This document shows, piece after piece, positions 1-64,000 of a stretch of 64,000 nucleotides of DNA. The first letter of the stretch is position 1. The number at the start of each line of letters is the position of its first letter. Under the pieces are notes generated by a model. That model did not search any database, had not been told where the DNA came from, and saw only the letters and a program-made list of their open reading frames with translations. The DNA is from Riemerella anatipestifer. GTDB lineage: Bacteria; Bacteroidota; Bacteroidia; Flavobacteriales; Weeksellaceae. The position numbers and the translations under genes are program-made. The DNA is taken from positions 1 through 64,000 of the forward strand of contig NZ_QXHU01000005.1 in the NCBI RefSeq assembly GCF_009663465.1. Direction: 5' to 3'.

Positions 1-90
1 AAGGGGTAAGGGGTATGTACGCTTATTCAACTTTAAACATTGAATACTTGAACCTTGAACTAAAGCTCTTTGAACTAAATGAAAAAACGC
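1..90. repeat. Upstream copy of an HU-flanking direct repeat
   Basis: This stretch shares the motif ATGTACGCTTATTCAAC (14-30) with 788-804, followed in both places by loosely repeated CTTGAAC-type units and then a GA(A/G)AAAACGCCT segment (about 79-90 here, 858-870 there). The two copies sit in the same orientation on either side of the HU-like gene. No gene is supported in this stretch. Confidence 0.6.
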
Positions 91-137
91 CTTCCGCAAA
101 CGCCCTATACAAAGGCGTTCGCGAGGCACCCCAAAAA

Positions 138-167
138 CACACGTGTTTTTGGAGAAAAACACGTGTG
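138..167 (-). terminator. Rho-independent terminator of the HU-like gene
   Basis: A perfect 13-bp stem (138-150 with 155-167) has a 4-nt loop GGAG. On the minus strand it is followed by TTTTTGGGG, and it lies 40 nt past the HU stop codon. The stem contains the palindromic core ACACGTGT. A T-run also follows on the plus strand (172-180), so it could act in both directions. Confidence 0.75.
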
Positions 168-206
168 CGGATTTTTTTTTCACGCGTGTTTTTTCCTCCA
201 AACACG

Positions 207-590
207 CTACATTTTTTCATACTTCAGCGTAGCCAACATTTTTTTGAGGTCTGTACCTGGGGTAAAAAGCACTTTGGCATTTTTAATTGCCGAAGCGGTT
301 ACTTCTTCCTCCGTGGCTTTACCCTCGCTACTGATGCTTACCCGCATACTGCCCATTTCGCCCAGCCTTACTACTTGCCCCTCCGCTAGAGAAGTCTGCA
401 TTACATCTACCAAAGCATACAACACCGCCCTGATGTCAGCACCGCTTACTGTGGAAATTTTCTCGATGTCCTTGGTAAGTCCTGCTAAAGTTTTCTCGCT
501 TACCGTGTTTGCAGAAGCGTAATATTTCTTCTCGCCTCCACCGGCAACCCCAGGTTGCCCTTTCTGAATCACTTTGTACTTGATTGGCAT
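207..590 (-). CDS. HU/IHF-like DNA-binding protein (Bacteroidota HU-related family)
   Basis: The 127-residue protein resembles the HU-related 'DNA-binding protein, histone-like' family of Bacteroidota, which is longer than canonical 90-residue HU. The N-terminal segment PIKYKVIQKGQPG is typical of that family. Residues about 30-75 form the two-helix dimerisation part (SEKTLAGLTKDIEKIS, then IRAVLYALVDVMQTSL), and the beta-arm part follows (VRLGEMGSMRVSISSEG). The C-terminal end, LFTPGTDLKKML, is also characteristic. It probably bends or coats DNA as a nucleoid-associated protein. The gene stands alone, with its own terminator at 138-167 and repeats on both sides. Family assignment is from recognition of these motifs; no specific target can be deduced. 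Confidence 0.85.
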   Translation of the reverse strand: MPIKYKVIQKGQPGVAGGGEKKYYASANTVSEKTLAGLTKDIEKISTVSGADIRAVLYALVDVMQTSLAEGQVVRLGEMGSMRVSISSEGKATEEEVTASAIKNAKVLFTPGTDLKKMLATLKYEKM

Positions 591-600
591 AAGATTTAGA

Positions 601-716
601 TTTTAATTGTTAGTTGTTAAGTCGTTAAATTGTTAAGTTGTTAATTGCTAGTTGTTGGTTGTGAAATTGTGAAGTTGTAAAATTGCTAATGGTTAAGTTG
701 TTAGTGGATATTAGAG
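601..716. repeat. AT-rich minisatellite-like tract
   Basis: Degenerate repetitions of GTTGTTAA, GTTAAGTTG and GTTGTGAAATTG fill this tract just upstream of the HU-like gene. The unit is about 7-9 nt and varies between copies. Open frames through it encode low-complexity peptides and are not credible genes. Confidence 0.65.
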
Positions 717-726
717 GTTGGAGGTT

Positions 727-872
727 CAGCTGTTCAAAGTTCAAGGAGCTGAAGCTGTTCAAGGTTCTATGTTTAAGGTTTAAGGGATATGTACGCTTAT
801 TCAACCTTGAACTCTTGAACCTTGAATATTTGAACTTTAAACCTTGAACTCTTGAACCAATGAGAAAACGCC
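727..872. repeat. Downstream copy of the HU-flanking repeat with TTGAAC array
   Basis: This repeats the ATGTACGCTTATTCAAC block (788-804) of the left edge and continues as a run of CCTTGAAC / CTTGAAC / TTTGAAC units. Before it, 727-765 holds the opposite-strand units (GTTCAAAG, GTTCAAGG), so the array could fold back on itself. The 877-1136 stretch beyond holds no gene that I can support. Confidence 0.55.
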
Positions 873-1133
873 TCCCCCCTCTCAACACACACAAAACGAG
901 GAGGAAGGCTAAAACAGAACGAGCAAAATACCCCTTCTGTAGGCTAGAAGCCCCTAACCAAAACAACCCATTCAGCTTATGAAAAAGACTAACTTCTAGC
1001 GGATATTTATGAAAACAAAACTTAGCGTGTGCTAAATGCCAAATGCCTCTAACGGAAGCTAGAGGAATATAATTGATAATTGATGATAAAAATCTAGATA
1101 AAAAGTGGTATAATACGCGTACGCACGCAACTA

Positions 1134-1187
<54 letters not shown>

Positions 1188-1415
1188 ACCAAATTTTTGT
1201 GTAAGTTTTTTTTACTTTTTTGTATATCGTTGGTATTGCGTATCATAAAAACTATGGCAAACATATTATCTTTTGCGGAAGTATGCAAGTTTTTAGTAAT
1301 TTTTTACTTAAAAAAACCTTTAAAAGTTTAAGTCTAGTCTATAAATAAAAGACTCCTATCGGAATTAAAAAACAAGAAGTAATAAAAAACTCTAATCTTT
1401 ATTGTAATACGGATT

Positions 1416-1757
1416 TTACTCTCTATCCATTTTTGCGAGTTTTCTTTCCACCCATATTGTTGCAAACGGAAAGAATGCCGCCAGTAGAGCAAATACGAAA
1501 TCCTCATCGTCCCATTTAAAAATTCTTCTAGCAGGAAGACAGAGCAATAAATATAAAGTAAAAAACAAACCGTGTATATTACCTGCAATGATGATGAATA
1601 TCGTAGGAAGAAGACCTTCGGTGTCGTAGCGTTTCCAAATCATAGCGATGCCGTAGAGTAAGAAGCAAGAAATGGCTTCTGCAACGCAGATTTGTTTAAA
1701 CCATTTTATGAGTTTATTTTCAGGGTATTTGCTGAAAAATTTATCAATTATATTCAT
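1416..1757 (-). CDS. DUF3817-type integral membrane protein
   Basis: The 113-residue protein has three likely membrane helices: about 26-42 (VAEAISCFLLYGIAMIW), 50-72 (LPTIFIIIAGNIHGLFFTLYL, then LLCLP) and 86-103 (FVFALLAAFFPFATIWV). The pattern AEAIS...YGIA..WK, then GxxHGxxF, then FPF.T is that of the DUF3817 family of small membrane proteins, whose function is not known. It is the last gene of the recJ-nadD operon, starting 22 nt after nadD stops, so it is probably co-transcribed. The start MNIIDKFF is the only sensible one. Confidence 0.75.
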   Translation of the reverse strand: MNIIDKFFSKYPENKLIKWFKQICVAEAISCFLLYGIAMIWKRYDTEGLLPTIFIIIAGNIHGLFFTLYLLLCLPARRIFKWDDEDFVFALLAAFFPFATIWVERKLAKMDRE

Positions 1758-1779
1758 AATTCTATGTAAGCTGTAAAGT

Positions 1780-2364
1780 TTATTTATAAAAATGGCTTCC
1801 GTCTAAATACTCAAATACTTCAATAGGAAGCATAGGACGAGTATTTTTCCCATTCTTAATCATATTTCTAATTTCCGTAGAAGAAAGCTCTATAATAGGA
1901 GCATTGATTTGGTGAATGTTAGGGTGATTCTTGTAAGGATATTCCTCCTCTGGGTGTTCAAAAATTCTAGGGTAAACTATAATTTGGTGCTGTTCTACCA
2001 ACCTATCGGCATTCTTCCATTTGTGTAGAGACGCTAGGTTGTCTTCACCCATGATAAGACTGAAACTATGGTCAGGATATTTCTCATGAAGATAGGTTAA
2101 GGTATCTATGGTATAGCTAGGTTGTGGGAGCGAAAACTCTATATTAGAGGCTCTCATTTTAGGGTAGTTTTTAATGGCAAGCTCTACCATTTCCAAACGG
2201 TTGTGGTCTGCTAGTAAAGATTTTTTTTCCTTAAACGGATTTTGAGGGCTTACCACGAACCAAAGCTCGTCCATATCGGAGTGTTCCAAAATGTAATTAG
2301 CCAAGATAAGATGCCCAATATGTATGGGGTTAAATGAACCGAAAAACAGGCTTACTTTCTTCAT
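1780..2364 (-). CDS. nadD: Nicotinate-nucleotide adenylyltransferase
   Basis: NadD transfers AMP from ATP to nicotinate mononucleotide, giving deamido-NAD in NAD synthesis. The 194-residue length is normal. The N-terminal nucleotidyltransferase signature GSFNPIHIGHL (residues 9-19) carries the (H/T)IGH motif, and the second conserved motif is SSTEIR near residue 162. Residues in between (SPQNPFKEK, MGEDNL) are also typical. It follows recJ by 9 nt, so the two are co-transcribed; the DUF3817 gene comes next. A cytoplasmic housekeeping enzyme with nothing unusual in the sequence. Confidence 0.95.
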   Translation of the reverse strand: MKKVSLFFGSFNPIHIGHLILANYILEHSDMDELWFVVSPQNPFKEKKSLLADHNRLEMVELAIKNYPKMRASNIEFSLPQPSYTIDTLTYLHEKYPDHSFSLIMGEDNLASLHKWKNADRLVEQHQIIVYPRIFEHPEEEYPYKNHPNIHQINAPIIELSSTEIRNMIKNGKNTRPMLPIEVFEYLDGSHFYK

Positions 2365-2373
2365 TGGTTGATA

Positions 2374-4083
2374 TTAAGAGAATTTAACGCCTTTGATGTT
2401 GAGGTAATAAGTTACATTGCCTTTCCAGTGGTTTTCTTCTACGGTAAAGGCTAAATCAAAGGTTTTATTACGGAACTCGTCTGCGAAATGACCTAGTTTA
2501 AATCCTACACATTCTATATTCCGTTTATTGTTAGGGTTTTGAATATAAAACTTAATGTGGCTATTATCCTTACCCATTTGCTTTACATGCCCACTGATAT
2601 TAAGATTTTTAAGGACTAAAATAGGCTTCATATTATGAGGACCAAACGGAGCTAGTTTTCTATGGAAATTATAGAAATCCTTATTTAAGTCGTCTATATC
2701 TACTACGGTATCAATAGTGATGCTAGGTTCTTTTTGATGTTCTTTGATATTCTTTGCAACTGTTTTTTCAAACTTTTCTTTAAAGAGTTCAAACTTTTCT
2801 TTTTCCATAGAAAGTCCAGCAGCAGCAGGGTGTCCTCCGAATTTTAGAAATAAATCCGAACATTCCTCCAAAGCCGCATGAACATCGAAATCTGATACCG
2901 ACCTTGCCGAAGCTACAATCTCCCCATTATTACCATCGGTAAATACAACGGTAGGTTTATAATAAGTTTCGGTGAGCCTCGAGGCTACAATTCCTATAAC
3001 GCCCTTGTTCCAATCGGAGCCATAAACTACGGTGGTGGCGTTTTGAGTTTGTTGGGTGTCTATTACTTGCTGGAGTGCAGCGGTGGTAGAACTCATATCC
3101 ATTTCTCTCCTGTGGTCGTTGAGGTTTAGGATATTTTCTACAATCTGTGTGGCGTGCTTTAAGTTATCTGAAACCATGAGTTCCACAGCCGCTTTACCGT
3201 GTGAAATTCTTCCCGCGGCATTTATTTTTGGAGCAATTTCAAAGACGATATTAGAAATGTCAAAAGTCGCTAGTTTTTCTTTTGGGATTAAAAGCCTTAT
3301 ACCTAAATTTCTAGTTTTTCTCAAGGTTTTAAGTCCTAACTTTGCGAGTACACGGTTTTCGCCCGTCATAGAGACAATATCCGCTGCGATAGAAATGGCT
3401 AATAAGTCCGTAAGTTCATACAGCTCCTCATCAGGTATTTTATAAATGTTGTTGAGCCCTTGGCATAGTTTAAACCCTACACCACAACCCGAAAGCTCCT
3501 TGAAAGGATAACGGCAATCGGTTCTTTTAGGGTCTAGCACCGCCACTGCTTTAGGAATGTTTTCTCCTGGTAAGTGGTGGTCGCATATAATAAAGTCTAT
3601 CCCCAACTCTTTAGCGTAGCCTATCTTATCAATAGCTTTTATGCCACAATCTAAAGCAATAATTAGCGAAAAGCCGTTTTCTTTAGCGAAATCTATCCCT
3701 TCTTTGGAAATACCATAACCTTCTGTATTTCGGTCAGGAATGTAGAAATCTAGATATTTCTTCTCTACAATTTTACTAAGGTATAGGTACATTAGTGCTA
3801 CAGCAGTGGTGCCATCTACATCATAATCTCCATAGACTAATATTTTTTCTCCGTTCTCTATAGCGGTAGCAATGCGTTCTACGGCGTTTTGCATATCTGC
3901 CATTAAGAATGGGTTGTGTATATCTTCAAAATTGGGTTTAAAGAATTCTCTTGCTTTCTGATAATTGTCTATCTCGCGAAGGACGAGTATTTTAGACTCT
4001 AGTGTGCCATAGCCTATAGATGAAATAAGGGCATCTACTACTTCCTCACTAGGTTCTGGTTTGTAAATCCATTTTTGATTCAT
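2374..4083 (-). CDS. recJ: Single-stranded-DNA-specific exonuclease RecJ
   Basis: RecJ degrades single-stranded DNA 5' to 3' in recombinational and mismatch repair. The DHH phosphoesterase motifs are present: YGDYDVDGTTA (motif I), ALDCGI, and ICDHHLPG (the DHH signature). The DHHA1 part holds FGGHPAAAGLSM, and an OB-fold part follows. Length from MNQKWIYKPEP is 569 residues, matching the family. The reading frame stays open for 53 codons upstream, but that extension is hydrophobic, unlike RecJ, and starts inside the 27-nt repeat, so I place the start at 4083. A TAnnTTTG-like box lies just upstream. First gene of an operon with nadD. Confidence 0.95.
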   Translation of the reverse strand: MNQKWIYKPEPSEEVVDALISSIGYGTLESKILVLREIDNYQKAREFFKPNFEDIHNPFLMADMQNAVERIATAIENGEKILVYGDYDVDGTTAVALMYLYLSKIVEKKYLDFYIPDRNTEGYGISKEGIDFAKENGFSLIIALDCGIKAIDKIGYAKELGIDFIICDHHLPGENIPKAVAVLDPKRTDCRYPFKELSGCGVGFKLCQGLNNIYKIPDEELYELTDLLAISIAADIVSMTGENRVLAKLGLKTLRKTRNLGIRLLIPKEKLATFDISNIVFEIAPKINAAGRISHGKAAVELMVSDNLKHATQIVENILNLNDHRREMDMSSTTAALQQVIDTQQTQNATTVVYGSDWNKGVIGIVASRLTETYYKPTVVFTDGNNGEIVASARSVSDFDVHAALEECSDLFLKFGGHPAAAGLSMEKEKFELFKEKFEKTVAKNIKEHQKEPSITIDTVVDIDDLNKDFYNFHRKLAPFGPHNMKPILVLKNLNISGHVKQMGKDNSHIKFYIQNPNNKRNIECVGFKLGHFADEFRNKTFDLAFTVEENHWKGNVTYYLNIKGVKFS

Positions 4084-4089
4084 AGACCA

Positions 4090-4097
4090 CAAAAGTA
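4090..4097 (-). promoter_or_regulatory. Candidate -7 box for recJ
   Basis: On the minus strand this reads TACTTTTG, fitting the Bacteroidota consensus TAnnTTTG, only 6 nt from the chosen recJ ATG. Transcription from it would give almost no 5' leader. No clear -33 TTG partner is visible. Confidence 0.4.
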
Positions 4098-4211
4098 ACG
4101 AAAAAAGGATAAATATAAAATTAGGATGATGGCAGTCTTGCTGATAAAACTTTCTAAGTTTGCCCCAGTTTATGCAGTACACTATCAACCACATACAAGA
4201 AAATGCAAAAA

Positions 4212-4238
4212 AGTTCCAAATAATTGTGTAAACACACA
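4212..4238 (-). repeat. 27-nt exact inverted repeat, right copy
   Basis: Perfect reverse complement of 1161-1187. It lies upstream of recJ, within the 526-nt gap between recJ and the RlpA-like gene. Here only short CA units follow the shared sequence, in contrast to the long TG tract at the left copy. Confidence 0.85.
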
Positions 4239-4330
4239 ACAAGTAGTTTCGTGGGTATGTGCCCGACTATTTAGAAAATTACTTAGACTTTTATCGTTAA
4301 AACAAAGTATTATTCCGCCAACATTTGTTG

Positions 4331-4368
4331 GGGGCTTTTAGCATTCATCAATATTTGCTAAAAGCCCC
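4331..4368. other. Strong stem-loop in the recJ / rlpA-like gap
   Basis: A perfect 13-bp stem (GGGGCTTTTAGCA at 4331-4343 with 4356-4368) encloses a 12-nt loop. It is followed by ATTGTTTTGTC, which is only partly a T-run. It lies between divergently transcribed genes, so it does not end either of them; it could end a transcript from the left-hand repeat region or be part of a noncoding RNA. The rest of 4084-4609 is AT-rich with no gene. Confidence 0.5.
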
Positions 4369-4574
4369 ATTGTTTTGTCTTAAAACTTGGTCGTTTTTGT
4401 TGGGAGAAAAATTAGCGGTTATAAAATAATTAACATTGGAAATTCTTTTTTAACATTTTTTAACAACCTTTTAAAATCGTTTTAAATAAAGGTTTTTAGA
4501 AAAAACTTAACATTTTATTAATGAAAAGTTAACTATTATTAACATATAAATATGGTGAGTAAAGAGACTAAGTA

Positions 4575-4582
4575 TAAATTTG
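4575..4582 (+). promoter_or_regulatory. Candidate -7 box for the RlpA-like gene
   Basis: TAAATTTG matches the Bacteroidota -7 consensus TAnnTTTG exactly and lies 27 nt before the ATG at 4610. No clear -33 element is seen. Confidence 0.55.
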
Positions 4583-4609
4583 CTCCTATAAAACAAATAA
4601 AAATTCAAA

Positions 4610-4990
4610 ATGATGAAAAGAACCATTCTCGTAATCATAATGATTATTTCTTTTGTAGGAATTTATTCGTTTAAAAGTAATAATGGTGAAACAGGCAGTG
4701 GCTACGCTTCTTATTACCACGACAAATTTAATGGAAGAAAAACAGCAAGTGGCGAAATTTTTAACAATAATGACCTCACTGCCGCTCATAAGAAATTACC
4801 ATTCGGAACACTGGTAGAAATAACTAACCTTAGAACTGGTAAAAGTGTAGTAGTAAGAGTAAATGATAGAGGTCCTTATGTTAAAGGACGCTCTTTTGAC
4901 CTCAGCAAAGCTGCTTATAATGCCATAGGAGACCACAGAAGAGGTACAATGCCTATCACTTATAAAGTTCTAAGTGAAGACGAGATTTAA
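4610..4990 (+). CDS. RlpA-like double-psi beta-barrel exported protein
   Basis: The 126-residue protein has an N-terminal signal or anchor segment (about 4-21, ILVIIMIISFVGIYSF) and then a single RlpA-type double-psi beta-barrel domain, from GYASYYHDKFNGRKTASGE to the C-terminus. Family residues are present: the YxxxxxGRxTASGE motif, TAAHKxLPFGT, and NDRGP with the aspartate used by lytic transglycosylase members. It lacks the C-terminal SPOR domain of E. coli RlpA and shows no lipobox cysteine. It probably acts in the periplasm on peptidoglycan, but enzymatic activity is not shown by sequence alone. Monocistronic, with its own promoter box and terminator. The second Met (4613) is an equally possible start. 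Confidence 0.85.
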   Translation: MMKRTILVIIMIISFVGIYSFKSNNGETGSGYASYYHDKFNGRKTASGEIFNNNDLTAAHKKLPFGTLVEITNLRTGKSVVVRVNDRGPYVKGRSFDLSKAAYNAIGDHRRGTMPITYKVLSEDEI

Positions 4991-5010
4991 TTAAACATAA
5001 AAAGAAAACA

Positions 5011-5043
5011 AAAACTCATCTTATCTAAAGATGAGTTTTTTCT
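5011..5043 (+). terminator. Terminator of the RlpA-like gene
   Basis: A 12-bp stem (5011-5022 with 5028-5039) has a 5-nt loop and is followed by TTTCT. It begins 21 nt after the RlpA-like stop codon. Confidence 0.8.
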
Positions 5044-5157
5044 ATTCTTAATGTTTGAAATAAAATAATAGATAGTAATCTCATAAACCATTTATACCAA
5101 AAATGGTTTATGCAAAAAGTGAAAATAAAAACAAATTTTAAACTCGCAAAAAATTCC

Positions 5158-5165
5158 TAAATTTG
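5158..5165 (+). promoter_or_regulatory. Candidate -7 box for glnS
   Basis: TAAATTTG, an exact TAnnTTTG match, 24 nt before the glnS ATG. The 5043-5157 stretch before it is AT-rich; AACCATTTATACCAAAAATGGTT near 5087-5109 forms an inverted repeat that could be a terminator or operator. Confidence 0.5.
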
Positions 5166-5189
5166 CGTCTTTAAGTTATTACAACCCTT

Positions 5190-6860
5190 ATGGAAGAAAA
5201 GAAATCACTCAATTTTATTGAACAAATTATAGAAAAAGATTTAGAAAACGGACTACCTAAAGAAAAATTAAGATTTCGGTTTCCACCAGAGCCTAACGGC
5301 TATTTACACATTGGGCATACCAAAGCCATCTGCATCAATTTTGGTTTAGGCGAAAAATATAACGCTCCCGTAAACCTAAGATTTGATGATACCAACCCAG
5401 AGAAAGAAGAGCAAGAATTTGTAGACTCTATAAAGAAAGATGTAGAATGGCTAGGCTTTAAATGGGATAAAGAACTGTATGCGTCTGACTACTTCCAACA
5501 ACTCTACGAATGGGCAGTAGAAATGATAAAACAAGGCAAGGCTTATGTAGACGAACAATCTTCAGAGGAAATTACCGCTCAAAGAAAAACTCCTTTTGAA
5601 GATGGAGTAGAATCTCCTTACAGAAATAGACCAATAGAAGAGTCTTTAGACTTATTTGAAAAGATGAAAAACGGAGAATTTCCAGAAGGTAGTATGAGTC
5701 TTCGTGCTAAAATAGATATGACTTCTCCAAATATGAATATGAGAGACCCTGTGATGTACCGTATCTTGAAAAGACCACACCACAGAACAGGCGAACAGTG
5801 GAAAATCTACCCTATGTATGACTGGGCTCACGGCGAAAGTGATTATTTGGAGCAAATCTCTCACTCACTATGTTCATTAGAGTTTGAAAATCATCGTCCG
5901 TTGTATGAATGGTACTTATCTAACGTCTATGAGGAAGGAAAAAATGCTCCTAAGCAAAGAGAATTTGCTAGAATGAATGTTTCTTATATGATTACTTCCA
6001 AAAGGAAATTACAGCGTCTAGTAGCCGAAAAAGTAGTTACTGGTTGGGACGACCCTAGAATGCCTACCATCTCTGGTATGAGACGATTAGGCTATCCGCC
6101 TATTGCTATTAAAAACTTTATTGAGCGAGTAGGCGTTACCAAAAGAGAAAATTTAATTGATGTACAGCTACTAGAATTTTTTGTAAGAGAAGAACTCAAC
6201 AAAAAAGCCAAAAGAGTGATGGCAGTGGTAGATCCTGTAAAACTTATTATAGAAAACTACCCCGAAAACGAGGAAGAATGGCTAGAAACGGAAAATAACC
6301 CTGAAGATGAAACTGCAGGAACTAGAACTATCCCTTTCGCTAGAGAGCTTTACATAGAGAGAGAGGACTTCAAAGAAGAAGCTAATAAGAAGTTCTTTAG
6401 ACTAAAATTAGGGGGCGAGGTTCGTTTAAAATCGGCTTACATAATTAAAGCAGAGCGTGTAGAGAAAGATGAAAATGGGGAAATTACTACGATATATGCT
6501 ACTTACGACCCTAAATCAAAGTCTGGAAGCGGTACAGAAGAAAGTCTTAGAAAGGTAAAAGGGACTCTGCATTGGGTTTCAGCAAAGCACGCTTTGCCTA
6601 TAGAGGTGAGAATTTACGACCGCTTATTTACTACGGCACAGCCAGATGCAGAAAAAGAAACCGATTTCTTAGAATACCTTAATCCTGACTCTCTAAAAGT
6701 AGTACAAGGCTATGGTGAACCATCACTAAAAGAAGTAGATACGGAAGCTCCACTTCAGTTCCAAAGGATAGGATATTTCACTAAAGACCAAGATTCCACA
6801 GAGGAGAAACTAGTTTTCAATAGAACCGTTACTCTTAAAGACTCTTACAAACCTGAATAA
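5190..6860 (+). CDS. glnS: Glutaminyl-tRNA synthetase
   Basis: The enzyme charges tRNA-Gln with glutamine. The 556 residues match E. coli GlnRS end to end. The class I HIGH motif is in FPPEPNGYLHIGHTKA (about 30-45), and RFDDTNP follows. The KMSKR-equivalent appears as ITSKRKL near residue 270, a known variant in this subfamily (MSKRKL in E. coli). Two C-terminal beta-barrel anticodon-binding domains fill the last 220 residues. Its presence implies direct Gln-tRNA charging rather than only the amidotransferase route. Single gene with its own terminator. Confidence 0.97.
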   Translation: MEEKKSLNFIEQIIEKDLENGLPKEKLRFRFPPEPNGYLHIGHTKAICINFGLGEKYNAPVNLRFDDTNPEKEEQEFVDSIKKDVEWLGFKWDKELYASDYFQQLYEWAVEMIKQGKAYVDEQSSEEITAQRKTPFEDGVESPYRNRPIEESLDLFEKMKNGEFPEGSMSLRAKIDMTSPNMNMRDPVMYRILKRPHHRTGEQWKIYPMYDWAHGESDYLEQISHSLCSLEFENHRPLYEWYLSNVYEEGKNAPKQREFARMNVSYMITSKRKLQRLVAEKVVTGWDDPRMPTISGMRRLGYPPIAIKNFIERVGVTKRENLIDVQLLEFFVREELNKKAKRVMAVVDPVKLIIENYPENEEEWLETENNPEDETAGTRTIPFARELYIEREDFKEEANKKFFRLKLGGEVRLKSAYIIKAERVEKDENGEITTIYATYDPKSKSGSGTEESLRKVKGTLHWVSAKHALPIEVRIYDRLFTTAQPDAEKETDFLEYLNPDSLKVVQGYGEPSLKEVDTEAPLQFQRIGYFTKDQDSTEEKLVFNRTVTLKDSYKPE

Positions 6861-6880
6861 AATAAATATTTTTAAATCAT

Positions 6881-6920
6881 AAAAAAGGTCAAATGCATGG
6901 AACGGTATTTGACCTTTTTT
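6881..6920 (+). terminator. Terminator of glnS
   Basis: A 14-bp stem (6881-6894 with 6907-6920 region, AAAAAAGGTCAAAT / ATTTGACCTTTTTT) with a 12-nt loop and a T-rich tail, 20 nt after the glnS stop. The following 6921-7130 stretch is AT-rich and holds nothing that I can identify. Confidence 0.8.
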
Positions 6921-7134
6921 ATTTTCCATCCTAAAAGACTGTTACAGATAGACTTAAGACTAGGAAACTATATTAAATAAACAAAAATAGCGATTATAAA
7001 AAAGATATTCTTAAATTGTTATACTCAATTAATTATATTAAAAAATATATCAAATTAACAATAACGTTTTATTATATATTGCCACATCATTATTTTTTGC
7101 GTAACGATATTTTAGGACTAGACATTAAAAGCAC

Positions 7135-7174
7135 AAAAAAGACTACCCCCATAAAAGGAGGTAGTTTTTTTATT
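7135..7174 (-). terminator. Terminator of gcvP
   Basis: Hairpin ACTACC(C)CC / GG(A)GGTAGT with one mismatch, flanked by A-run and T-run so it can serve either strand. It lies 30 nt past the gcvP stop codon. Confidence 0.7.
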
Positions 7175-7203
7175 ACATTACTTATTTGTAGAAAAAGTAA
7201 TCC

Positions 7204-10062
7204 TTACATATAGTTCTCTATAGGTGCACAAGTACACACTAAGTTTCTGTCTCCATAAGCCTCATCTACTCTAGATACAGATGCAAAGAATTTATGCTCT
7301 CGTACCCAATCTAAAGGATAAGCTGCCTTCTCTCTAGAGTAAGGTTTGTCCCAAGAGTCAGAAAGTACCACTTGCTCTGTATGTGGTGCATTTTTAAGCA
7401 CATTATTTTGAGCATCAGCTTGTCCGTTAGCTATTTCTTCTATCTCTTTCTTAATAGAAATAAGAGCTTCTGCAAAACGGTCTAGTTCAGCCTTACTTTC
7501 AGATTCGGTTGGCTCTATCATCAGCGTACCTGCCACAGGGAAACTTACCGTAGGTGCGTGGAAACCGTAGTCCATCAATCGTTTAGCAACATCGGCTACC
7601 TCTATCCCTAGTGTCTTAAACTGACGGAAGTCCACAATACACTCGTGTGCTACTCTGCCCTGAGCATTAGTATAAAGAATAGGGAAATGCTCCTTTAAAA
7701 CATCTTTTAAATAGTTGGCATTAAGTATGGCATGCTCCGTAGCCTTTTTAAGACCTTGAGCTCCTAACATCTTGATATAAGCATAAGAGATATTAAGCAC
7801 TAATGACGACCCATAAGGTGCAGAAGAAATTGCCTGAATTGCCTGTGAACCCCCTACCCCAATATTAGGATTAGACGGTAAAAACGGAACTAAATGCTCT
7901 GCCACACAGATAGGTCCTACCCCTGGACCACCTCCACCGTGAGGGATTGCAAATGTTTTATGAAGATTAAGGTGGCACACATCTGCCCCAATAAGCCCTG
8001 GACTTGTAAAGCCTACTTGAGCGTTCATATTTGCCCCGTCCATATAAACTTGTCCGCCGTATTGGTGTACTAAGCTGGTAATTTGTCTGATATTAGCGTC
8101 AAAGAAGCCGTAAGTAGAAGGATAGGTAATCATTACCGCAGAAAGGTTTTCGCGGTGTTCTTCTGCCTTAGCTTTAAAGTCTTCAAAATCTATTTCTCCG
8201 TTTTCTAGGTTTTTCACTACAACCACTTTCATACCTGCCATTACTGCCGATGCTGGGTTGGTACCGTGAGCAGACTGAGGAATCAACACTATATTTCTAT
8301 GTCCTTCTCCTCTAGATTTATGATATTCTCGAATGACCATAAGCCCCGCATACTCGCCTTGAGCTCCAGAGTTAGGCTGTAAAGAAGTTCCTGCAAAACC
8401 TGTAATTTCTGCTAAATCTTTTTCTAATTCTTTAATCAATAACTGATAACCACCTGCTTGTTCCGTAGGTACAAATGGGTGAACACTACCCCACTCTGCC
8501 CAAGATAATGGCAACATTTCTGTGGCAGCATTCAGTTTCATTGTACAAGAACCTAGCGAAATCATAGAGTGAGTTAGAGATAAATCCTTTCTCTCTAATC
8601 TCTTGACGTAGCGCATCAGCTCCGTTTCTGTATGATACTTATTAAATACTTCATCTTTCAAGATTTCGTCCGTTCTTAATAAGTCTTTAGGTAAAGTACA
8701 CGCTTCTTTTATATTGATTTTGAAACTTTGCTTCGCTTTAAAGTTCGCAAAAGCATCTAATAATTTTTGTAACTTATCTTCAGTACAAGCCTCATTGAGT
8801 GCGATACTTACGATGCCTTCGGTAAAGTAGTTTAGGTTGATACTCTGACCTCTCATTAGCATCATCAAGTTGAGTTTTTCTTCCTCTGAAAGTGCTATTT
8901 TAACGGTATCAAAACTAGCTTCCTCCACCACTTGATAGCCTAATATCTTTAAAGACTCCGCAAGTGCATTCGCTTTATAGTGAATTTGATCTGCAATAAA
9001 CTCTAGACCTTTAGGTCCGTGATATACACAGTACATTCCTGCCATTACTGCTAAAAGAACTTGTGCTGTACAAATGTTAGAAGTCGCTTTTTCTCTTTTG
9101 ATATGCTGTTCTCTAGTCTGTAATGCCATTCTTAGCGCTCTCTTACCATACATATCTTGAGAAACCCCTATAATTCTACCAGGTATATCTCTCTTGTAAG
9201 ATTCTTGACAAGCAAAAAATGCTGCGTGTGGACCACCATATCCCATAGGAATACCAAACCTCTGTGTAGTACCTACCGCACAATCCGCCCCCATAGAGGC
9301 AGGAGATTTCAGCTTAACCAATGCCATTGGGTCGCAAGCCACCGCTACTTGTAGATTGTTTTCTTTATACTTAGCGATAGACTCTGTATAGTCTAATACC
9401 ACTCCGTTTTTACCTGGATACTGAAGTAGCACACCAAAAAAGCCTTCGCTTAGATTTTCTTTTTCGTGGCAACCCACTACGATTTCTATTCCTAGTCCAT
9501 CTGCTTTAGTTTGAAGTACAGCTACCGTCTGCGGTAATACTAACTCTGACACAAAAAAACGATTAGCTTCTGCTTTTTTCTGCTCTCTAGTTCGGTTTTC
9601 AAAGAACATATGCATAGCCTCTGCCGCTGCTGTACCTTCGTCTAGTAGAGAAGCATTGGCTAAAGGAAAGCCCGTTAACGAAGACACCACTGTCTGGAAG
9701 TTAAGCAACGCTTCTAGCCTACCTTGTGCTATCTCTGCCTGATATGGCGTATAAGCCGTGTACCAACTAGGATTTTCTAAAATATTTCTCTGAATTACCG
9801 ACGGCAATATAACATTGTGATAGCCAAACCCAATGTAATTATCAAAAAGATAATTCTTAGAGGCTAACTCCTTAGAATGAGAAAGCATTTCGTACTCCGA
9901 TAAGGGTTCTGAAATGCTTAAATCTTTATCCGCTCTAATATCTGCTGGTATGGTTTGAGAAATGAGTTCCTCTATTGAAGATACTCCTATCTTAGAAAGC
10001 ATCGCCTGTGTGTCTTGCTCGTTAAGACTAATGTGACGATTAACAAAGGCTTGTGTATTCAT
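7204..10062 (-). CDS. gcvP: Glycine dehydrogenase (decarboxylating), P protein
   Basis: P protein of the glycine cleavage system: PLP-dependent decarboxylation of glycine with transfer of the aminomethyl group to lipoyl-H protein. At 952 residues it is the single-chain form, in which the N-terminal (alpha) and C-terminal (beta) homologous halves are fused. The C-terminal half holds HLNLHKTFAIPHGGGGPG, with the PLP lysine near residue 703; TYPSTYGFF and the C-terminal VREHKFF, YGDRNLVC are also family hallmarks. It stands alone; gcvT and gcvH are not in the window. Upstream, 10063-10160 is AT-rich with no clear promoter match. Confidence 0.97.
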   Translation of the reverse strand: MNTQAFVNRHISLNEQDTQAMLSKIGVSSIEELISQTIPADIRADKDLSISEPLSEYEMLSHSKELASKNYLFDNYIGFGYHNVILPSVIQRNILENPSWYTAYTPYQAEIAQGRLEALLNFQTVVSSLTGFPLANASLLDEGTAAAEAMHMFFENRTREQKKAEANRFFVSELVLPQTVAVLQTKADGLGIEIVVGCHEKENLSEGFFGVLLQYPGKNGVVLDYTESIAKYKENNLQVAVACDPMALVKLKSPASMGADCAVGTTQRFGIPMGYGGPHAAFFACQESYKRDIPGRIIGVSQDMYGKRALRMALQTREQHIKREKATSNICTAQVLLAVMAGMYCVYHGPKGLEFIADQIHYKANALAESLKILGYQVVEEASFDTVKIALSEEEKLNLMMLMRGQSINLNYFTEGIVSIALNEACTEDKLQKLLDAFANFKAKQSFKINIKEACTLPKDLLRTDEILKDEVFNKYHTETELMRYVKRLERKDLSLTHSMISLGSCTMKLNAATEMLPLSWAEWGSVHPFVPTEQAGGYQLLIKELEKDLAEITGFAGTSLQPNSGAQGEYAGLMVIREYHKSRGEGHRNIVLIPQSAHGTNPASAVMAGMKVVVVKNLENGEIDFEDFKAKAEEHRENLSAVMITYPSTYGFFDANIRQITSLVHQYGGQVYMDGANMNAQVGFTSPGLIGADVCHLNLHKTFAIPHGGGGPGVGPICVAEHLVPFLPSNPNIGVGGSQAIQAISSAPYGSSLVLNISYAYIKMLGAQGLKKATEHAILNANYLKDVLKEHFPILYTNAQGRVAHECIVDFRQFKTLGIEVADVAKRLMDYGFHAPTVSFPVAGTLMIEPTESESKAELDRFAEALISIKKEIEEIANGQADAQNNVLKNAPHTEQVVLSDSWDKPYSREKAAYPLDWVREHKFFASVSRVDEAYGDRNLVCTCAPIENYM

Positions 10063-10162
10063 AAATTTTCTATTGTTTTTTTATTAGATTACAGAGCGTA
10101 AATTTATTACTTTTTAGTTTTCTATACAAAGATTTTGTTCACTTATACACCAATCTTTTGTA

Positions 10163-10275
10163 TTTGCACTACACTAATAGCCCCGATAGAAGCGGATACC
10201 CCACAGCGAAGAGGCGAAGTGAAGCGGAGCCTCTGAGCGAGGAGTATAAGCGGATAGCGGGAAGTAGCTCCTAAA
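10163..10275. repeat. GC-rich dispersed intergenic element, copy 1
   Basis: A GC-rich island in AT-rich intergenic DNA, reading AGCCCCGATAGAAGCGGATA at the left and AGCGGGAAGTAGCTCC at the right, with an internal AGAGGC/GCCTCT inverted repeat. It shares GAAGCGGAGC and a GAGG-GTAT-A-CG-ATAGC pattern with 57897-58027. I recall similar elements between genes in Chryseobacterium-type genomes, but that memory is not checked here. It holds no open frame of note. Confidence 0.55.
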
Positions 10276-10317
10276 TAAAATCTGATAAATATCAGCTAAT
10301 TTATAAATTTATTTTTA

Positions 10318-10348
10318 TTTGTATTTAATCCAAATTAGACTATATTTG
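10318..10348 (+). promoter_or_regulatory. Bacteroidota-type promoter of the small Cys/Lys-rich gene
   Basis: TTTG at 10318-10321 and TATATTTG at 10341-10348 are separated by 19 nt, matching the Bacteroidota TTTG - 19/20 - TAnnTTTG arrangement. The -7 box ends only 4 nt before the ATG at 10353, so the message may start at or next to the start codon. Confidence 0.65.
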
Positions 10349-10352
10349 CAAC

Positions 10353-10505
10353 ATGAATACAGCAGTAATTCCTTTTAAAGTACCTGTGCTTACGCCAGCA
10401 TTTTCGGCTGAACAAGAGATGTTTTGCAGCAAAAAGAAATGTTGTAAAAAGTTTAAAAAGGGCAAAAGGTGCAAAAAATGCCCTGGCAGATTGAAAATGG
10501 CTTAA
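10353..10505 (+). CDS. Small Cys/Lys-rich protein, 50 residues
   Basis: A 50-codon frame begins MNTAVIPFKVPVLTPAFSA and ends in a basic, cysteine-rich tail: MFCSKKKCC, then KKGKRCKKCPGR. It has five cysteines and about fifteen Lys/Arg in the last 30 residues. Such composition suggests metal or nucleic acid binding, but no family is recognised. Support for its being real: a well-spaced promoter just upstream, and a stop codon that overlaps the convergent J-domain gene's stop by 2 nt. The CCxxC spacing is not a standard zinc finger. Function unknown. Confidence 0.65.
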   Translation: MNTAVIPFKVPVLTPAFSAEQEMFCSKKKCCKKFKKGKRCKKCPGRLKMA

Positions 10506-11122
10506 CGAAAAAGCAATAGCAAAAGTATAATTGCTAATAGTAAAGCTATGATATACGGAAGTTTGCTAGATTGGTTGGCAATACTCTGTTCTGTATTGGT
10601 AAAATGAGTTTCAGGGAGAGGTGTTTCTACCTCTTGTATTTCTTTTATAGTAATGCCTTTGGCAACGGTTTTTTGCAATAGTGTGTTGGTGGCGTTCAGT
10701 AAAATTCGGCACTCTCCGTTCGCATCAAATTGTGTGATTTTCACCTTTTTTTCTCCATAGTTTTTTACTAGACCAAAAGGGATTATTTTTATTACATCAG
10801 CGTTTTGTGTCTGCCAATTCAGGATAATTTCTTCGCCCTTTTTTACTCGGAGTTTATTTGCGTGGAAAGTCTTGATATAAGGCGGTTGGTCGGATTTGAT
10901 GTTTTGTTGTATTTGTGCTAGTTTTTGGTCGTGTAAACTTCTACTACTTGAGTTGATAAGCACCTCGTAAGCCTCCTGAACTTCTCTGAAACGCTCCACA
11001 AAAAATGAATCGTTTTCGTTTTTATCAGGGTGATATTTAAGCGATAACTTTCGGTAAGCCTTCTTGATGTCTTCCGATGTAGCCTCTTCCGAAATTCCTA
11101 AAAAGTAATAGTAATTTTTCAC
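10502..11122 (-). CDS. J-domain (DnaJ-like) membrane-anchored protein
   Basis: 206 residues. The N-terminal J domain (1-65) carries the HPD motif at 31-33 (KYHPDKN), so it should stimulate an Hsp70 ATPase. Residues about 85-150 look like a beta-rich domain (KVKKGEEIILNWQTQNAD-type), and the C-terminus ends in a membrane helix (about 188-205, PYIIALLLAIILLLLLF) followed by Arg. It lacks the Gly/Phe, zinc-finger and C-terminal domains of DnaJ, so it is a type III J protein, tail-anchored with the J domain in the cytoplasm. It starts 1 nt after the upstream oxidoreductase gene stops. Confidence 0.85.
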   Translation of the reverse strand: MKNYYYFLGISEEATSEDIKKAYRKLSLKYHPDKNENDSFFVERFREVQEAYEVLINSSSRSLHDQKLAQIQQNIKSDQPPYIKTFHANKLRVKKGEEIILNWQTQNADVIKIIPFGLVKNYGEKKVKITQFDANGECRILLNATNTLLQKTVAKGITIKEIQEVETPLPETHFTNTEQSIANQSSKLPYIIALLLAIILLLLLFR

Positions 11123-11123
11123 C

Positions 11124-11768
11124 TCAAACCAATTCCAAAATTTGTTTTAGTTCTAAAATATGAGTGCCTGTTTTGTACCTTTCCACCGATTTTACCATTG
11201 CTCTACTTAAATCTTTCACTGATATAGGCTGATATTTTTTCAACAATCCTACTTTATTAAAAGTATTTAATATAGGTAGTGAAATACGCTCTCCCAATCT
11301 CTTGGTTTCAGGGCGTATAAGTAAACTTGGTCTTAAAATAAGAAGGCTAGGGAAATTAAGCTCTGTAATAGCCTCCTCTAGTTTACCCTTCATTTTAGAA
11401 TAGAAAATTGGCGAATTTTTATCTGCTCCCATAGAAGATATTAAAACCAATGTAGAAACACCGTTTTCTTTAGCTATTTTAGCAAATGTGTATTGGTAAT
11501 CATAATCCACACGCCACTGAGCGTCTTGACTTCCTGCGTCTTTAAGTGTAGTTCCTAAACAAGAAAATGCAACATCTCCGCTAATAATAGCCGAACTTTG
11601 TTCTAAATGATTAAAATCTACTTTACAAACCTCCACTTTTGGTAACGACAAAGCACCCTCTCTCCTAGATAACGCCACCATCGACTGATACGACAAATCG
11701 TTAGAAAGTGTATCTAATAGAGCCTTACCCGTAGCTCCCGTCCCACCAATAACTACTGCTTTTTTCAT
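11124..11768 (-). CDS. NAD(P)-binding Rossmann-fold oxidoreductase
   Basis: About 214 residues from MKKAVVIGGTGATGK. The N-terminal glycine motif GGTGATG is that of NAD(P)H-binding atypical short-chain dehydrogenases (NmrA/HTATIP2-like); SCLGTTLKDAG, LISSMGA and the YSKMKGKLE active-site-like segment follow the same family. Substrate unknown. Five codons of in-frame extension (MYFNE) exist upstream, but MKK is the family start. It lies between tpx and the J-domain gene, with a terminator separating it from tpx. Confidence 0.8.
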   Translation of the reverse strand: MKKAVVIGGTGATGKALLDTLSNDLSYQSMVALSRREGALSLPKVEVCKVDFNHLEQSSAIISGDVAFSCLGTTLKDAGSQDAQWRVDYDYQYTFAKIAKENGVSTLVLISSMGADKNSPIFYSKMKGKLEEAITELNFPSLLILRPSLLIRPETKRLGERISLPILNTFNKVGLLKKYQPISVKDLSRAMVKSVERYKTGTHILELKQILELV

Positions 11769-11784
11769 CTCATTAAAATACAAA

Positions 11785-11812
11785 AAGGGAGAGCCTACAT
11801 TAGTTCTCCCTT
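11785..11812 (-). terminator. Terminator of tpx
   Basis: Eight-bp stem AAGGGAGA/TCTCCCTT with a 12-nt loop, followed on the minus strand by TTTTTG. It lies 9 nt past the tpx stop and overlaps the leader of the next gene. Confidence 0.7.
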
Positions 11813-11821
11813 CAAAAAGAT

Positions 11822-12319
11822 TTATTTTAAGCTCGCTAAAGCGGCTTCGTAGTTAGGCTCGTTAGTAATTTCGGATACTTGTTCTGTGTAAATCACTTTA
11901 TCATTTTCATCAGTGATGATAACCGCTCTACTCAACAATCCTTTAAGTGGTGAGTCTGCTAAAGTAACGCCAAATTCTTCACCAAAATTACTTCTGAAAT
12001 CAGATAATGTTTCTACATTATTTAAACCTTCCGCAGCACAAAAACGCCCCAATGCAAATGGTAAATCTCTAGAAATGTTTATTACTACCGTGTTTTCTAA
12101 TTTAGATGCCTCTTCATTAAATTTTCTCGCTGAAGCCGCACATACTCCCGTGTCTATACTAGGGAAAATGTTAAGTACTTTTCTTTTTCCTAAAAAGTCA
12201 TTTTTAGTTTTTTCGCTTAAATCTGAAGCTACTAGATTAAAGTCTTTTATCGTTTCTCCTAGTTTAGGAAGTTCTCCTACACTACTAATTTCATTACCTT
12301 TTAATGTTAGTTTTGCCAT
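11822..12319 (-). CDS. tpx: Thiol peroxidase
   Basis: Tpx is a periplasmic or cytoplasmic peroxiredoxin that reduces peroxides with thioredoxin. From [11 protein letters not shown] it has 165 residues, the family length. The peroxidatic cysteine is Cys60 in DTGVCAAS and the resolving cysteine is Cys94 in RFCAAEGL, as in atypical 2-Cys Tpx. The frame is open for another 30 codons upstream, but that segment is not family-like, so the internal Met is chosen. Single gene followed by its own terminator. Confidence 0.95.
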
Positions 12320-12443
12320 TTTAAATGTTTTAATATTTATCAAAAATAAATATAAATTTCTTACAAACCTATTTATTAAGTCATTATAATTTATTGTATT
12401 ATAGAACATGGATTGATTTTCGTAAATAAAGTAAGACTCTAGA

Positions 12444-13139
12444 CTAGCAACTAGTTAAAATTTAGTAGTTTCCATAATTCTTTTTCCATATCCTTTGACT
12501 CTTTTCTCCATCTCCACTCATACTCTTTATAAATAGAGTACAAAAGTAGATTTCACCCCATTAAATTTTGTTCATCTTCGCTTGGTAAAACTCCAAAAAC
12601 TTTCTATTCCATTAATATGAACACCATTCTGATTTGAAAAACTTTTACTCTTATCAATTCTAAAATGCTTCTTGTATCCCATATCTAAAAGTCCACTATA
12701 ACCTCGCCAAACATCTGTAAACGAAATACTTTCCAATGAAACTTTTCCTCGAATAACTTTTTTTAACGTTTCACTTTTTGCATTTGGAATCAGTTCGGTA
12801 TAAAACGTCTTTTCTTTCAAAAACGTCAAAAACAGATTGTTTCCAAGTTCCTCTTCCTCGTTTTTGTGGTCTGTTAGTCCCTCGTAATCGCCTTGCTCCA
12901 AAATAAACCTCATCTAATTCAACTTCTCCAAAAAAAATAAATTTAAATCTTCTTGTTGTTTTTTCAAAAATTACTTCCCGAAAGATCCTAAAATATCGGT
13001 TAATGGTGTTTCTATTGAGCTCTAAAATTTCTGCTATTTTCGCTGCATCAATATTGCTACAAAACACTTGATTATTTTTTACTTTAATAATGCATTGAAT
13101 AGAATTATTGTTATTCCTGTTTAATTTATTGGTTACTAG
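12444..13139 (-). mobile_element. Remnant IS1595-family insertion sequence
   Basis: Extent estimated from the transposase remnant and from partly matching ends CTAGCAAC at 12444-12451 and GTTACTAG at 13132-13139 (7 of 8 in inverted orientation). No flanking target duplication is evident. The element sits between tpx and tig and is defective. Confidence 0.5.
12451..13100 (-). pseudogene. Broken IS1595-family (ISXO2-like) transposase
   Basis: Minus-strand pieces match an ISXO2-like DDE transposase in order: a helix-turn-helix-like start (IAEILELNRNTINRYF), the first acidic block VELDEVYFGARRLRG with KRGRG, then VFDVFERK, then after a frameshift near 12805 the block ELIPNAKSETLKKVIRGKVS, DVWRGYSGLLDMGYKKHFRI and HINGIESFWSFTKRR. 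A stop codon interrupts at 12572-12574; the usual C-terminus (KFNG...EYEWRW...LWKLL) is still readable to 12451. A frameshift and an internal stop mean that it cannot make transposase. The candidate ends CTAGCAAC (12444) and GTTACTAG (13139) are weak inverted repeats. Confidence 0.85.
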
Positions 13140-13145
13140 ATATAA

Positions 13146-13178
13146 AAAATCCTCGCTTTATATAAAAGCGAGGATTTT
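13146..13178 (-). terminator. Terminator of tig
   Basis: A perfect 14-bp stem (AAAATCCTCGCTTT at 13146-13159 with 13165-13178) and a 5-nt loop, with A/T runs on both sides; it lies 29 nt past the tig stop codon. Confidence 0.8.
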
Positions 13179-13206
13179 AAAAATATATTAAATTACAAGG
13201 GTAATA

Positions 13207-14541
13207 TTAACCTTGTACTTCTTTTAAGAAATCATCATGAGAGATTTTACTTTCCTTTTTAGAAGCTTTCTCTAAGATAACATCTTTTAGTTTAGCCATA
13301 GCTACCTCTGAAGATATTTGTCTTACTTGCTCTTGGTTTTTAAGCATTTCTACAGCGTACTTTTGGATTTCCTCATCAGAAAGATGGTGGATGCCGTAAA
13401 TAGCTAACTGATTTCTCACTAATTGCTCAGCTTGAGCTAAAACATCAGCATAATCTATCTTAACATCATTGTCAGACATTAGCTTACCTTCAATAACTTG
13501 ATATTTAATTTGGTTCTTTTCCGCTTCAAATATCTCCTTAGCTTGCTCTTCTGTTGCAATATTTGGATTAGAGAACATTAACCACTTGATTAAGAATGTT
13601 TCTGGAAGTTTTACTTCTTCCTTTTCGGTGATTTGCTCCAATACCTTATTTACAAAGTGTACATCTGCATTCTGTTGGAAATATTCGTCTAATTCAGATT
13701 TTACTTTAGCTTTAAGCTCTTCTTCAGACTTTACAGTATCTTTACCGTAAACAGAGTCAAATAACTCTTGGTTTAGTTCAGCTAAGTTCAGTTTGTAAAT
13801 ATCTTTTACAGTTACTTCAACTTCATTGTGATGTAGTTGCTCCGCTTCTTCTTTAGCAAATCCTAAAAACTTAGCTAAATCCTCATCTTTAGTAAGGTCT
13901 TCTTTAGAAACTTTTACAGACTCCTCTTTTTTAAGTTTTTTAACCAATTCAAAAGCAACTTTGTTTTCAGCATTGATAACCACATGCTTAGGCGCGTGGT
14001 GGTGCTCACCTTCTGCATCTTCTTCTACCACTTGAGAAACTTCTAGAGAGATGTAAGAATCTTTAGTTATTTTTTCTTGAGCTTCTCTTTCGGCAAATCT
14101 CTTTTGCATATTCTCTATGCTTTGCCCTACTTCTTTATCAGAAGCCTCTATCTTGTAGTGAGGAGCTTCATATTTTGCTAAATCAATGTTGAAACTTGGT
14201 TCGAAACCTACTTCAAAAGAAAGTTCTAATTGCTCCTGATTAGTGTCTAGTTCTTCTACTGGAACTGGTACAGGCTGTCCTAATAGTCTTAGTTTATTTT
14301 CGTTGATATAGTTATTAAGACCTTCTGAAACTTGCTTGTTGATTTCCTCGTAAGTTAATCCAGCTTCGTACTGTCTTTTAATCATTCCTAGTGGAGCTTT
14401 ACCTTTTCTAAAACCAGGAATAGTAGCGTTTTTAGCGTAGTTAATTAACTGTTTTTCAACTTTGTCTTTGTAATCTTTTTTATCCAAAGTTACTGTAAGC
14501 AAAGCGCTTACTTCATCGTGATTTTTACTCGTAACCTTCAT
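13207..14541 (-). CDS. tig: Trigger factor
   Basis: Ribosome-associated chaperone for nascent chains, 444 residues. The N-terminal ribosome-binding domain contains the signature GFRKGKAPLGMIKRQYEAGL (GFRxGKxP near residues 41-48). The C-terminal helical substrate-binding domain fills residues about 250-444. The middle, FKBP-like region is divergent (about 145-250, rich in Glu and His) and lacks obvious PPIase active-site residues, as in other Bacteroidota trigger factors, so peptidyl-prolyl isomerase activity is doubtful. A TATTTTTG box on the minus strand lies 22 nt upstream. Confidence 0.93.
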   Translation of the reverse strand: MKVTSKNHDEVSALLTVTLDKKDYKDKVEKQLINYAKNATIPGFRKGKAPLGMIKRQYEAGLTYEEINKQVSEGLNNYINENKLRLLGQPVPVPVEELDTNQEQLELSFEVGFEPSFNIDLAKYEAPHYKIEASDKEVGQSIENMQKRFAEREAQEKITKDSYISLEVSQVVEEDAEGEHHHAPKHVVINAENKVAFELVKKLKKEESVKVSKEDLTKDEDLAKFLGFAKEEAEQLHHNEVEVTVKDIYKLNLAELNQELFDSVYGKDTVKSEEELKAKVKSELDEYFQQNADVHFVNKVLEQITEKEEVKLPETFLIKWLMFSNPNIATEEQAKEIFEAEKNQIKYQVIEGKLMSDNDVKIDYADVLAQAEQLVRNQLAIYGIHHLSDEEIQKYAVEMLKNQEQVRQISSEVAMAKLKDVILEKASKKESKISHDDFLKEVQG

Positions 14542-14562
14542 TAATTGAAATTTTTATAGTGG

Positions 14563-14570
14563 CAAAAATA
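14563..14570 (-). promoter_or_regulatory. Candidate -7 box for tig
   Basis: Minus-strand TATTTTTG fits TAnnTTTG, 21 nt upstream of the tig ATG. Confidence 0.45.
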
Positions 14571-14608
14571 ATAAAAATAACTGGCTTTTGGGCAATATTA
14601 GTATGAAA

Positions 14609-14638
14609 AAATCAGCTTCAAATTTTCGGAGCTGATTT
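14609..14638 (-). terminator. Terminator of the TonB-receptor operon
   Basis: Eleven-bp stem AAATCAGCTTC / GGAGCTGATTT (one G-T pair) with an 8-nt loop, followed on the minus strand by TTTTTTCAT. It lies about 95 nt beyond the lipoprotein stop. Confidence 0.65.
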
Positions 14639-14732
14639 CATTCTTCGTGTATAGTGATAAATAACTATTGTAAAGTGCAATTTTGGTAAATGAAAGCAAA
14701 AAATACTAATAATTGCTCATAGTTATATAATT

Positions 14733-15299
14733 TTATTTAACATTAAATGTAGCATCAATATCCTCTTCTCCACCTGTTACAGTTCCTGCTTCATCTCCAT
14801 TAGCATCGCTCATTTTCACAGAAGTGGGAAGGTGGTAAAGTCTAATATTGGCTTTAGCTCCTGTTTTTGGAGCAGATGTTACTTGCCACTGTGTTTTTAG
14901 CCCTATCTTAGAGCCATCTTTTCTGGTGCTTTCAGCTTCGTCTTTTCTGGTAATTTTAACGTCTACATTAGAGAAATTGTAAGTGAAAAAATGTTCTTCC
15001 TTTAGTTCTATGATTTCACCAGTTACATCGTGGGTATGGTTATCATGAGGAGCCACTAAAGATAGTTGAACGTTATAAGTATTGTTTTCTTTTAAAATTA
15101 ACTCTTTATCAGCGCCTTCTGCACTAAATGTAGCCGTCTGAGTACTGTTGTCAGCAGTATTGGTAAGTGTAACGGTGAGGTATTGTACTTCATCGTGGTT
15201 ATGCACTTCTACAGGCACTTCATTATTGTCTCTACAAGAGTTGAGTGCTAAAATACTTATTACAGATAATACTACAGTTTTTAAAAGTGAATGTTTCAT
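14733..15299 (-). CDS. His-rich lipoprotein encoded with a TonB receptor
   Basis: 188 residues with a lipoprotein signal peptide and lipobox LALNSC (cysteine at residue 22), followed by RDNNE. Two histidine/acid clusters stand out: VHNHDEV (about 32-38) and PHDNHTHD (about 84-91), suggesting binding of a divalent metal. The rest is beta-rich (TVTLTNTADNSTQT...). It is the last gene of the operon and begins 37 nt after the TonB receptor stops. I read it as a surface or periplasmic metal-binding partner of the receptor; no named family is recognised with certainty and the metal is unknown. Confidence 0.75.
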   Translation of the reverse strand: MKHSLLKTVVLSVISILALNSCRDNNEVPVEVHNHDEVQYLTVTLTNTADNSTQTATFSAEGADKELILKENNTYNVQLSLVAPHDNHTHDVTGEIIELKEEHFFTYNFSNVDVKITRKDEAESTRKDGSKIGLKTQWQVTSAPKTGAKANIRLYHLPTSVKMSDANGDEAGTVTGGEEDIDATFNVK

Positions 15300-15336
15300 A
15301 ATGTTTTAAAATTGTTTAAATTAAAAATGTTAATAG

Positions 15337-17709
15337 TTAAAAATTAAATTGACAAGTGAAAATAATATTTCGTCCCAAAGCATCAGAGAAAAATCTCAAC
15401 CGATTAAGATATTCTCTGTAAGTTGTGTTGAATATATTATTAACACTCAAATTAAGCTGAATGTTTCTAGTGAGCTTTGCTCCAGCATTGAAGTTCCAAA
15501 TCTGATAACCTGTGGGCGGTGTGCTAATGTCTAGCCACTCTTTGGTTATTGTATTGTTCTCATATACATCGTAGGATAAAAGTCTCATAGGAAATCTTTT
15601 CTGCTTAAATACCACTAGGTTTTCTATTTGTATATGCCACGGTTTTTTATCTTTGCTATCATATCTTAGGGCGTTTTTAATCTGCATTGGAGGCATAAGT
15701 ATCAGAGGTTCTTTGTGAGTTAAATCTTGTCCGTACACATAGCTCATCGCTCCATTCCATTGTAATTTTGGGGTAATGTTAAGCTCCAAATCTATGTCTA
15801 TTCCATACATTTTGGCTTTAATCTGTTGATATTGCCATACAGGAAAATTCCCACGAATGGTACTTTCCACTCCGTTAGGCGTTTGGTTAATAAAACTATC
15901 GGAGGTGAAATAGTATGGATTAAGATTAAGTTTAAAACCATTAAGAACGGAGGCTTTTATACCAATGCTTAGGTGGGCTTGGTAGGTTTCCTCGTTTTTG
16001 ATGCTCATACTTCCCTTTTCAATGATGGCGGCAGCGTGGTGTAGTCCATCAGCGAATAATTCTGCGATATTAGGACTTCGGCTATTTCTTATCAAATTAA
16101 GTTTGGTAGTAAGAAAGCGAGTGGGCTGATATTCCATACCCAACGATGCTGATATATTGTGATAATAAAGTTTCGGACGCACCAATGTTTTCACACCTTT
16201 GCTTTCAATTACAAACTTCTGAAATGCTTGGGTGTAAGCTACCCAATCTTTATTAAGATAATATTTATAAACATCATAGAAATTCATATCATACCTTAAA
16301 GCCGCTTCCCATTTCCAAAGATTTTTTTGATACTTGAAAATAGAAAAAGCACCAGTATCATACCTGTGGTAATCTGGTATTAAACGAGAACGCTCCGTTT
16401 TTGGGTCGGGAAAATTAACTTGATAATTTCCTGATAAGCCTGTTTCCCACTGCCAGTTGGGTCTTTCTAATAGATGATAAAGAGCCAAACTTTGGGTGGT
16501 TAGTAATAGGTCGGTAGCAGGTTTATCGTTGTACGCTCCTCTACGAATATCATATTCAAATCTATGATTTTGCTGAAAGGCATACTCTAAAGTAAATTTT
16601 CCTAGTTTTCCTAACCTTTTGTAAGCCTCCAATTTAGCAATATGATGGCTGACTTCTTGTTTAGGATTCTCTATTTTATAACCAAAATTACCTGTAAAGT
16701 AGGATTGTCCGTTATTGATGGCATCGGCAAAGTTTCGTGCATTACTGATATGAGCTCCTTTATAAATTCCAAAATTTTGGTTGATGAAAGAATATTTAGC
16801 CGTGATTCCGTATTCGTATTCCCTTTTTTGTAGAGAAAAATGGAAGGCGTTTTCATCTGTACCTGTATTTTGTAAACTATAATGAGGCGTTTCCAAATCT
16901 CCTAGTTTCTTGGCAGAACCTTGCGTCCGCAAAGCCCAACCGTTTTGCCAAGTCTTTGTAATGTCCATATTCAGAGCTAAGCCTTTACCATTGCTGATGC
17001 CCGATAAAGCTACTTTGCCCATAAGGGTGTCTTTTTTAGGGTATTTGGGACTTTCTAATAGTATAACGCCACCTATGGCATCTCCACCGTACTTTAGTGC
17101 AGACGCTCCCTTTACAACATCTATATGGTCAAAAGTGTTGGGGTCCACGCTAGGAGCGTGTTCTATGCCCCACTCTTGTTCTGCCATTTTGATGCTGTTG
17201 TTCATCACTAATACTCTACTGCCGTAAAGTCCTTGTATGACGGGTTTAGAAATGTTATTCCCTGTTTTGATACTATTTACCCCAGAAATTTCAGACAATA
17301 TATTGCCTAGATTTTCGGTAGTTTTTTGTGCTAAAAAAGACTGTTCTAATGTTTTGATAACCGCTGTCCCTGACTTTTTATGAATACCGTGTACTACTAC
17401 CGTTTCTATTTCATTAGTATGATGTTCAAGGAAGATATTGATTTTAATATTACTATTAAGCGTTATCTTTCTAGTAAAAGATTCACAATCTAAGTGAGTT
17501 ACTAAAAGATGATAAGTTCCTTTTTTGTAAGAAAAATTAAAATTTCCTTGAGTGTCAGAAGTGGTGATGAGTTTTCCGTTAATACTTATTTTAGCATTAG
17601 CTAAAGGTGTATTGTCGTGCAAATCTCTTACCTGCCCTTCTATGAGATAAAGCTGTGCATTTAGAACAGTGCTGAAAAACAGCATCATTCCAATCCAAAT
17701 TGATTTCAT
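15337..17709 (-). CDS. TonB-dependent outer-membrane receptor, probably for a metal
   Basis: 790 residues: signal peptide (1-18, ending LNAQ), a carboxypeptidase-regulatory-like beta-sandwich (about 20-105, GQVRDLHDNTPLANAKISI), a plug domain (about 115-220, with RVLVMNNSIKMAEQEWG, HIDVVKGASALKYGGDAIGG) and a 22-strand barrel to the C-terminal Phe (IIFTCQFNF). The plug's QEWG.EHAP and the neighbours (a His-rich lipoprotein, and a small HxH/CxxC membrane protein upstream) resemble metal-uptake receptors of the ZnuD/heavy-metal type. The specificity is inference. It follows the small gene by 78 nt, which hold an inverted repeat. Confidence 0.85.
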   Translation of the reverse strand: MKSIWIGMMLFFSTVLNAQLYLIEGQVRDLHDNTPLANAKISINGKLITTSDTQGNFNFSYKKGTYHLLVTHLDCESFTRKITLNSNIKINIFLEHHTNEIETVVVHGIHKKSGTAVIKTLEQSFLAQKTTENLGNILSEISGVNSIKTGNNISKPVIQGLYGSRVLVMNNSIKMAEQEWGIEHAPSVDPNTFDHIDVVKGASALKYGGDAIGGVILLESPKYPKKDTLMGKVALSGISNGKGLALNMDITKTWQNGWALRTQGSAKKLGDLETPHYSLQNTGTDENAFHFSLQKREYEYGITAKYSFINQNFGIYKGAHISNARNFADAINNGQSYFTGNFGYKIENPKQEVSHHIAKLEAYKRLGKLGKFTLEYAFQQNHRFEYDIRRGAYNDKPATDLLLTTQSLALYHLLERPNWQWETGLSGNYQVNFPDPKTERSRLIPDYHRYDTGAFSIFKYQKNLWKWEAALRYDMNFYDVYKYYLNKDWVAYTQAFQKFVIESKGVKTLVRPKLYYHNISASLGMEYQPTRFLTTKLNLIRNSRSPNIAELFADGLHHAAAIIEKGSMSIKNEETYQAHLSIGIKASVLNGFKLNLNPYYFTSDSFINQTPNGVESTIRGNFPVWQYQQIKAKMYGIDIDLELNITPKLQWNGAMSYVYGQDLTHKEPLILMPPMQIKNALRYDSKDKKPWHIQIENLVVFKQKRFPMRLLSYDVYENNTITKEWLDISTPPTGYQIWNFNAGAKLTRNIQLNLSVNNIFNTTYREYLNRLRFFSDALGRNIIFTCQFNF

Positions 17710-17740
17710 TTAAAGATATGAAAATTAAAAGGTTAAAACC

Positions 17741-17763
17741 GTGTTCTAACAATGGTAGAACAC
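17741..17763 (-). promoter_or_regulatory. Inverted repeat before the TonB receptor
   Basis: GTGTTCTA (17741-17748) and TAGAACAC (17756-17763) are a perfect 8-bp inverted repeat with a 7-nt spacer, lying between the first and second genes of the operon, about 32 nt before the receptor ATG. It could be a repressor operator or an attenuating hairpin. Confidence 0.4.
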
Positions 17764-17787
17764 CTAGTGAAAACGATGTTATTTCTA

Positions 17788-18129
17788 TTAAATGGAAGGC
17801 GGTCCTCTAAGTAAGAAATAAATAGTCTGATTTTGAAGGGTATTTAGCATTTTGTAGCCTACGATAAGAATCGTAATTACTGATACTAAAACTTCAAAGT
17901 TTACCTTTTCGGGAAGTAGAGAATGTCCTGAAATGAAAAAATGACAGATAGAACAATCATCTCCCTTTAAATTGATTATCTTGTGATTCTGTTTTTGGGA
18001 AGAACTATAATTCCTATTGAAAGTTTCTTGGTGCGAGTGGAATACACTAGCCATCAGTAAAACCAATGTGTAAACCCACGCTAGACTTATACTTGTGATT
18101 TTTCTAAAAAAAGGCTTTCCAAAAAACAT
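17788..18129 (-). CDS. Small HxH / CxxC membrane protein, first gene of the TonB operon
   Basis: 113 residues with two membrane helices (about 13-30, ISLAWVYTLVLLMASVF; about 79-97, FEVLVSVITILIVGYKML). Just after the first helix is HSHQ, and a soluble loop has DDCSICHFF, giving possible metal ligands. The C-terminus ends LLRGPPSI, similar to the RxPP ends of DUF2946-type small proteins found beside TonB metal receptors. It is the first gene of the operon, and a TACCTTTG box on its strand ends 4 nt before the ATG. I infer a role in metal handling; no biochemical function is known to me. Confidence 0.7.
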   Translation of the reverse strand: MFFGKPFFRKITSISLAWVYTLVLLMASVFHSHQETFNRNYSSSQKQNHKIINLKGDDCSICHFFISGHSLLPEKVNFEVLVSVITILIVGYKMLNTLQNQTIYFLLRGPPSI

Positions 18130-18133
18130 TCTG

Positions 18134-18141
18134 CAAAGGTA
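18134..18141 (-). promoter_or_regulatory. Candidate -7 box for the metal-type TonB operon
   Basis: Minus-strand TACCTTTG fits TAnnTTTG and ends 4 nt before the ATG at 18129, implying a leaderless or nearly leaderless message. The upstream stretch contains TGTACA and TTGTTCTAAA-like half-sites that could bind a metal repressor, but I cannot assign one. Confidence 0.45.
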
Positions 18142-18204
18142 AAAAACTTTTATTTAACCTATTGTACATTTAGAACAAATTGATTTTTTAAGTTACTCAA
18201 ACCT

Positions 18205-18935
18205 CTCTTGAAAGCAAAAAAATAAGATATTGAATCATTGTGAAAAATATGAATTTCGATACTATCCTTAGTACTAAATACTAAAAGATTTTCACAAAGT
18301 TGAGTCGAGGGAAAATTACCTACATAATTGAGCAATATTAGTTTCTATTCTCTTTTTTATTTTCATTTCTTATTTTCAATTTTGTTTTGGAAAATTTAAC
18401 AAAGTAATATCCGTTTTCCACATCGGAACCGAAAGATTTATCCTAGCATAATTGAATAAATCTACCTGCAATGCTTTACTGATGTATCCTATGCCTCCGA
18501 TTAGCAAACAATTTTTTAAGTTTTCTTTAATATTGCGAAGGTTATTCACATCGTGAACATTTGTAGATGAAAAATCGAAAGAGTGGAAGATTCCCTTCTT
18601 GTCACAAACAGCGTGAAATTTATAGCCTAAATATTTCGACTTTTATGCAGCGACAGGTTTAATCTCATCCGTTGAACAAATTGAAAAACAGTTTGCACAG
18701 TTAATTTTACCTATTTGAATCGGTATCGAATCTACAATGAAAATACCAATAAAATCTAAAAACTTGTGACTCAAAGTTTCCCTGATTTTTTCAAGCTTTC
18801 TTTTCCTTTTATATAACGCTTCATTCAATTTTTTCTTCCAAATCAGTTCTGAAATACATCTAACACAACTTTTATAGGCATATTATTGAGTACCATAACT
18901 TCCAAATCAGACAACCAAGAGGTCTAATCCGTCTG
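18205..18935 (-). pseudogene. Decayed IS982-family transposase
   Basis: Minus-strand fragments line up in the order of an IS982 transposase: LSDLEVMVL near 18900, then KRKRKLEKIRETL, then the first catalytic block FIVDSIPIQIGK (about 18700-18720), then YLGYKFHAVCDKKGIFHSFD, DVNNLRNIKENLKNCLLIGG.GY, LSVPM, then RIETNIAQLC and a C-terminal RIVSKF..FTMIQYL near 18235. Several stops and frameshifts separate the fragments, including a stop after IKPVAA at 18643. It cannot encode an active enzyme. Related elements are known from Riemerella (IS982 family), from memory. Confidence 0.8.
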
Positions 18936-19084
18936 TTTGGAAGTCTTATGTCGAACCACTCGTTAGGTTTATTTTAGAATAAATCTGTAATTTTAGACGA
19001 GAACGCTTATACATTTAATGCACTTATAATTAAATATACTATTCTTATCATAGATAATCTTTTCTCTCTTTTAATTCCTAAACA

Positions 19085-19256
19085 GCGGGGAGTTAAAGCT
19101 GTTTGTGCCCTCTAGTCCTTGCGGTGGCTTGGGCTCGGTCTTCGGGCAGTCGCTATCTTATAAAATCCAAAGGTTAATTCCTTTTATTTTTTATAAGATG
19201 AGCTCCCACAATGCCCTTCGCCCTCACGCACGGTCTGGATATTATAGAGATATTTC
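19085..19256. repeat. Structured GC-rich intergenic element
   Basis: A GC-rich block reading GTGCCCTCTAGTCCTTGCGG..., CTTCGGGCAGTCGCT, then a perfect 11-bp inverted repeat ATCTTATAAAA (19155-19165) / TTTTATAAGAT (19189-19199), then GAGCTCCCACAATGCCCTTC and CCCTCACGCAC. GGGGAG (19087-19092) can pair with CTCCC (19203-19207), so the whole may fold as one structure. No open frame. I recall look-alike intergenic repeats in Chryseobacterium-type genomes; this is not checked. Confidence 0.5.
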
Positions 19257-19258
19257 TC

Positions 19259-19266
19259 TATCTTTG
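19259..19266 (+). promoter_or_regulatory. Candidate -7 box for the serine acetyltransferase gene
   Basis: TATCTTTG, an exact TAnnTTTG match, 26 nt before the ATG at 19293, immediately after the structured GC-rich element. Confidence 0.55.
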
Positions 19267-19292
19267 CCATAATTGTTATCAATCTACCTTAG

Positions 19293-19844
19293 ATGAATTA
19301 TACAACTGTACAAAAAGACTTCTATCGAGAGAGCGGAAAGTGGCTTTCGGGGATACAGATATTGAAAAAATGTTTTAGCCCTAATCTTCATTATATTTAT
19401 TGGTTTCGTAAAGCCCAAAAATACAAAAGTACCCCTTTTTTAGGGACTATTGTACGATTTATTCTTAGGCATTATCAAATAAAATACGGTTTTCAGATTT
19501 ATCCCGAAACTCAAATAGGAGAAGGCTTTTATTTGGGGCATTGGGGGGTGGTAGTCATCAATCCGAAAACTATTATTGGTAAAAATTGCAATATAGCGCA
19601 AGGGGTTACTATAGGTCAGCAGAACCGAGGTAAAAAACAAGGAGTACCTACTATTGGAGATGAAGTTTGGATTGGAGCTAACGCAGTAATTGTGGGTGGA
19701 GTAACCATAGGGAATAATGTGCTCATTGCTCCTAATGCATATGTGAATACCGATGTGCCTAGTGGTTCCGTAGTTATGGGAAATCCAGCACAAATTATCC
19801 CCAATGACCAAGCAACAGAAGGGTACATCAATCATAAAGTTTAA
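19293..19844 (+). CDS. Serine O-acetyltransferase-like hexapeptide protein
   Basis: 183 residues. The N-terminal helical part (1-65) is followed by a left-handed beta-helix of hexapeptide repeats (about 75-170: IGEGFYLGHWGVVVI, IIGKNCNIAQGVTIG, TIGDEVWIGANAVIVGGVTIG, VLIAPNAYV). His in YLGHWG sits where serine acetyltransferases have their catalytic histidine, and VVMGNPAQII is the usual end of the beta-helix. Probable acetyl-CoA:serine acetyltransferase for cysteine synthesis; an acetyltransferase acting on a sugar is an alternative because the family is broad. No cysK lies nearby. Confidence 0.75.
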   Translation: MNYTTVQKDFYRESGKWLSGIQILKKCFSPNLHYIYWFRKAQKYKSTPFLGTIVRFILRHYQIKYGFQIYPETQIGEGFYLGHWGVVVINPKTIIGKNCNIAQGVTIGQQNRGKKQGVPTIGDEVWIGANAVIVGGVTIGNNVLIAPNAYVNTDVPSGSVVMGNPAQIIPNDQATEGYINHKV

Positions 19845-19887
19845 TTATAAAAAGTGTTAAAAAGCACTTTAATTCATTCAAAAACAT

Positions 19888-19895
19888 TATATTTG
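19888..19895 (+). promoter_or_regulatory. Candidate -7 box for the carbonic anhydrase gene
   Basis: TATATTTG, an exact TAnnTTTG match. It gives an approximately 75-80-nt leader before the ATG at 19978, longer than others in the window, containing the palindrome ACCCTAGGGT (19909-19918) and a GAGGAG purine stretch near 19950. Confidence 0.5.
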
Positions 19896-19977
19896 CACGA
19901 TTTTTGATACCCTAGGGTGTTGACGGTAGTTTGAAAATTATTTAAAACGAGGAGACTAATTTTAAATTTTATATATT

Positions 19978-20661
19978 ATGCCAAATTCGTATGAAGTAAT
20001 TTTCGAAAACAACAAAAAGTGGGTAGAAAGTAAGCTAGGAGAAGATGTTGATTTTTTCAAAAACTTAGCTAAAAATCAAACACCAGATTTTCTTTATATT
20101 GGATGTTCGGATAGTAGGGCTACAGCAGAGGAGTTAATGGGGGCTCAGCCGGGCGAAGTGTTTGTTCACAGAAACATAGCTAATGTGGTGAATACTTTGG
20201 ATATGAGTTCTACAGCCGTTATACAATATGCGGTAGAGCATCTCAAAGTAAAACATATTGTAGTCTGTGGACACTATAACTGTGGAGGTGTAAAAGCGGC
20301 AATGTCTTCTCAAGATTTAGGATTGCTTAATCCTTGGTTGAGAACCATTAGAGATGTTTACAGATTACACCAAGCAGAGCTAGATGCTATCGAGGACGAA
20401 CATAAACGTTTTGATAGATTAGTGGAACTTAATGTTCAGGAGCAATGCATCAATGTAATTAAAATGGCGTGTGTGCAAGAAAGATACATTTTAGAAGAGT
20501 TTCCTATTGTACACGGTTGGGTATTTGATTTAAGGACTGGGAAGTTGATAGATTTGAATCTTGATTTTGCTAAGATGCTTAAAGATATTCAAAAAATCTA
20601 TAACCTAACAGATTCTGATTGGGTAATGAGTAGAAGAAATAACAAAAATCTAAATCCTTAA
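19978..20661 (+). CDS. Beta-class carbonic anhydrase
   Basis: Catalyses CO2/bicarbonate interconversion. Of 227 residues, the zinc ligands are Cys43 and His99/Cys102 (in GCSDSR and GHYNCGG), with the Asp45-Arg47 dyad of CSDSR. Sequence blocks PGEVFVHRNIANVV and IVHGWVFDLRTGKL complete the family pattern. Cytoplasmic. It is followed after 11 nt by a small exported protein gene and then a SulP transporter, an arrangement that suggests a bicarbonate uptake or pH unit. No unusual residues. Confidence 0.95.
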   Translation: MPNSYEVIFENNKKWVESKLGEDVDFFKNLAKNQTPDFLYIGCSDSRATAEELMGAQPGEVFVHRNIANVVNTLDMSSTAVIQYAVEHLKVKHIVVCGHYNCGGVKAAMSSQDLGLLNPWLRTIRDVYRLHQAELDAIEDEHKRFDRLVELNVQEQCINVIKMACVQERYILEEFPIVHGWVFDLRTGKLIDLNLDFAKMLKDIQKIYNLTDSDWVMSRRNNKNLNP

Positions 20662-20672
20662 AAGTTTTTTAG

Positions 20673-20969
20673 ATGAGGTTTAAAAGTATTTTATTATTGA
20701 TGATTTTCCTAAACTTTATGGCGTTACCGAGTATTGCCAAGGTGTTTGGTGAGGATATTTCGTCAGTTACTTTTACAATCTCTGAAGAAGAAACATCATC
20801 TGGAGAAGCCTCGTTGTTTTCGGAAAAGATGATTTCAGAAGCTATGAGTTTGCAGGGCTTTTCTTCGTTATCTAGCTACGAATACATCAGTCAAGTATTT
20901 GTAAGTATTGATGATGTAGCTTACCTTTCTCCGTTCTTATCGGTACACTACACGCCTCCAGAGGCTTAA
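20673..20969 (+). CDS. Small exported protein between carbonic anhydrase and SulP
   Basis: 98 residues with an N-terminal signal peptide (about 1-22, SILLLMIFLNFMALPSIA). The mature part is Ser/Glu-rich (TISEEETSSGEASLFSE) and ends HYTPPEA. It has no cysteines and no recognised domain. It begins 11 nt after the carbonic anhydrase stop and precedes the SulP gene by about 150 nt, so it is probably co-transcribed with carbonic anhydrase. Function unknown. Confidence 0.65.
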   Translation: MRFKSILLLMIFLNFMALPSIAKVFGEDISSVTFTISEEETSSGEASLFSEKMISEAMSLQGFSSLSSYEYISQVFVSIDDVAYLSPFLSVHYTPPEA

Positions 20970-21117
20970 CATTACTTAATTATCTCTTCTTTGTTTTTTA
21001 AGAAGTTTTATTAGATATTTTATCAATTTTAGTCGTTTGAAATAATGGTGAGCCTTCTTGAGAGGAAGGTTTGCAGGTTATGTAAAAACGAAAGTTCTAC
21101 TTAATTCAATATTTAAA

Positions 21118-22722
21118 ATGAAAAAGACATCTTTATTAGGAGGTTTTAAAGAAAACTTTCCTTCAGGACTTGTTGTGTTCTTGGTAGCATTACCATTGTG
21201 TTTAGGAATTGCATTAGCATCTGGAGCACCACCACTTTCTGGTATTATTTCTGGTATCATAGGTGGGATTGTGGTAGGTTATATTAGTAATTCACATATA
21301 TCCGTATCAGGACCTGCTGCTGGTTTAACAGCTATTATCCTTACGGCTATCACAGATTTAGGAGCGTTTGAGCTTTTCCTTTGTGCTGGTATTATAGCAG
21401 GTGTGATACAGTTGATTTTAGGGTTTGTGCGTGCAGGTAGTATTTCTAATTATTTCCCTACTAATGTGATAGAAGGTATGCTTGCTGGTATTGGAGTTAT
21501 CATTATTATGAAACAAATCCCGCACGCTTTAGGGTATGATAGCGATTTTGAAGGAAATGAAACCATTTTTGATAACGGCTATAATCTTGATTCTATATCT
21601 AGCTATCTTCAAAATCTTAGCTCATCAGTTCATATGGGTGCAATTATAGTAACATTAGTTTCTCTTGCAATTCTTTTGTTATGGGACAATCTGGTAGCAC
21701 TTAGAAAGCTTAAAATGTTACCAGGAGCATTAGTAGCGGTAGCGGTAGGTATTTTATTAAATGAATTTTTCAAGGCTAGTGGAAGTTCTTTAGCAATAAA
21801 TGAAGAACATTTGGTTAATTTACCTGTACCTCAATCTGCTGAAGATTTTAAAAATATGATTGTATTACCTGATTTTTCAGGCTTTACTAATCCCCAAATT
21901 TGGGTAGTGGGGGCTACTATAGCTATTGTAGCTTCTATAGAAACATTATTGTGTATTGAAGCAGCAGATAGATTAGATAATAAAAGAAGAATTACAGATA
22001 CCAACTTAGAACTTAGAGCTCAAGGGATAGGTAATATGGTGAGTGCCTTTATTGGGGGACTTCCAATGACTTCGGTAGTAGTTCGTTCTTCAGCTAATGC
22101 CAATGCGGGAGCTACATCTAAAGTTTCGGCTATTATACATGGGGTATTGTTATTAGTTTGTGCAGTATCTATACCTATTATCCTTAATAAGATACCTTTG
22201 GCTACTTTAGCAGCAGTACTTCTTTTGGTAGGATATAAATTAGCAAAACCATCTACAATTGCTCATTTTTGGCATAAAGGGAAGTATCAATTCATTCCTT
22301 TCATCGCTACGGTAGTAGCAGTTGTGGCTACAGACTTACTGAAAGGAGTGGGTGTAGGTATGGCGATTTCTATATTCTATATTTTACAAGGGAATATGAA
22401 AAGAGCGTACTATTTTAGCCGTGAAGAGTTAGACGAAGCTGATGAGGTTACTATAAGATTAGCAGAAGAGGTGTCGTTCCTGAACAAAGCGGCTATAAAG
22501 AAGACTTTAAAAAATATAAAATCTAATTCTAAAGTAACTATAGATGCGAGAAATACCTCTTATATTACTACAGATGTATTAGAATTGATACAAGATTTTG
22601 CTAATGTAAGAGCTAAGGAGGAAGATATAGAAGTTATTTTATTAGGGTTTAAAACCTCTTATAAAGACTACGAAGACGACCAGCATTCTCATATAGAACT
22701 TGGTCACGGTAAAGCAATTTAA
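21118..22722 (+). CDS. SulP-family anion permease with C-terminal STAS domain
   Basis: From MKKTSLLGGF the protein has 534 residues. Residues 10-430 form the SulP transport domain with about 12 membrane segments; SGPAAGLTAII and ASIETLLCIEAADRLD, then LRAQGIGNMVSAFIGGLPMTSVVVRSSAN, are family blocks (quoted in parts). The last 100 residues form a STAS domain. Given the carbonic anhydrase just upstream, bicarbonate is the likely substrate (as in BicA-like members); sulfate is the alternative. The frame is open for 20 codons upstream, but MKKTSLL is the natural start. Confidence 0.87.
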   Translation: MKKTSLLGGFKENFPSGLVVFLVALPLCLGIALASGAPPLSGIISGIIGGIVVGYISNSHISVSGPAAGLTAIILTAITDLGAFELFLCAGIIAGVIQLILGFVRAGSISNYFPTNVIEGMLAGIGVIIIMKQIPHALGYDSDFEGNETIFDNGYNLDSISSYLQNLSSSVHMGAIIVTLVSLAILLLWDNLVALRKLKMLPGALVAVAVGILLNEFFKASGSSLAINEEHLVNLPVPQSAEDFKNMIVLPDFSGFTNPQIWVVGATIAIVASIETLLCIEAADRLDNKRRITDTNLELRAQGIGNMVSAFIGGLPMTSVVVRSSANANAGATSKVSAIIHGVLLLVCAVSIPIILNKIPLATLAAVLLLVGYKLAKPSTIAHFWHKGKYQFIPFIATVVAVVATDLLKGVGVGMAISIFYILQGNMKRAYYFSREELDEADEVTIRLAEEVSFLNKAAIKKTLKNIKSNSKVTIDARNTSYITTDVLELIQDFANVRAKEEDIEVILLGFKTSYKDYEDDQHSHIELGHGKAI

Positions 22723-22748
22723 TTTCATTTTATAAGTTTTTCACTAGG

Positions 22749-22790
22749 AGTTGGGCGTCAGTTTATAAAGCTGAAGCCCAACTTTTATTT
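22749..22790 (+). terminator. Terminator of the SulP gene
   Basis: Stem AGTTGGGC (22749-22756) / GCCCAACT (22776-22783), with inner TCAG/CTGA pairing, then TTTATTTTT. It begins 27 nt after the SulP stop codon. Confidence 0.75.
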
Positions 22791-22816
22791 TTAATTGCCC
22801 TTAAACATAAATCTTG

Positions 22817-22824
22817 TATCTTTG
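22817..22824 (+). promoter_or_regulatory. Candidate -7 box for the PAP2-family gene
   Basis: TATCTTTG, an exact TAnnTTTG match, 15 nt before the chosen ATG at 22840; this supports the internal Met as the start. Confidence 0.55.
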
Positions 22825-22839
22825 GGGGCTTTTTTATCT

Positions 22840-23730
22840 ATGAAGAAAATATTAGAGAGAGTTTCGTTGTGTTGGTTTAGTTTAACCTTTTATATGATGG
22901 TTACGCTAGTATTGGTGTTGCTGGTAAAACCCGATGGCTTTTTTCTTATGCCAATATTAGAAGGGAGATTTTATTTTTTTGCAGTGTTTTTAGGGGCTTT
23001 ATTTTTTGATAATCAACTGAAAAATTACCCAAAGATAAAAATGCTGGTAAGCTGGTTGTTGGCTTATGCCCTTTTAGGTATGGTTTATAAGGAGACAGCA
23101 CAACTCAATCTTATGTTTTTTGATAAAATAGATAGTTGGCTGATTAAAGCAGACAATCTCTTGTTTGGCTTTCAGCCCTCGTTAGAGTTTTCTAAGGTTT
23201 TTGATTATCCTTGGTTTAGTGAGCTAATGTTCTTAGGGTACTTCTTCTATTACCTAATGCCTCCCATTGTGATGGGAATGCTTTTCAAGTACAAGCCTCA
23301 TCTACTGGAGTTTTTTGGTTCTTTATTGATAACTGCTTTTGTTATCTATTACACTATTTTTATTTTTGTTCCAGCAGAAGGACCGCAGTTTTATTTCCCA
23401 TATCCTAGCAATACGGTAGAAGCCTATGGTCTTTTTGGAATGGCAGTAAAACAAATCCAGTTGATGGGCGAAGCTCCTACAGCGGCATTTCCGAGTTCTC
23501 ATGTGGGCGTGAGTGTAGTCGTTCTGATTTGGCTATTTAAACATTACAGAAAATTATTTTTCTTAATATTGCCATTTACATTTATTCTTGTTTTCTCTAC
23601 GGTGTATATCAAAGCACATTATGCGGTAGATGTTTTAGTGGGAGGAGTTACAGGAGTATTGGTTTACTTGCTTAGTTCAAGTATGACTTTATTTTTTATA
23701 AAAAAACGAAAACAATGGAAATCATTATAA
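22840..23730 (+). CDS. PAP2-superfamily (AUR1-like) membrane enzyme
   Basis: About 296 residues from MKKILERVSL, with about six membrane helices. The two phosphatase-like motifs PTAAFPSSHVGVS and KAHYAVDVLVGG hold the catalytic histidines of the PAP2/inositol-phosphotransferase superfamily; the first KxxxxxxRP motif of classical PAP2 is not evident, which fits AUR1/inositolphosphorylceramide-synthase-like members. It may be a phospholipid or sphingolipid head-group transferase or phosphatase. Its end overlaps the next gene, a GNAT-like acyltransferase, by 16 nt, so the two are translationally linked. Lipid role is inference. Confidence 0.75.
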   Translation: MKKILERVSLCWFSLTFYMMVTLVLVLLVKPDGFFLMPILEGRFYFFAVFLGALFFDNQLKNYPKIKMLVSWLLAYALLGMVYKETAQLNLMFFDKIDSWLIKADNLLFGFQPSLEFSKVFDYPWFSELMFLGYFFYYLMPPIVMGMLFKYKPHLLEFFGSLLITAFVIYYTIFIFVPAEGPQFYFPYPSNTVEAYGLFGMAVKQIQLMGEAPTAAFPSSHVGVSVVVLIWLFKHYRKLFFLILPFTFILVFSTVYIKAHYAVDVLVGGVTGVLVYLLSSSMTLFFIKKRKQWKSL

Positions 23731-24839
23731 AACAAGTAGAAGGTGCTAAAGAACTTAATACTTTTATCTACCTTCCAGAGAAGATACACCATAATCATCA
23801 GGAGTGGCTACCGCCTCTCTACATAGATGAAGAGAAGTTTTTTAATCCTAAGAGAAACCCCGCATTTCAGCATAACGACACCATTCTATTATTAGCTTAC
23901 CAAAATGGAAAAGCGGTGGGTAGAATTATGGGGATTATACCACATGAGTATAACAAAAAACAAAACCTTAAAACAGCAAGATTTAGCTATTTTGAATGTT
24001 ATGAAGACGAAGCTGTATTCTCGGCGTTACTAAAAGAGGTAGAGCAATGGGCGAAGTCTAAAGGTTGCGAAGAGCTTATCGGACCGATGGGATTTTCCGA
24101 CAAAGAGCCTCAAGGGTTTCTTACCAAAGGATTCTCTGAACCTACGATGATGATTACCAATTCTAGTTTTGAGTATATGTCTAGAATGATTTTGGCTTCG
24201 GGGTATAGTTCTTTTGTGGAGTTGTGCCAATATGATGTTCCACTAACTTCTAAAATTACCGAACGCTACGAGGCTTTTACAGAAAGAATACAAAGCAGAA
24301 TGAACATCACGGTGCATCAGTTCACTTCAACGAAACAGGTAAAGCCTTTTGTGAGGTCGGTGTTTAACCTTATCAATGCTACTTATCAAGAAATCTATGG
24401 TTTTACTTCTATTTCTGAGGAAGAAATGGATGAGTTTGCCAACCGTTTTCTCCCATTATTAAATCCTAAGTTAATTAAAATTATTAGTGATGGTTCGGGG
24501 AGAGTAGTGGCGTTTGTAATAGCGATGGCAGACCTAAGCCAAGGGATTAAAAAGGCTAAAGGTAGACTGTTGCCATTGGGTTGGTTCCATATATTAAGAG
24601 CGTCTAAAATATCTAAACGATTGGTGCTATTGTTAGGAGGCATTGCACCAGATTATCAAAACAAAGGTCTAGATGCGGTTTTGGCGACGCACCTTTTTGG
24701 TTCTGCGATTAAGCTAGGCTTTAAATCGGTAGATAGCCACCTGATTATGAGAGAAAACCATAAGATGCGTGCAGAGATAGAGCGTTTGCCTAACCACAGA
24801 ATGTACAAGGAGTACACTATTTATAAAAAGGAAATTTAG
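23715..24839 (+). CDS. GNAT-like acyltransferase, paralogue A
   Basis: 374 residues. The N-terminal region has the pattern F.YLPEKIH...EWLPPL..DE..FFNPKRNPAF, then LLAYQNGKAVGRIMG, and the C-terminal half has a second acyl-CoA-binding-like region (LLGGIAPDYQNKGLDA). It is related over its whole length to the protein at 40216-41352. Families of this shape include proteins implicated in bacterial ceramide synthesis, as far as I recall; I infer only an N-acyltransferase of unknown substrate. It overlaps the PAP2-family gene upstream. Confidence 0.65.
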   Translation: MEIIIKQVEGAKELNTFIYLPEKIHHNHQEWLPPLYIDEEKFFNPKRNPAFQHNDTILLLAYQNGKAVGRIMGIIPHEYNKKQNLKTARFSYFECYEDEAVFSALLKEVEQWAKSKGCEELIGPMGFSDKEPQGFLTKGFSEPTMMITNSSFEYMSRMILASGYSSFVELCQYDVPLTSKITERYEAFTERIQSRMNITVHQFTSTKQVKPFVRSVFNLINATYQEIYGFTSISEEEMDEFANRFLPLLNPKLIKIISDGSGRVVAFVIAMADLSQGIKKAKGRLLPLGWFHILRASKISKRLVLLLGGIAPDYQNKGLDAVLATHLFGSAIKLGFKSVDSHLIMRENHKMRAEIERLPNHRMYKEYTIYKKEI

Positions 24840-24848
24840 CGAAGCGGA

Positions 24849-25412
24849 TTACTTTCCATTAAAGCCCGTCATCGCATTTTGGATACCTGCAAATACAAAA
24901 GCTAAAGAAGCCTTAGTAAATTGTTCTAGGCGTTCTGGGAGTTTGCTTTGTTCCTCTTCAGTCCATTTGCCGAGTACATAGTCCACTTGCTTACCTTCGG
25001 AGAAATTGGCAGAAATACCAAACCTTAATCTTGGGTAGTTTTGCGTTTGTAGGAGTTCTTGGATATTCTTTAGTCCGTTATGTCCTGCATCTGAGCCTTT
25101 CATTTTCATTCTAAGCGTACCGAAAGGCAAGGCTAAATCATCAGTGATGACAAGCAAATTTTCTAGCGGAATGTTCTCTTTTTTTAGCCAAAACTTCACG
25201 GCGTTACCGCTTAAATTCATATAGGTGTCGGGTTTTAGTAATATTACTTTTCTGCCCTTATATTTACCCTCTGCTACCCAGCCAAAGTTAGCTGTTTTAA
25301 AAGGAGCCTCTATGCTTTCTGCAATTTTTTCTACAACTTTAAAGCCTACATTGTGGCGAGTCTCTGTGTACTCGTCTCCTTTGTTGCCAAGCCCTACGAT
25401 AAGGTATTTCAT
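24849..25412 (-). CDS. pth: Peptidyl-tRNA hydrolase
   Basis: Pth releases tRNA from prematurely freed peptidyl-tRNA. 187 residues. The N-terminus MKYLIVGLGNKGDEYTETRHNVGF matches the family in parts: GLGN, then Y..TRHNVGF with the catalytic His20. KPDTYMNLSG and DDLALPFGTLRMK, SDAGHNGLKNI are further signature blocks. GLGNKG in place of the usual GLGNPG is a minor variation. Convergent with the acyltransferase gene, whose stop lies 9 nt away. Confidence 0.95.
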   Translation of the reverse strand: MKYLIVGLGNKGDEYTETRHNVGFKVVEKIAESIEAPFKTANFGWVAEGKYKGRKVILLKPDTYMNLSGNAVKFWLKKENIPLENLLVITDDLALPFGTLRMKMKGSDAGHNGLKNIQELLQTQNYPRLRFGISANFSEGKQVDYVLGKWTEEEQSKLPERLEQFTKASLAFVFAGIQNAMTGFNGK

Positions 25413-25510
25413 GGTTTTACTTTATTTTTAATGCGGTGCAAATTTAGAGTAATAATTGGTTTTAAAAAAGTTTTACTATCTAAGAAAGCCTTTATGAGAA
25501 GCAACAAAAA

Positions 25511-25535
25511 ATCCCTCCAGTAGATTTGGAGGGAT
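25511..25535 (-). terminator. Hairpin terminator near the IS982 miniature
   Basis: Perfect 9-bp stem ATCCCTCCA/TGGAGGGAT with a 7-nt loop; on the minus strand it is followed by TTTTTTG. It lies between the pth promoter region and the IS982 miniature, and no clear minus-strand gene precedes it except that remnant. Confidence 0.6.
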
Positions 25536-25553
25536 GGGTTTATCAAAATTTAC

Positions 25554-25745
25554 TCAACCTGAATTCAGGTTAAATAAAACGATAAAAGCTCCCGCTCTCC
25601 CCTTTTCATTACATACAAAATGTAGTTTGAAGCTGTAAAACCACCTCATAGAAGACTTTCCTCGTTCGGCCAATCCCTTGAATATCTTGTGGACTTTAAT
25701 GTAGTGTTGTCCATAAAACTGATTCCTATATATTTTCCTAAACAC
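25554..25745 (-). pseudogene. IS982-family transposase fragment
   Basis: 63 codons with one conserved IS982 stretch: HKIFKGLAERGKSSMRWFYS and FKLHFVCNEKG. Intact members read FKG.A.RGKSSMGWFYGFKLH at this point, so the fragment keeps the region just after the first catalytic aspartate but lacks both the aspartate-bearing start and the C-terminal two thirds. It is part of the miniature element described at 25557-25827. Confidence 0.7.
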
Positions 25746-25827
25746 CTTTCTTTTGAGAATAAAGAAAAAACAACGAAACTTCTCTGCTTTAATTCCAAAA
25801 TCTTATATCCTTATTCTGAGTTCAGGT
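25557..25827 (-). mobile_element. 271-bp IS982-derived miniature element
   Basis: The ends are inverted: ACCTGAATTCAG at 25557-25568 on the plus strand and ACCTGAACTCAG read inward on the minus strand from 25827. Between them the minus strand encodes only the middle of an IS982 transposase (IFKGLAERGKSSMRWFYSFK, then LHFVCNEKG), ending at 25554. Most of the transposase, including the rest of the catalytic core, is missing, so it is an internal-deletion derivative that could move only with help from a full element. ATTTAC occurs near both ends but not flush. Confidence 0.6.
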
Positions 25828-25890
25828 GATTTACATAAATTTATGACAATTTATTTTGATTTAACTATATCTAATAAATACCAATAAAAA

Positions 25891-25916
25891 AGCATAAACT
25901 CCGAAAAGTTTATGCT
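25891..25916 (-). terminator. Terminator of the nuo operon
   Basis: Perfect 10-bp stem AGCATAAACT / AGTTTATGCT with a 6-nt loop; the minus strand continues TTTTTTATTGG. It lies 35 nt past the nuoN stop. Confidence 0.8.
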
Positions 25917-25950
25917 CTCTATATCAACTAATTGATTTCTGTTTTATTTC

Positions 25951-27351
25951 TTAATAAAGTCTAAATTGCATAGCAAATAAATCTGGATACACTCCCATCG
26001 CTACCAACAACAACACAAGTACTACCGCCACAATGTTATAAGTAATGCTTACTTTTTCACTAGTTTTAAATGTACTTTCTTGATAGAAGAACATCGCTAT
26101 AATCAATCTTAAATAATAAGCGATACTCAAGGCAGACCCTAAAATAGCTATAATGACCAACAGAGTAGCATTGCCCGAAATAGCTTGACTAAAAACATTA
26201 AACTTACCTATAAACCCTGCTGTAAGCGGAATACCAGCCATTGACAACAAAGATACAGAAGCTACAACAGCCAACAAAGGTTCTGTTTTTGCCAAACCGT
26301 TAAATGCCTCAAAAGAAGTTTCTCTTTTAATTTTTTCTACCCATATTAAACACATAAATACACCCACCGTTGCTAAAGAATAAGCAAATAGATAAAAAGC
26401 TAAATTATATACATAGAGAGCTAAGTTATTATATGCAGAAAGACCAATCTCTCCAAAAAAAATTAGTGCAATATACCCTGCATGAGAAATACTAGAGTAA
26501 GCCAACATTCTCTTGGCATTGGTTTGTGCCAATCCCATAATATTAGACAAGATGAGCGTTAATATAATAAGCACAGCCACAATGTTAATCCACATAGAAA
26601 AACCTCCGATAAACGCTAAAGTCATCACTTTGAAAAATGCATAAAATCCTGCTATCTTAACCACCGATGCCATAAAGCCTGTGATGAGAGATGGTGCTCC
26701 TTGATACACATCTGGACTCCACATATGGAATGGTGCTAAAGAGACTTTAAATGCCATAGCTACCAACATCATTACAATTCCTAACAAAAACATCTTGCTT
26801 GTAGCTCCGTGTGCTCCTATAGTTGCTAAATCAAAACTTCCTGTACTACCATAAATTAAAGCGATACCGAAAAGCAAAAAGCCCGTTGCAAAAGCACCCA
26901 TCAAAAAGTATTTCATAGACGCTTCTACAGAACGAAGATTGGTTTTAGCACTACCCGCCATAACATAAAGCGGTATAGACAGTATCTCTATCCCTAAAAA
27001 TAGAGTAACCATATTTTGGAATCCAAACAAAATAATACCTCCACAAAGAGAAAATAGCATTAAAGCATAAAGCTCCGACTGGTGACTTCTATGATTACTA
27101 AATGCAAAACCTGCAATAAAAAATAATAAAAGAGTTACCACCAAAGATATTTTGGTAAATAATGCTGTATTAGCACTATAGCTAAACATTGCATTGTATT
27201 TTTCAAAAAAAGTACAATCAGGAAGGAAACTAACATATAACGCAATTCCCAAACCAAGAATTCCTACATACCTAGCATATTTACCCTGATTAAAAACACC
27301 TGTAAACAAAGCAATAATTGCTGTGATAAATATAGTAATTAAAACACTCAT
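25951..27351 (-). CDS. nuoN: NADH-quinone oxidoreductase subunit N
   Basis: Antiporter-like membrane subunit of complex I, 466 residues with about 14 helices. It belongs to the proton_antipo_M family: GIEILSIPLYVMAGS, with the conserved glutamate in the fifth helix; KVSLAPFHMWSPDVYQGAPS with the key lysine in the seventh; AYSSISHAGY with lysine-region neighbours further on. Last gene of the operon, 21 nt after nuoM. Confidence 0.95.
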   Translation of the reverse strand: MSVLITIFITAIIALFTGVFNQGKYARYVGILGLGIALYVSFLPDCTFFEKYNAMFSYSANTALFTKISLVVTLLLFFIAGFAFSNHRSHQSELYALMLFSLCGGIILFGFQNMVTLFLGIEILSIPLYVMAGSAKTNLRSVEASMKYFLMGAFATGFLLFGIALIYGSTGSFDLATIGAHGATSKMFLLGIVMMLVAMAFKVSLAPFHMWSPDVYQGAPSLITGFMASVVKIAGFYAFFKVMTLAFIGGFSMWINIVAVLIILTLILSNIMGLAQTNAKRMLAYSSISHAGYIALIFFGEIGLSAYNNLALYVYNLAFYLFAYSLATVGVFMCLIWVEKIKRETSFEAFNGLAKTEPLLAVVASVSLLSMAGIPLTAGFIGKFNVFSQAISGNATLLVIIAILGSALSIAYYLRLIIAMFFYQESTFKTSEKVSITYNIVAVVLVLLLVAMGVYPDLFAMQFRLY

Positions 27352-27372
27352 CTTTTTAAAATATCATTTTTG

Positions 27373-28866
27373 TTAACCTAATTTCTTCATAGAAGTTTCG
27401 TAAATAAACTTTAACGAACTTTGCACCATCTCTATAATGAGGTTAGGATATACTCCCAACACTATTACAAAAACAGATAACCCTGCCAATACCGAAAATT
27501 CTACCGCCGAAAGGTCTTTAACTTGTGATAAAACAGTTTCATCTCCTTCTCCAAACATTGCTTTACCATAAAGTCTTAACATATATACCGCTACTAAGAT
27601 TACTGTTAGCCCAGAAACTATCACCGCTAGTGTATTGTAGCTAAATACGGCTTTTAGTAACATAAATTCTCCGATAAATCCATTAGTCAACGGAACTGCC
27701 ATAGAACCTAATAAAATAATCATAAACAGAACTGCAAACTTAGGTGCTACTCTAGCTAATCCACCCATCTGACGAAGGTCTCTTGTCCCAAATCTTTTGA
27801 TAAGAATATCAGCACAGTAGAATAATCCTACTACATTTATACCGTGTGCAAAAGTTTGTACCATAGCACCCTCAGCACCCTCATAAGTAAATGTTACATT
27901 AAGTGTAACAATAGCAGAAGCAAAAATTCCTGCTACCATAAGTCCCACATGCGATAGAGATGAATAAGCGATAATTCTCTTAACATCATTATTCACAATG
28001 GCTATCAACGCTCCATAGATGATACCCACTATTGCCATTACCATTATTATTTTTCCAGAAAGACCTAGTACAGCCTCTGGAGCTATTGGTAATAGATATC
28101 TTAGCACTCCATAAACTGCCATTTTAAGCATAATCCCCGACAAAAGCATAGAGCCTTGCGTTGGTGCATAAGTATAAGTATCTGGCTGCCAAGTATGGAA
28201 AGGAAACAACGGCAACTTAACCGCAAATGCCATCATAATTAACCAGAAAACAAAGGTCTGCTGTTCAGCATTTAAAGCTGCATTATACAAATCTATCAAA
28301 GCAAAAGAGTCTGAATGATTGTATAAATAAACTAAACCTACCAACATAAATAAAGACCCAAAGAAAGTATAAACAAAGAACTTAGTAGTTGTTTTGATTC
28401 TTTGGTCCTCTTGCCCCCAAATTCCGCATATAAACCATATCGGAATAAGGGTAACTTCCCAAAATATATAGAATAATAGACCGTCTAACGCAGTGAAAAC
28501 GCCTAAAAGACCAAACTGCATCAATAAGATAAGTCCATAAAAAGTATTTCTATAAGATGTCTGTTGATTAAACGAAGACAGAATGATAAAAGGCACTAAA
28601 ATATTGGTAAGCAATATCATTAGCATTCCCATACCATCTACACCGAAGCTTAAGCTACTTCTTATCAAATAACTCCAATCGTATTGTATTTGGTACTGCA
28701 TTTCCCCACCTACAGAATCTGCGTAGTTGAAATTAAACAACATCACAAATGCCAGTAACAGCTGGACTAAAGCTATACCAAATGCCAAATACCTACTCTG
28801 AGAGCTCTTCCAAGCAAAAACCAATCCTGAACCTACAAGAGGTAATAGTAATAATGATAATAACAT
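27373..28866 (-). CDS. nuoM: NADH-quinone oxidoreductase subunit M
   Basis: Antiporter-like membrane subunit, 497 residues. FYIFWEVTLIPIWFICGIWG carries the conserved TM5 glutamate, KLPLFPFHTWQPDTYTYAP carries the TM7 lysine, and DVKRIIAYSSLSHVGLM the TM8 region; the C-terminal NLIIEMV segment is present. Starts 3 nt after nuoL ends; 21 nt before nuoN. Confidence 0.95.
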   Translation of the reverse strand: MLLSLLLLPLVGSGLVFAWKSSQSRYLAFGIALVQLLLAFVMLFNFNYADSVGGEMQYQIQYDWSYLIRSSLSFGVDGMGMLMILLTNILVPFIILSSFNQQTSYRNTFYGLILLMQFGLLGVFTALDGLLFYIFWEVTLIPIWFICGIWGQEDQRIKTTTKFFVYTFFGSLFMLVGLVYLYNHSDSFALIDLYNAALNAEQQTFVFWLIMMAFAVKLPLFPFHTWQPDTYTYAPTQGSMLLSGIMLKMAVYGVLRYLLPIAPEAVLGLSGKIIMVMAIVGIIYGALIAIVNNDVKRIIAYSSLSHVGLMVAGIFASAIVTLNVTFTYEGAEGAMVQTFAHGINVVGLFYCADILIKRFGTRDLRQMGGLARVAPKFAVLFMIILLGSMAVPLTNGFIGEFMLLKAVFSYNTLAVIVSGLTVILVAVYMLRLYGKAMFGEGDETVLSQVKDLSAVEFSVLAGLSVFVIVLGVYPNLIIEMVQSSLKFIYETSMKKLG

Positions 28867-28869
28867 CTA

Positions 28870-30759
28870 TTATAGAACTAAAAAGTTAATAATTAAAATA
28901 ATACCTATCGCCAAAGACATAATCAAAATATAGTTTTCTACATTTCCATTCTGAACTTTTTTGAATACTCTACCTGAACCTATCGAACCTAAACCTACAA
29001 GCGTTACTAAACGGTCTAAAATTCCTTTATCAAACATAGAAGCCAATTTACCCAAACCTTCTACTGGTTTTACTACAGCAGCATTGTAAATTTCGTCTAT
29101 ATATAATTTTTGAGCAGACAGTTTTTCCCAACCTGTGTATTCAGCTTTAGGTTGTTTATTTTTAGTAACATATAAGTATCTTACTGCAAACCAAACTACC
29201 AAGAACATTAGTATTGTAAGCCCTAGTAAAATCATTTCTGTATTAAATGGTACTTCCACCATTTCCTTTTTGTAAACATACAAGCCCTCTAACCAATGGT
29301 ATAAAGTTTGGTATTTTCCGTGAGCTATAAAATGAGGTAAATTCAAGAAACCACCCAACAAAGACAGCACTGATAAAACCATCAATGGTAAAGTCATATT
29401 AATTGGGCTTTCGTGAAGGTGATGTTTTTGCTCCTCCGTTCCTCTGAAAGAACCGTGGAAAGTAAGGTAATACAACCTAAACATATAAGTAGCCGTCATA
29501 GCTGCTATTATGAAAAGAATTACCCAGAATATTGGATTTTTAGCATACGCAGACACCAATATTTCATCTTTAGAAATCATACCTGAAAATAACGGCATTC
29601 CTGATATAGCCAATGTCCCTATAAGAAAAGTAGCGTGAGTTATAGGAATATACTTTTTAAGTCCTCCCATAAATCTCATATCTTGCTCTCCACTCATTGC
29701 GTGGATTACAGAACCTGAACCTAAGAACAGTAATGCCTTGAAGAAAGCGTGTGTCATCAAATGGAACATCGCCGCTGTATAAGCTCCTACTCCTAAAGCT
29801 ACAAACATAAACCCTAACTGGGACACCGTAGAGTAAGCTAATACCTTTTTAATATCGTTTTGTCTTAATGCCATAAACGCTGCTAAAGCCGCTGTAAGCA
29901 ATGCTATATACAAGATAATATCTAATGTTGTAGGTGCTAAAGAATATAGAAAGTTAGAACGAACTACCAAATAAATCCCCGCTGTAACCATCGTAGCTGC
30001 GTGGATAAGTGCAGACACTGGAGTAGGTCCCGCCATAGCATCTGGTAACCACGTGAATAATGGCAACTGTGCCGATTTACCTACCGCTCCTACAAATAAA
30101 CTCAATGTTATAAAGATAACCACAGGGCTATCAATAGCGAACGTAGATGAGTTTTGAGCTACACTTAGATAATCTACCGCATTTACTTTAGAAGCTAACA
30201 TAAAAATACCTATCAACAAACCTAAATCCCCTATACGGTTCATAATGAAAGCCTTTCTAGCCGCCTTACCATATTCTTGATTTTTATACCAAAAACCAAT
30301 CAATAAATAAGAACAAAGACCAACACCTTCCCAACCGATAAACAGAATCAAATAGTTACTTCCCATTACTAGAAGTAACATAGAGAATATAAACAGATTG
30401 AGATAAGTAAAGAATTTATAGAAGCCTTCGTCATGGCTCATATATCCAATAGAATACAAGTGGATTAAAGAACCAATTCCTGTAATGATCATCATCATCA
30501 TTAAAGAAAGCTGGTCTACCTGAAACCCAAAATTAACCTGCATACCATTAACACGGAACCATTCAAAAGCCTTTACCACTAAAGCTGGGCTATCCGAATT
30601 GAACTGTGTAAAGATATAAACCGAAAGTAAAAATGAAACAAATACCACCGCAGTAGCCAAACCGCCTACTACAATTTTAGGTAATCTTTTCCCTAATAAT
30701 CCGTTGATTAAAAAGCCTAATAAAGGAAAAAGAACAATTGCATAAACTATATTTTCCAT
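28870..30759 (-). CDS. nuoL: NADH-quinone oxidoreductase subunit L
   Basis: Largest membrane subunit, 629 residues, with the long lateral helix at the C-terminus. The core blocks are GWEGVGLCSYLLIGFWY, AQLPLFTWLPDAMAGPTPVS, SALIHAATMVTAGIYLV, NDIKKVLAYSTVSQLG and HAFFKALLFLGSGSVIH, all normal for a proton-pumping NuoL. Follows nuoK by 7 nt. Confidence 0.96.
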   Translation of the reverse strand: MENIVYAIVLFPLLGFLINGLLGKRLPKIVVGGLATAVVFVSFLLSVYIFTQFNSDSPALVVKAFEWFRVNGMQVNFGFQVDQLSLMMMMIITGIGSLIHLYSIGYMSHDEGFYKFFTYLNLFIFSMLLLVMGSNYLILFIGWEGVGLCSYLLIGFWYKNQEYGKAARKAFIMNRIGDLGLLIGIFMLASKVNAVDYLSVAQNSSTFAIDSPVVIFITLSLFVGAVGKSAQLPLFTWLPDAMAGPTPVSALIHAATMVTAGIYLVVRSNFLYSLAPTTLDIILYIALLTAALAAFMALRQNDIKKVLAYSTVSQLGFMFVALGVGAYTAAMFHLMTHAFFKALLFLGSGSVIHAMSGEQDMRFMGGLKKYIPITHATFLIGTLAISGMPLFSGMISKDEILVSAYAKNPIFWVILFIIAAMTATYMFRLYYLTFHGSFRGTEEQKHHLHESPINMTLPLMVLSVLSLLGGFLNLPHFIAHGKYQTLYHWLEGLYVYKKEMVEVPFNTEMILLGLTILMFLVVWFAVRYLYVTKNKQPKAEYTGWEKLSAQKLYIDEIYNAAVVKPVEGLGKLASMFDKGILDRLVTLVGLGSIGSGRVFKKVQNGNVENYILIMSLAIGIILIINFLVL

Positions 30760-30766
30760 ATTTCTT

Positions 30767-31093
30767 TTATCCTTTTAATTTATTTAAAATACTAATATCT
30801 ACTGATTTTATATTTCGGTACATCATAGTAATAATAGCCAGTCCCACAGCTACTTCTGCCGCAGCTACCACCATAATGAAAAATACCAACATCTGCCCAT
30901 GAGCATCTCCGTAATAGGTAGAAAATGCTACTAATAATAGATTTACAGAATTAAGCATAAGCTCTACGCATCCCAAAATAACAATGGCATTTTTTCTTAA
31001 CAAAACACCCAAAACACCCAAACAGAATAGAAATGTAGATAAAACTACATAATAATCCAAAGGAATGTTCTGTACAAAAGAATTCATTTCCAT
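30767..31093 (-). CDS. nuoK: NADH-quinone oxidoreductase subunit K
   Basis: Small membrane subunit, 108 residues and three helices. The conserved acidic residues in the second and third helices are visible in CVELMLNSVNLLLVAFS and VAAAEVAVGLAIIT. The start could be Met1 or Met3 (MEMNSF). Lies 6 nt after nuoJ. Confidence 0.95.
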   Translation of the reverse strand: MEMNSFVQNIPLDYYVVLSTFLFCLGVLGVLLRKNAIVILGCVELMLNSVNLLLVAFSTYYGDAHGQMLVFFIMVVAAAEVAVGLAIITMMYRNIKSVDISILNKLKG

Positions 31094-31099
31094 AATATT

Positions 31100-31597
31100 T
31101 TATAAATCTTTTTTACCAATTAGCACCGCTCCTACAATCCCCGAAAGAATTAAAATTGAAGCCAACTCAAACGGCAATACATATTCATTAAACAATAATC
31201 TTCCCAAATTTTTGGTAAGCCCTACACCTTCTGTAATCTCAGTTACAGGTAATTCATTTCCTACATAACCTCTTAAAGCTCCTACAAAACCTACTAAAAG
31301 AAGTCCTGCAGAGAAAATTCCTGCAAATTTCATTAGGTTATTCTTTTTGCCTTCGTCTTTCTCCTTTAGATTGAGCATCATAAGCACATATAAGAATAAA
31401 ACCATAATAGCTCCTGCATATACTATAATCTGCACAATTCCCAAAAATTGAGCGTTAAGTAATATATACAATCCTGCTATAGAAAAAAATGTAATTACTA
31501 AAGACAATATACTATATAACGGATTTTTAGCTGCTACAAAATAGATAGCACTAATAACCGCTAAACCTGAAATAATATAAAAAACAATCTGCTCCAT
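31100..31597 (-). CDS. nuoJ: NADH-quinone oxidoreductase subunit J
   Basis: Membrane subunit with five helices, 165 residues. The conserved pi-bulge helix block IVYAGAIMVLFLYVLMMLNL is present, and NPLYSILSLVITFF precedes it. Starts 3 nt after nuoI. Confidence 0.95.
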   Translation of the reverse strand: MEQIVFYIISGLAVISAIYFVAAKNPLYSILSLVITFFSIAGLYILLNAQFLGIVQIIVYAGAIMVLFLYVLMMLNLKEKDEGKKNNLMKFAGIFSAGLLLVGFVGALRGYVGNELPVTEITEGVGLTKNLGRLLFNEYVLPFELASILILSGIVGAVLIGKKDL

Positions 31598-31600
31598 TAC

Positions 31601-32128
31601 TTAATAAGATTTCTTTTGTCTTTCACTAATATCTATTCTATTGTTCATATCCTCCACTAGTTTGTCTTTTCCATAGACAAAAGAACCACGGTTAGACTCT
31701 ACATCTACTAATCTATCTGTAAGATAAATCGCCGATTTAGGACAAGCCTCCTCACACAATCCACAGAAAATACATCTCAACATATTAATTTCGTAAGTAG
31801 AAGCATATTTTTCCTCTCTATAAAGATGTTTTTCTTCCTTAGTTCTTTCAGCCGAAGTCATCGTAATGGCTTCCGCAGGGCAAGCAACTGCACAAAGCCC
31901 GCAAGCGGTACATCTTTCTCTACCTTCATCATCTCTTTTAAGAACATGTCTCCCACGCCATACTTTAGCCCTTGGCTTTTCTTGTTCTGGATATTGTATC
32001 GTACTATCTTTCTTAAAAAAATGCTTTAGTGTAATGCTCATACCCTTAACTATAGCAGGGAGATAAGCCTTTTCCGCCAAAGTCATCTTTTTATTAGAAA
32101 CTACTTTTGATCTATTTGTTAATTTCAT
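31601..32128 (-). CDS. nuoI: NADH-quinone oxidoreductase subunit I
   Basis: Hydrophilic subunit carrying two [4Fe-4S] clusters (N6a, N6b), 175 residues. Both ferredoxin motifs are intact: CTACGLCAVACPAEAI and CIFCGLCEEACPKSAI. The upstream segment GRHVLKRDDEGRERC fits the family. Lies 73 nt after nuoH; 3 nt before nuoJ. Confidence 0.96.
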   Translation of the reverse strand: MKLTNRSKVVSNKKMTLAEKAYLPAIVKGMSITLKHFFKKDSTIQYPEQEKPRAKVWRGRHVLKRDDEGRERCTACGLCAVACPAEAITMTSAERTKEEKHLYREEKYASTYEINMLRCIFCGLCEEACPKSAIYLTDRLVDVESNRGSFVYGKDKLVEDMNNRIDISERQKKSY

Positions 32129-32201
32129 TATCTATTAGATATTAGATGTTAGACATTATTTAATTGTCTTTATCTTGTATTTCAATTTTATAAATTTGGT
32201 A

Positions 32202-33266
32202 TTAACTTCCAAACGCTAATATTACCGCTCCTGTTATCAATAAATTAACCAATGCTAATGGGATTAAAGTCTTCCAACCAAGATGCATCAGTTGGTCGTA
32301 ACGGAAACGAGGAAGCGTCCATCTAATCCACATAAACAAGAAGATACCAAAGAATGTTTTACTCAAAAACGCAACAATACTTAAAATTCCTGCTACATTT
32401 TCGCCATAGGTAGTCGTTACCCATTCTATCCCTGGATAGTTGTAACCACCAAAGAATAAAACAACCATTAAGGCATTTGAAATGAACATATTAACATACT
32501 CTCCAAACATATATAATCCCAGCTTCATTGCAGAATATTCTGTCATAAAACCAGCCACGAGCTCAGCCTCACACTCTGGTAAATCAAACGGATGTCGGTT
32601 ACACTCTGCCAAAGCAGCCACCAAGAAAACTAAAAACGCTACAGGCTGATAAAAAATATTCCAATTCATTCCAGAGCCTACAGGAATTACGCCCCATAGT
32701 TTGCCTGTACCTTGTACTTCTGTGATTACTCTTAAATCTAATGAACCTGCCATCATAATGATAGACAACAATGCTAATCCCATAGCCAATTCATAAGATA
32801 TCATCTGAGAAGAGGCACGAATAGCACCTATAAGCGAATATTTATTATTAGATGCCCAACCACCTATCATAATACCATAAACTCCCACAGATACCATACC
32901 TATAAGGTAAAGCACCCCAACATCTATGTTAGCTACTTGTAAACTAAACGATTCTCCACCGATGTTAAGGCTTTTCCCCCAAGGGATAACTGCTCCTGTA
33001 ATAAGTGATATAAACATCACTAAACCAGGACCTAAAATAAATAAAAATTTCTCTGAATTTTTAGGAATAAAATCTTCCTTAAAGAAAAATTTACCACCGT
33101 CAGCCAAAGGCTGTAATAACCCCAATGGACCAGTCCTATTAGGACCAATGCGGTCTTGCATCAACGCAGCCACCTTTCTTTCTGCCCAAGTAGAATAAGC
33201 TGCTACCGTAAGAGACAGAATAAAAAGAGAGAGTACTAATATCGTTTTAAAAATCAATAAATCCAT
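32202..33266 (-). CDS. nuoH: NADH-quinone oxidoreductase subunit H
   Basis: Membrane subunit at the quinone site, 354 residues with eight or nine helices. Signature blocks: WAERKVAALMQDRIGPNRTG, GWASNNKYSLIGAIRASSQM, ECNRHPFDLPECEAELVAG (conserved acidic E-E-E loop) and WIRWTLPRFRYDQLM. Begins 3 nt after nuoG. Confidence 0.96.
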   Translation of the reverse strand: MDLLIFKTILVLSLFILSLTVAAYSTWAERKVAALMQDRIGPNRTGPLGLLQPLADGGKFFFKEDFIPKNSEKFLFILGPGLVMFISLITGAVIPWGKSLNIGGESFSLQVANIDVGVLYLIGMVSVGVYGIMIGGWASNNKYSLIGAIRASSQMISYELAMGLALLSIIMMAGSLDLRVITEVQGTGKLWGVIPVGSGMNWNIFYQPVAFLVFLVAALAECNRHPFDLPECEAELVAGFMTEYSAMKLGLYMFGEYVNMFISNALMVVLFFGGYNYPGIEWVTTTYGENVAGILSIVAFLSKTFFGIFLFMWIRWTLPRFRYDQLMHLGWKTLIPLALVNLLITGAVILAFGS

Positions 33267-33269
33267 AAC

Positions 33270-34289
33270 TTATTTTTCTTCTTCTTGATTTCTATTTTCT
33301 GTAGAATTTTCTATTTCCTTCGCTGTATTATCCTCCAAAAGTTCATAAGCATTCGTTGAGTCTTCGTAATGATTAGCAGAAATTACAGAATGTCTGCTTA
33401 TATGTCTCGGACCTTCAACATTCCAATACTTAACATCTTTCTTATGAAAACGGCAATTGTTACAAATAAATTCTTCTACTTCGCCGTATTCGTCTTTTCT
33501 AGCCGTTACTCTGATAACCTCATCACCCTTCATCCACAATACCGCTTTACCACTACATTTTTCGCACTTACAAGTTGCGTTCATCGGTTTTGTAAACCAT
33601 ACTCTACTCGCAAAACGAGAGGTATTATCCGTTAAAGCACCTACAGGACAAACATCAATCACATTTCCTATAAAATCATTCTCCAGTGCTTTATTGAGGT
33701 AAGTAGATATTTCGGCGTGATCTCCTCTAAATAATATCCCATGCTCTCTCTCTTTCGTAAGCTGATTAGCAGCTAAGACACATCTAGCACATAGGATACA
33801 ACGGTTCATATTAAGTTTAATATAAGGACCTATATCTTCTGGCTCAAAAGTTCGTCTTTCAAACTCCGTTCTTGTATTTTCTACTCCATGCTCATAGCCT
33901 AAGTCTTGAAGATGACACTCTCCTGCTTGGTCACAAATTGGACAATCCAAAGGGTGATTGACAAGGAGGAACTCAGTAACTGCCTTTCTGGCCTCCTGAG
34001 TTTTCTCAGAAGTTAAATTTTTTACCTCCATACCGTCCATCACTGTTGTACGACAACTTGCCACAAGTTTAGGCATTGGTCTTGGGTCAGCATCAGAGCC
34101 TTTAGAAACCTCTACCAAGCAAGTACGACATCTCCCCCCACTAGTTTCCAATTTACTATAATAGCACATTGCAGGCGGCACAGATTTTCCCCCGATTTGT
34201 CTAGCAGCCTCTAAGATACTAGTACCAGGAGCAACCTCTGTAGTCTGCCCATCTATAGTTACTTTAAACTTTTTAACTTCCTCACTCAT
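33270..34289 (-). CDS. nuoG: NADH-quinone oxidoreductase subunit G, short form
   Basis: Iron-sulfur subunit, 339 residues from MSEEVKKFKV. [2Fe-2S] ligands are in MCYYS, GGRCRTCLVEV and ASCRTT; the His/Cys cluster is in HPLDCPICDQAGECHLQDLG; the first [4Fe-4S] cluster is in NRCILCARCVLA. A further CKCEKC stands where the second tetranuclear cluster lies. It stops before the molybdopterin-oxidoreductase domain found in E. coli NuoG (about 900 residues); short NuoG is usual in Bacteroidota, so I do not call it truncated. An 11-codon upstream extension is unlikely to be coding. A gene for a beta-barrel separates it from nuoF. Confidence 0.94.
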   Translation of the reverse strand: MSEEVKKFKVTIDGQTTEVAPGTSILEAARQIGGKSVPPAMCYYSKLETSGGRCRTCLVEVSKGSDADPRPMPKLVASCRTTVMDGMEVKNLTSEKTQEARKAVTEFLLVNHPLDCPICDQAGECHLQDLGYEHGVENTRTEFERRTFEPEDIGPYIKLNMNRCILCARCVLAANQLTKEREHGILFRGDHAEISTYLNKALENDFIGNVIDVCPVGALTDNTSRFASRVWFTKPMNATCKCEKCSGKAVLWMKGDEVIRVTARKDEYGEVEEFICNNCRFHKKDVKYWNVEGPRHISRHSVISANHYEDSTNAYELLEDNTAKEIENSTENRNQEEEK

Positions 34290-34337
34290 AATATTATACG
34301 ATTGGTTTATTTGAAGCATCAAATAAAACCTATTTGG

Positions 34338-35156
34338 TTAATTATTTTTAGTATTAAATGTATATCCTATCCCAAAATTAACTTGACCAAACATAAAATC
34401 TTGCCAAGCTCTATCTGTATTGTTTAAGGTCGTCTTTATATCAAACATATTTATGTATCCATACTTCACTTCAAGTCTAGCCAAAAAATGCTTCCATAAT
34501 ACTAAATTCAAATTTACTCTGGCGTCAGCTCCAAAACCTGCCAAATGAAATCTATCACTTCTTTCATTTCCAAACAATTTAGCATTAGTCTTAGGATATA
34601 AACCACCTATTCCTCCACCATAAGCCCAATAAATATCTACATTTTTAGTATTGACTAAAGAATTATATTTTTCTAGACCAAGATTAACATAGTTAAGCCC
34701 ATCTGTATGCTCAAAAGTCAAAAACTGTTCATCACTCAAATCCACTTTACTATCTTTAACATAATAGGCATATGGATTTTTGATTTCACCACTAAAATCA
34801 ACTACTTGATTTTGCTCCATTACATACTTCATATGGTCAATAGCAAAAACTAATGCCAAATTATCTTTAACGAAGTAAGCTACTCTTGCATTAGTTTGGG
34901 GTATTGTAATCTTAGTAGGTCCAAAATAAACTCCTAAATCAAAATCTGTGGGTCTATCCGCTGCTTTTACATTGTGAAGCATAAACTTATATCTAGAACC
35001 ACTGAAACCTATGTCAGAGTTTGAATACCAAGCCCTATTCCACCCCCAAAAAAGAAACATAGCACCTTTTTTAAAAGGTCTATTATCCCTAACTTGAGAG
35101 CTAACAGAACTCCAAGCAAATAAGAGCAAAAATATGTATATATACTTAGTTTTCAT
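34338..35156 (-). CDS. Outer-membrane beta-barrel protein inserted in the nuo operon
   Basis: 272 residues with a signal peptide (1-20, ending SSVSSQ) and alternating hydrophobic beta-strands with aromatic ends (GAMFLFWGWNRAWY, YKFMLHNVKA, NFGIGYTFNTK). GWNRAWYSNSDIGFSG is a motif that I associate with small barrel proteins of Bacteroidota, but I cannot name a family with confidence. It has no cysteines and no redox motif. It sits 1 nt after nuoF and 48 nt before nuoG in the same orientation, so it must be co-transcribed with complex I. A stable position in the operon implies either a functional tie to respiration or chance insertion; which one is not evident from sequence. Confidence 0.8.
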   Translation of the reverse strand: MKTKYIYIFLLLFAWSSVSSQVRDNRPFKKGAMFLFWGWNRAWYSNSDIGFSGSRYKFMLHNVKAADRPTDFDLGVYFGPTKITIPQTNARVAYFVKDNLALVFAIDHMKYVMEQNQVVDFSGEIKNPYAYYVKDSKVDLSDEQFLTFEHTDGLNYVNLGLEKYNSLVNTKNVDIYWAYGGGIGGLYPKTNAKLFGNERSDRFHLAGFGADARVNLNLVLWKHFLARLEVKYGYINMFDIKTTLNNTDRAWQDFMFGQVNFGIGYTFNTKNN

Positions 35157-35157
35157 T

Positions 35158-36519
35158 CTAATTACTTTCTTCCACTTTTAAAGGAATAGGATCTGCATAG
35201 CTCCCTAAACCATAGTTTTGAGTTAATGCCAGCTCTGGATTTTTAACATACCATTCAAACTCATCACGGAAATGGCGAATAGCTGCTGCCACAGGCCACG
35301 CCGCCGCATCTCCTAACGGACAAATGGTATTACCCTCTATTTTTCTTTGAATATCCCAAAGTAAATCTATATCTGACATTTCTCCTTTACCTTCTACAAT
35401 CTTTTTCAGGATACGATACATCCATCCTGTTCCTTCTCTACAAGGTGTACATTGCCCACAACTTTCGTGGTTATAAAAACGAGCTAAAGTCATCGTATGT
35501 TTCACTACAGATTGGTCTTCATCTAAAACGATGAAACCTCCTGACCCCATCATCGTCCCCGTAGCAAATCCTCCCTCCGAAAGAGATTCGTAATTCATAT
35601 ATCTTGGTTTGCCATCTATGGTTCTCAGCAATAAATTAGCTGGTACAATAGGCACAGAACTTCCTCCAGGAATACACGCCTTAAGACGCTTTCCGTTAGG
35701 TATTCCACCACAATATTCATCAGAATATATAAATTCTTCTACGGTAATGGTCATATCAATCTCATAAACCCCTGGTTTATTGATATTACCACACGCTGAA
35801 ATTAGCTTAGTTCCTGTAGAACGCCCAACTCCAATTTTAGCATATTCTGCTCCAGAAATATTGATAATAGGCACTACTGCGGCAATAGACTCCACATTAT
35901 TAACTACCGTAGGTCTTTCCCAAAGCCCTTTAACCGCTGGGAATGGAGGTTTTAGTCTAGGATTACCTCTTCTTCCTTCTAATGATTCTAGAAGAGCGGT
36001 TTCCTCTCCACAAATATAAGCTCCACCTCCTCTCTGGACATAAATTTCCAAATCAAAACCAGAACCTAATATATTTTTACCTAAAAATCCTGCTTTTTTA
36101 GCCTCCTCGATAGCTTCCTCTAAAATATCAGGAATCCAAGAATATTCTCCTCTAATGTAGATGTAAGAAGCATTAGAACCTAAACAATAAGACGAAATTA
36201 ACATTCCCTCAATTAAAAGATGAGGAATAAACTCCATCAAATATCTGTCCTTGAAAGTACCTGGCTCTGACTCATCGGCATTCACTACCAAGTGTCTAGG
36301 CACTCCTTCTGGCTTAGCTAAAAAGCTCCACTTAAGCCCCGTAGGGAAACCTGCTCCCCCACGACCTCTAAGTCCAGAAGTTTTTACTTCTTCTAAAATT
36401 TCTTCAGGAGTCATCTTAAGCGCTTTTTCTGCCGCTTGATAACCTCCCTGTTTGCGGTAAACATCAAAATAACGAATACCCTCTATATGTGCATCTTTAA
36501 GTAAAAGTTTTTTACTCAT
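35158..36519 (-). CDS. nuoF: NADH-quinone oxidoreductase subunit F
   Basis: NADH-binding flavoprotein subunit, 453 residues. NADH/FMN site: GLRGRGGAGFPTGLKWSF (about 48-65) and VNADESEPGTFKDR. The quinone-side [4Fe-4S] ligands are in ESCGQCTPCREGT and NTICPLGDAAAWP. Starts 13 nt after nuoE and is followed after 1 nt by the beta-barrel gene. Confidence 0.96.
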   Translation of the reverse strand: MSKKLLLKDAHIEGIRYFDVYRKQGGYQAAEKALKMTPEEILEEVKTSGLRGRGGAGFPTGLKWSFLAKPEGVPRHLVVNADESEPGTFKDRYLMEFIPHLLIEGMLISSYCLGSNASYIYIRGEYSWIPDILEEAIEEAKKAGFLGKNILGSGFDLEIYVQRGGGAYICGEETALLESLEGRRGNPRLKPPFPAVKGLWERPTVVNNVESIAAVVPIINISGAEYAKIGVGRSTGTKLISACGNINKPGVYEIDMTITVEEFIYSDEYCGGIPNGKRLKACIPGGSSVPIVPANLLLRTIDGKPRYMNYESLSEGGFATGTMMGSGGFIVLDEDQSVVKHTMTLARFYNHESCGQCTPCREGTGWMYRILKKIVEGKGEMSDIDLLWDIQRKIEGNTICPLGDAAAWPVAAAIRHFRDEFEWYVKNPELALTQNYGLGSYADPIPLKVEESN

Positions 36520-36532
36520 TTTTTCTTTTTAT

Positions 36533-37045
36533 TTAATCCAAAGCAATGGCTCCTTGTCTGCATAGCTCAAGGATTTCATCTACTTTCTCTTTAGTTAAAT
36601 GTTCATGATAAAATTTCCCTAACTGCATCATTGGTGCGTAGCCACAAGCCCCTAAACATTCCGCTGGTTTTAATGTAAACAAACCATCTTCCGTAGTCTC
36701 TCCATCCTTAATGTTAAGTGTTTTACGAATATGATCTAAAATATCATCACTCCCATTGAGCATACAAGGTCCTGTTCTACACACTTCTAGCACATATTTA
36801 CCTACCGGCTTCATATTAAACATCGTGTAGAAGGTAGCCACTTCGTACACCTCTATTGGCAATATGTTAAGCACCTCCGCCACATAGTCCATCACGGGAA
36901 CACTAAGCCACCCTCCAAATTCCTTTTGTGCAATATGCAAAACAGGAATAAGTGCCGATTTTTGTTTCCCTTCAGGATATCTAGCGATGATTTTATGAAC
37001 CTTTTCTAAGGTTTCTGGCTTAAAAGCTATAACTGTCTCGTTCAT
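36533..37045 (-). CDS. nuoE: NADH-quinone oxidoreductase subunit E
   Basis: [2Fe-2S] subunit (N1a), 170 residues, thioredoxin-like fold. The four ligands are visible in VCRTGPCMLNG and ECLGACGYAPMM. The N-terminal helical block ARYPEGKQKSALIPVLHIAQ is typical. 58 nt from nuoD, 13 nt before nuoF. Confidence 0.95.
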   Translation of the reverse strand: MNETVIAFKPETLEKVHKIIARYPEGKQKSALIPVLHIAQKEFGGWLSVPVMDYVAEVLNILPIEVYEVATFYTMFNMKPVGKYVLEVCRTGPCMLNGSDDILDHIRKTLNIKDGETTEDGLFTLKPAECLGACGYAPMMQLGKFYHEHLTKEKVDEILELCRQGAIALD

Positions 37046-37103
37046 TTTTTTATCTTGTAAAAGTACTTTGTACTCTAGTCTTTATATTAGTTTTAGCAAA
37101 ATT

Positions 37104-38327
37104 TTAGGCATCTAACTCTCCTGCAATTACATTCATACTACTCATAGTTACAATAGCATCAGAAATCATAGAGCCTTTTATCATCTCTGGGAACGCTTGA
37201 TAGTATATAAAACACGGTCTTCTAAAGTGCAGTCTGTACGGCGTTCTTCCACCATCACTAATAAGATAGAAGCCTAACTCTCCATTTCCACCTTCCACAC
37301 AATGGTACACCTCTCCTTTAGGAATATCTTGCTCTCCCATAATAATTTTAAAATGATAGATAAGTGCTTCCATTTTGGTGTAAACATCTGCTTTAGCTGG
37401 CAAATAAAATTCTGGAGCATCTGCGTGATAATCACCTTCTGGAAGGTTTTCGTAAGCATTTTTAACTAATTTATAACTTTCCCATATCTCCTGCTGACGA
37501 ACCATAAATCTATCATAAGTATCTCCTGCCGTTCCTACTGGAATGATAAAATCAAAATCATCATAAGATGAGTAAGGTTGTGCTACACGCACATCATAAT
37601 CTACCCCAGCTGCACGAAGATTTGGTCCTGTAAAGCTATAATTAAGAGCTCTTTCTGCCGAAATAGGTCCTGCCCCGATAGTCCTATCCATAAAGATTCT
37701 GTTTCGTTCCATTAGGTTACAAAACTCTTGGAATCTTTTTGGAAAGTTTTTAATAAAATCTTTAATTAATTCGTGAAATTTAGGGCTAAAATCTCTCTCA
37801 AAACCACCAATTCTACCAATGTTGGTAGTCATTCTAGCTCCGCAGATTTGCTCGTACATTTCGTAAATACGCTCTCTGTCTTGGAACACATAGGTAAACC
37901 CTGTAATGGCTCCTGTATCTACTCCTATTACCCCATTACATACCAAATGGTCTGCAATTCTAGCCAACTCCATAATGATAATACGCATATAATCTACCCT
38001 TTTCGGTACTTTACAACCGATGAGTTTTTCCACCGTCATATGCCACCCTAAGTTATTGATTGGAGCTGAACAATAATTAAGACGGTCTGTAAGCGTAGTA
38101 ATCTGAGCGTAAGGTCTTCTCTCTGATATTTTCTCAAAAGCACGATGAATATAGCCTACCGTCTGCTCTGAGTGAAGTATTTTCTCCCCATCCATCGTTA
38201 GTACATTTTGGAATATACCGTGTGTTGCGGGGTGCGTAGGTCCTAAATTGAGGGTATATAATTGTCCATCAATTTGCTCGCTACTTTCGTATTGGTTAAG
38301 TATATTAGATAGTTCGTTATCTTTCAT
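37104..38327 (-). CDS. nuoD: NADH-quinone oxidoreductase subunit D
   Basis: 49-kDa subunit at the quinone-binding site, 407 residues. LGPTHPATHGIFQ near the N-terminus carries the conserved histidines; the C-terminal PSEGELGFY equivalent reads VEGGNGELGFYLISDGG. Separate from nuoC, unlike E. coli where the two are fused. Confidence 0.95.
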   Translation of the reverse strand: MKDNELSNILNQYESSEQIDGQLYTLNLGPTHPATHGIFQNVLTMDGEKILHSEQTVGYIHRAFEKISERRPYAQITTLTDRLNYCSAPINNLGWHMTVEKLIGCKVPKRVDYMRIIIMELARIADHLVCNGVIGVDTGAITGFTYVFQDRERIYEMYEQICGARMTTNIGRIGGFERDFSPKFHELIKDFIKNFPKRFQEFCNLMERNRIFMDRTIGAGPISAERALNYSFTGPNLRAAGVDYDVRVAQPYSSYDDFDFIIPVGTAGDTYDRFMVRQQEIWESYKLVKNAYENLPEGDYHADAPEFYLPAKADVYTKMEALIYHFKIIMGEQDIPKGEVYHCVEGGNGELGFYLISDGGRTPYRLHFRRPCFIYYQAFPEMIKGSMISDAIVTMSSMNVIAGELDA

Positions 38328-38362
38328 AATTCATTTTATTTTAGGTAAAATATCCAATAGCT

Positions 38363-38857
38363 CTATCTACCAAACATTTTATCATCTTTATCCTCTCTAG
38401 TACCATCTTCTAAGCGATACTGTTTAAGCATTGGGTGATAGCCCATATCTGGGTCATTTAAGATAATTCTTAAATCAGGATGCCCCTTAAATCTAATACC
38501 GTAAAAATCAAATGTTTCCCTCTCCATCCAGTTAGCTCCTGAATATAAATCTGAAATGGTATCTACCTCTGCTTCTTCTATCGGCATAAACACTTTTAGA
38601 CGAACTCTAAAATTAGTCTTCATATTATGAAGATGATAAATAACCCCTAACTCTTTAGCCTTATCTTGAGAGTAATGGATACCACATATATCTGTAAGGA
38701 AACCTATTTCTAATGAAGAATCTTTTAGATGATGAATAAGTTTTTTTACTTCTTCTTTTTTAACCTCTAATGTTAATAAACCATAAGGCTCAGAAACTGA
38801 CAATACCGCTTCTGGAAATTCTCTATTTATGGCCTCTAAAACAAATTCGTTGTTCAT
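38363..38857 (-). CDS. nuoC: NADH-quinone oxidoreductase subunit C
   Basis: 30-kDa subunit, 164 residues. SDLYSGANWMERETFDFYGI and FKGHPDLRIILNDP match the C-terminal signature. Sits 35 nt before nuoD and 81 nt after nuoB. Confidence 0.93.
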   Translation of the reverse strand: MNNEFVLEAINREFPEAVLSVSEPYGLLTLEVKKEEVKKLIHHLKDSSLEIGFLTDICGIHYSQDKAKELGVIYHLHNMKTNFRVRLKVFMPIEEAEVDTISDLYSGANWMERETFDFYGIRFKGHPDLRIILNDPDMGYHPMLKQYRLEDGTREDKDDKMFGR

Positions 38858-38938
38858 ATCTTTTTATATGATAATTTGACAATGATTTAACTTCTTTAAT
38901 TTTTTGATAATCTAGCTCTCAATTTCAAATTATCTTAA

Positions 38939-39493
38939 TTATTTAACACCGTAGCTCTCTAACAATGCTTTATATTCTGGCATATCCCTTCTCCTAAGAC
39001 TTTCACTCTGTGCTAGCGCTTGAACTTGCATAAACCCTTCTAATATTTGTTCTGGTCTAGGCGGACACCCTGGCACGTACACATCTACAGGTATAATCTT
39101 GTCTATTCCTTGTAATACCGAGTAAGTATCAAAAATACCACCACTACTTGCACAAGCTCCCACAGCTATCACCCATTTAGGCTCTGCCATTTGAGAGTAA
39201 ACTTGCTTAAGTACAGGTGCTAATTTTTTAGATATAGTTCCACAAACCAAAAGACAATCTGCTTGTCTTGGAGAGAAAGACATTCTTTCTGCACCAAACC
39301 TTGCCATATCATAAGTCGGCATTGCCATTGCCATAAACTCAATACCACAACAAGAAGTTGCAAATGGTAACGGCCATAAAGAATAAGAACGCGCCATCCC
39401 TATAAGGCTACTTAATTTTGTGGCAAAGAATCCCTCTCCTGAATACCCTTGAGGAGCTGGTGCATCTGTTTTTATAATAGGTTTATTAGACAT
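38939..39493 (-). CDS. nuoB: NADH-quinone oxidoreductase subunit B
   Basis: Carries the terminal [4Fe-4S] cluster N2, 184 residues. Ligand cysteines are in [11 protein letters not shown] (two adjacent), VGACASSGG and [13 protein letters not shown]. 43 nt after nuoA. Confidence 0.96.
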
Positions 39494-39536
39494 CTCGTTT
39501 TTCTAATTTTCAAATATAATGGTTACTTAAACATTC

Positions 39537-39902
39537 TTACTTATCCCAGTCTAAAGCTCCTCTTTTAAGAACATAGAAAAAGCCAATGAAAAATACTGCT
39601 ACAAATGTAAGGACAGCTAAAAAGCCTTCTAATCCAAAATCTCTAAAGTTGACCGCATAAGGATAGAAAAAAACTATTTCTATATCAAATAAAACAAATA
39701 AAATAGCTGTAAGAAAATATTTAACAGAGAATGGTGTCCTCGCATCTCCCTCAATCTCTACCCCACACTCAAAGGCATCATCTTTAACACCGCCATTAAG
39801 CCTAGGACCTAAATAATGAGAAGCTACCAAAGAAATCAATACAAACCCCAAACCTACAGCTGCTTGTATTAAAATTGGAACATAATTTTCTGGAATACTC
39901 AT
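39537..39902 (-). CDS. nuoA: NADH-quinone oxidoreductase subunit A
   Basis: First gene of the operon; membrane subunit with three helices, 121 residues. The loop with FECGVEIEGDARTPFSVKYFLTAILFVLFD-IE is clearly the NuoA signature (quoted in parts: FECGVEIEG, then PFSVKYF, then FDIEIVFFYP). The TAGCTTTG box upstream suggests that the operon promoter lies here. Confidence 0.95.
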   Translation of the reverse strand: MSIPENYVPILIQAAVGLGFVLISLVASHYLGPRLNGGVKDDAFECGVEIEGDARTPFSVKYFLTAILFVLFDIEIVFFYPYAVNFRDFGLEGFLAVLTFVAVFFIGFFYVLKRGALDWDK

Positions 39903-39924
39903 AATAACTTTAATTCTTGACCTG

Positions 39925-39932
39925 CAAAGCTA
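39925..39932 (-). promoter_or_regulatory. Candidate -7 box for the nuo operon
   Basis: Minus-strand TAGCTTTG fits TAnnTTTG, 22 nt upstream of the nuoA ATG. No clear -33 TTG partner. Confidence 0.5.
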
Positions 39933-40025
39933 AGAAATTAAACCTTAAAACTAAAAAAGCCACCTCCTTTTTAAAAGCAAAATAACTTAGAATTAGTTAA
40001 TTTAGAATTATTTTAAATAGATGTT

Positions 40026-40205
40026 TTATCTATTTTTCATTTTCTTTAGTATCACCCAAGCTATGTAAGCAATATACAAAAACAACACACTTGCAAAGAC
40101 AATATTAATGATGGTGTCTATCCGCCCATCTTCTACTTTTAAAACCGTATTATATAATATAAATACAATAATTAAAATCGCATAAAGATAAAGTTGTTTT
40201 TTCAT
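40026..40205 (-). CDS. 59-residue two-helix membrane protein
   Basis: A 59-codon frame starts MKKQLYLYAILIIVFILYNT and ends WVILKKMKNR. Two membrane helices (about 4-19 and 36-53) are separated by a polar loop LKVEDGRIDT. The C-terminus is positively charged. It starts 10 nt after the GNAT-like gene stops, same strand, so it is probably the second gene of that operon. No family recognised. It is likely to be real because helix spacing and charge bias are coherent and no competing frame is better. Confidence 0.6.
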   Translation of the reverse strand: MKKQLYLYAILIIVFILYNTVLKVEDGRIDTIINIVFASVLFLYIAYIAWVILKKMKNR

Positions 40206-40215
40206 TGAAAATGCT

Positions 40216-41340
40216 TTAAATATCTAGTGAATAAGTTCTTCTTCGTTTGTGATTAACCGGATTATAATCCTGCCACAAAAGTTGAATATTTTTATTTTCT
40301 TCAAGCTCAGGATTGGTTTCTAAAAACCTCACCCCTTTCTTCTTAAACACTTTATAAATCTCTTCAAAGATAATAGAAGTAACTCCTCTACGCTGGTAAT
40401 CTGGACGAATGCCTATTAGGTAAAAGTTAGCTCTATCATTCTTCTTACTTGCTTGTAGAAAGTGCCACCACCCAAACGGAAGCAACTTACCTTTAGCCTT
40501 TTGCAAAGCTCTAGAATAAGATGGCATTGTGATAGCAAAAGCAATTAAATCATTATGTTCATCAGAAATACAAATGATATAATCTTTGTCTATAAAACCA
40601 AAATATTTCTCTTTATAAGTCTTGATTTGCTCATCTGAAATCGGCGTGTAGGTAGATAAGTTTTTATAAGTTTCATCTAGTAGTTTAAACATAGGCTCTA
40701 CTAAGGGCAATATTTCTTTTTTATGATTAAATCTAAGAACCTTAAGCTTATATTTTTCTTTAATAAGACCACTAAACTTGGTTATTTTTTCTGGTAGTTG
40801 CTCTGGAAAATCAATTTCAAACTCTACCCATTCTTTTTCTTTTTTAAGTCCAAGTTGCTCCAAATGTGTTGGATAATAGTCAAAATTATATATCCCTATC
40901 ATAGTTGCCAACTTGTCAAACCCCATCACCAACATACCTGCTTTATCCAAATTGGTAAACCCCATTGGACCTTCAATTTTAGGAATATTTTTAGATTTAG
41001 CCACTTGTACAGCTTTATCCATCAATGCTTTTGAAACTTCTATATCATCTATAAAATCCAACCACCCAAAACGCAACTTTTTAATCCCTAACTCTTTCTC
41101 CTCTTTGTAATTAACTATAAGTGCAATACGCCCAACCACTTCACCATTTCTATACGCTAAATATTGTTCTGCATCAGAATAAGATAAAGCAGGGTTTTCT
41201 TTAGCATTCCAAATATTCTTTTCGTCGTTGTTAAGTGGTGGCACGTAGTTGGAATTTTCTTTATAAAGATTATTTGGAAATTTTATAAAATCCTTTAATT
41301 CTCTGTCATTAGTTACCTTTTTTACTGCTATAGATGCCAT
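40216..41340 (-). CDS. GNAT-like acyltransferase, paralogue B
   Basis: 374 residues from MASIAVKKVTND. Shared with paralogue A at 23715-24839: F.KFPNNLY...NYVPPL..DE..IWNAKENPAL, then YLAYRNGEVVGRIALI, and IGIRPDYQRRGVTS in the C-terminal half where A has GIAPDYQNKGLDA. The acetyl-CoA-binding Q/RxxGxx-like turn is thus seen in both. Its substrate is unknown; I infer an N-acyltransferase. An alternative start 4 codons upstream (MTPN) is also possible. A 59-residue membrane protein gene follows. Confidence 0.65.
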   Translation of the reverse strand: MASIAVKKVTNDRELKDFIKFPNNLYKENSNYVPPLNNDEKNIWNAKENPALSYSDAEQYLAYRNGEVVGRIALIVNYKEEKELGIKKLRFGWLDFIDDIEVSKALMDKAVQVAKSKNIPKIEGPMGFTNLDKAGMLVMGFDKLATMIGIYNFDYYPTHLEQLGLKKEKEWVEFEIDFPEQLPEKITKFSGLIKEKYKLKVLRFNHKKEILPLVEPMFKLLDETYKNLSTYTPISDEQIKTYKEKYFGFIDKDYIICISDEHNDLIAFAITMPSYSRALQKAKGKLLPFGWWHFLQASKKNDRANFYLIGIRPDYQRRGVTSIIFEEIYKVFKKKGVRFLETNPELEENKNIQLLWQDYNPVNHKRRRTYSLDI

Positions 41341-41361
41341 ATTTGGGGTCATTTTTTACAG

Positions 41362-41369
41362 CAAATATA
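41362..41369 (-). promoter_or_regulatory. Candidate -7 box for acyltransferase B
   Basis: Minus-strand TATATTTG, an exact TAnnTTTG match, 9 nt from the upstream ATG and 21 nt from the chosen one; this supports the downstream start. Confidence 0.5.
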
Positions 41370-41421
41370 ACATAAAAGTTTGGCATAATTTTTTCTAAGT
41401 AGTGGCTAAAAATTAAATTAT

Positions 41422-42105
41422 ATGGGGTATTATATTATTTTAGGAATCATCACTCTAGTAAGTTGGCTTGTTTCGGCGAGGTTAAAATCAAAGTTTAATC
41501 ACTACTCTAAAGTAATTCTTAGTAACGGACTTTCTGGTAAAGAAGTGGCAGAAAAAATGTTAAGAGACAATGGTATACACGATGTTCAGGTAGTATCTAT
41601 ACCTGGACAACTTACTGACCATTATAATCCTATGAACAAAACAGTAAACTTATCTGAAGCTGTCTATATGCAAAGAAATGCCGCTGCTGCTGCCGTTGCC
41701 GCTCATGAATGTGGACACGCTGTACAGCACGCCGTAGAGTATTCTATGTTACAACTTCGTTCTAAGTTAGTTCCTATCGTTAATATCAGTTCTAACTTAT
41801 TACGATTTATTCTTATAGGCGGTATCGCTGTAATGGCTGCAAGCGGTAACAAAACCTTATTAGCTGTAGGAGTTGGGCTATTTGCCATCACAACACTATT
41901 TGCATTCGTTACTCTTCCTGTAGAATACGACGCTAGTAACCGTGCTTTAAAATGGTTGAAAAGCACAGGTACTGTAACTACACAAGAATATGCAGGTGCT
42001 GAAGACTCTCTAAAATGGGCTGCTAGAACTTATGTAGTCGCAGCATTGGGCTCATTAGCTCAGCTAATTTACTTTGCTTCTATGCTGATGGAGAGGAGAG
42101 ATTGA
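41422..42105 (+). CDS. YugP-type membrane zinc metallopeptidase
   Basis: 227 residues with the HExxH zinc motif HECGH (His95, His99) inside AAAVAAHECGHAVQHA. An N-terminal membrane segment (about 3-18) and further helices (about 125-165, 205-222) place it in the inner membrane. NRALKWLKSTG and the pattern S.VLS...LSG.E.A..ML are those of the DUF-type YugP family of predicted Zn-dependent proteases. Substrate unknown. Followed by a terminator. Confidence 0.85.
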   Translation: MGYYIILGIITLVSWLVSARLKSKFNHYSKVILSNGLSGKEVAEKMLRDNGIHDVQVVSIPGQLTDHYNPMNKTVNLSEAVYMQRNAAAAAVAAHECGHAVQHAVEYSMLQLRSKLVPIVNISSNLLRFILIGGIAVMAASGNKTLLAVGVGLFAITTLFAFVTLPVEYDASNRALKWLKSTGTVTTQEYAGAEDSLKWAARTYVVAALGSLAQLIYFASMLMERRD

Positions 42106-42127
42106 ATAAAAATTTAATAAACATAAC

Positions 42128-42160
42128 TCACCCATCTCAAGTTTTTTGAGTTGGGTATTT
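42128..42160 (+). terminator. Terminator of the YugP-type gene
   Basis: Stem ACCCATCTCAA / TTGAGTTGGGT (one mismatch) with a short T loop, followed by ATTTTTAT; about 20 nt after the stop codon. Confidence 0.7.
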
Positions 42161-42284
42161 TTATAGATAATTATTCCTTAATTGAATATTCCCATATAAC
42201 CAAAATTCATTTCTCATATTCTGTTTTTAGAGTTCTCCAACAATAATAGTTGTATATCAGAGCATAGCTTCCTATATTTTTAAT

Positions 42285-42292
42285 TATCTTTG
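42285..42292 (+). promoter_or_regulatory. Candidate -7 box for lpxB
   Basis: TATCTTTG, an exact TAnnTTTG match, 17 nt before the lpxB ATG at 42310. Confidence 0.55.
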
Positions 42293-42309
42293 CCCTAAAT
42301 CCTTCATAA

Positions 42310-43410
42310 ATGAAATACTACATTATAGCAGGAGAAGCCTCTGGAGATTTGCACGGAAGCAACCTTATGAAAGCTCTAAAACAAAAAGACCCTAACGCTA
42401 CTTTTAGATTTTGGGGTGGCGATTTAATGGAGCAACAAGGTGGCACTTTGGTAAAGCATTACAGAGATTTGGCATTTATGGGATTTGTAGAAGTTGTCCA
42501 AAACTTAGGGACTATACTCAGAAATATTAAATTCTGTAAAGAGGATATTCGTAATTTTCGCCCTGATGTCTTAATTCTTGTAGATTACCCTGGTTTTAAT
42601 CTTAGAATTGCCAAGTTTGCAAAAAAGCTAGGTATTAAAGTAGTTTATTACATTTCCCCTCAACTCTGGGCGTGGAAGGAAGGTAGAGTAAATACTATAA
42701 AAAAATATGTAGATGAGATGCTCGTTATTCTGCCTTTTGAAAAGGATTTTTATAAAAAACATCAAATAGAAGCTCATTTTGTTGGACACCCTCTTTTAGA
42801 TGCTTTATCTGATTTACCACCGATTGATATTCAGAATTTTAGAAAAGAACATCAACTAAGCGATAAAAAAATCATTGCACTACTACCAGGCTCTAGAGAA
42901 CAAGAAGTAAAAAAAATGCTTTCAATAATGCTTTCCGTTAGAAGCGAGTTTAAGGACTATCAATTTGTAATCGCTGGAGCACCTAGTTTACCTAAATCCT
43001 TCTACGAAAGTTATGTAGATAGGGAGGTTAGCTTTATTTCTAATAAAACCTATGACCTTCTCCGATGCTCCGATGCGGCACTCGTAACCTCTGGTACGGC
43101 TACTTTGGAAACTGCCTTATTAGAAGTCCCAGAAGTGGTTTGTTATCGTGGAAGTAAAATCTCCTACGAAATCGCTAAACGCCTCATTAAACATATTAAA
43201 TACATTTCGCTTGTGAATTTAATTATGGATAAGGAAGTGGTTAAAGAACTCATTCAAAATGAACTCAACACCCCTAACCTCGTTAAAGAACTCAAACTGA
43301 TACTCAATGAAAATAAAACTAATCTCCTTTCTGACTATAAAATTCTTAAAGAAAAACTAGGAGGAAAAGGAGCTAGCGAGAAAGCAGCAGAAATCATTAC
43401 TAAAATTTAG
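42310..43410 (+). CDS. lpxB: Lipid-A-disaccharide synthase
   Basis: Joins UDP-2,3-diacylglucosamine and lipid X in lipid A synthesis; peripheral membrane GT19 enzyme. 366 residues. N-terminal AGEASGDLHGSNL, middle PDVLILVDYPGFNLRIAKFA, and C-terminal VTSGTATLETALLEVPEVV are all family signatures. Its last 4 nt overlap the end of the convergent oxidoreductase pseudogene. Confidence 0.95.
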   Translation: MKYYIIAGEASGDLHGSNLMKALKQKDPNATFRFWGGDLMEQQGGTLVKHYRDLAFMGFVEVVQNLGTILRNIKFCKEDIRNFRPDVLILVDYPGFNLRIAKFAKKLGIKVVYYISPQLWAWKEGRVNTIKKYVDEMLVILPFEKDFYKKHQIEAHFVGHPLLDALSDLPPIDIQNFRKEHQLSDKKIIALLPGSREQEVKKMLSIMLSVRSEFKDYQFVIAGAPSLPKSFYESYVDREVSFISNKTYDLLRCSDAALVTSGTATLETALLEVPEVVCYRGSKISYEIAKRLIKHIKYISLVNLIMDKEVVKELIQNELNTPNLVKELKLILNENKTNLLSDYKILKEKLGGKGASEKAAEIITKI

Positions 43411-44324
43411 TTACTTTTTTCTAAATCTTCAACAGCGTCTTCTATGTTAGGATACTTAAATTTATATCCTGCTTGTTCTATCTTCTGTGAGGAAACTTTA
43501 GCACTGGAGGTTAGCATATCCGATAGTTCGCCTAGTATCATTCTAAGTAAGAATTTAGGAACTTTTACAGGCAGGCTATACTTCTTTTTAGATTTTTGAA
43601 CTTGATTTAAAAATTCATTCTGTGTTACTGGATTAGGTGCCACCGAATTAAAAACACCTTCCAGATCGTTCTCCAATAAATGATGGTAAATAGCACAATG
43701 GTCTTTGATATGAATCCAACTCATCACTTGTTTATCACTGCCAAGTAAAGTTTTAACACCATAATTTAAAGGCTGAGTCATTTTAGGATAAGCTCCTCCG
43801 TCTGCTCCTAAAACAATGCCTGTTCTTAGAATACACAGCCTTTTCCCTAAATCCTCAACTGGCTTTATAGAGTATTCCCACTTTTGGCATAATTGTGCTA
43901 AAAAATCTGCTGCAACGGGCATATCTTCCGTACAAAGCATATCATTAGGAATTTCTAACCCATACCAACCTATTGCAGAAGTACTAATTACCGTCTTAAT
44001 ACGATTATCCACCTCCTTCAGAGCCTTTATTATAGTCTCATTAGCACTAATTCTACTATTGATGAGAATTTCTTTCCTTTAAATAGTCCAGCGTTCATCT
44101 GCAATACCTGCTCCTGCAAGATTGATGATAGCATCTGCCATTTCAAAAGGCGTTTTATCAAAGGTTTTTAATTGAGGCTTCCATTCAAAATAACGCAAAT
44201 TATCCTGTGGATTATGAGGTGGTAGCCTTCTAGTTAAAACAAAAATCTCATATCCCTTTGAGAGAAGATATTCGGTAAGATGTTTCCCTACAAAGCCTGT
44301 TCCTCCTGAAATAATGACTTTCAT
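43407..44324 (-). pseudogene. TIGR01777-type NAD-dependent epimerase/oxidoreductase, split by an in-frame stop
   Basis: N-terminal Rossmann motif SGGTGFVGKHLTE starts the first part, which ends ADERWTI at a TAA (44079-44081). Reading past that stop in the same frame gives RKEILINSRISANET and then the second part (TVISTSAIGWYG, RTGIVLGADGGAYPKM, SWIHIKDHC, NSVAPNPVTQNEF). The canonical family reads straight through here (RWTxxRKxEIxxSR), so a single nonsense change splits the gene. The 306-codon total is normal. Translation restart at 44012 seems unlikely to give an active protein, because the NAD-binding region would be lost. Confidence 0.85.
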
Positions 44325-44384
44325 CTTTGCTTCCACTTTTTAATCAAAAAAGCCCTAAGATATTTAATCCTAGAGCCTTTAGAT

Positions 44385-46535
44385 TTAGTTTTTATTATTT
44401 TTTAAATGAGCATCAAAATAGTCTGTAACCTTTTGCATCAGATGCACTCTATCTTTACCTATCACATTATGAGCATGACCTGGATAAACAAAATAATCTA
44501 ACTGAACCCCTTTATCAACCGCTGCTTTCAAGAAATCAATCGTATGTTGCCATACCACTACATCATCTTGAGCTCCGTGTATCAGGAGTAAATTCCCTTT
44601 AAGATTTTGCACCTTATCTAGTAGATTAGCTTGTGCATAGCCTTCTGGATTTTGCTGTGGAGTATCCATATAACGCTCTGTATACATAATTTCATACATC
44701 TTCCAATCTATCACAGGACCTCCTGCCACGCCTACTTTAAAGACATCTGGATGACGAAGCATTAAACTCGTCGTCATAAATCCTCCGAAACTCCAACCAT
44801 GAACGCCCATTCTTTCAGAGTCTACAAAAGGTAATGATTTTAAATAATCTACCCCTTTTAGTTGGTCGTTCATTTCCACAGTTCCTAGCTGACGAAATGG
44901 TGCCGACTCAAACTTTAGACCTCTATTAGACGAACCTCTACCGTCCATAGTAAAGACTACGTAGTCCCGCTGTGCCAAATACTCATACCAAAGATTCCCA
45001 CTCGCAGGAAAAGAATTGGTAACTAACTGAAGATGTGGACCATTATATAAATAAACAATAACAGGATATTTTTTATTTGGATTAAATGAAGTCGGCAAAA
45101 TCAGCTTTCCATAAAGAGGCGTGCCATCATCTGCTTTCAGTGTTACATTTTTAACCTCTGGACGAAGGTATCCCTCCAAAGTATTATCCGCAGACAACAA
45201 AGTACTAGATGCCATTGTATTGGTATTGATGACCTCTATTTTTCTTGGCGTAGTTGCGTTAGAATAGCTATCTAACAAGACCGTCCCAGACTGATTAAGC
45301 AACCCTCTATGAACACCTGCCGACTTGGAAAGACGCACCATTTTCTTGTTGTGCCAATTAACCTTATATAAGTGCTTTTCTAAAGGTGTTTCTTTAGTTG
45401 CCTCTATATAAATTTCATTTTTCTTCGCATTGAATCCTAAAATATTACTTACCAACCAGTCGCCTTCTGTTATTTGACCAACCAAACCTTTAGTCAAATT
45501 ATAGTGAAACAAATGATTATACCCCGTCCTTTGGCTCTGCCAAATAAAATCTGTATTAGAATTAGGGAAGAATACCAACGAGTGCTGTGGCTCTACATAT
45601 TTATCACTTTTTTCCTCAAAAAGAGTTTTGATAAACACACCTGTTCTAGCATCATATTGGTTCATTTTGAGGTGATTTTGGTCTCTATTGAGAACACCTA
45701 CAAAAATATATTTAGCATCTGGACTCCACGAAACCGCCGTTAAATATTGTTCTTTATCTCCTTCTATGTTTAGAAAATGAGTTCTTTTCGATTTTACATC
45801 ATAAACTCCTAAACTCACTTGGTGAGAAGTACCGCCCGCCATAGGATATTTAATATTATGATTTTTTGCAGGCGTAACCGACCAATCTATCACAGGATAA
45901 TCATTCACCATCGTTTGGTCCATTCTGTAAAATGCAATCATAGAATTATCGGGAGCAGAGAAAATACCTCCATCTATCCCAAACTCGTTACGATGAACTG
46001 ATTGTCCGCTAATGATATTTTCGTTCTTTTCATCAGTAATTGCAAACGCTTGTCCATTTTTTTGCCAATAAAGATTATTTTTAACCGTATAAACAAAAGT
46101 GGAATTATCTGATAAAAGTGTAATATTATCTGCATCCTCTGGTAAACGCTCCCACTCTTTAATATTCCAGCCATTATCTTTTTTATCCAACAAATAATAA
46201 GTATTGTTTTGAGAAAAATAAGCTGTATTATTATTGATAAAATTAAGATTAGGAAAACCAAATAATCTTCTACCCCCTGTTAAATTTTGGTTGATTTGAT
46301 AAAGAGAAATTAAAGTATCTGACTTCATTGACGGATACTCTGTAATCATATAGGCATTCTTAACTGAATGAATATACCCTGAACCATCTTTTGCCCACCG
46401 TAATTGAGGTAAATTCTTAATCGCCAAATTAGAACGAAGCCCATTGACAGCTTCACTCATTGTAAACTTTTGCTTTTGAGCAGGTAATAATCCTACTACT
46501 AACAGAGCTAGCCAATAATTTTTATTAAATTTCAT
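44385..46535 (-). CDS. S9-family (DPP IV-type) serine peptidase, exported
   Basis: 716 residues from MKFNKNYWLALL, with a signal peptide ending near LLPAQ. The N-terminal two thirds form the beta-propeller (about 30-450, WSPDAKYIFVGVLNRDQN region typical of DPP IV). The C-terminal alpha/beta hydrolase holds the nucleophile in GWSFGG (Ser about 582), Asp in HGAQDDVV (about 658) and His in YPGHAHN (about 689). It probably removes X-Pro dipeptides in the periplasm. Alternative start 8 codons upstream is less likely because the signal peptide begins at MKFNK. Confidence 0.92.
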   Translation of the reverse strand: MKFNKNYWLALLVVGLLPAQKQKFTMSEAVNGLRSNLAIKNLPQLRWAKDGSGYIHSVKNAYMITEYPSMKSDTLISLYQINQNLTGGRRLFGFPNLNFINNNTAYFSQNNTYYLLDKKDNGWNIKEWERLPEDADNITLLSDNSTFVYTVKNNLYWQKNGQAFAITDEKNENIISGQSVHRNEFGIDGGIFSAPDNSMIAFYRMDQTMVNDYPVIDWSVTPAKNHNIKYPMAGGTSHQVSLGVYDVKSKRTHFLNIEGDKEQYLTAVSWSPDAKYIFVGVLNRDQNHLKMNQYDARTGVFIKTLFEEKSDKYVEPQHSLVFFPNSNTDFIWQSQRTGYNHLFHYNLTKGLVGQITEGDWLVSNILGFNAKKNEIYIEATKETPLEKHLYKVNWHNKKMVRLSKSAGVHRGLLNQSGTVLLDSYSNATTPRKIEVINTNTMASSTLLSADNTLEGYLRPEVKNVTLKADDGTPLYGKLILPTSFNPNKKYPVIVYLYNGPHLQLVTNSFPASGNLWYEYLAQRDYVVFTMDGRGSSNRGLKFESAPFRQLGTVEMNDQLKGVDYLKSLPFVDSERMGVHGWSFGGFMTTSLMLRHPDVFKVGVAGGPVIDWKMYEIMYTERYMDTPQQNPEGYAQANLLDKVQNLKGNLLLIHGAQDDVVVWQHTIDFLKAAVDKGVQLDYFVYPGHAHNVIGKDRVHLMQKVTDYFDAHLKNNKN

Positions 46536-46556
46536 AACGATAATTTGTTCTAACCT

Positions 46557-46564
46557 CAAAGATA
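46557..46564 (-). promoter_or_regulatory. Candidate -7 box for the S9 peptidase gene
   Basis: Minus-strand TATCTTTG, an exact TAnnTTTG match, 21 nt upstream of the chosen ATG at 46535. It overlaps the alternative start at 46559, which excludes that start. Confidence 0.55.
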
Positions 46565-46657
46565 CTAAAAAATGTTACACTGAAAACAAAACACTTTCTA
46601 GCTCCTAGAATTTAAAACAAATCTGTTAAAACGTAATCTAAAAATTTAAGTTAGCAA

Positions 46658-47440
46658 CTACCAACCACCACTAGCTCCACCTCCGCCAAAGCTACCGCCA
46701 CCACCAAAACCACCAAAACCGCCGCCACTACTAGAACCACCGCCAAAACCACCTCCAGGGAAAGGAAAGAATCCTCCAGAATAAGAGCGTCTCCCTCTTC
46801 TTGTAATCATTACATCTTCATCATCATAACCACCTCTCCCATTAGAATCACTACCAGAAAACATAAGTAGAATGAATACTACTATAATAAAAATAATGAT
46901 ACTCTTTACCAATCCGCTATTTGCTTCAGACTTGGGAATAGGTTTAAACTTACCTTGTACAGCTTCTATAATCGCAGTTGTTCCGTAATCTATACCTTCG
47001 TACCAAGCACCTGTCTTAAAGCGAGGTACCACAAGATAATCTATAATTTGTCCCGCTGTGGAAGCTGTAAGATACTGCTCTACCGCACGCCCTTGCTGTA
47101 TAGACACCTTCTTATCTTCCGTAGCTATGAGAAAAACCACCCCATTATCTACCTTTTTTTGCCCTATTTTCCACTGTTGCCCAAACATTGTAGCCACATA
47201 GTTAATATCTTCTCCCTTAGTCGTTGGAATAATAATAACCATTATTTCGGTAGAAGTAGAATCTGCAAAGGCTATTAACTTTTGGTTGAGCTGTTGTTTC
47301 TCCTGGACAGAAAGTAAGCCTACCTCATCATAAACTGGATAAAGCACACTTGGCTTTTTAGGAATTTGATACTGAGCTGCAAGCCCCCCAAACCAAATAA
47401 AAGATAGAAATAAAAATATTTTAAGAGAATGTAATCTCAT
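46658..47440 (-). CDS. TPM-domain protein with C-terminal membrane anchor and glycine-rich tail
   Basis: 260 residues from MRLHSLKIFLF: signal peptide (to about 22), TPM domain (about 35-165, with QLNQKLIAFADSTSTEIMVI, YVATMFGQQWKIGQKKVDNG), a membrane helix (about 178-196), then a tail of Gly/Ser/Phe repeats. This is the YgcG-type layout. The TPM domain is thought to act in membrane-linked processes such as photosystem repair in plants; its role in bacteria is not established. It overlaps the second TPM gene by 20 nt. Confidence 0.82.
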   Translation of the reverse strand: MRLHSLKIFLFLSFIWFGGLAAQYQIPKKPSVLYPVYDEVGLLSVQEKQQLNQKLIAFADSTSTEIMVIIIPTTKGEDINYVATMFGQQWKIGQKKVDNGVVFLIATEDKKVSIQQGRAVEQYLTASTAGQIIDYLVVPRFKTGAWYEGIDYGTTAIIEAVQGKFKPIPKSEANSGLVKSIIIFIIVVFILLMFSGSDSNGRGGYDDEDVMITRRGRRSYSGGFFPFPGGGFGGGSSSGGGFGGFGGGGSFGGGGASGGW

Positions 47441-47852
47441 TCGGTAATTCATTATGATTTTGTCCTTCTATAGGAAAATTTTTTTTGAGTTCTTGACCTG
47501 CCTTCAAAATAGCTTCCTTTAACCCTAAATAATATTTACCTTGAGCAAACGAAGCGGTAATTTCATCGTGCAATCCGTCCCAAAATTCTTGTTTCACCTT
47601 TTTATGAATGCCCTCATCACCTATAATCGTAAGATATTTATTATCAAAGTTAATATGGAATAACACAGCATTTCTGTGTCTCGTATTTTGCATACCTAAC
47701 AATTGAAACACCTCAAAAGCTCTCTTAGCGTGATGAAGCTCCGTTTGGGTATCTATATGAACTCTAATCTCCCCCGTGGAGAAACCTTCAGCTATTTTAA
47801 TGGCTTCCACAAGGGAAGCCTGTTGTTCTTCTGTAAGATAATCTTTAACCAT
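47421..47852 (-). CDS. Single-domain TPM protein
   Basis: 143 residues; a cytoplasmic or loosely membrane-bound TPM domain without signal peptide or tail (EGFSTGEIRVHIDT, RHRNAVLFHINFDNKYLTIIG, FAQGKYYLGLKEAI). It begins within the lemA stop (TAATG, 1-nt overlap) and its 3' end overlaps the next TPM gene, so translation is coupled. Middle gene of a lemA-TPM-TPM operon. Confidence 0.82.
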   Translation of the reverse strand: MVKDYLTEEQQASLVEAIKIAEGFSTGEIRVHIDTQTELHHAKRAFEVFQLLGMQNTRHRNAVLFHINFDNKYLTIIGDEGIHKKVKQEFWDGLHDEITASFAQGKYYLGLKEAILKAGQELKKNFPIEGQNHNELPNEITFS

Positions 47853-48457
47853 TATTTGAAAACTTCTGGAGCTTTTTCTGCTCCTACTTCGGAGCGGAAA
47901 TAAGGTTTATCTCTAAAGTTAGTAAAATTAGCTAAAATGTTATTAGGAAAAGTTTTAATCGTATTATTGTAATCCTTCACCGCCTCGTTAAAATAAACCG
48001 TTTCTGCTCTAATGCTATTCTCTATTGCTATATATTCTCTTTGGAAATTGGTATATTGCTGGTCTGCCTTCAAATTAGGATACTGCTCTACCACAGCCAT
48101 TAGACGGCTCAACGCTCCGCTCAATTCCCCTTGTGCCGACTGAAACCTTGCTAAATCAGCCTCCGTCATATTAGTAGGGTCTATAGTTACCGAAGTAGCT
48201 TTAGAACGGGCTTCAATCACTCCTGTTAGAGTTTCTTTTTCAAACTGAGCATAAGATTTTACTGTTCTTTCCAAATTAGGGATTAAGTTAGCTCTTTTCT
48301 GGTAAACCGTTTCCACATTAGACCATTTAGAGTTTACCTCTTGATCTTTCTCCACAAAAGTATTATAACCTGACTTTCCCCAAAAGAAAAGCCCTACCAA
48401 AATAACACCTAGTGCTATAAAAATAGTACTAGCACTCATACATCCTTTATTGTTCAT
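47852..48457 (-). CDS. lemA: LemA-family membrane protein
   Basis: 201 residues with one N-terminal membrane helix (about 8-25, ASTIFIALGVILVGLFFW) and a coiled-coil-like helical domain. YNTFVEKDQEVNSKWSNVET, YQKRANLIPNLERTVKSYAQ, then FQREYIAIENSIRAETVYFN are the LemA signature. The protein is probably anchored with the helical part outside the cytoplasm. Function unknown; the conserved neighbourhood with TPM proteins suggests a membrane-associated complex. A second Met (residue 7) is also a possible start. Confidence 0.85.
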   Translation of the reverse strand: MNNKGCMSASTIFIALGVILVGLFFWGKSGYNTFVEKDQEVNSKWSNVETVYQKRANLIPNLERTVKSYAQFEKETLTGVIEARSKATSVTIDPTNMTEADLARFQSAQGELSGALSRLMAVVEQYPNLKADQQYTNFQREYIAIENSIRAETVYFNEAVKDYNNTIKTFPNNILANFTNFRDKPYFRSEVGAEKAPEVFK

Positions 48458-48498
48458 AATTTTAAATTAAATCTGCTCCTAGTATACAAATTATGTGC

Positions 48499-48506
48499 TA
48501 AATTTG
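48499..48506 (+). promoter_or_regulatory. Candidate -7 box for folA
   Basis: TAAATTTG, an exact TAnnTTTG match, 17 nt before the folA ATG at 48524. Confidence 0.5.
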
Positions 48507-48523
48507 TCAGAAAATAGTACAAA

Positions 48524-49015
48524 ATGACTACCATCATAGTAGCAATGGGTAAAAATAACGGAATAGGTGCTAATAATCAGCTTCTTTGGCATTTACCTAA
48601 AGATTTAAAACACTTTAAAAATTTAACCTCAGGACACCCTATAATTATGGGGCGGAAAACCTACGAGAGCATCGGGAAACCTCTTCCCAATAGAACCAAC
48701 ATTGTAGTTAGTCAAAAAAATGATTGGTTTGAAGAGGGTATTCTAATTGTTGGCACTTTAAAGGAAGCCATTAAATTCGCAAAAAAAATAGACGAAAACA
48801 TTTTCATCATTGGTGGCGGTAGCATTTATGAGCAGACCATAGACCAAGCTGACCGACTGGAAGTAACTTTGGTGGATACCACTCTAAAGGCAGATACCTT
48901 TTTCCCAAAAATCAACCCAAAAGAATGGCTAAAAACTGATGAAATTTGCCACGAAAAAGATGAACAAAATCCTTATGATTTTTGTTTTCAGACCTATGAA
49001 AGAGTACAGAAATAA
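48524..49015 (+). CDS. folA: Dihydrofolate reductase
   Basis: 163 residues. Substrate and NADPH sites read AMGKNNGIGANNQLLWHLPKDLKHFKN (quoted in two parts: AMGKNNGIGANN and LLWHLPKDLKHF), IIMGRKTYESIGKPLPNR and FIIGGGSIYEQ, all normal for a chromosomal DHFR. The gene is convergent with rimO, 10 nt apart. Confidence 0.95.
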   Translation: MTTIIVAMGKNNGIGANNQLLWHLPKDLKHFKNLTSGHPIIMGRKTYESIGKPLPNRTNIVVSQKNDWFEEGILIVGTLKEAIKFAKKIDENIFIIGGGSIYEQTIDQADRLEVTLVDTTLKADTFFPKINPKEWLKTDEICHEKDEQNPYDFCFQTYERVQK

Positions 49016-49025
49016 TCAAATACGA

Positions 49026-50330
49026 TTAGACTAATTCCCCGTATAAGTCATATTCCTCTGCAGAAGTGATACGAACATTAGCAAACTCCCCAATAGAAAT
49101 GTAGGTATTTTCCGCTGACACTAGTACAGTATTATCTACATCGGGAGAGTCAAACTCGGTTCTCCCTACAAAGTAATTACCTTCTTTTCTATCAAAAATA
49201 CAACGGAATACCTGCCCTACTTTCTCTTGATTTTTCTCCCAAGAAATTTGAGATTGTAACGCCATTATTTCTTCCACTCTAGCTTCCTTAACCACCTGAG
49301 GCACATCATCCTCTAACTGATATGCCGTAGTATTTTCTTCGTGAGAATAAGTGAAACAACCTAGCCTATCAAATCTTTGCTCTTTTACCCAATTTTTTAA
49401 TTCTTGGAAACGCTCTTCCGTCTCTCCTGGATAACCTACAATAAGAGTGGTACGCACCGCCATATTTGGCACTTTTTCTCTAAACTTATTTAAAAGAGTA
49501 TTGGTTTTTTCGTGCGTTGTCCCTCTTTTCATAGACTTTAGCAAATCAGTATTGATATGCTGCAACGGAATATCAATATAATTACATACTTTAGACTCTT
49601 CTCTGATAATATCCAATACCTCCTCTGGAAATCCCGTAGGGAAAGCATAATGTAACCTTATCCACTCAATCCCTTCTACTTTTACCAACTCTTTTAAAAG
49701 ATCTCCTAAAGCTCTTTTCTTATAAATATCTAAACCATAATAAGTTAAATCTTGTGCAATCAAAATTAGCTCTTTAGTTCCTTTTTTGGCTAATTTTTTC
49801 GCTTCCTCTACCAATTTTTCTATCGGTGTAGAAACATGCCCTCCTCTCATCAACGGAATAGCACAGAATGAACACGGTCTATCACAGCCTTCGGATATTT
49901 TAAGATAAGCATAATGCTTAGGAGTCGTCGTCAATCTTTCTCCTACTAATTCGTGCTTATAATCTGCTCCTAAATGTTTGAGTAAAATAGGCAAATCCCT
50001 CGTCCCAAAATATTGGTCTACATCAGGAATCTCCTTCAACAAATCTGGTTTATATCGCTCCGAAAGGCAGCCTGTTACAAAAACTTGCTCTACTTCGCCC
50101 CTATTCTTCGCCTCCACATAATCTAATATTGTATTGATAGATTCTTCTTTCGCATTGTCTATAAATCCACAAGTGTTAATTACCACAATATCTCCACGCT
50201 CTTGCTCATGCACCACTTCTTTTCCGTTGGCTTTAAGTTGCCCCATAAGCACCTCCGAGTCGTACAAATTTTTTGAACACCCTAGCGTTACTACATTGAT
50301 TTTTTTCTTTCCTGTGGATTTAGTTCTCAT
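49026..50330 (-). CDS. rimO: Ribosomal protein S12 methylthiotransferase
   Basis: Radical SAM enzyme that adds a methylthio group to Asp88 of ribosomal protein S12. 434 residues: N-terminal UPF0004 domain with LGCSKNLYDSE and NTCGFIDNAKEESI, the radical-SAM motif CDRPCSFC (about 147-154), and a C-terminal TRAM domain from about 375. LGCSKN is characteristic of RimO as opposed to MiaB. Confidence 0.95.
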   Translation of the reverse strand: MRTKSTGKKKINVVTLGCSKNLYDSEVLMGQLKANGKEVVHEQERGDIVVINTCGFIDNAKEESINTILDYVEAKNRGEVEQVFVTGCLSERYKPDLLKEIPDVDQYFGTRDLPILLKHLGADYKHELVGERLTTTPKHYAYLKISEGCDRPCSFCAIPLMRGGHVSTPIEKLVEEAKKLAKKGTKELILIAQDLTYYGLDIYKKRALGDLLKELVKVEGIEWIRLHYAFPTGFPEEVLDIIREESKVCNYIDIPLQHINTDLLKSMKRGTTHEKTNTLLNKFREKVPNMAVRTTLIVGYPGETEERFQELKNWVKEQRFDRLGCFTYSHEENTTAYQLEDDVPQVVKEARVEEIMALQSQISWEKNQEKVGQVFRCIFDRKEGNYFVGRTEFDSPDVDNTVLVSAENTYISIGEFANVRITSAEEYDLYGELV

Positions 50331-50382
50331 AACATTATGGATTAAAAGCCTGCAAATTTAGGGATTTTTACACAAATAAAAA

Positions 50383-50410
50383 GGTACACCTCATAAAGAT
50401 GTACCCTATT
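50383..50410 (-). terminator. Terminator of the polysaccharide cluster
   Basis: Stem GGTACA.../...TGTACC (6 bp perfect, with two further imperfect pairs) and a T-rich tail on the minus strand (TTTTTATTTG), 24 nt past the rfbA stop. Confidence 0.65.
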
Positions 50411-50434
50411 GATATTTATTTGTCTAAGAAATTG

Positions 50435-51292
50435 TTACAAAATTCTTCTTAAATATTCTCCATAACCACTTTTGCCGTATTTATCCGCTGATTTTAGAAG
50501 TTGCTCTTTATTGATGAAGCCTTTTTTATAGGCAATTTCTTCAATACAAGAAATTTTGAACCCTTGTCTCTTTTCTAAAACTTTTACAAACTCCGAAGCC
50601 TCATGTAAAGAGTCAAATGTTCCCGTATCTAACCATGCGGTTCCTCGGCTCATTACTCCAACTTCTAACTCGCCCCTTTCTAAGTAAATTTTATTGATAT
50701 CCGTAATTTCTAACTCGCCTCTTGGTGAAGGCTTTAAATTTTTGGCAAATTCTACCACTTGATTATCGTAGAAATACAATCCTGGCACCGCATAATTCGA
50801 TTTTGGATTTTTAGGTTTCTCCTCAATGGAAATCGCTTTGTTGTCAGAATCAAACTCTACTACTCCATATCTTTCTGGATCAGAAACTTGATAAGCAAAC
50901 ACACAACCTCCCTTGATTTCAGTCTTACTATTTAGCAACTGCGGTAACCCTGTACCATAGAAAATATTATCGCCCAATACCAGCGCCACCGAATCATCAC
51001 CGATGAATTCTTCCCCTAAAATAAATGCTTGTGCCAATCCGTCTGGGCTGGGCTGTACTTTGTACTCTATTCTACAACCAATTTGTGAGCCATCACCCAA
51101 AAGTTTTTTAAAGCCGTCTTGGTCGTGTGGTGTCGTAATGATAAGGATTTCTCTAATCCCCGCTAACAACAAAGTAGAAAGCGGATAGTAAATCATCGGT
51201 TTATCATAAACGGGCATTAGCTGTTTGCTCACCGCAATAGTTAATGGGTAAAGTCTTGTACCAGAACCTCCTGCAAGTATAATTCCTTTCAT
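50435..51292 (-). CDS. rfbA: Glucose-1-phosphate thymidylyltransferase
   Basis: Makes dTDP-glucose from glucose-1-phosphate and dTTP, the first step towards dTDP-deoxysugars. 285 residues, family length. [11 protein letters not shown] (9-19), [25 protein letters not shown] and the C-terminal [10 protein letters not shown] are family motifs. Last gene of the leftward cluster; its first 4 nt overlap the previous gene (ATGA). Confidence 0.95.
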
Positions 51293-52893
51293 GGCAATGC
51301 TATTTCTTTTGAATTAGATATTAACTGAATTTTGTTTGTATTTAGGTCGTAAATATACAATGGAAAAGATAATGTTCTCTTACCTATTGTAATACCCATA
51401 TCACTTATATGACACTCTGTTTTAAATCTATTATTCAACCTCTTTCCTAAGAAAGAATACAATGCGTAGTCTGAGGGATTAAAAAACAGAATATTACCAC
51501 CTTCTAACTTTGACTTTGAGTATAGTTGTAACGCATCACGAACTTCATAATCTGCTTCTAACAAGGATTCGTCTGTAATAAACTCTTTACTTCTTCCTTC
51601 TTCCGTTATAACAAGGATTTTTGTATTCTGATCCGCATCAGGGAAAAGGTCATTCAGTCTAACAACTAATCTTCTATTATAATCCGAAGCGGCTATATAA
51701 CTGTTTTTTTCTGATATTACAGCCACTATATTAAGCAAAAGCACTATAAAAACAATTATCTGTGATAACACAAAATAGCTTTTGTTTTTAGTAAATGTCA
51801 AAAATTGATACAAACATAAAGCCACTAACAACCCTGAAGAATACCTCACCCAAATTAGAATTCTATTTTCAAAACCAAATGCAATAGGAGGATAGACAGA
51901 AATAAAAAACAATACTAACGTCAATAAGAAAAAAAAGAAAAATATAAATATTTTTTTTAGGGAAACTAATTTTTCGTGTTTTCTAAAATTTCTCACTATC
52001 AATGCACTAATAAAAACGCCCAATAGTAGTAGAATAAAATCATACCAATGATAGTTTACCATTTCAATCACTGATTTGCATAAAATATATAAATAATCTA
52101 AGGTAAATAACTTCACAAAGGCTCCTATCAAAGCAAAACTCCTTTCTAAACTAAATTCAACCTTTGCTACTCCATAATCAAAGTAATTCGGATGGATTAT
52201 TTTTAATAACCAAAGCCTAAAAACTGCAAATAATATCAACGGGAAAAATAATGACAAAGAAATCTTGACAACTGCGTTTCTATTAAGCCCAAAGCGGTGT
52301 ATTGTGAGTAAACCTATCAACGGAGTAAGGAATAGGTTAATCTCGTACAATAAAAACGAAAGAACCATCAATACACCCGCCACCAAATGCCCCCAATTAG
52401 ATTTTTTATTAATCAATAAAATTGAAAGCAATACAGCAAATACAATGTATTGTATGTGTTGCATCACCACAGAAAACATATTGGCACTGCTCAAAGGAAA
52501 CAATAGCACACAGACAACTGCTAAAGTAATAAATGTATTATTATCTTCAAAATATAACTTCAATATTTTGTAAAATAGATATATGTTTACGACCGATAAA
52601 ATTCCCCAAAACAAGTACGCCGATTTCGTTATTGAAAACAAATGCATCAAACTCATCAATAAAACAGACGTCGGTCTTGAATGCCTATTAGGATCTTCAA
52701 AATACGAATTAAATAACTCACCAAAACTTATCTCCCCTTCTATAAATTTTTCTTGCAATAATAAATGTCCTATATCATCGGACAAAACAGGCTGATGTAG
52801 AGCAAAAAACGTCTGTAATAGAATCCAAAATATTGCCAATAAAAACAATATTGTCCGTTGGTACTTATTGCCTTTCATCACTTTATTGCTCAT
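51289..52893 (-). CDS. Polytopic membrane glycosyltransferase (GtrII-like, GT-C fold), tentative
   Basis: 534 residues with about ten or eleven hydrophobic segments. The first loop after the first membrane helix contains [14 protein letters not shown], with the SDD acidic motif usual for GT-C enzymes that use polyprenyl-phosphate sugars, and NRHSRPTS follows. The last 130 residues are soluble (VLVITEEGR...). It overlaps wecE by 11 nt and rfbA by 4 nt. Inference: it transfers a sugar from a lipid carrier to a glycan outside the membrane. An O-unit polymerase is the alternative. Confidence 0.6.
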
Positions 52894-54016
52894 TCATCAA
52901 ATTTAATACATAGTTCACTTCCTCATTACTCAACTCATAATACAATGGTAATCTTAATAAACAGTTCTCAAAATAATCCGAATTTTCAAGAACTCTACCA
53001 TCATGTTTATCTCTATAAAAATCGCTTTTATGTAAAGATAAATAATGAAACACAGCTAAAACATTATTTGATTTCAGTACATTGATCAATCTTGTTCGAT
53101 GCTCTATACTCTCACAAATCACATAAAACATATGTGCATTATTCGTGGCATAAGAAGGTACTTTTGGTAATAATATTTTATTTTGATTTCTCAACCCTTC
53201 GTAATACTGTTTCCAAATAGATTTTCTTTTATTTTGAATATCTTCTAAATTCTCCAACTGAGCCCAAAGAAAAGCAGATATAATTTCACTTGGCAAGAAA
53301 GATGAGCCTGTATCTACCCATCCATATTTATTGACCTCTCCTCGGAAAAATTGACTTCTATTCGTTCCTTTTTCCCAAATGATTTCGGCTCTTTCTACAA
53401 ATCTTTCATCATTAATTCCTAATCCGCCCCCCTCACCAGAGATGATATTCTTGGTCTCGTGGAAAGAGAATGCAGACAAATGCCCTATCGTTCCCAGAGC
53501 TTTTTTCTCTCCCGCTTTGTTAGTATAATAGCTATCAATACCTTGTGCAGCATCTTCTATCACAATAAGGTTATACTTTTCAGCTACTTCCATTATGGCA
53601 TCCATATCACAAGCCATTCCTGCATAATGCACAGGAACAATCGCTTTTGTTTTTGGTGTGATAAGAGTTTCTAATTTTTGTGCATCAAGATTAGGGTGTT
53701 CTGCTTCAGAATCCGCAAAAACTATCCTTGCTCCTTGTCTTACGAAGGCTAACGCTGAGGAAACAAAGGTATAGCTCGGGACAATGACTTCATCACCCAC
53801 TTTTATGTCTGCTAATATTGCACACATCTCCAAAGCATCGGTGCAAGAAGTGGTTAACAAAAACTTCTTAAATCCATATTTGTCTTCAAAAAACGATTGG
53901 CATCTTTGAGTAAAAAGACCATTACCTGATATTTTACCTGATTTTACAGCCTCCTCTATGTATTGTGTTTCCTTACCCGTCAAATAGGGCTTGTTAAATG
54001 GTATCATTTTTTCCAA
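52883..54016 (-). CDS. wecE: dTDP-4-amino-4,6-dideoxygalactose transaminase
   Basis: PLP enzyme (DegT/DnrJ/EryC1/StrS family) that aminates dTDP-4-keto-6-deoxyglucose. 377 residues. The sequence closely follows E. coli WecE: IPFNKPYLTGKE, LLTTSCTDALEMCA, IVPSYTFVSSALAF, IVPVHYAGMACDMD, IEDAAQGI, SFHETKNIISGEGGG (PLP lysine Lys189) and EKGTNRSQFFRG. The product would be dTDP-Fuc4N. Overlaps wecD by 13 nt and the following membrane gene by 11 nt. Confidence 0.92.
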   Translation of the reverse strand: MEKMIPFNKPYLTGKETQYIEEAVKSGKISGNGLFTQRCQSFFEDKYGFKKFLLTTSCTDALEMCAILADIKVGDEVIVPSYTFVSSALAFVRQGARIVFADSEAEHPNLDAQKLETLITPKTKAIVPVHYAGMACDMDAIMEVAEKYNLIVIEDAAQGIDSYYTNKAGEKKALGTIGHLSAFSFHETKNIISGEGGGLGINDERFVERAEIIWEKGTNRSQFFRGEVNKYGWVDTGSSFLPSEIISAFLWAQLENLEDIQNKRKSIWKQYYEGLRNQNKILLPKVPSYATNNAHMFYVICESIEHRTRLINVLKSNNVLAVFHYLSLHKSDFYRDKHDGRVLENSDYFENCLLRLPLYYELSNEEVNYVLNLMNEQ

Positions 54017-54702
54017 TAATGTTTTATAACTTGTCTTTCTTTTACCACATAGTCCATTTTAGCATAAAACGCACACGCCTGACTATTTTCTTCTTGTGTA
54101 GGAATTTCTAAAGTACTGATATTATTTTCTTGACAATATCGCTCCACCTTCTGCAACATTTTTTTTCCTATTCCCTTTCCTTGATAGTCTGGGCATGTTG
54201 CAATAAGTCCTATTTTTCCAATAGTTCCTCTACCTCTCTGTAAAGTTACAAAAGCAATAGGAACATCTTTACCATCAACGACATAGAAAGTCTTGATTGC
54301 AAATTTTTTATTCAAACTATTGATTATCCATTGATCATAAAGTTCTTGAAATTTATGCACGCCAAAACGACTATCCAATCTAAAACGACTCATCTTACCG
54401 CTCTCATAAGCTAATTTCCTAAACGATTCCCAACCGACATTGGTTTCATCAGTATCAAAAATTTTAATTTGTGTAGCCTGTACCTCTTTCCCTTCCTCTA
54501 ATTTTTTCTCAAAAATAACTTTCGTCTCCTGAAACGTTTTTTGGAAGCCTTCTATATCCAGGGAAATATCTCGTTTTTGTTTAATTACAAGCACATCAAA
54601 AAAACTTAATTCTAACAAATCATTCTTATCATTATCATCGTCAATCGCTCCAACATTAACCCCAAAAAAATCAGTATCCCACTCTAATAGCTTAGCTTTC
54701 AT
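54004..54702 (-). CDS. wecD: dTDP-fucosamine acetyltransferase, WecD-like
   Basis: 232-residue GNAT protein. The N-terminus LLEWDTDFFGVNVG resembles WecD, ESGKMSRFRLDSRF matches the WecD middle block, and the acetyl-CoA loop reads CPDYQGKGIGKKML. Placement directly upstream of wecE, with 13-nt overlap, supports acetylation of dTDP-Fuc4N to dTDP-Fuc4NAc. Overlaps the GT2 gene upstream by 11 nt. Another N- or O-acetyltransferase is possible but less likely. Confidence 0.82.
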   Translation of the reverse strand: MKAKLLEWDTDFFGVNVGAIDDDNDKNDLLELSFFDVLVIKQKRDISLDIEGFQKTFQETKVIFEKKLEEGKEVQATQIKIFDTDETNVGWESFRKLAYESGKMSRFRLDSRFGVHKFQELYDQWIINSLNKKFAIKTFYVVDGKDVPIAFVTLQRGRGTIGKIGLIATCPDYQGKGIGKKMLQKVERYCQENNISTLEIPTQEENSQACAFYAKMDYVVKERQVIKHYWKK

Positions 54703-55609
54703 AATGTTCTTCTATAATGTACACTGGTCTGTTTTTCATTTGATTATAAGCTTTCCCTAAGTATATTCCCAAGACCCCTATACAAGAGATTAGAACTCCC
54801 GACAAAAACCATATGGAAAGTATTAAAGAGGTAAAGCCCGGTTCTACAATATATCCCATTGCAAACTTGTATAGATACCATAGCCCCATAAGAAGTGAAA
54901 GCAATGACACCAATCCTCCAAAAGTAACAAATAGCCTTAACGGCTTATCTGAGAAAGAAAATATTACATTAAAAGCTAATGAAACTAATTTTCTAAAATT
55001 GTAACTGGACTTTCCTTCTCCCCTTTTTGAATGTTCCACCTCAATACTCGCCGTAGTATACCCTACAAAATTAATAAACAAAGGAAAAAACTTAATATAA
55101 TCTCCAATAGATTTAACAGCCTCTATAACCTCTCTGTGATATATACCAAAATTAGCCACCTCTCTGTTTATCTTCATCCCTGATAAATAGTTGAACAACC
55201 TATAAAAAATATTAGAACTCAATATTTTTAGTAATTTGTCTTTCCTTTGTCTCCTTCTTGCAGTAACGATCTTATAACCTTCTTTTGCTTTTTTGTACAA
55301 CTTCTCAATCTCCTTAGGCTGGTCTTGCATATCACAATCCATCACGACAACCCAATCTCCTGAAACCCTGCTCAGTCCGGCAAAAATGGTTGCGTGTTGT
55401 CCAAAATTTCTGCTTAATCTATACACTTTTAGATTCTCACTTTCCGCAGAAAGTGCTTTCATTACCTCCCAAGAGTTATCAGGACTTCGGTCATCTACCA
55501 AAATAATCTCATAAGGCTCTGCAATTTTCTGCATCACCCTATGAATTTCAGCCACCAAAGTAGGCAATATCTTTTCTGCTCTATAAACCGGACTTACTAT
55601 ACTTATCAT
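54692..55609 (-). CDS. GT2 glycosyltransferase with C-terminal membrane helices (GtrB/ArnC-like)
   Basis: 305 residues. The N-terminal GT-A domain has SPVYRAEKIL, ILVDDRSPDNSW, MDCDMQDQPKEI (metal-binding aspartates) and the C-terminal part two membrane helices (about 232-255, 262-289). This is the layout of polyprenyl-phosphate glycosyltransferases (GtrB, ArnC, DPMS). Inference: it loads a sugar, perhaps Fuc4NAc, onto undecaprenyl phosphate for the neighbouring membrane protein. Begins 3 nt after rfbB and overlaps wecD. Confidence 0.82.
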   Translation of the reverse strand: MISIVSPVYRAEKILPTLVAEIHRVMQKIAEPYEIILVDDRSPDNSWEVMKALSAESENLKVYRLSRNFGQHATIFAGLSRVSGDWVVVMDCDMQDQPKEIEKLYKKAKEGYKIVTARRRQRKDKLLKILSSNIFYRLFNYLSGMKINREVANFGIYHREVIEAVKSIGDYIKFFPLFINFVGYTTASIEVEHSKRGEGKSSYNFRKLVSLAFNVIFSFSDKPLRLFVTFGGLVSLLSLLMGLWYLYKFAMGYIVEPGFTSLILSIWFLSGVLISCIGVLGIYLGKAYNQMKNRPVYIIEEHYES

Positions 55610-55612
55610 TAG

Positions 55613-56692
55613 CTATGAATACTGTTTTTCGTAATATTCTTGATAAGCCCCACTGGTTACATTTTCCAACCAATCTTGATTATTTAAAAACCAATCAATA
55701 GTCTTAGCCAAACCTTCTTCAAAAGTAACGCTTGGTTTCCAGCCTAAATTTTTATTGAGTTTCGTAGCATCTATCGCATAGCGTTTGTCGTGCCCAGGAC
55801 GGTCTTTCACGAAAGTGATTAACTTTTCGGAATATCCTTCTGGACGACCTAACTTGGCATCCATCTGTTTGATAAGTTCTTTAATTAAATCAATATTTTG
55901 CCACTCGTTCCAACCGCCAATATTGTAAGTTTCGCCTGTTTTAGCTTCGTGGAAAATTTGGAAAATCGCCTTTGCATGATCTATGACAAACAGCCAATCT
56001 CTCGTATATTTACCATCGCCATAAATAGGTAACGGTTTCTCGTTGATAATATTAGATATACAAAGCGGAATTAATTTTTCAGGAAAATGATTTGGACCGT
56101 AATTGTTGGAACAATTAGACACAATAAAAGGCATTCCGTAAGTGTTACCATACGCTCTTACCAAATGGTCGGAAGCCGCTTTACTCGCCGAATAAGGTGA
56201 TTTTGGATCGTAAGGCGTTTCTTCGGTGAAGAACCCTGTTTCGCCCAAAGCCCCATAAACCTCATCAGTAGAAACATGATAAAATAAATTTTGTCTTGGT
56301 TCGTTTGGGAAATTCCCGTGTGTATGCTCTGGATTAAGCGTCCAAAACTCACGACAAAGATTTAACAGATTAGCCGTACCCATCACATTGGTATTGATAA
56401 AGGCATTAGGGTCGGTAATACTTCTATCCACGTGGCTCTCCGCCGCCAAATGCACCACCGCATCAGGCTGATGTTTTTCAAATACCTTTCTTAACTCTTC
56501 TACTTTGGTAATATCTGCCTTTTCAAAAGTGTAGTTGGGTTCGTTTTCAATATCTTTTAAATTCTCTAAATTGCCCGCATAAGTTAGGGCATCTAAATTG
56601 ATTATTTTGGTATTAGGCAAGTTTTTTACAAACTCTCTTACCACATGAGAGCCAATAAAACCTGCACCTCCCGTTATTATAATTGATTTCAT
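55613..56692 (-). CDS. rfbB: dTDP-glucose 4,6-dehydratase
   Basis: Converts dTDP-glucose to dTDP-4-keto-6-deoxyglucose. 359 residues, SDR fold. NAD-binding TGGAGFIGSHVV (8-19), catalytic FYHVSTDEVYGALGE (Thr-Asp-Glu triad), SPYSASKAASDHLVRAY (YxxxK) and NCSNNYGP are all present. Lies 16 nt after rfbC and 3 nt before the GT2 gene. Confidence 0.96.
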   Translation of the reverse strand: MKSIIITGGAGFIGSHVVREFVKNLPNTKIINLDALTYAGNLENLKDIENEPNYTFEKADITKVEELRKVFEKHQPDAVVHLAAESHVDRSITDPNAFINTNVMGTANLLNLCREFWTLNPEHTHGNFPNEPRQNLFYHVSTDEVYGALGETGFFTEETPYDPKSPYSASKAASDHLVRAYGNTYGMPFIVSNCSNNYGPNHFPEKLIPLCISNIINEKPLPIYGDGKYTRDWLFVIDHAKAIFQIFHEAKTGETYNIGGWNEWQNIDLIKELIKQMDAKLGRPEGYSEKLITFVKDRPGHDKRYAIDATKLNKNLGWKPSVTFEEGLAKTIDWFLNNQDWLENVTSGAYQEYYEKQYS

Positions 56693-56708
56693 TTCTTTTG
56701 TATTTTTT

Positions 56709-57254
56709 TTAATAATTTTTCTCGGAAAACAAAGCCTGTACTTTATCTTTTTCGGAAAGAATAATGTCTGCCTCCTCCAACTTCCAATCTATCGCTAAAT
56801 CCACATCATTCCAAAGGATTCCACCTTCAGACTCCTTATTGTAAAAATTATCACATTTATAGGCAAAAACTGCCGTTTCACTCAACACAGCAAAACCGTG
56901 GGCAAAGCCTCTCGGTACATAAAACTGTAACTTATTTTCTGCCGTTAATTCCACTCCATACCATTTCCCAAACGAAGGCGAATCTTCCCTTAAATCCACC
57001 GCCACATCCCAAACTTTTCCTTCTAAGCAAGATACAAGTTTCGCTTGAGCATGCTCTCCTTTCTGCAAGTGCAACCCTCTAAGAACCCCGTAAGACGATT
57101 TAGATATATTATCTTGAACGAAACGACCGTTCATGCCCGTAAGTTCCTCAAATTTTTTCTCGTTAAACTTCTCGTAAAAGTAGCCTCTCTCATCTTCAAA
57201 AATGGTAGGCTCTATAATATAGCAGTCTTTTAATGGTGTTTCTTTTATATTCAT
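56709..57254 (-). CDS. rfbC: dTDP-4-dehydrorhamnose 3,5-epimerase
   Basis: 181 residues from MNIKETPLKDCYII, a cupin-fold epimerase. IIEPTIFEDERGYFYEKFNE, FVQDNISKSSYGVLRGLHLQ (catalytic His in LRGLHLQ), VDLREDSPSFGKW and PRGFAHGFAVLSE match the family. Its product, dTDP-4-keto-L-rhamnose, normally needs RfbD, which is not in this window. Upstream in-frame 7 codons look non-coding. Confidence 0.93.
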   Translation of the reverse strand: MNIKETPLKDCYIIEPTIFEDERGYFYEKFNEKKFEELTGMNGRFVQDNISKSSYGVLRGLHLQKGEHAQAKLVSCLEGKVWDVAVDLREDSPSFGKWYGVELTAENKLQFYVPRGFAHGFAVLSETAVFAYKCDNFYNKESEGGILWNDVDLAIDWKLEEADIILSEKDKVQALFSEKNY

Positions 57255-57287
57255 AATCTTGTATATACTGTACAAAAATAAAGTTTT

Positions 57288-57872
57288 TTACTTATTAAAA
57301 AAAATACCACAAGTTTTTAGTAATATTCTTATATCTTCCTTAAAAGATACTCTTTCTAAATACTCTAAATTTAGTTTGATTTTGTGTGGAAAAATAATCT
57401 CGTCGTTATATTTCAATGGGTTCTCTTTTTGATTTAAAAGATACTCTTCGTTTCGGTATTCTAAGCTGGCTTCCGATAAAAGACCAGGCTTTAAAATCAA
57501 TAATTTTCTATCTTCTCCCTTGAGACTGTCATAATAGCCCGACACATCTGGACGAGGACCGATGAAACTCATCTCACCTTTCAAAATATTAAACAATTGG
57601 GGAAGCTCATCCAACTTAGTTTTTCTTAAAAAAGCTCCGACCTTTGATATTTTACGGGAAACCGGACGAATGGTTTTAAACTTATATATCCTAAATAGCT
57701 TGCCATACTGCCCCACTCTATCCTGCACAAAAATCCCATAGGAAAATGTATCTACGGATACCAAAATGAACAACATCAAAAGCAACGGAGAGATAACCAC
57801 AATAACAACCCCCGCTAAAATTATAGCGAGTGTATATTTTATTTTCAGATAGGTGTATGGTTCCCCTTTCAT
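57288..57872 (-). CDS. Initiating sugar transferase (PF02397 type), copy 1
   Basis: 194 residues from MKGEPYTYLK. One N-terminal membrane segment (about 11-34), then the bacterial sugar transferase core: FVQDRVGQYGKLFRIYKFKT, GAFLRKTKLDELPQLFNILKG, MSFIGPRPDVS. It transfers a phosphosugar to undecaprenyl phosphate. Its C-terminus (FKEDIRILLKTCGIFF) is long for the family. The frame extends into the GC-rich intergenic repeat upstream, which I exclude because that part is compositionally distinct. Confidence 0.9.
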   Translation of the reverse strand: MKGEPYTYLKIKYTLAIILAGVVIVVISPLLLMLFILVSVDTFSYGIFVQDRVGQYGKLFRIYKFKTIRPVSRKISKVGAFLRKTKLDELPQLFNILKGEMSFIGPRPDVSGYYDSLKGEDRKLLILKPGLLSEASLEYRNEEYLLNQKENPLKYNDEIIFPHKIKLNLEYLERVSFKEDIRILLKTCGIFFNK

Positions 57873-57896
57873 ATACTCATTTTTATTTACCCACCG

Positions 57897-58027
57897 CACC
57901 CGCGTAAGGGATAGAGTGGATCCCCCGAAGGGAAGACGCCGCGGAGCGAAGCGGAGCGGCAATGACCGAGGCGTATGAACGATAGCCCGACCCCAGCGAT
58001 TGGCAATAGCGTTGGAGAGGGATACAC
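57897..58027. repeat. GC-rich dispersed intergenic element, copy 2
   Basis: A GC-rich island between two polysaccharide genes: AAGGGATAGAGTGGATCCC at its left end, GCGGAGCGAAGCGGAGCGGC in the middle, GAGGCGTATGAACGATAGCC to the right. It resembles 10163-10275 in the blocks GAAGCGGAGC and GAGG.GTAT.A.CG.ATAGC and in its internal order. It may serve as a transcriptional pause or a mobile REP-like sequence; no open frame on either strand is credible. Confidence 0.6.
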
Positions 58028-58028
58028 C

Positions 58029-59162
58029 CTAACCTTTCAGTTTATAAACCACTTCTGATATTCTCTGTCTATCCGCATCGGTTAAATTAGACCCCGAAGG
58101 CAAACACAATCCGTTTTCAAACAACTGCTCTGCCACCCGACCGCCGTAATACGGAGCATCAGCAAAAACAGGTTGCAAATGCATTGGCTTCCATAATGGA
58201 CGAGATTCGATATTATCTTCCAAAAATTTCAAGCGTAAATCCTCTCTGGAAAAACCGGACTTTTGAGCATCAATCACCACCGCTGATAGCCAATGGTTGG
58301 AAAAATAATCTTCCGATGGCTCTGTGAACACCTCTACACCTTCCATATTTTTGAACAAATCGATATAAAACTGATGATTGGCTCTTCGTTGAGAAATCCT
58401 TTCATCTAAAACTTCCATTTGTCCACACCCTATTCCTGCACAAATGTTGCTCATTCTATAATTGTACCCAATTTCTGAATGCTGGTAATGTGGTGCGTTA
58501 TCTCTTGCCTGGGTAGATAAAAACACGGCTTTATCCTTCTGCTCCGAGGTCTTGCAAATCAACGCTCCGCCCCCCGAAGTGGTGATGATTTTGTTACCAT
58601 TGAAACTCAAAATACTCATCTCTCCAAAAGTGCCGCATTTCTGTCCTTTATAGCTACTTCCCAATGCCTCTGCTGCATCTTCAATGATTGGAATTTCATA
58701 TTTAGAAGCAACTGCTGTCAGTTCGTTCATTTTTGCAGGCATTCCGTAAAGGTGGACCACAATAATGGCTTTTGGCTTTTTACCTTTAGACAGTCTATCT
58801 TTGATGGCTTCTTCCAAAGCCACAGGACACATATTCCAAGTTTCTTTTTCGCTATCCACAAACACAGGTGTTGCCCCTTGATAAGCAATCGGATTCGCCG
58901 ATGCCGAAAAAGTCATGCTCTGACAAATGACCTCATCGCCCGCCTTAACCCCTAAAATAATCAAAGCCAAATGTAAGGCGGCAGTGCCTGTATTTAATAC
59001 AATAGGAAAAATACTTCCTCCAAGCCATACCCTCAATTTATCCTCAAACAACTCTATATTTTGCCCTAAAGTAGAAATATAGTTCTCCTGAAATGCTCTT
59101 TTCAAATAAAGCATTTCTGAACCCGACATATGTGGTGAAGATAAAGAAAGTTTTGTTTTCAT
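58029..59162 (-). CDS. DegT-family sugar aminotransferase, bacillosamine type (PglE/LegC-like)
   Basis: 377 residues, PLP-dependent. SLSSPHMSGSEMLYLKRAF is typical of PglE-like N-termini; LNTGTAALHLAL, SMTFSASANPIAYQGATPVF, EDAAEALGSSYKG and SFNGNKIITTSGGGAL (PLP lysine Lys191) follow. It probably aminates a UDP-4-keto-6-deoxy-HexNAc on the way to a di-N-acetylated sugar. The matching 4,6-dehydratase and acetyltransferase are not seen in this window. 1-nt gap to the sugar transferase gene upstream. Confidence 0.87.
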   Translation of the reverse strand: MKTKLSLSSPHMSGSEMLYLKRAFQENYISTLGQNIELFEDKLRVWLGGSIFPIVLNTGTAALHLALIILGVKAGDEVICQSMTFSASANPIAYQGATPVFVDSEKETWNMCPVALEEAIKDRLSKGKKPKAIIVVHLYGMPAKMNELTAVASKYEIPIIEDAAEALGSSYKGQKCGTFGEMSILSFNGNKIITTSGGGALICKTSEQKDKAVFLSTQARDNAPHYQHSEIGYNYRMSNICAGIGCGQMEVLDERISQRRANHQFYIDLFKNMEGVEVFTEPSEDYFSNHWLSAVVIDAQKSGFSREDLRLKFLEDNIESRPLWKPMHLQPVFADAPYYGGRVAEQLFENGLCLPSGSNLTDADRQRISEVVYKLKG

Positions 59163-59163
59163 T

Positions 59164-59712
59164 TTATTTCACTCTATCCCCTTGACCTTTTCCCCCAACC
59201 GTAGCAAATATATAATAAAAGTACTTACTCAATGTTAAAGTTTGATACAGCTGAGCATCTAGCTCTGCCAATTTTTTGGGAGTGGACATATCCACTTCGT
59301 TAATTTGAGCCAACCCCGTAATCCCAGGCAAAAAATTATACACACCTAATTTTTCTCGTTCTTCAATCAGTTCAGTTTGATTAAATAAATTAGGTCTCGC
59401 TCCTACCAAACTCATATCCCCCTTAAGCACATTAAACAACTGTGGAAGTTCGTCCAGTTTGGTCTTCCTCAAAAACGCACCGAATTTCGTAATTGAGGCC
59501 TGACTGGCCAAATGCGAAGCCACTGACTTAGTATCCTTATGCATCGTACGAAATTTGTATAAATTAAAGGGCTTTTTATTTTTACCCACCCGCTCTTGCA
59601 CAAATATAGGGGAACCTGTGTCAAATAAACCTATCACATACAAAACCAAACCAATAGGCCACAAAAACAACAGCCCAAAAAACGATGCTAAAAAATCTAT
59701 CAATCTTATCAT
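59164..59712 (-). CDS. Initiating sugar transferase (PF02397 type), copy 2
   Basis: 182 residues; one N-terminal membrane helix (about 7-28), then FVQERVGKNKKPFNLYKFRT, GAFLRKTKLDELPQLFNVLKG, MSLVGARPNLF and the end GITGLAQINEVDM. Shares the family core with copy 1 at 57288 but diverges after it. This shorter, PglC/WbpL-adjacent type often works with a neighbouring epimerase such as the one at 59718. Confidence 0.9.
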   Translation of the reverse strand: MIRLIDFLASFFGLLFLWPIGLVLYVIGLFDTGSPIFVQERVGKNKKPFNLYKFRTMHKDTKSVASHLASQASITKFGAFLRKTKLDELPQLFNVLKGDMSLVGARPNLFNQTELIEEREKLGVYNFLPGITGLAQINEVDMSTPKKLAELDAQLYQTLTLSKYFYYIFATVGGKGQGDRVK

Positions 59713-59717
59713 GAAAT

Positions 59718-60617
59718 TTATTTTTTATTGTGAAAACTCTTTAGGGTCTTTATTAAGCCTTCCTCAGCCGTATAAGGTAACTTTTCTATCCCTAAAGCCG
59801 ATTTTATTTTTTGGTTAGAGACCACCAAATTCCCCGTCATTTTTCTTAGCCTTTTTGTATTTAAAGGAATAGGAAAAACATCTCCCACCTTTGCTATTAC
59901 TTGAACTAAAAATTTTGGCAGACTCACTTTCAAGTTCTTCCTATTTGTTACTTTTTCAATTATAGATATAATTTCCTTAGTTGAAACCGCCTCATCATCT
60001 GCGATATGATAAATTCCACTTTCCAAGTTTTTACCATTTTCTATAATTTCTTTGATAAAAAAAGTAAAATTATCAATCGAAATAAAAGAACGACGATTAT
60101 TAAAAGAAGCTAACGGATAAGGAATCCCTTTGCTTATTAGTTTATACAAAAGTCCTAAATTCCCTTTATCGCCCTGCCCATGAACCATCGGTGGGCGAAG
60201 AATAATTAGCTTTTTATTTGGTGGTATTTGCTGTTCCAAAAGCCACTCTTCTCCTGCTCTTTTTGATTTTCCATACCAAGAATAAGGATTGCAACAATCG
60301 GCTTCTATCAAAGGTTTATTTGATTCAAACTCCTCTATTGCAGCAATGCTACTAACATGAATCATCATTTCCGCATCAGAGTTCAAAAAAACATTGAATA
60401 TCTCTTTAACCAATTCTAAATTAGCGAAATAAAAATCTTTTTCAGTAGCCTCTCTTTTATGATCGTGAGCCTTACCAACTAAATTTATTACTATACCTGC
60501 ATCGGACATACATTGTTTCCAATCCTTATCTCTCAAAGAAATACCTTTTGAATTTGAGAAGTTTCTGAGAAGATTTTGACCAATGAAACTAGACGAACCT
60601 AAGATTGAAATATTCAT
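59718..60617 (-). CDS. NAD-dependent epimerase/dehydratase, WbpV/quinovosamine-type
   Basis: 299 residues, extended SDR fold. N-terminal ILGSSSFIGQNL replaces the strict GxxGxxG with a close variant; HVSSIAAI, SWYGKSKRAGEEWL (YxxxK) and RPPMVHGQGDKGNLGLL are typical of reductases that make UDP-QuiNAc-type sugars for the sugar transferase next door. Four-nt overlap with the GT2 gene upstream. Exact substrate unknown. Confidence 0.82.
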   Translation of the reverse strand: MNISILGSSSFIGQNLLRNFSNSKGISLRDKDWKQCMSDAGIVINLVGKAHDHKREATEKDFYFANLELVKEIFNVFLNSDAEMMIHVSSIAAIEEFESNKPLIEADCCNPYSWYGKSKRAGEEWLLEQQIPPNKKLIILRPPMVHGQGDKGNLGLLYKLISKGIPYPLASFNNRRSFISIDNFTFFIKEIIENGKNLESGIYHIADDEAVSTKEIISIIEKVTNRKNLKVSLPKFLVQVIAKVGDVFPIPLNTKRLRKMTGNLVVSNQKIKSALGIEKLPYTAEEGLIKTLKSFHNKK

Positions 60618-61438
60618 TTTCTCAATTTTTGTAGTGTTTGGTTATTAATTTTCTTTCGTTCTTTATCAAAAAACCACCCCCACTTATTAAAATAGTATAT
60701 TGCCGATTGTATTCCTATTTTTGTCAACCGCCAAGATTTATGTGAACCTTTTTCAAAATGATGATAAATAGAAACGTTCGGATAAAATACGGTTCTGAAA
60801 CCATTTGCTATTAGTCTTCTACATAAATCTGTTTCTTCTCCATACATAAAAATTTTCTCGTCAAATAACCCTGTTTTTTTGACTGCCTCCAATCTTAAAA
60901 ACATAAAACAGCCTGACAAATATGGAACATCCATCGTTTTATCATAATTGGTAAATCTTAATTCAAATAATTGGTTTCTTTTTTCAACCATTTTCTTGAA
61001 AGGATTAAATCTTCTCCCAATCCAATCGTACGGTGTCGGTAATAACTTACACAAATACTGAATATTTCCATCTGGATAATACACTTTGGGCATTACATTA
61101 GCTATAGACACATCAGTTTCCATATAATTTATTATCTCTCGTATTACATCCTCATTAAAATAAACATCAGGATTCAACACCAAATGATATTTAGAGTTTT
61201 CATTCATTGCCTTTTTTATTGCAATATTATGAGCTGCACCAAAACCAGGATTAGATGGATTAAAAATATAGACAACATTAGAATGTTCCACTATATCTTT
61301 TAAATCATCAGTAGGTGAATTATCCACTAAATATAGAATACTTTTGAAATCCATTTTTGAATTCAAAAAGCTATTGATAGCTTCCTGTAACTTTTTTCTC
61401 TCGTTCTTATATAATACAATACTAGCTGTTACAATCAT
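60614..61438 (-). CDS. GT2 glycosyltransferase, rhamnosyltransferase-like
   Basis: 274 residues. VTASIVLYKNERKKLQEAIN, YLVDNSPTDDLKD, NPGFGAAHNIAI, VLNPDVYF (metal site) and SGCFMFLRLEAVKKTGLFDE, then MYGEETDLCRRL are the classical GT2 rhamnosyltransferase pattern. Soluble, presumably membrane-associated. No signal peptide. Confidence 0.88.
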   Translation of the reverse strand: MIVTASIVLYKNERKKLQEAINSFLNSKMDFKSILYLVDNSPTDDLKDIVEHSNVVYIFNPSNPGFGAAHNIAIKKAMNENSKYHLVLNPDVYFNEDVIREIINYMETDVSIANVMPKVYYPDGNIQYLCKLLPTPYDWIGRRFNPFKKMVEKRNQLFELRFTNYDKTMDVPYLSGCFMFLRLEAVKKTGLFDEKIFMYGEETDLCRRLIANGFRTVFYPNVSIYHHFEKGSHKSWRLTKIGIQSAIYYFNKWGWFFDKERKKINNQTLQKLRK

Positions 61439-61443
61439 TACAA

Positions 61444-62484
61444 TTATTTTAGAATTTCCGTTTTTATTAAATCTATTATTTGAGATGCACTTTTATTCCA
61501 AGAAAACTTAGACAACAACGAAGGAAAACTTTTTTTAATTTCTTCCAGCGATACAAAATTTTCATAAATCTCTTTTATTTTTTCTGCAATATCTTTTTCG
61601 GATTGAGGATTTACAAAAATAGCACTATCTCCCAACACCTCTCGCATTACAGGAATATCAGAAACAAGAGACACCGTTCCAAGACTTGCCGCTTCTAAAG
61701 GTGGAAAACCAAATCCTTCGTAAAGACTAATATAAATATTACATAGACATTTTTGATAAAGTTTTGCTAACAGATTTTGGGATATAGAATGAATAAATAC
61801 AACATTTTTTAAATTTAATCTGTCTGATAAATCTACTAACATAGAGCCATATTTATTTTTCTTAGCCACTATAACAAAAAGAGCATCAGTTTCCTCATTT
61901 TCTTTAATCGCCTTTAATAATCTTTCTATATTCTTATGATGATAACTTGCCCCTACTGTAAGAAAAAATGTTTTACCTTGAGTTATTTTTCGAAACTCTA
62001 TCTCATCTTTTTCGCATTCATTATACTCTAAAAAATTGCATCCATTGTAAATAACCTCTATTTTATCCTCCTCTATTTTATAATGCGCCAATACATCTCG
62101 CTTCGTAAATTCTGAAATAACGACTACTTTTTTACAAGAAGATAGTATCATTGGCACCAAATATTTAAAATAATAATACTGAAATAAATGCTGTTTTGGA
62201 TAAGCAAAACAGATCAAATCGTGAATAGTAACAATTTGATTTTTAACAAACGGCGAACCGTGAGTAGAGAAAGAGTAAACAAGGTTTTTTTTGGCTTTAA
62301 AAGGAAGTATAAAAAAATTCCAAAAAATTCTGTACAAAGCTAATAACTTGGTTCGTTTTATATACCAAAAGTCTTTTTTTAAATCTTTCTCTATTCTCAA
62401 AATTTCATCCCTTAATTTTATAGAATAAATTTCTACCCCATTTGCGCGACCATTCGTCATCGACATATTAAATTTCACTCTCAT
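61444..62484 (-). CDS. GT4 glycosyltransferase
   Basis: 346 residues with a GT-B fold. TIHDLICFAYPKQHLFQYYYFK, VVISEFTKRDVLAHY and SLYEGFGFPPLEAASLGTVSL (the E-x7-E motif, quoted in part) fit family 4. Donor and acceptor unknown. Begins 9 nt after the partial gene upstream and ends 5 nt before the GT2 gene. Confidence 0.88.
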   Translation of the reverse strand: MRVKFNMSMTNGRANGVEIYSIKLRDEILRIEKDLKKDFWYIKRTKLLALYRIFWNFFILPFKAKKNLVYSFSTHGSPFVKNQIVTIHDLICFAYPKQHLFQYYYFKYLVPMILSSCKKVVVISEFTKRDVLAHYKIEEDKIEVIYNGCNFLEYNECEKDEIEFRKITQGKTFFLTVGASYHHKNIERLLKAIKENEETDALFVIVAKKNKYGSMLVDLSDRLNLKNVVFIHSISQNLLAKLYQKCLCNIYISLYEGFGFPPLEAASLGTVSLVSDIPVMREVLGDSAIFVNPQSEKDIAEKIKEIYENFVSLEEIKKSFPSLLSKFSWNKSASQIIDLIKTEILK

Positions 62485-62493
62485 AACTATAAT

Positions 62494-64000
62494 TTAATAC
62501 CTTTCAATTTTGGCTGTTCCCCAATAATTTTTTGTTCCTTTTTCTTCAGAAACAATTTTTGCCCCTTTTATTTTCATCGGTAAATCCTGTGGAAGCTGTG
62601 TAGAAAAAAATTCTACATTCATTTCCGCATCTGGTGAAAATTCAATGGAAAAAGCATAATCTCTGGGAACAGTTTTATCATAAAAAACTTGTGTGTTTCT
62701 TATCGTTATTTTTCCATCTTTTACTTTTCCAAATCGGAAACCATTTCCTGTTCCTCCTAACATAATATTATCAAATATCAAATTGGGTATATGTGTGTAA
62801 TTTCCAAATCTAAAAGAAGTTGCTATTGCTTTCCCATTGGACTTTATATTATCATTAAGCTGTTCTATCCTCAAATTCTCAAATTTCACATTGACAAAAC
62901 TATTATATCCCGTTTCATTGGTCGCATATACCCCAAACAGACCTTGACTCCAACTTTGATTTCCCCCAAATAAAATATTAGAAGAAGTGGTATCTTTAAA
63001 ATAGACTGTTGCCAATCCATACTTACCATTCCAAGAAGTATAATTATTGATGTTTACGAAATCTGCATTTTTATTAAACTTAATGCCTATATCTGAAAGG
63101 GTAAATATATTATCAATGTTGATTAGCTCACTACAACCGTCAAAAACAATACCTACATTCGCTTTTTCCATCAGAGATTCATCGGAAACCATTCTATACA
63201 ATTCTTCATCAGAATTTATGGAAGAATCCGGGGAGTTCATTATAAATTTCACATCTCTAACCACTGCTTTATGGCTTGCTCCTATTACCAATAATGCAGT
63301 AGAGTTCACTCGTTTTTTAGGAGTTAATACCAAAGACAACGATTCTAATACATTGGAATCATAAGTACGCTGTGCCACTACTCCACCTATTTCACCTATA
63401 TGAAATAAATGCTCTCCAGTATTGGCAGTAACAAGTTCTACGAAAGTTCTATCTTGTCCTACTCCCCTTAATCCTTTAAGGGGTATATTTCCAATTTTGG
63501 TATAATAAATTCCACTATTTAATTTAATTTCAAAAAAAACTTTATTTAGCTTTTCCATTGAATATTTTAAATCCACAGAATTTATTTCATTGGGAAAAGT
63601 ACCAAACCACTCAACAAAATTATTACCATTATCAACAAAATGCCCTACTAAATCTACATTATCAAATATTTTAACTGGTTCTGCCAATATCGAAGTATTA
63701 TCTCCATCTAATGTCCCATTTTTTAATATTACTCCATTGAATTTTAAAGCAAGTCTTTTAGGAATATTGATAGTTTTAGCATTAAGATTGAAAACATAAT
63801 CTCCACTTAAATTCACAATAGACAGACCATTTTGTGAAAAATATTTTAGTATTGAAATAAAAGCTTGTGAATCATCTGAAATGCCATCTCCCTTCGCTCC
63901 AAAATCTATCGGAGATAATAAATGTATATTTTTTCTTTTGTAAAACTTCCCATCCTTTTTTATTACTATACTTTCTAAAACATCCTCATCCGTATAAGGA
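62494..64000 (-). CDS. Pectate-lyase-fold protein, 5' end outside the window
   Basis: The frame remains open to the right edge, so the start is missing; at least 501 codons are present. Near the edge it reads PIDFGAKGDGISDDSQAF, the DFGAKGDGxxDD signature of the pectate_lyase_3 family. Then come recurrent short right-handed beta-helix turns (IDNIFTLSDIGIKFNKN, VNINNYTSWNGKYGL). No signal peptide is in the visible part. It may be a polysaccharide-modifying or -cleaving enzyme, or a tailspike-like protein; the position at the head of a glycan cluster favours the first. A GTG at 63816 is not needed as start. Confidence 0.78.
   Translation of the reverse strand, partial: PYTDEDVLESIVIKKDGKFYKRKNIHLLSPIDFGAKGDGISDDSQAFISILKYFSQNGLSIVNLSGDYVFNLNAKTINIPKRLALKFNGVILKNGTLDGDNTSILAEPVKIFDNVDLVGHFVDNGNNFVEWFGTFPNEINSVDLKYSMEKLNKVFFEIKLNSGIYYTKIGNIPLKGLRGVGQDRTFVELVTANTGEHLFHIGEIGGVVAQRTYDSNVLESLSLVLTPKKRVNSTALLVIGASHKAVVRDVKFIMNSPDSSINSDEELYRMVSDESLMEKANVGIVFDGCSELINIDNIFTLSDIGIKFNKNADFVNINNYTSWNGKYGLATVYFKDTTSSNILFGGNQSWSQGLFGVYATNETGYNSFVNVKFENLRIEQLNDNIKSNGKAIATSFRFGNYTHIPNLIFDNIMLGGTGNGFRFGKVKDGKITIRNTQVFYDKTVPRDYAFSIEFSPDAEMNVEFFSTQLPQDLPMKIKGAKIVSEEKGTKNYWGTAKIERY

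Follow-up and report, generated by a model that had tools for sequence, protein, structure and literature searches.

A probable TonB-dependent zinc importer with a dedicated lipoprotein partner in Riemerella anatipestifer

A three-gene operon of Riemerella anatipestifer appears to encode an outer-membrane, TonB-driven importer of zinc that works with a dedicated surface lipoprotein, a reading to which we give a probability of roughly two in three. Judged from sequence, zinc is the best-supported and most likely substrate because three lines of evidence point to it: the match of the receptor to the zinc receptor ZnuD, the residues of its predicted metal pocket, and the Zur-like regulator genes and operator palindromes that accompany the operon in more distant relatives. 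ZnuD-like receptors are already known, and the new element is most likely the pairing of such a receptor with a surface lipoprotein for zinc; no zinc TonB system with a dedicated surface lipoprotein was found in the literature searched. Outer-membrane zinc uptake in the Bacteroidota has been little described, and within that literature only a study of ZntR touches on it (PMC11960050). Many receptors changed in the R. anatipestifer zntR mutant, and the study names candidate receptors without testing them (PMC11960050). The operon is a concrete candidate for this step: its receptor has a predicted pocket, its lipoprotein belongs to a family absent from Pfam and NCBIfam, and in outgroups it comes with an operator that can be put to the test.

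The operon lies within the window, which is the whole 64,000-nucleotide stretch of DNA that was analysed, and the part under study (14609-18141) stretches from a terminator-like hairpin up to and including the promoter element. On the minus strand the order is small membrane protein gene, receptor gene, lipoprotein gene and hairpin, followed by the trigger factor gene (Table 1); read on the same strand, the hairpin runs into a T tract. All three genes named in the preliminary description are present, with their HSHQ, CSICH, VHNHDEV and PHDNHTHD motifs, and their grouping into one operon is borne out by comparison across 71 Flavobacteriales loci, 41 from Weeksellaceae (the window among them) and 30 from other families of the order. 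The receptor and lipoprotein genes are adjacent in all 71 and co-directional in 70, the exception being locus L134, where the receptor gene lies on the opposite strand. Among the Weeksellaceae loci the lipoprotein gene is always 3' of the receptor gene (41/41) and the small gene leads in 40 of 41; in the other families the two genes remain adjacent (30/30) and almost always co-directional (29/30), with variable order. The lipoprotein is present in 99 of 148 Weeksellaceae genomes, and a wider lipoprotein profile finds matches in 105 of 296 genomes order-wide, part of them through signal-peptide similarity only.

Table 1. Features of the operon and its borders, in window coordinates
Feature	Position	Strand	Evidence
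Bacteroidota -7 element TACCTTTG	18134..18141	minus	sequence; conserved among relatives
Small membrane protein gene, 113 aa	17788..18129	minus	ORF
Inverted repeat GTGTTCTA-N7-TAGAACAC in the gap between small gene and receptor gene; probable intercistronic mRNA hairpin	17741..17763	minus	
TonB-dependent receptor gene, 790 aa, ZnuD-like	15337..17709	minus	Pfam, profile, fold, conservation
Lipoprotein gene, 188 aa, beta-sandwich, probably surface-exposed	14733..15299	minus	ORF, model, conservation
Terminator-like hairpin in the gap between lipoprotein gene and trigger factor gene	14609..14638	minus	hairpin listed for the plus strand; T tract read on the minus strand

The promoter element ends 4 nt ahead of the ATG of the small gene, giving a near-leaderless mRNA, as had been proposed. 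It conforms to TAnnTTTG, which we take to be the -7 element of Bacteroidota. This motif ends no more than 10 nt from the start of the small gene in 29 of 40 Weeksellaceae loci, with a mode of exactly 4 nt, as against 3 of 275 background ORFs and none of 41 at the receptor or lipoprotein starts; its occurrence is thus above chance and marks one transcription unit. Because the element stands at the small gene and is missing before the receptor and lipoprotein genes, transcription of the whole operon probably starts from one near-leaderless promoter, a conserved feature. Upstream of the promoter there is another palindrome, TTGTTCTAAATGTACAA; it was set aside, being present in the window only and missing from the other Riemerella. 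Remnants of mobile elements lie on either side on the minus strand, with a decayed DDE transposase (DDE_Tnp_1_3; IS982-like by eye) at 18500-18900, directly upstream of the promoter, and frameshifted fragments of an IS1595/ISXO2-type transposase at 12572-13067, downstream of the trigger factor gene. The trigger factor itself (13207-14541) carries the His-rich stretches GEHHHAPKH and LHHNEVEV, and its gene lies downstream of the operon in most relatives.

The receptor combines Pfam plug (PF07715) and barrel (PF00593) domains with an N-terminal CarbopepD-like domain. When the family profile was compared with solved structures, ZnuD of Neisseria meningitidis (PDB 4rdr, 4rdt, 4rvw) ranked first, at 1e-25 with a narrow alignment and 2.7e-42 with a wide one, followed by OprC and then by the Bacteroides receptor XusA (9gbc). 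ZnuD was also the best fold match of the predicted model (pLDDT 85), with Z 40.3 and an rmsd of 2.3 A over 585 residues; OprC (Z 37.4) and HasR (Z 37.0) followed, the three structural scores lying within about 3 Z of one another. The zinc ligands of ZnuD are Asp-99, His-100, Glu-340 and His-499, in a cavity whose size suits a single metal ion (PMC4557270). Three of the four, Asp-99, His-100 and His-499, align with E183, H184 and H557 of the receptor, and at both ligand positions the printed chain differs from the numbering of the paper by the same 14 residues. The region of the fourth ligand falls outside the alignments, and H355 and E385 are invariant candidates for its role. All five positions (E/D183, H184, H355, E385 and H557) are invariant across the 71 loci, position 183 being Glu in the window receptor and Asp in 15 of the 30 other-family members.

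The receptor nevertheless differs from ZnuD in several respects, including an identity of only about 18%, the CarbopepD-like domain at its N-terminus, the partner lipoprotein and small protein encoded beside it, a His-rich loop 3 that is not seen here, and Zur-like control that, for this operon, is found only in outgroups. Because it scores below the curated cut-off of the ZnuD model NF038289 (91.5 against 950 bits), and likewise below those of the TonB copper receptor model of OprC, TIGR01778 (86.8 against 472 bits), and the haemin model TIGR01785 (112 against 316.85 bits, the top NCBIfam match), the receptor is, on the alignments, ZnuD-like in its predicted working and is not classed as a ZnuD proper. 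A second, divergent triad occurs in the same genome (locus L139, C22, about 148.2-151.7 kb), consisting of a small CxxC/RGPP protein of 121 aa, a TonB receptor of 684 aa and a lipoprotein of 295 aa; its receptor has Q in place of H557 and perhaps serves another metal.

Evidence that bears on the metal also comes from the neighbours of the operon in other families. A Zur-like regulator gene lies near the receptor/lipoprotein pair in 8 of the 30 other-family loci; in six of these (families f7, f11 and f15) the Fur-family gene comes next after the receptor gene, and in the two others it is nearby. C80, C98, C101, C133 and C136, corresponding to the sensory Cys and the structural Cys4, are invariant in all eight regulators, and the sensory Cys of each aligns with Cys88 of E. 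coli Zur, mutation of which abolishes zinc sensing. Scores against the Zur model NF008646 reach at best 35.2 bits, below the cut-off of 167, and for the six regulators that were scanned the top NCBIfam model was Zur in three and PerR in the rest, all below cut-off. In Weeksellaceae, regulators of the same clade stand beside MerC genes in 11 of 20 cases and beside COG0523 genes in 6 of 20, COG0523 proteins being common members of Zur regulons (PMC6103462).

The palindrome TGCAACANNGTTGCA, counted at up to two mismatches, is found upstream of the operon in 12 of the 30 non-Weeksellaceae loci, representing five families, against a background of 15 in 3,000 random windows drawn from those loci; in four of the 12 no Zur-like gene adjoins the operon. 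Of 11 such genomes scanned in full, 7 contain the palindrome, for the most part at the receptor/lipoprotein operon. It looks, from these arrangements, as if a Zur-like protein controls the operon in several distant relatives. Copies of TGCAACANNGTTGCA near a ZIP gene in two genomes (G166 and G193) were left uncounted, as they fall within a conserved coding stretch, DATLLQ. At locus L145 (about 1074-1974) the palindrome separates two divergent genes, one for a Fur-family regulator and one for a His-rich DUF4625 lipoprotein. Zur-regulated TonB receptors are known from Caulobacter, where two of ZnuK, ZnuL and ZnuM have been shown to matter in zinc scarcity; Caulobacter belongs to another phylum, its Zur sites are of the TGTTAT..ATAACA type rather than TGCAACANNGTTGCA, and for the present operon the Zur-like gene and box are confined to outgroups. 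As far as Weeksellaceae are concerned, the box is lacking upstream of the operon in all 41 loci, the window included, none of which has a Zur-like gene nearby. Such a gene is absent from six of six Riemerella genomes (R. columbina DSM 16469 is a same-genus genome), and the only Fur-family protein of the 2.31-Mb genome that contains the operon lacks the sensory Cys and the Cys4 positions; by gene content, Zur-like control is absent in Riemerella.

The lipoprotein matched no Pfam or NCBIfam family. It is modelled with confidence as a beta-sandwich (pLDDT 87.6), for which Foldseek found no significant relative (best E 4.4e-3), and the best VIA-align match, RhoGDI (Z 6.7), was discounted as within the range of common beta-sandwich matches. 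The lipid-bearing Cys22 is conserved in 71 of 71 loci, and in 54 of 71 at least two acidic residues occupy positions +2 to +6 from it. An acidic stretch after the lipid-bearing Cys fits a signal for surface export, and the lipoprotein is probably exposed on the cell surface. The preliminary description had supposed, from the VHNHDEV and PHDNHTHD clusters, that this protein captures metal at the surface; capture is still plausible in view of the export-type signal, but the clusters behind the claim are not conserved. They are specific to a lineage, missing in about a quarter of Weeksellaceae and in nearly all other families, with replacements of the DDLPQEEI/NGNED type in a Weeksellaceae subgroup and mostly NEE in other families. 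Three other residues, H103 (70/71), H156 (71/71) and D180 (70/71), are conserved and form a plausible candidate metal site.

The dispensability of the His clusters would also suit an arrangement in which zinc enters in complexed form, as a zincophore complex or within a zinc protein of the host, and this complex is recognised by the lipoprotein and bound in the receptor pocket; lipoprotein-assisted TonB systems of Bacteroidota such as XusAB do carry bulky complexes (PMC13142918). The pocket, however, matches that of ZnuD, with its cavity for a single metal ion (PMC4557270), and no zincophore genes were seen adjoining the operon, leaving entry as a complex unlikely. XusAB and BtuBG of Bacteroides resemble the Riemerella operon in having neighbouring genes for a TonB transporter and a surface lipoprotein, in the N-terminal carboxypeptidase-like domain and, for Xus, in a third, inner-membrane protein from a neighbouring gene. 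They differ in that their substrates are siderophores and vitamin B12, XusB recognising ferric siderophores (PMC13142918), and in that XusB is a beta-propeller whereas the lipoprotein here is a small beta-sandwich.

Import of copper or another soft metal by an OprC-type receptor, with the thiophilic metal handled by the small CxxC protein and by MerC-like neighbours, would draw on the position of this Pseudomonas copper receptor as the second-closest solved relative, on the CxxC motif itself, and on the MerC-family genes near loci L113, L118 and L125. Against it, the metal-site Cys and Met of OprC, presumably its copper ligands, both align with Glu in the receptor; the copper model score is below cut-off, and outgroups carry a Zur-like regulator and box, so that copper import is very improbable. 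A receptor for haem or siderophores, paired with a lipoprotein that binds iron, is the least credible substitute for zinc import, for although the haemin model is the top NCBIfam match, HasR stands high in the structural ranking and two facing His are also used by haem receptors, the haemin score is below cut-off, ZnuD itself was on such grounds first misannotated as a haem receptor (PMC4557270), and the outgroup regulators beside the pair are Zur-like, not Fur-like.

If zinc is indeed the substrate, the surface-anchored lipoprotein would capture the metal or a complex of it and might pass it to the receptor. As with ZnuD, the receptor would hold it in a buried pocket, to which E183-H184 from the plug loop and H557 from an extracellular loop contribute, until TonB opened the plug. 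The small protein, in which the motifs HxH (HSHQ in the window), CxxC (CSICH) and a C-terminal RxPP are nearly invariant, matches CzcI (17.4 of 100 bits) and LIC10965 (19.8 of 130 bits) weakly and below cut-off. Its placement at the inner membrane, as first suggested, is a guess; we infer that it handles metal on the periplasm-facing side, where it may receive or buffer zinc for an inner-membrane importer. Because ZnuA was not found in the same genome, which has one ZIP importer, that importer would probably be the single ZIP protein. The ZnuA family is missing from 94 of 100 Weeksellaceae genomes, and its absence from Riemerella and most of the family prompts one to ask how zinc is carried through the periplasm of these bacteria. 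A broader and distinctly tentative proposal is that these operons form an order-wide class of Flavobacteriales zinc importer, in which the lipoprotein takes the place of the His-rich loop of ZnuD and the small protein, as a zinc carrier, that of ZnuA.

The 8-bp inverted repeat reported ahead of the receptor is present, exact, and the sole perfect copy within the window. Taken alone, it gives a weak folding signal (RNAfold z = -1.2), and an Rfam search gave one match, at chance level. The stem is kept in four of five Riemerella genomes, with seven pairs intact in 28 of 28 alignment cells and U.G pairs in three of the four genomes; the fifth has lost the left arm. Aligned stem pairs in Riemerella hold no two-sided changes, so covariation support is lacking. 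A protein-binding operator is unlikely, because RNA pairing is kept via U.G and the sequence is unconserved beyond the genus. Of the regulatory hairpin once envisaged, the stem persists and a conserved protein-binding site does not. In many other genera the same gap holds an unrelated hairpin with mostly negative folding z-scores, and this, together with the stem kept with U.G pairs, is modest evidence that suggests an intercistronic mRNA stem, which may serve processing, stability or partial attenuation.
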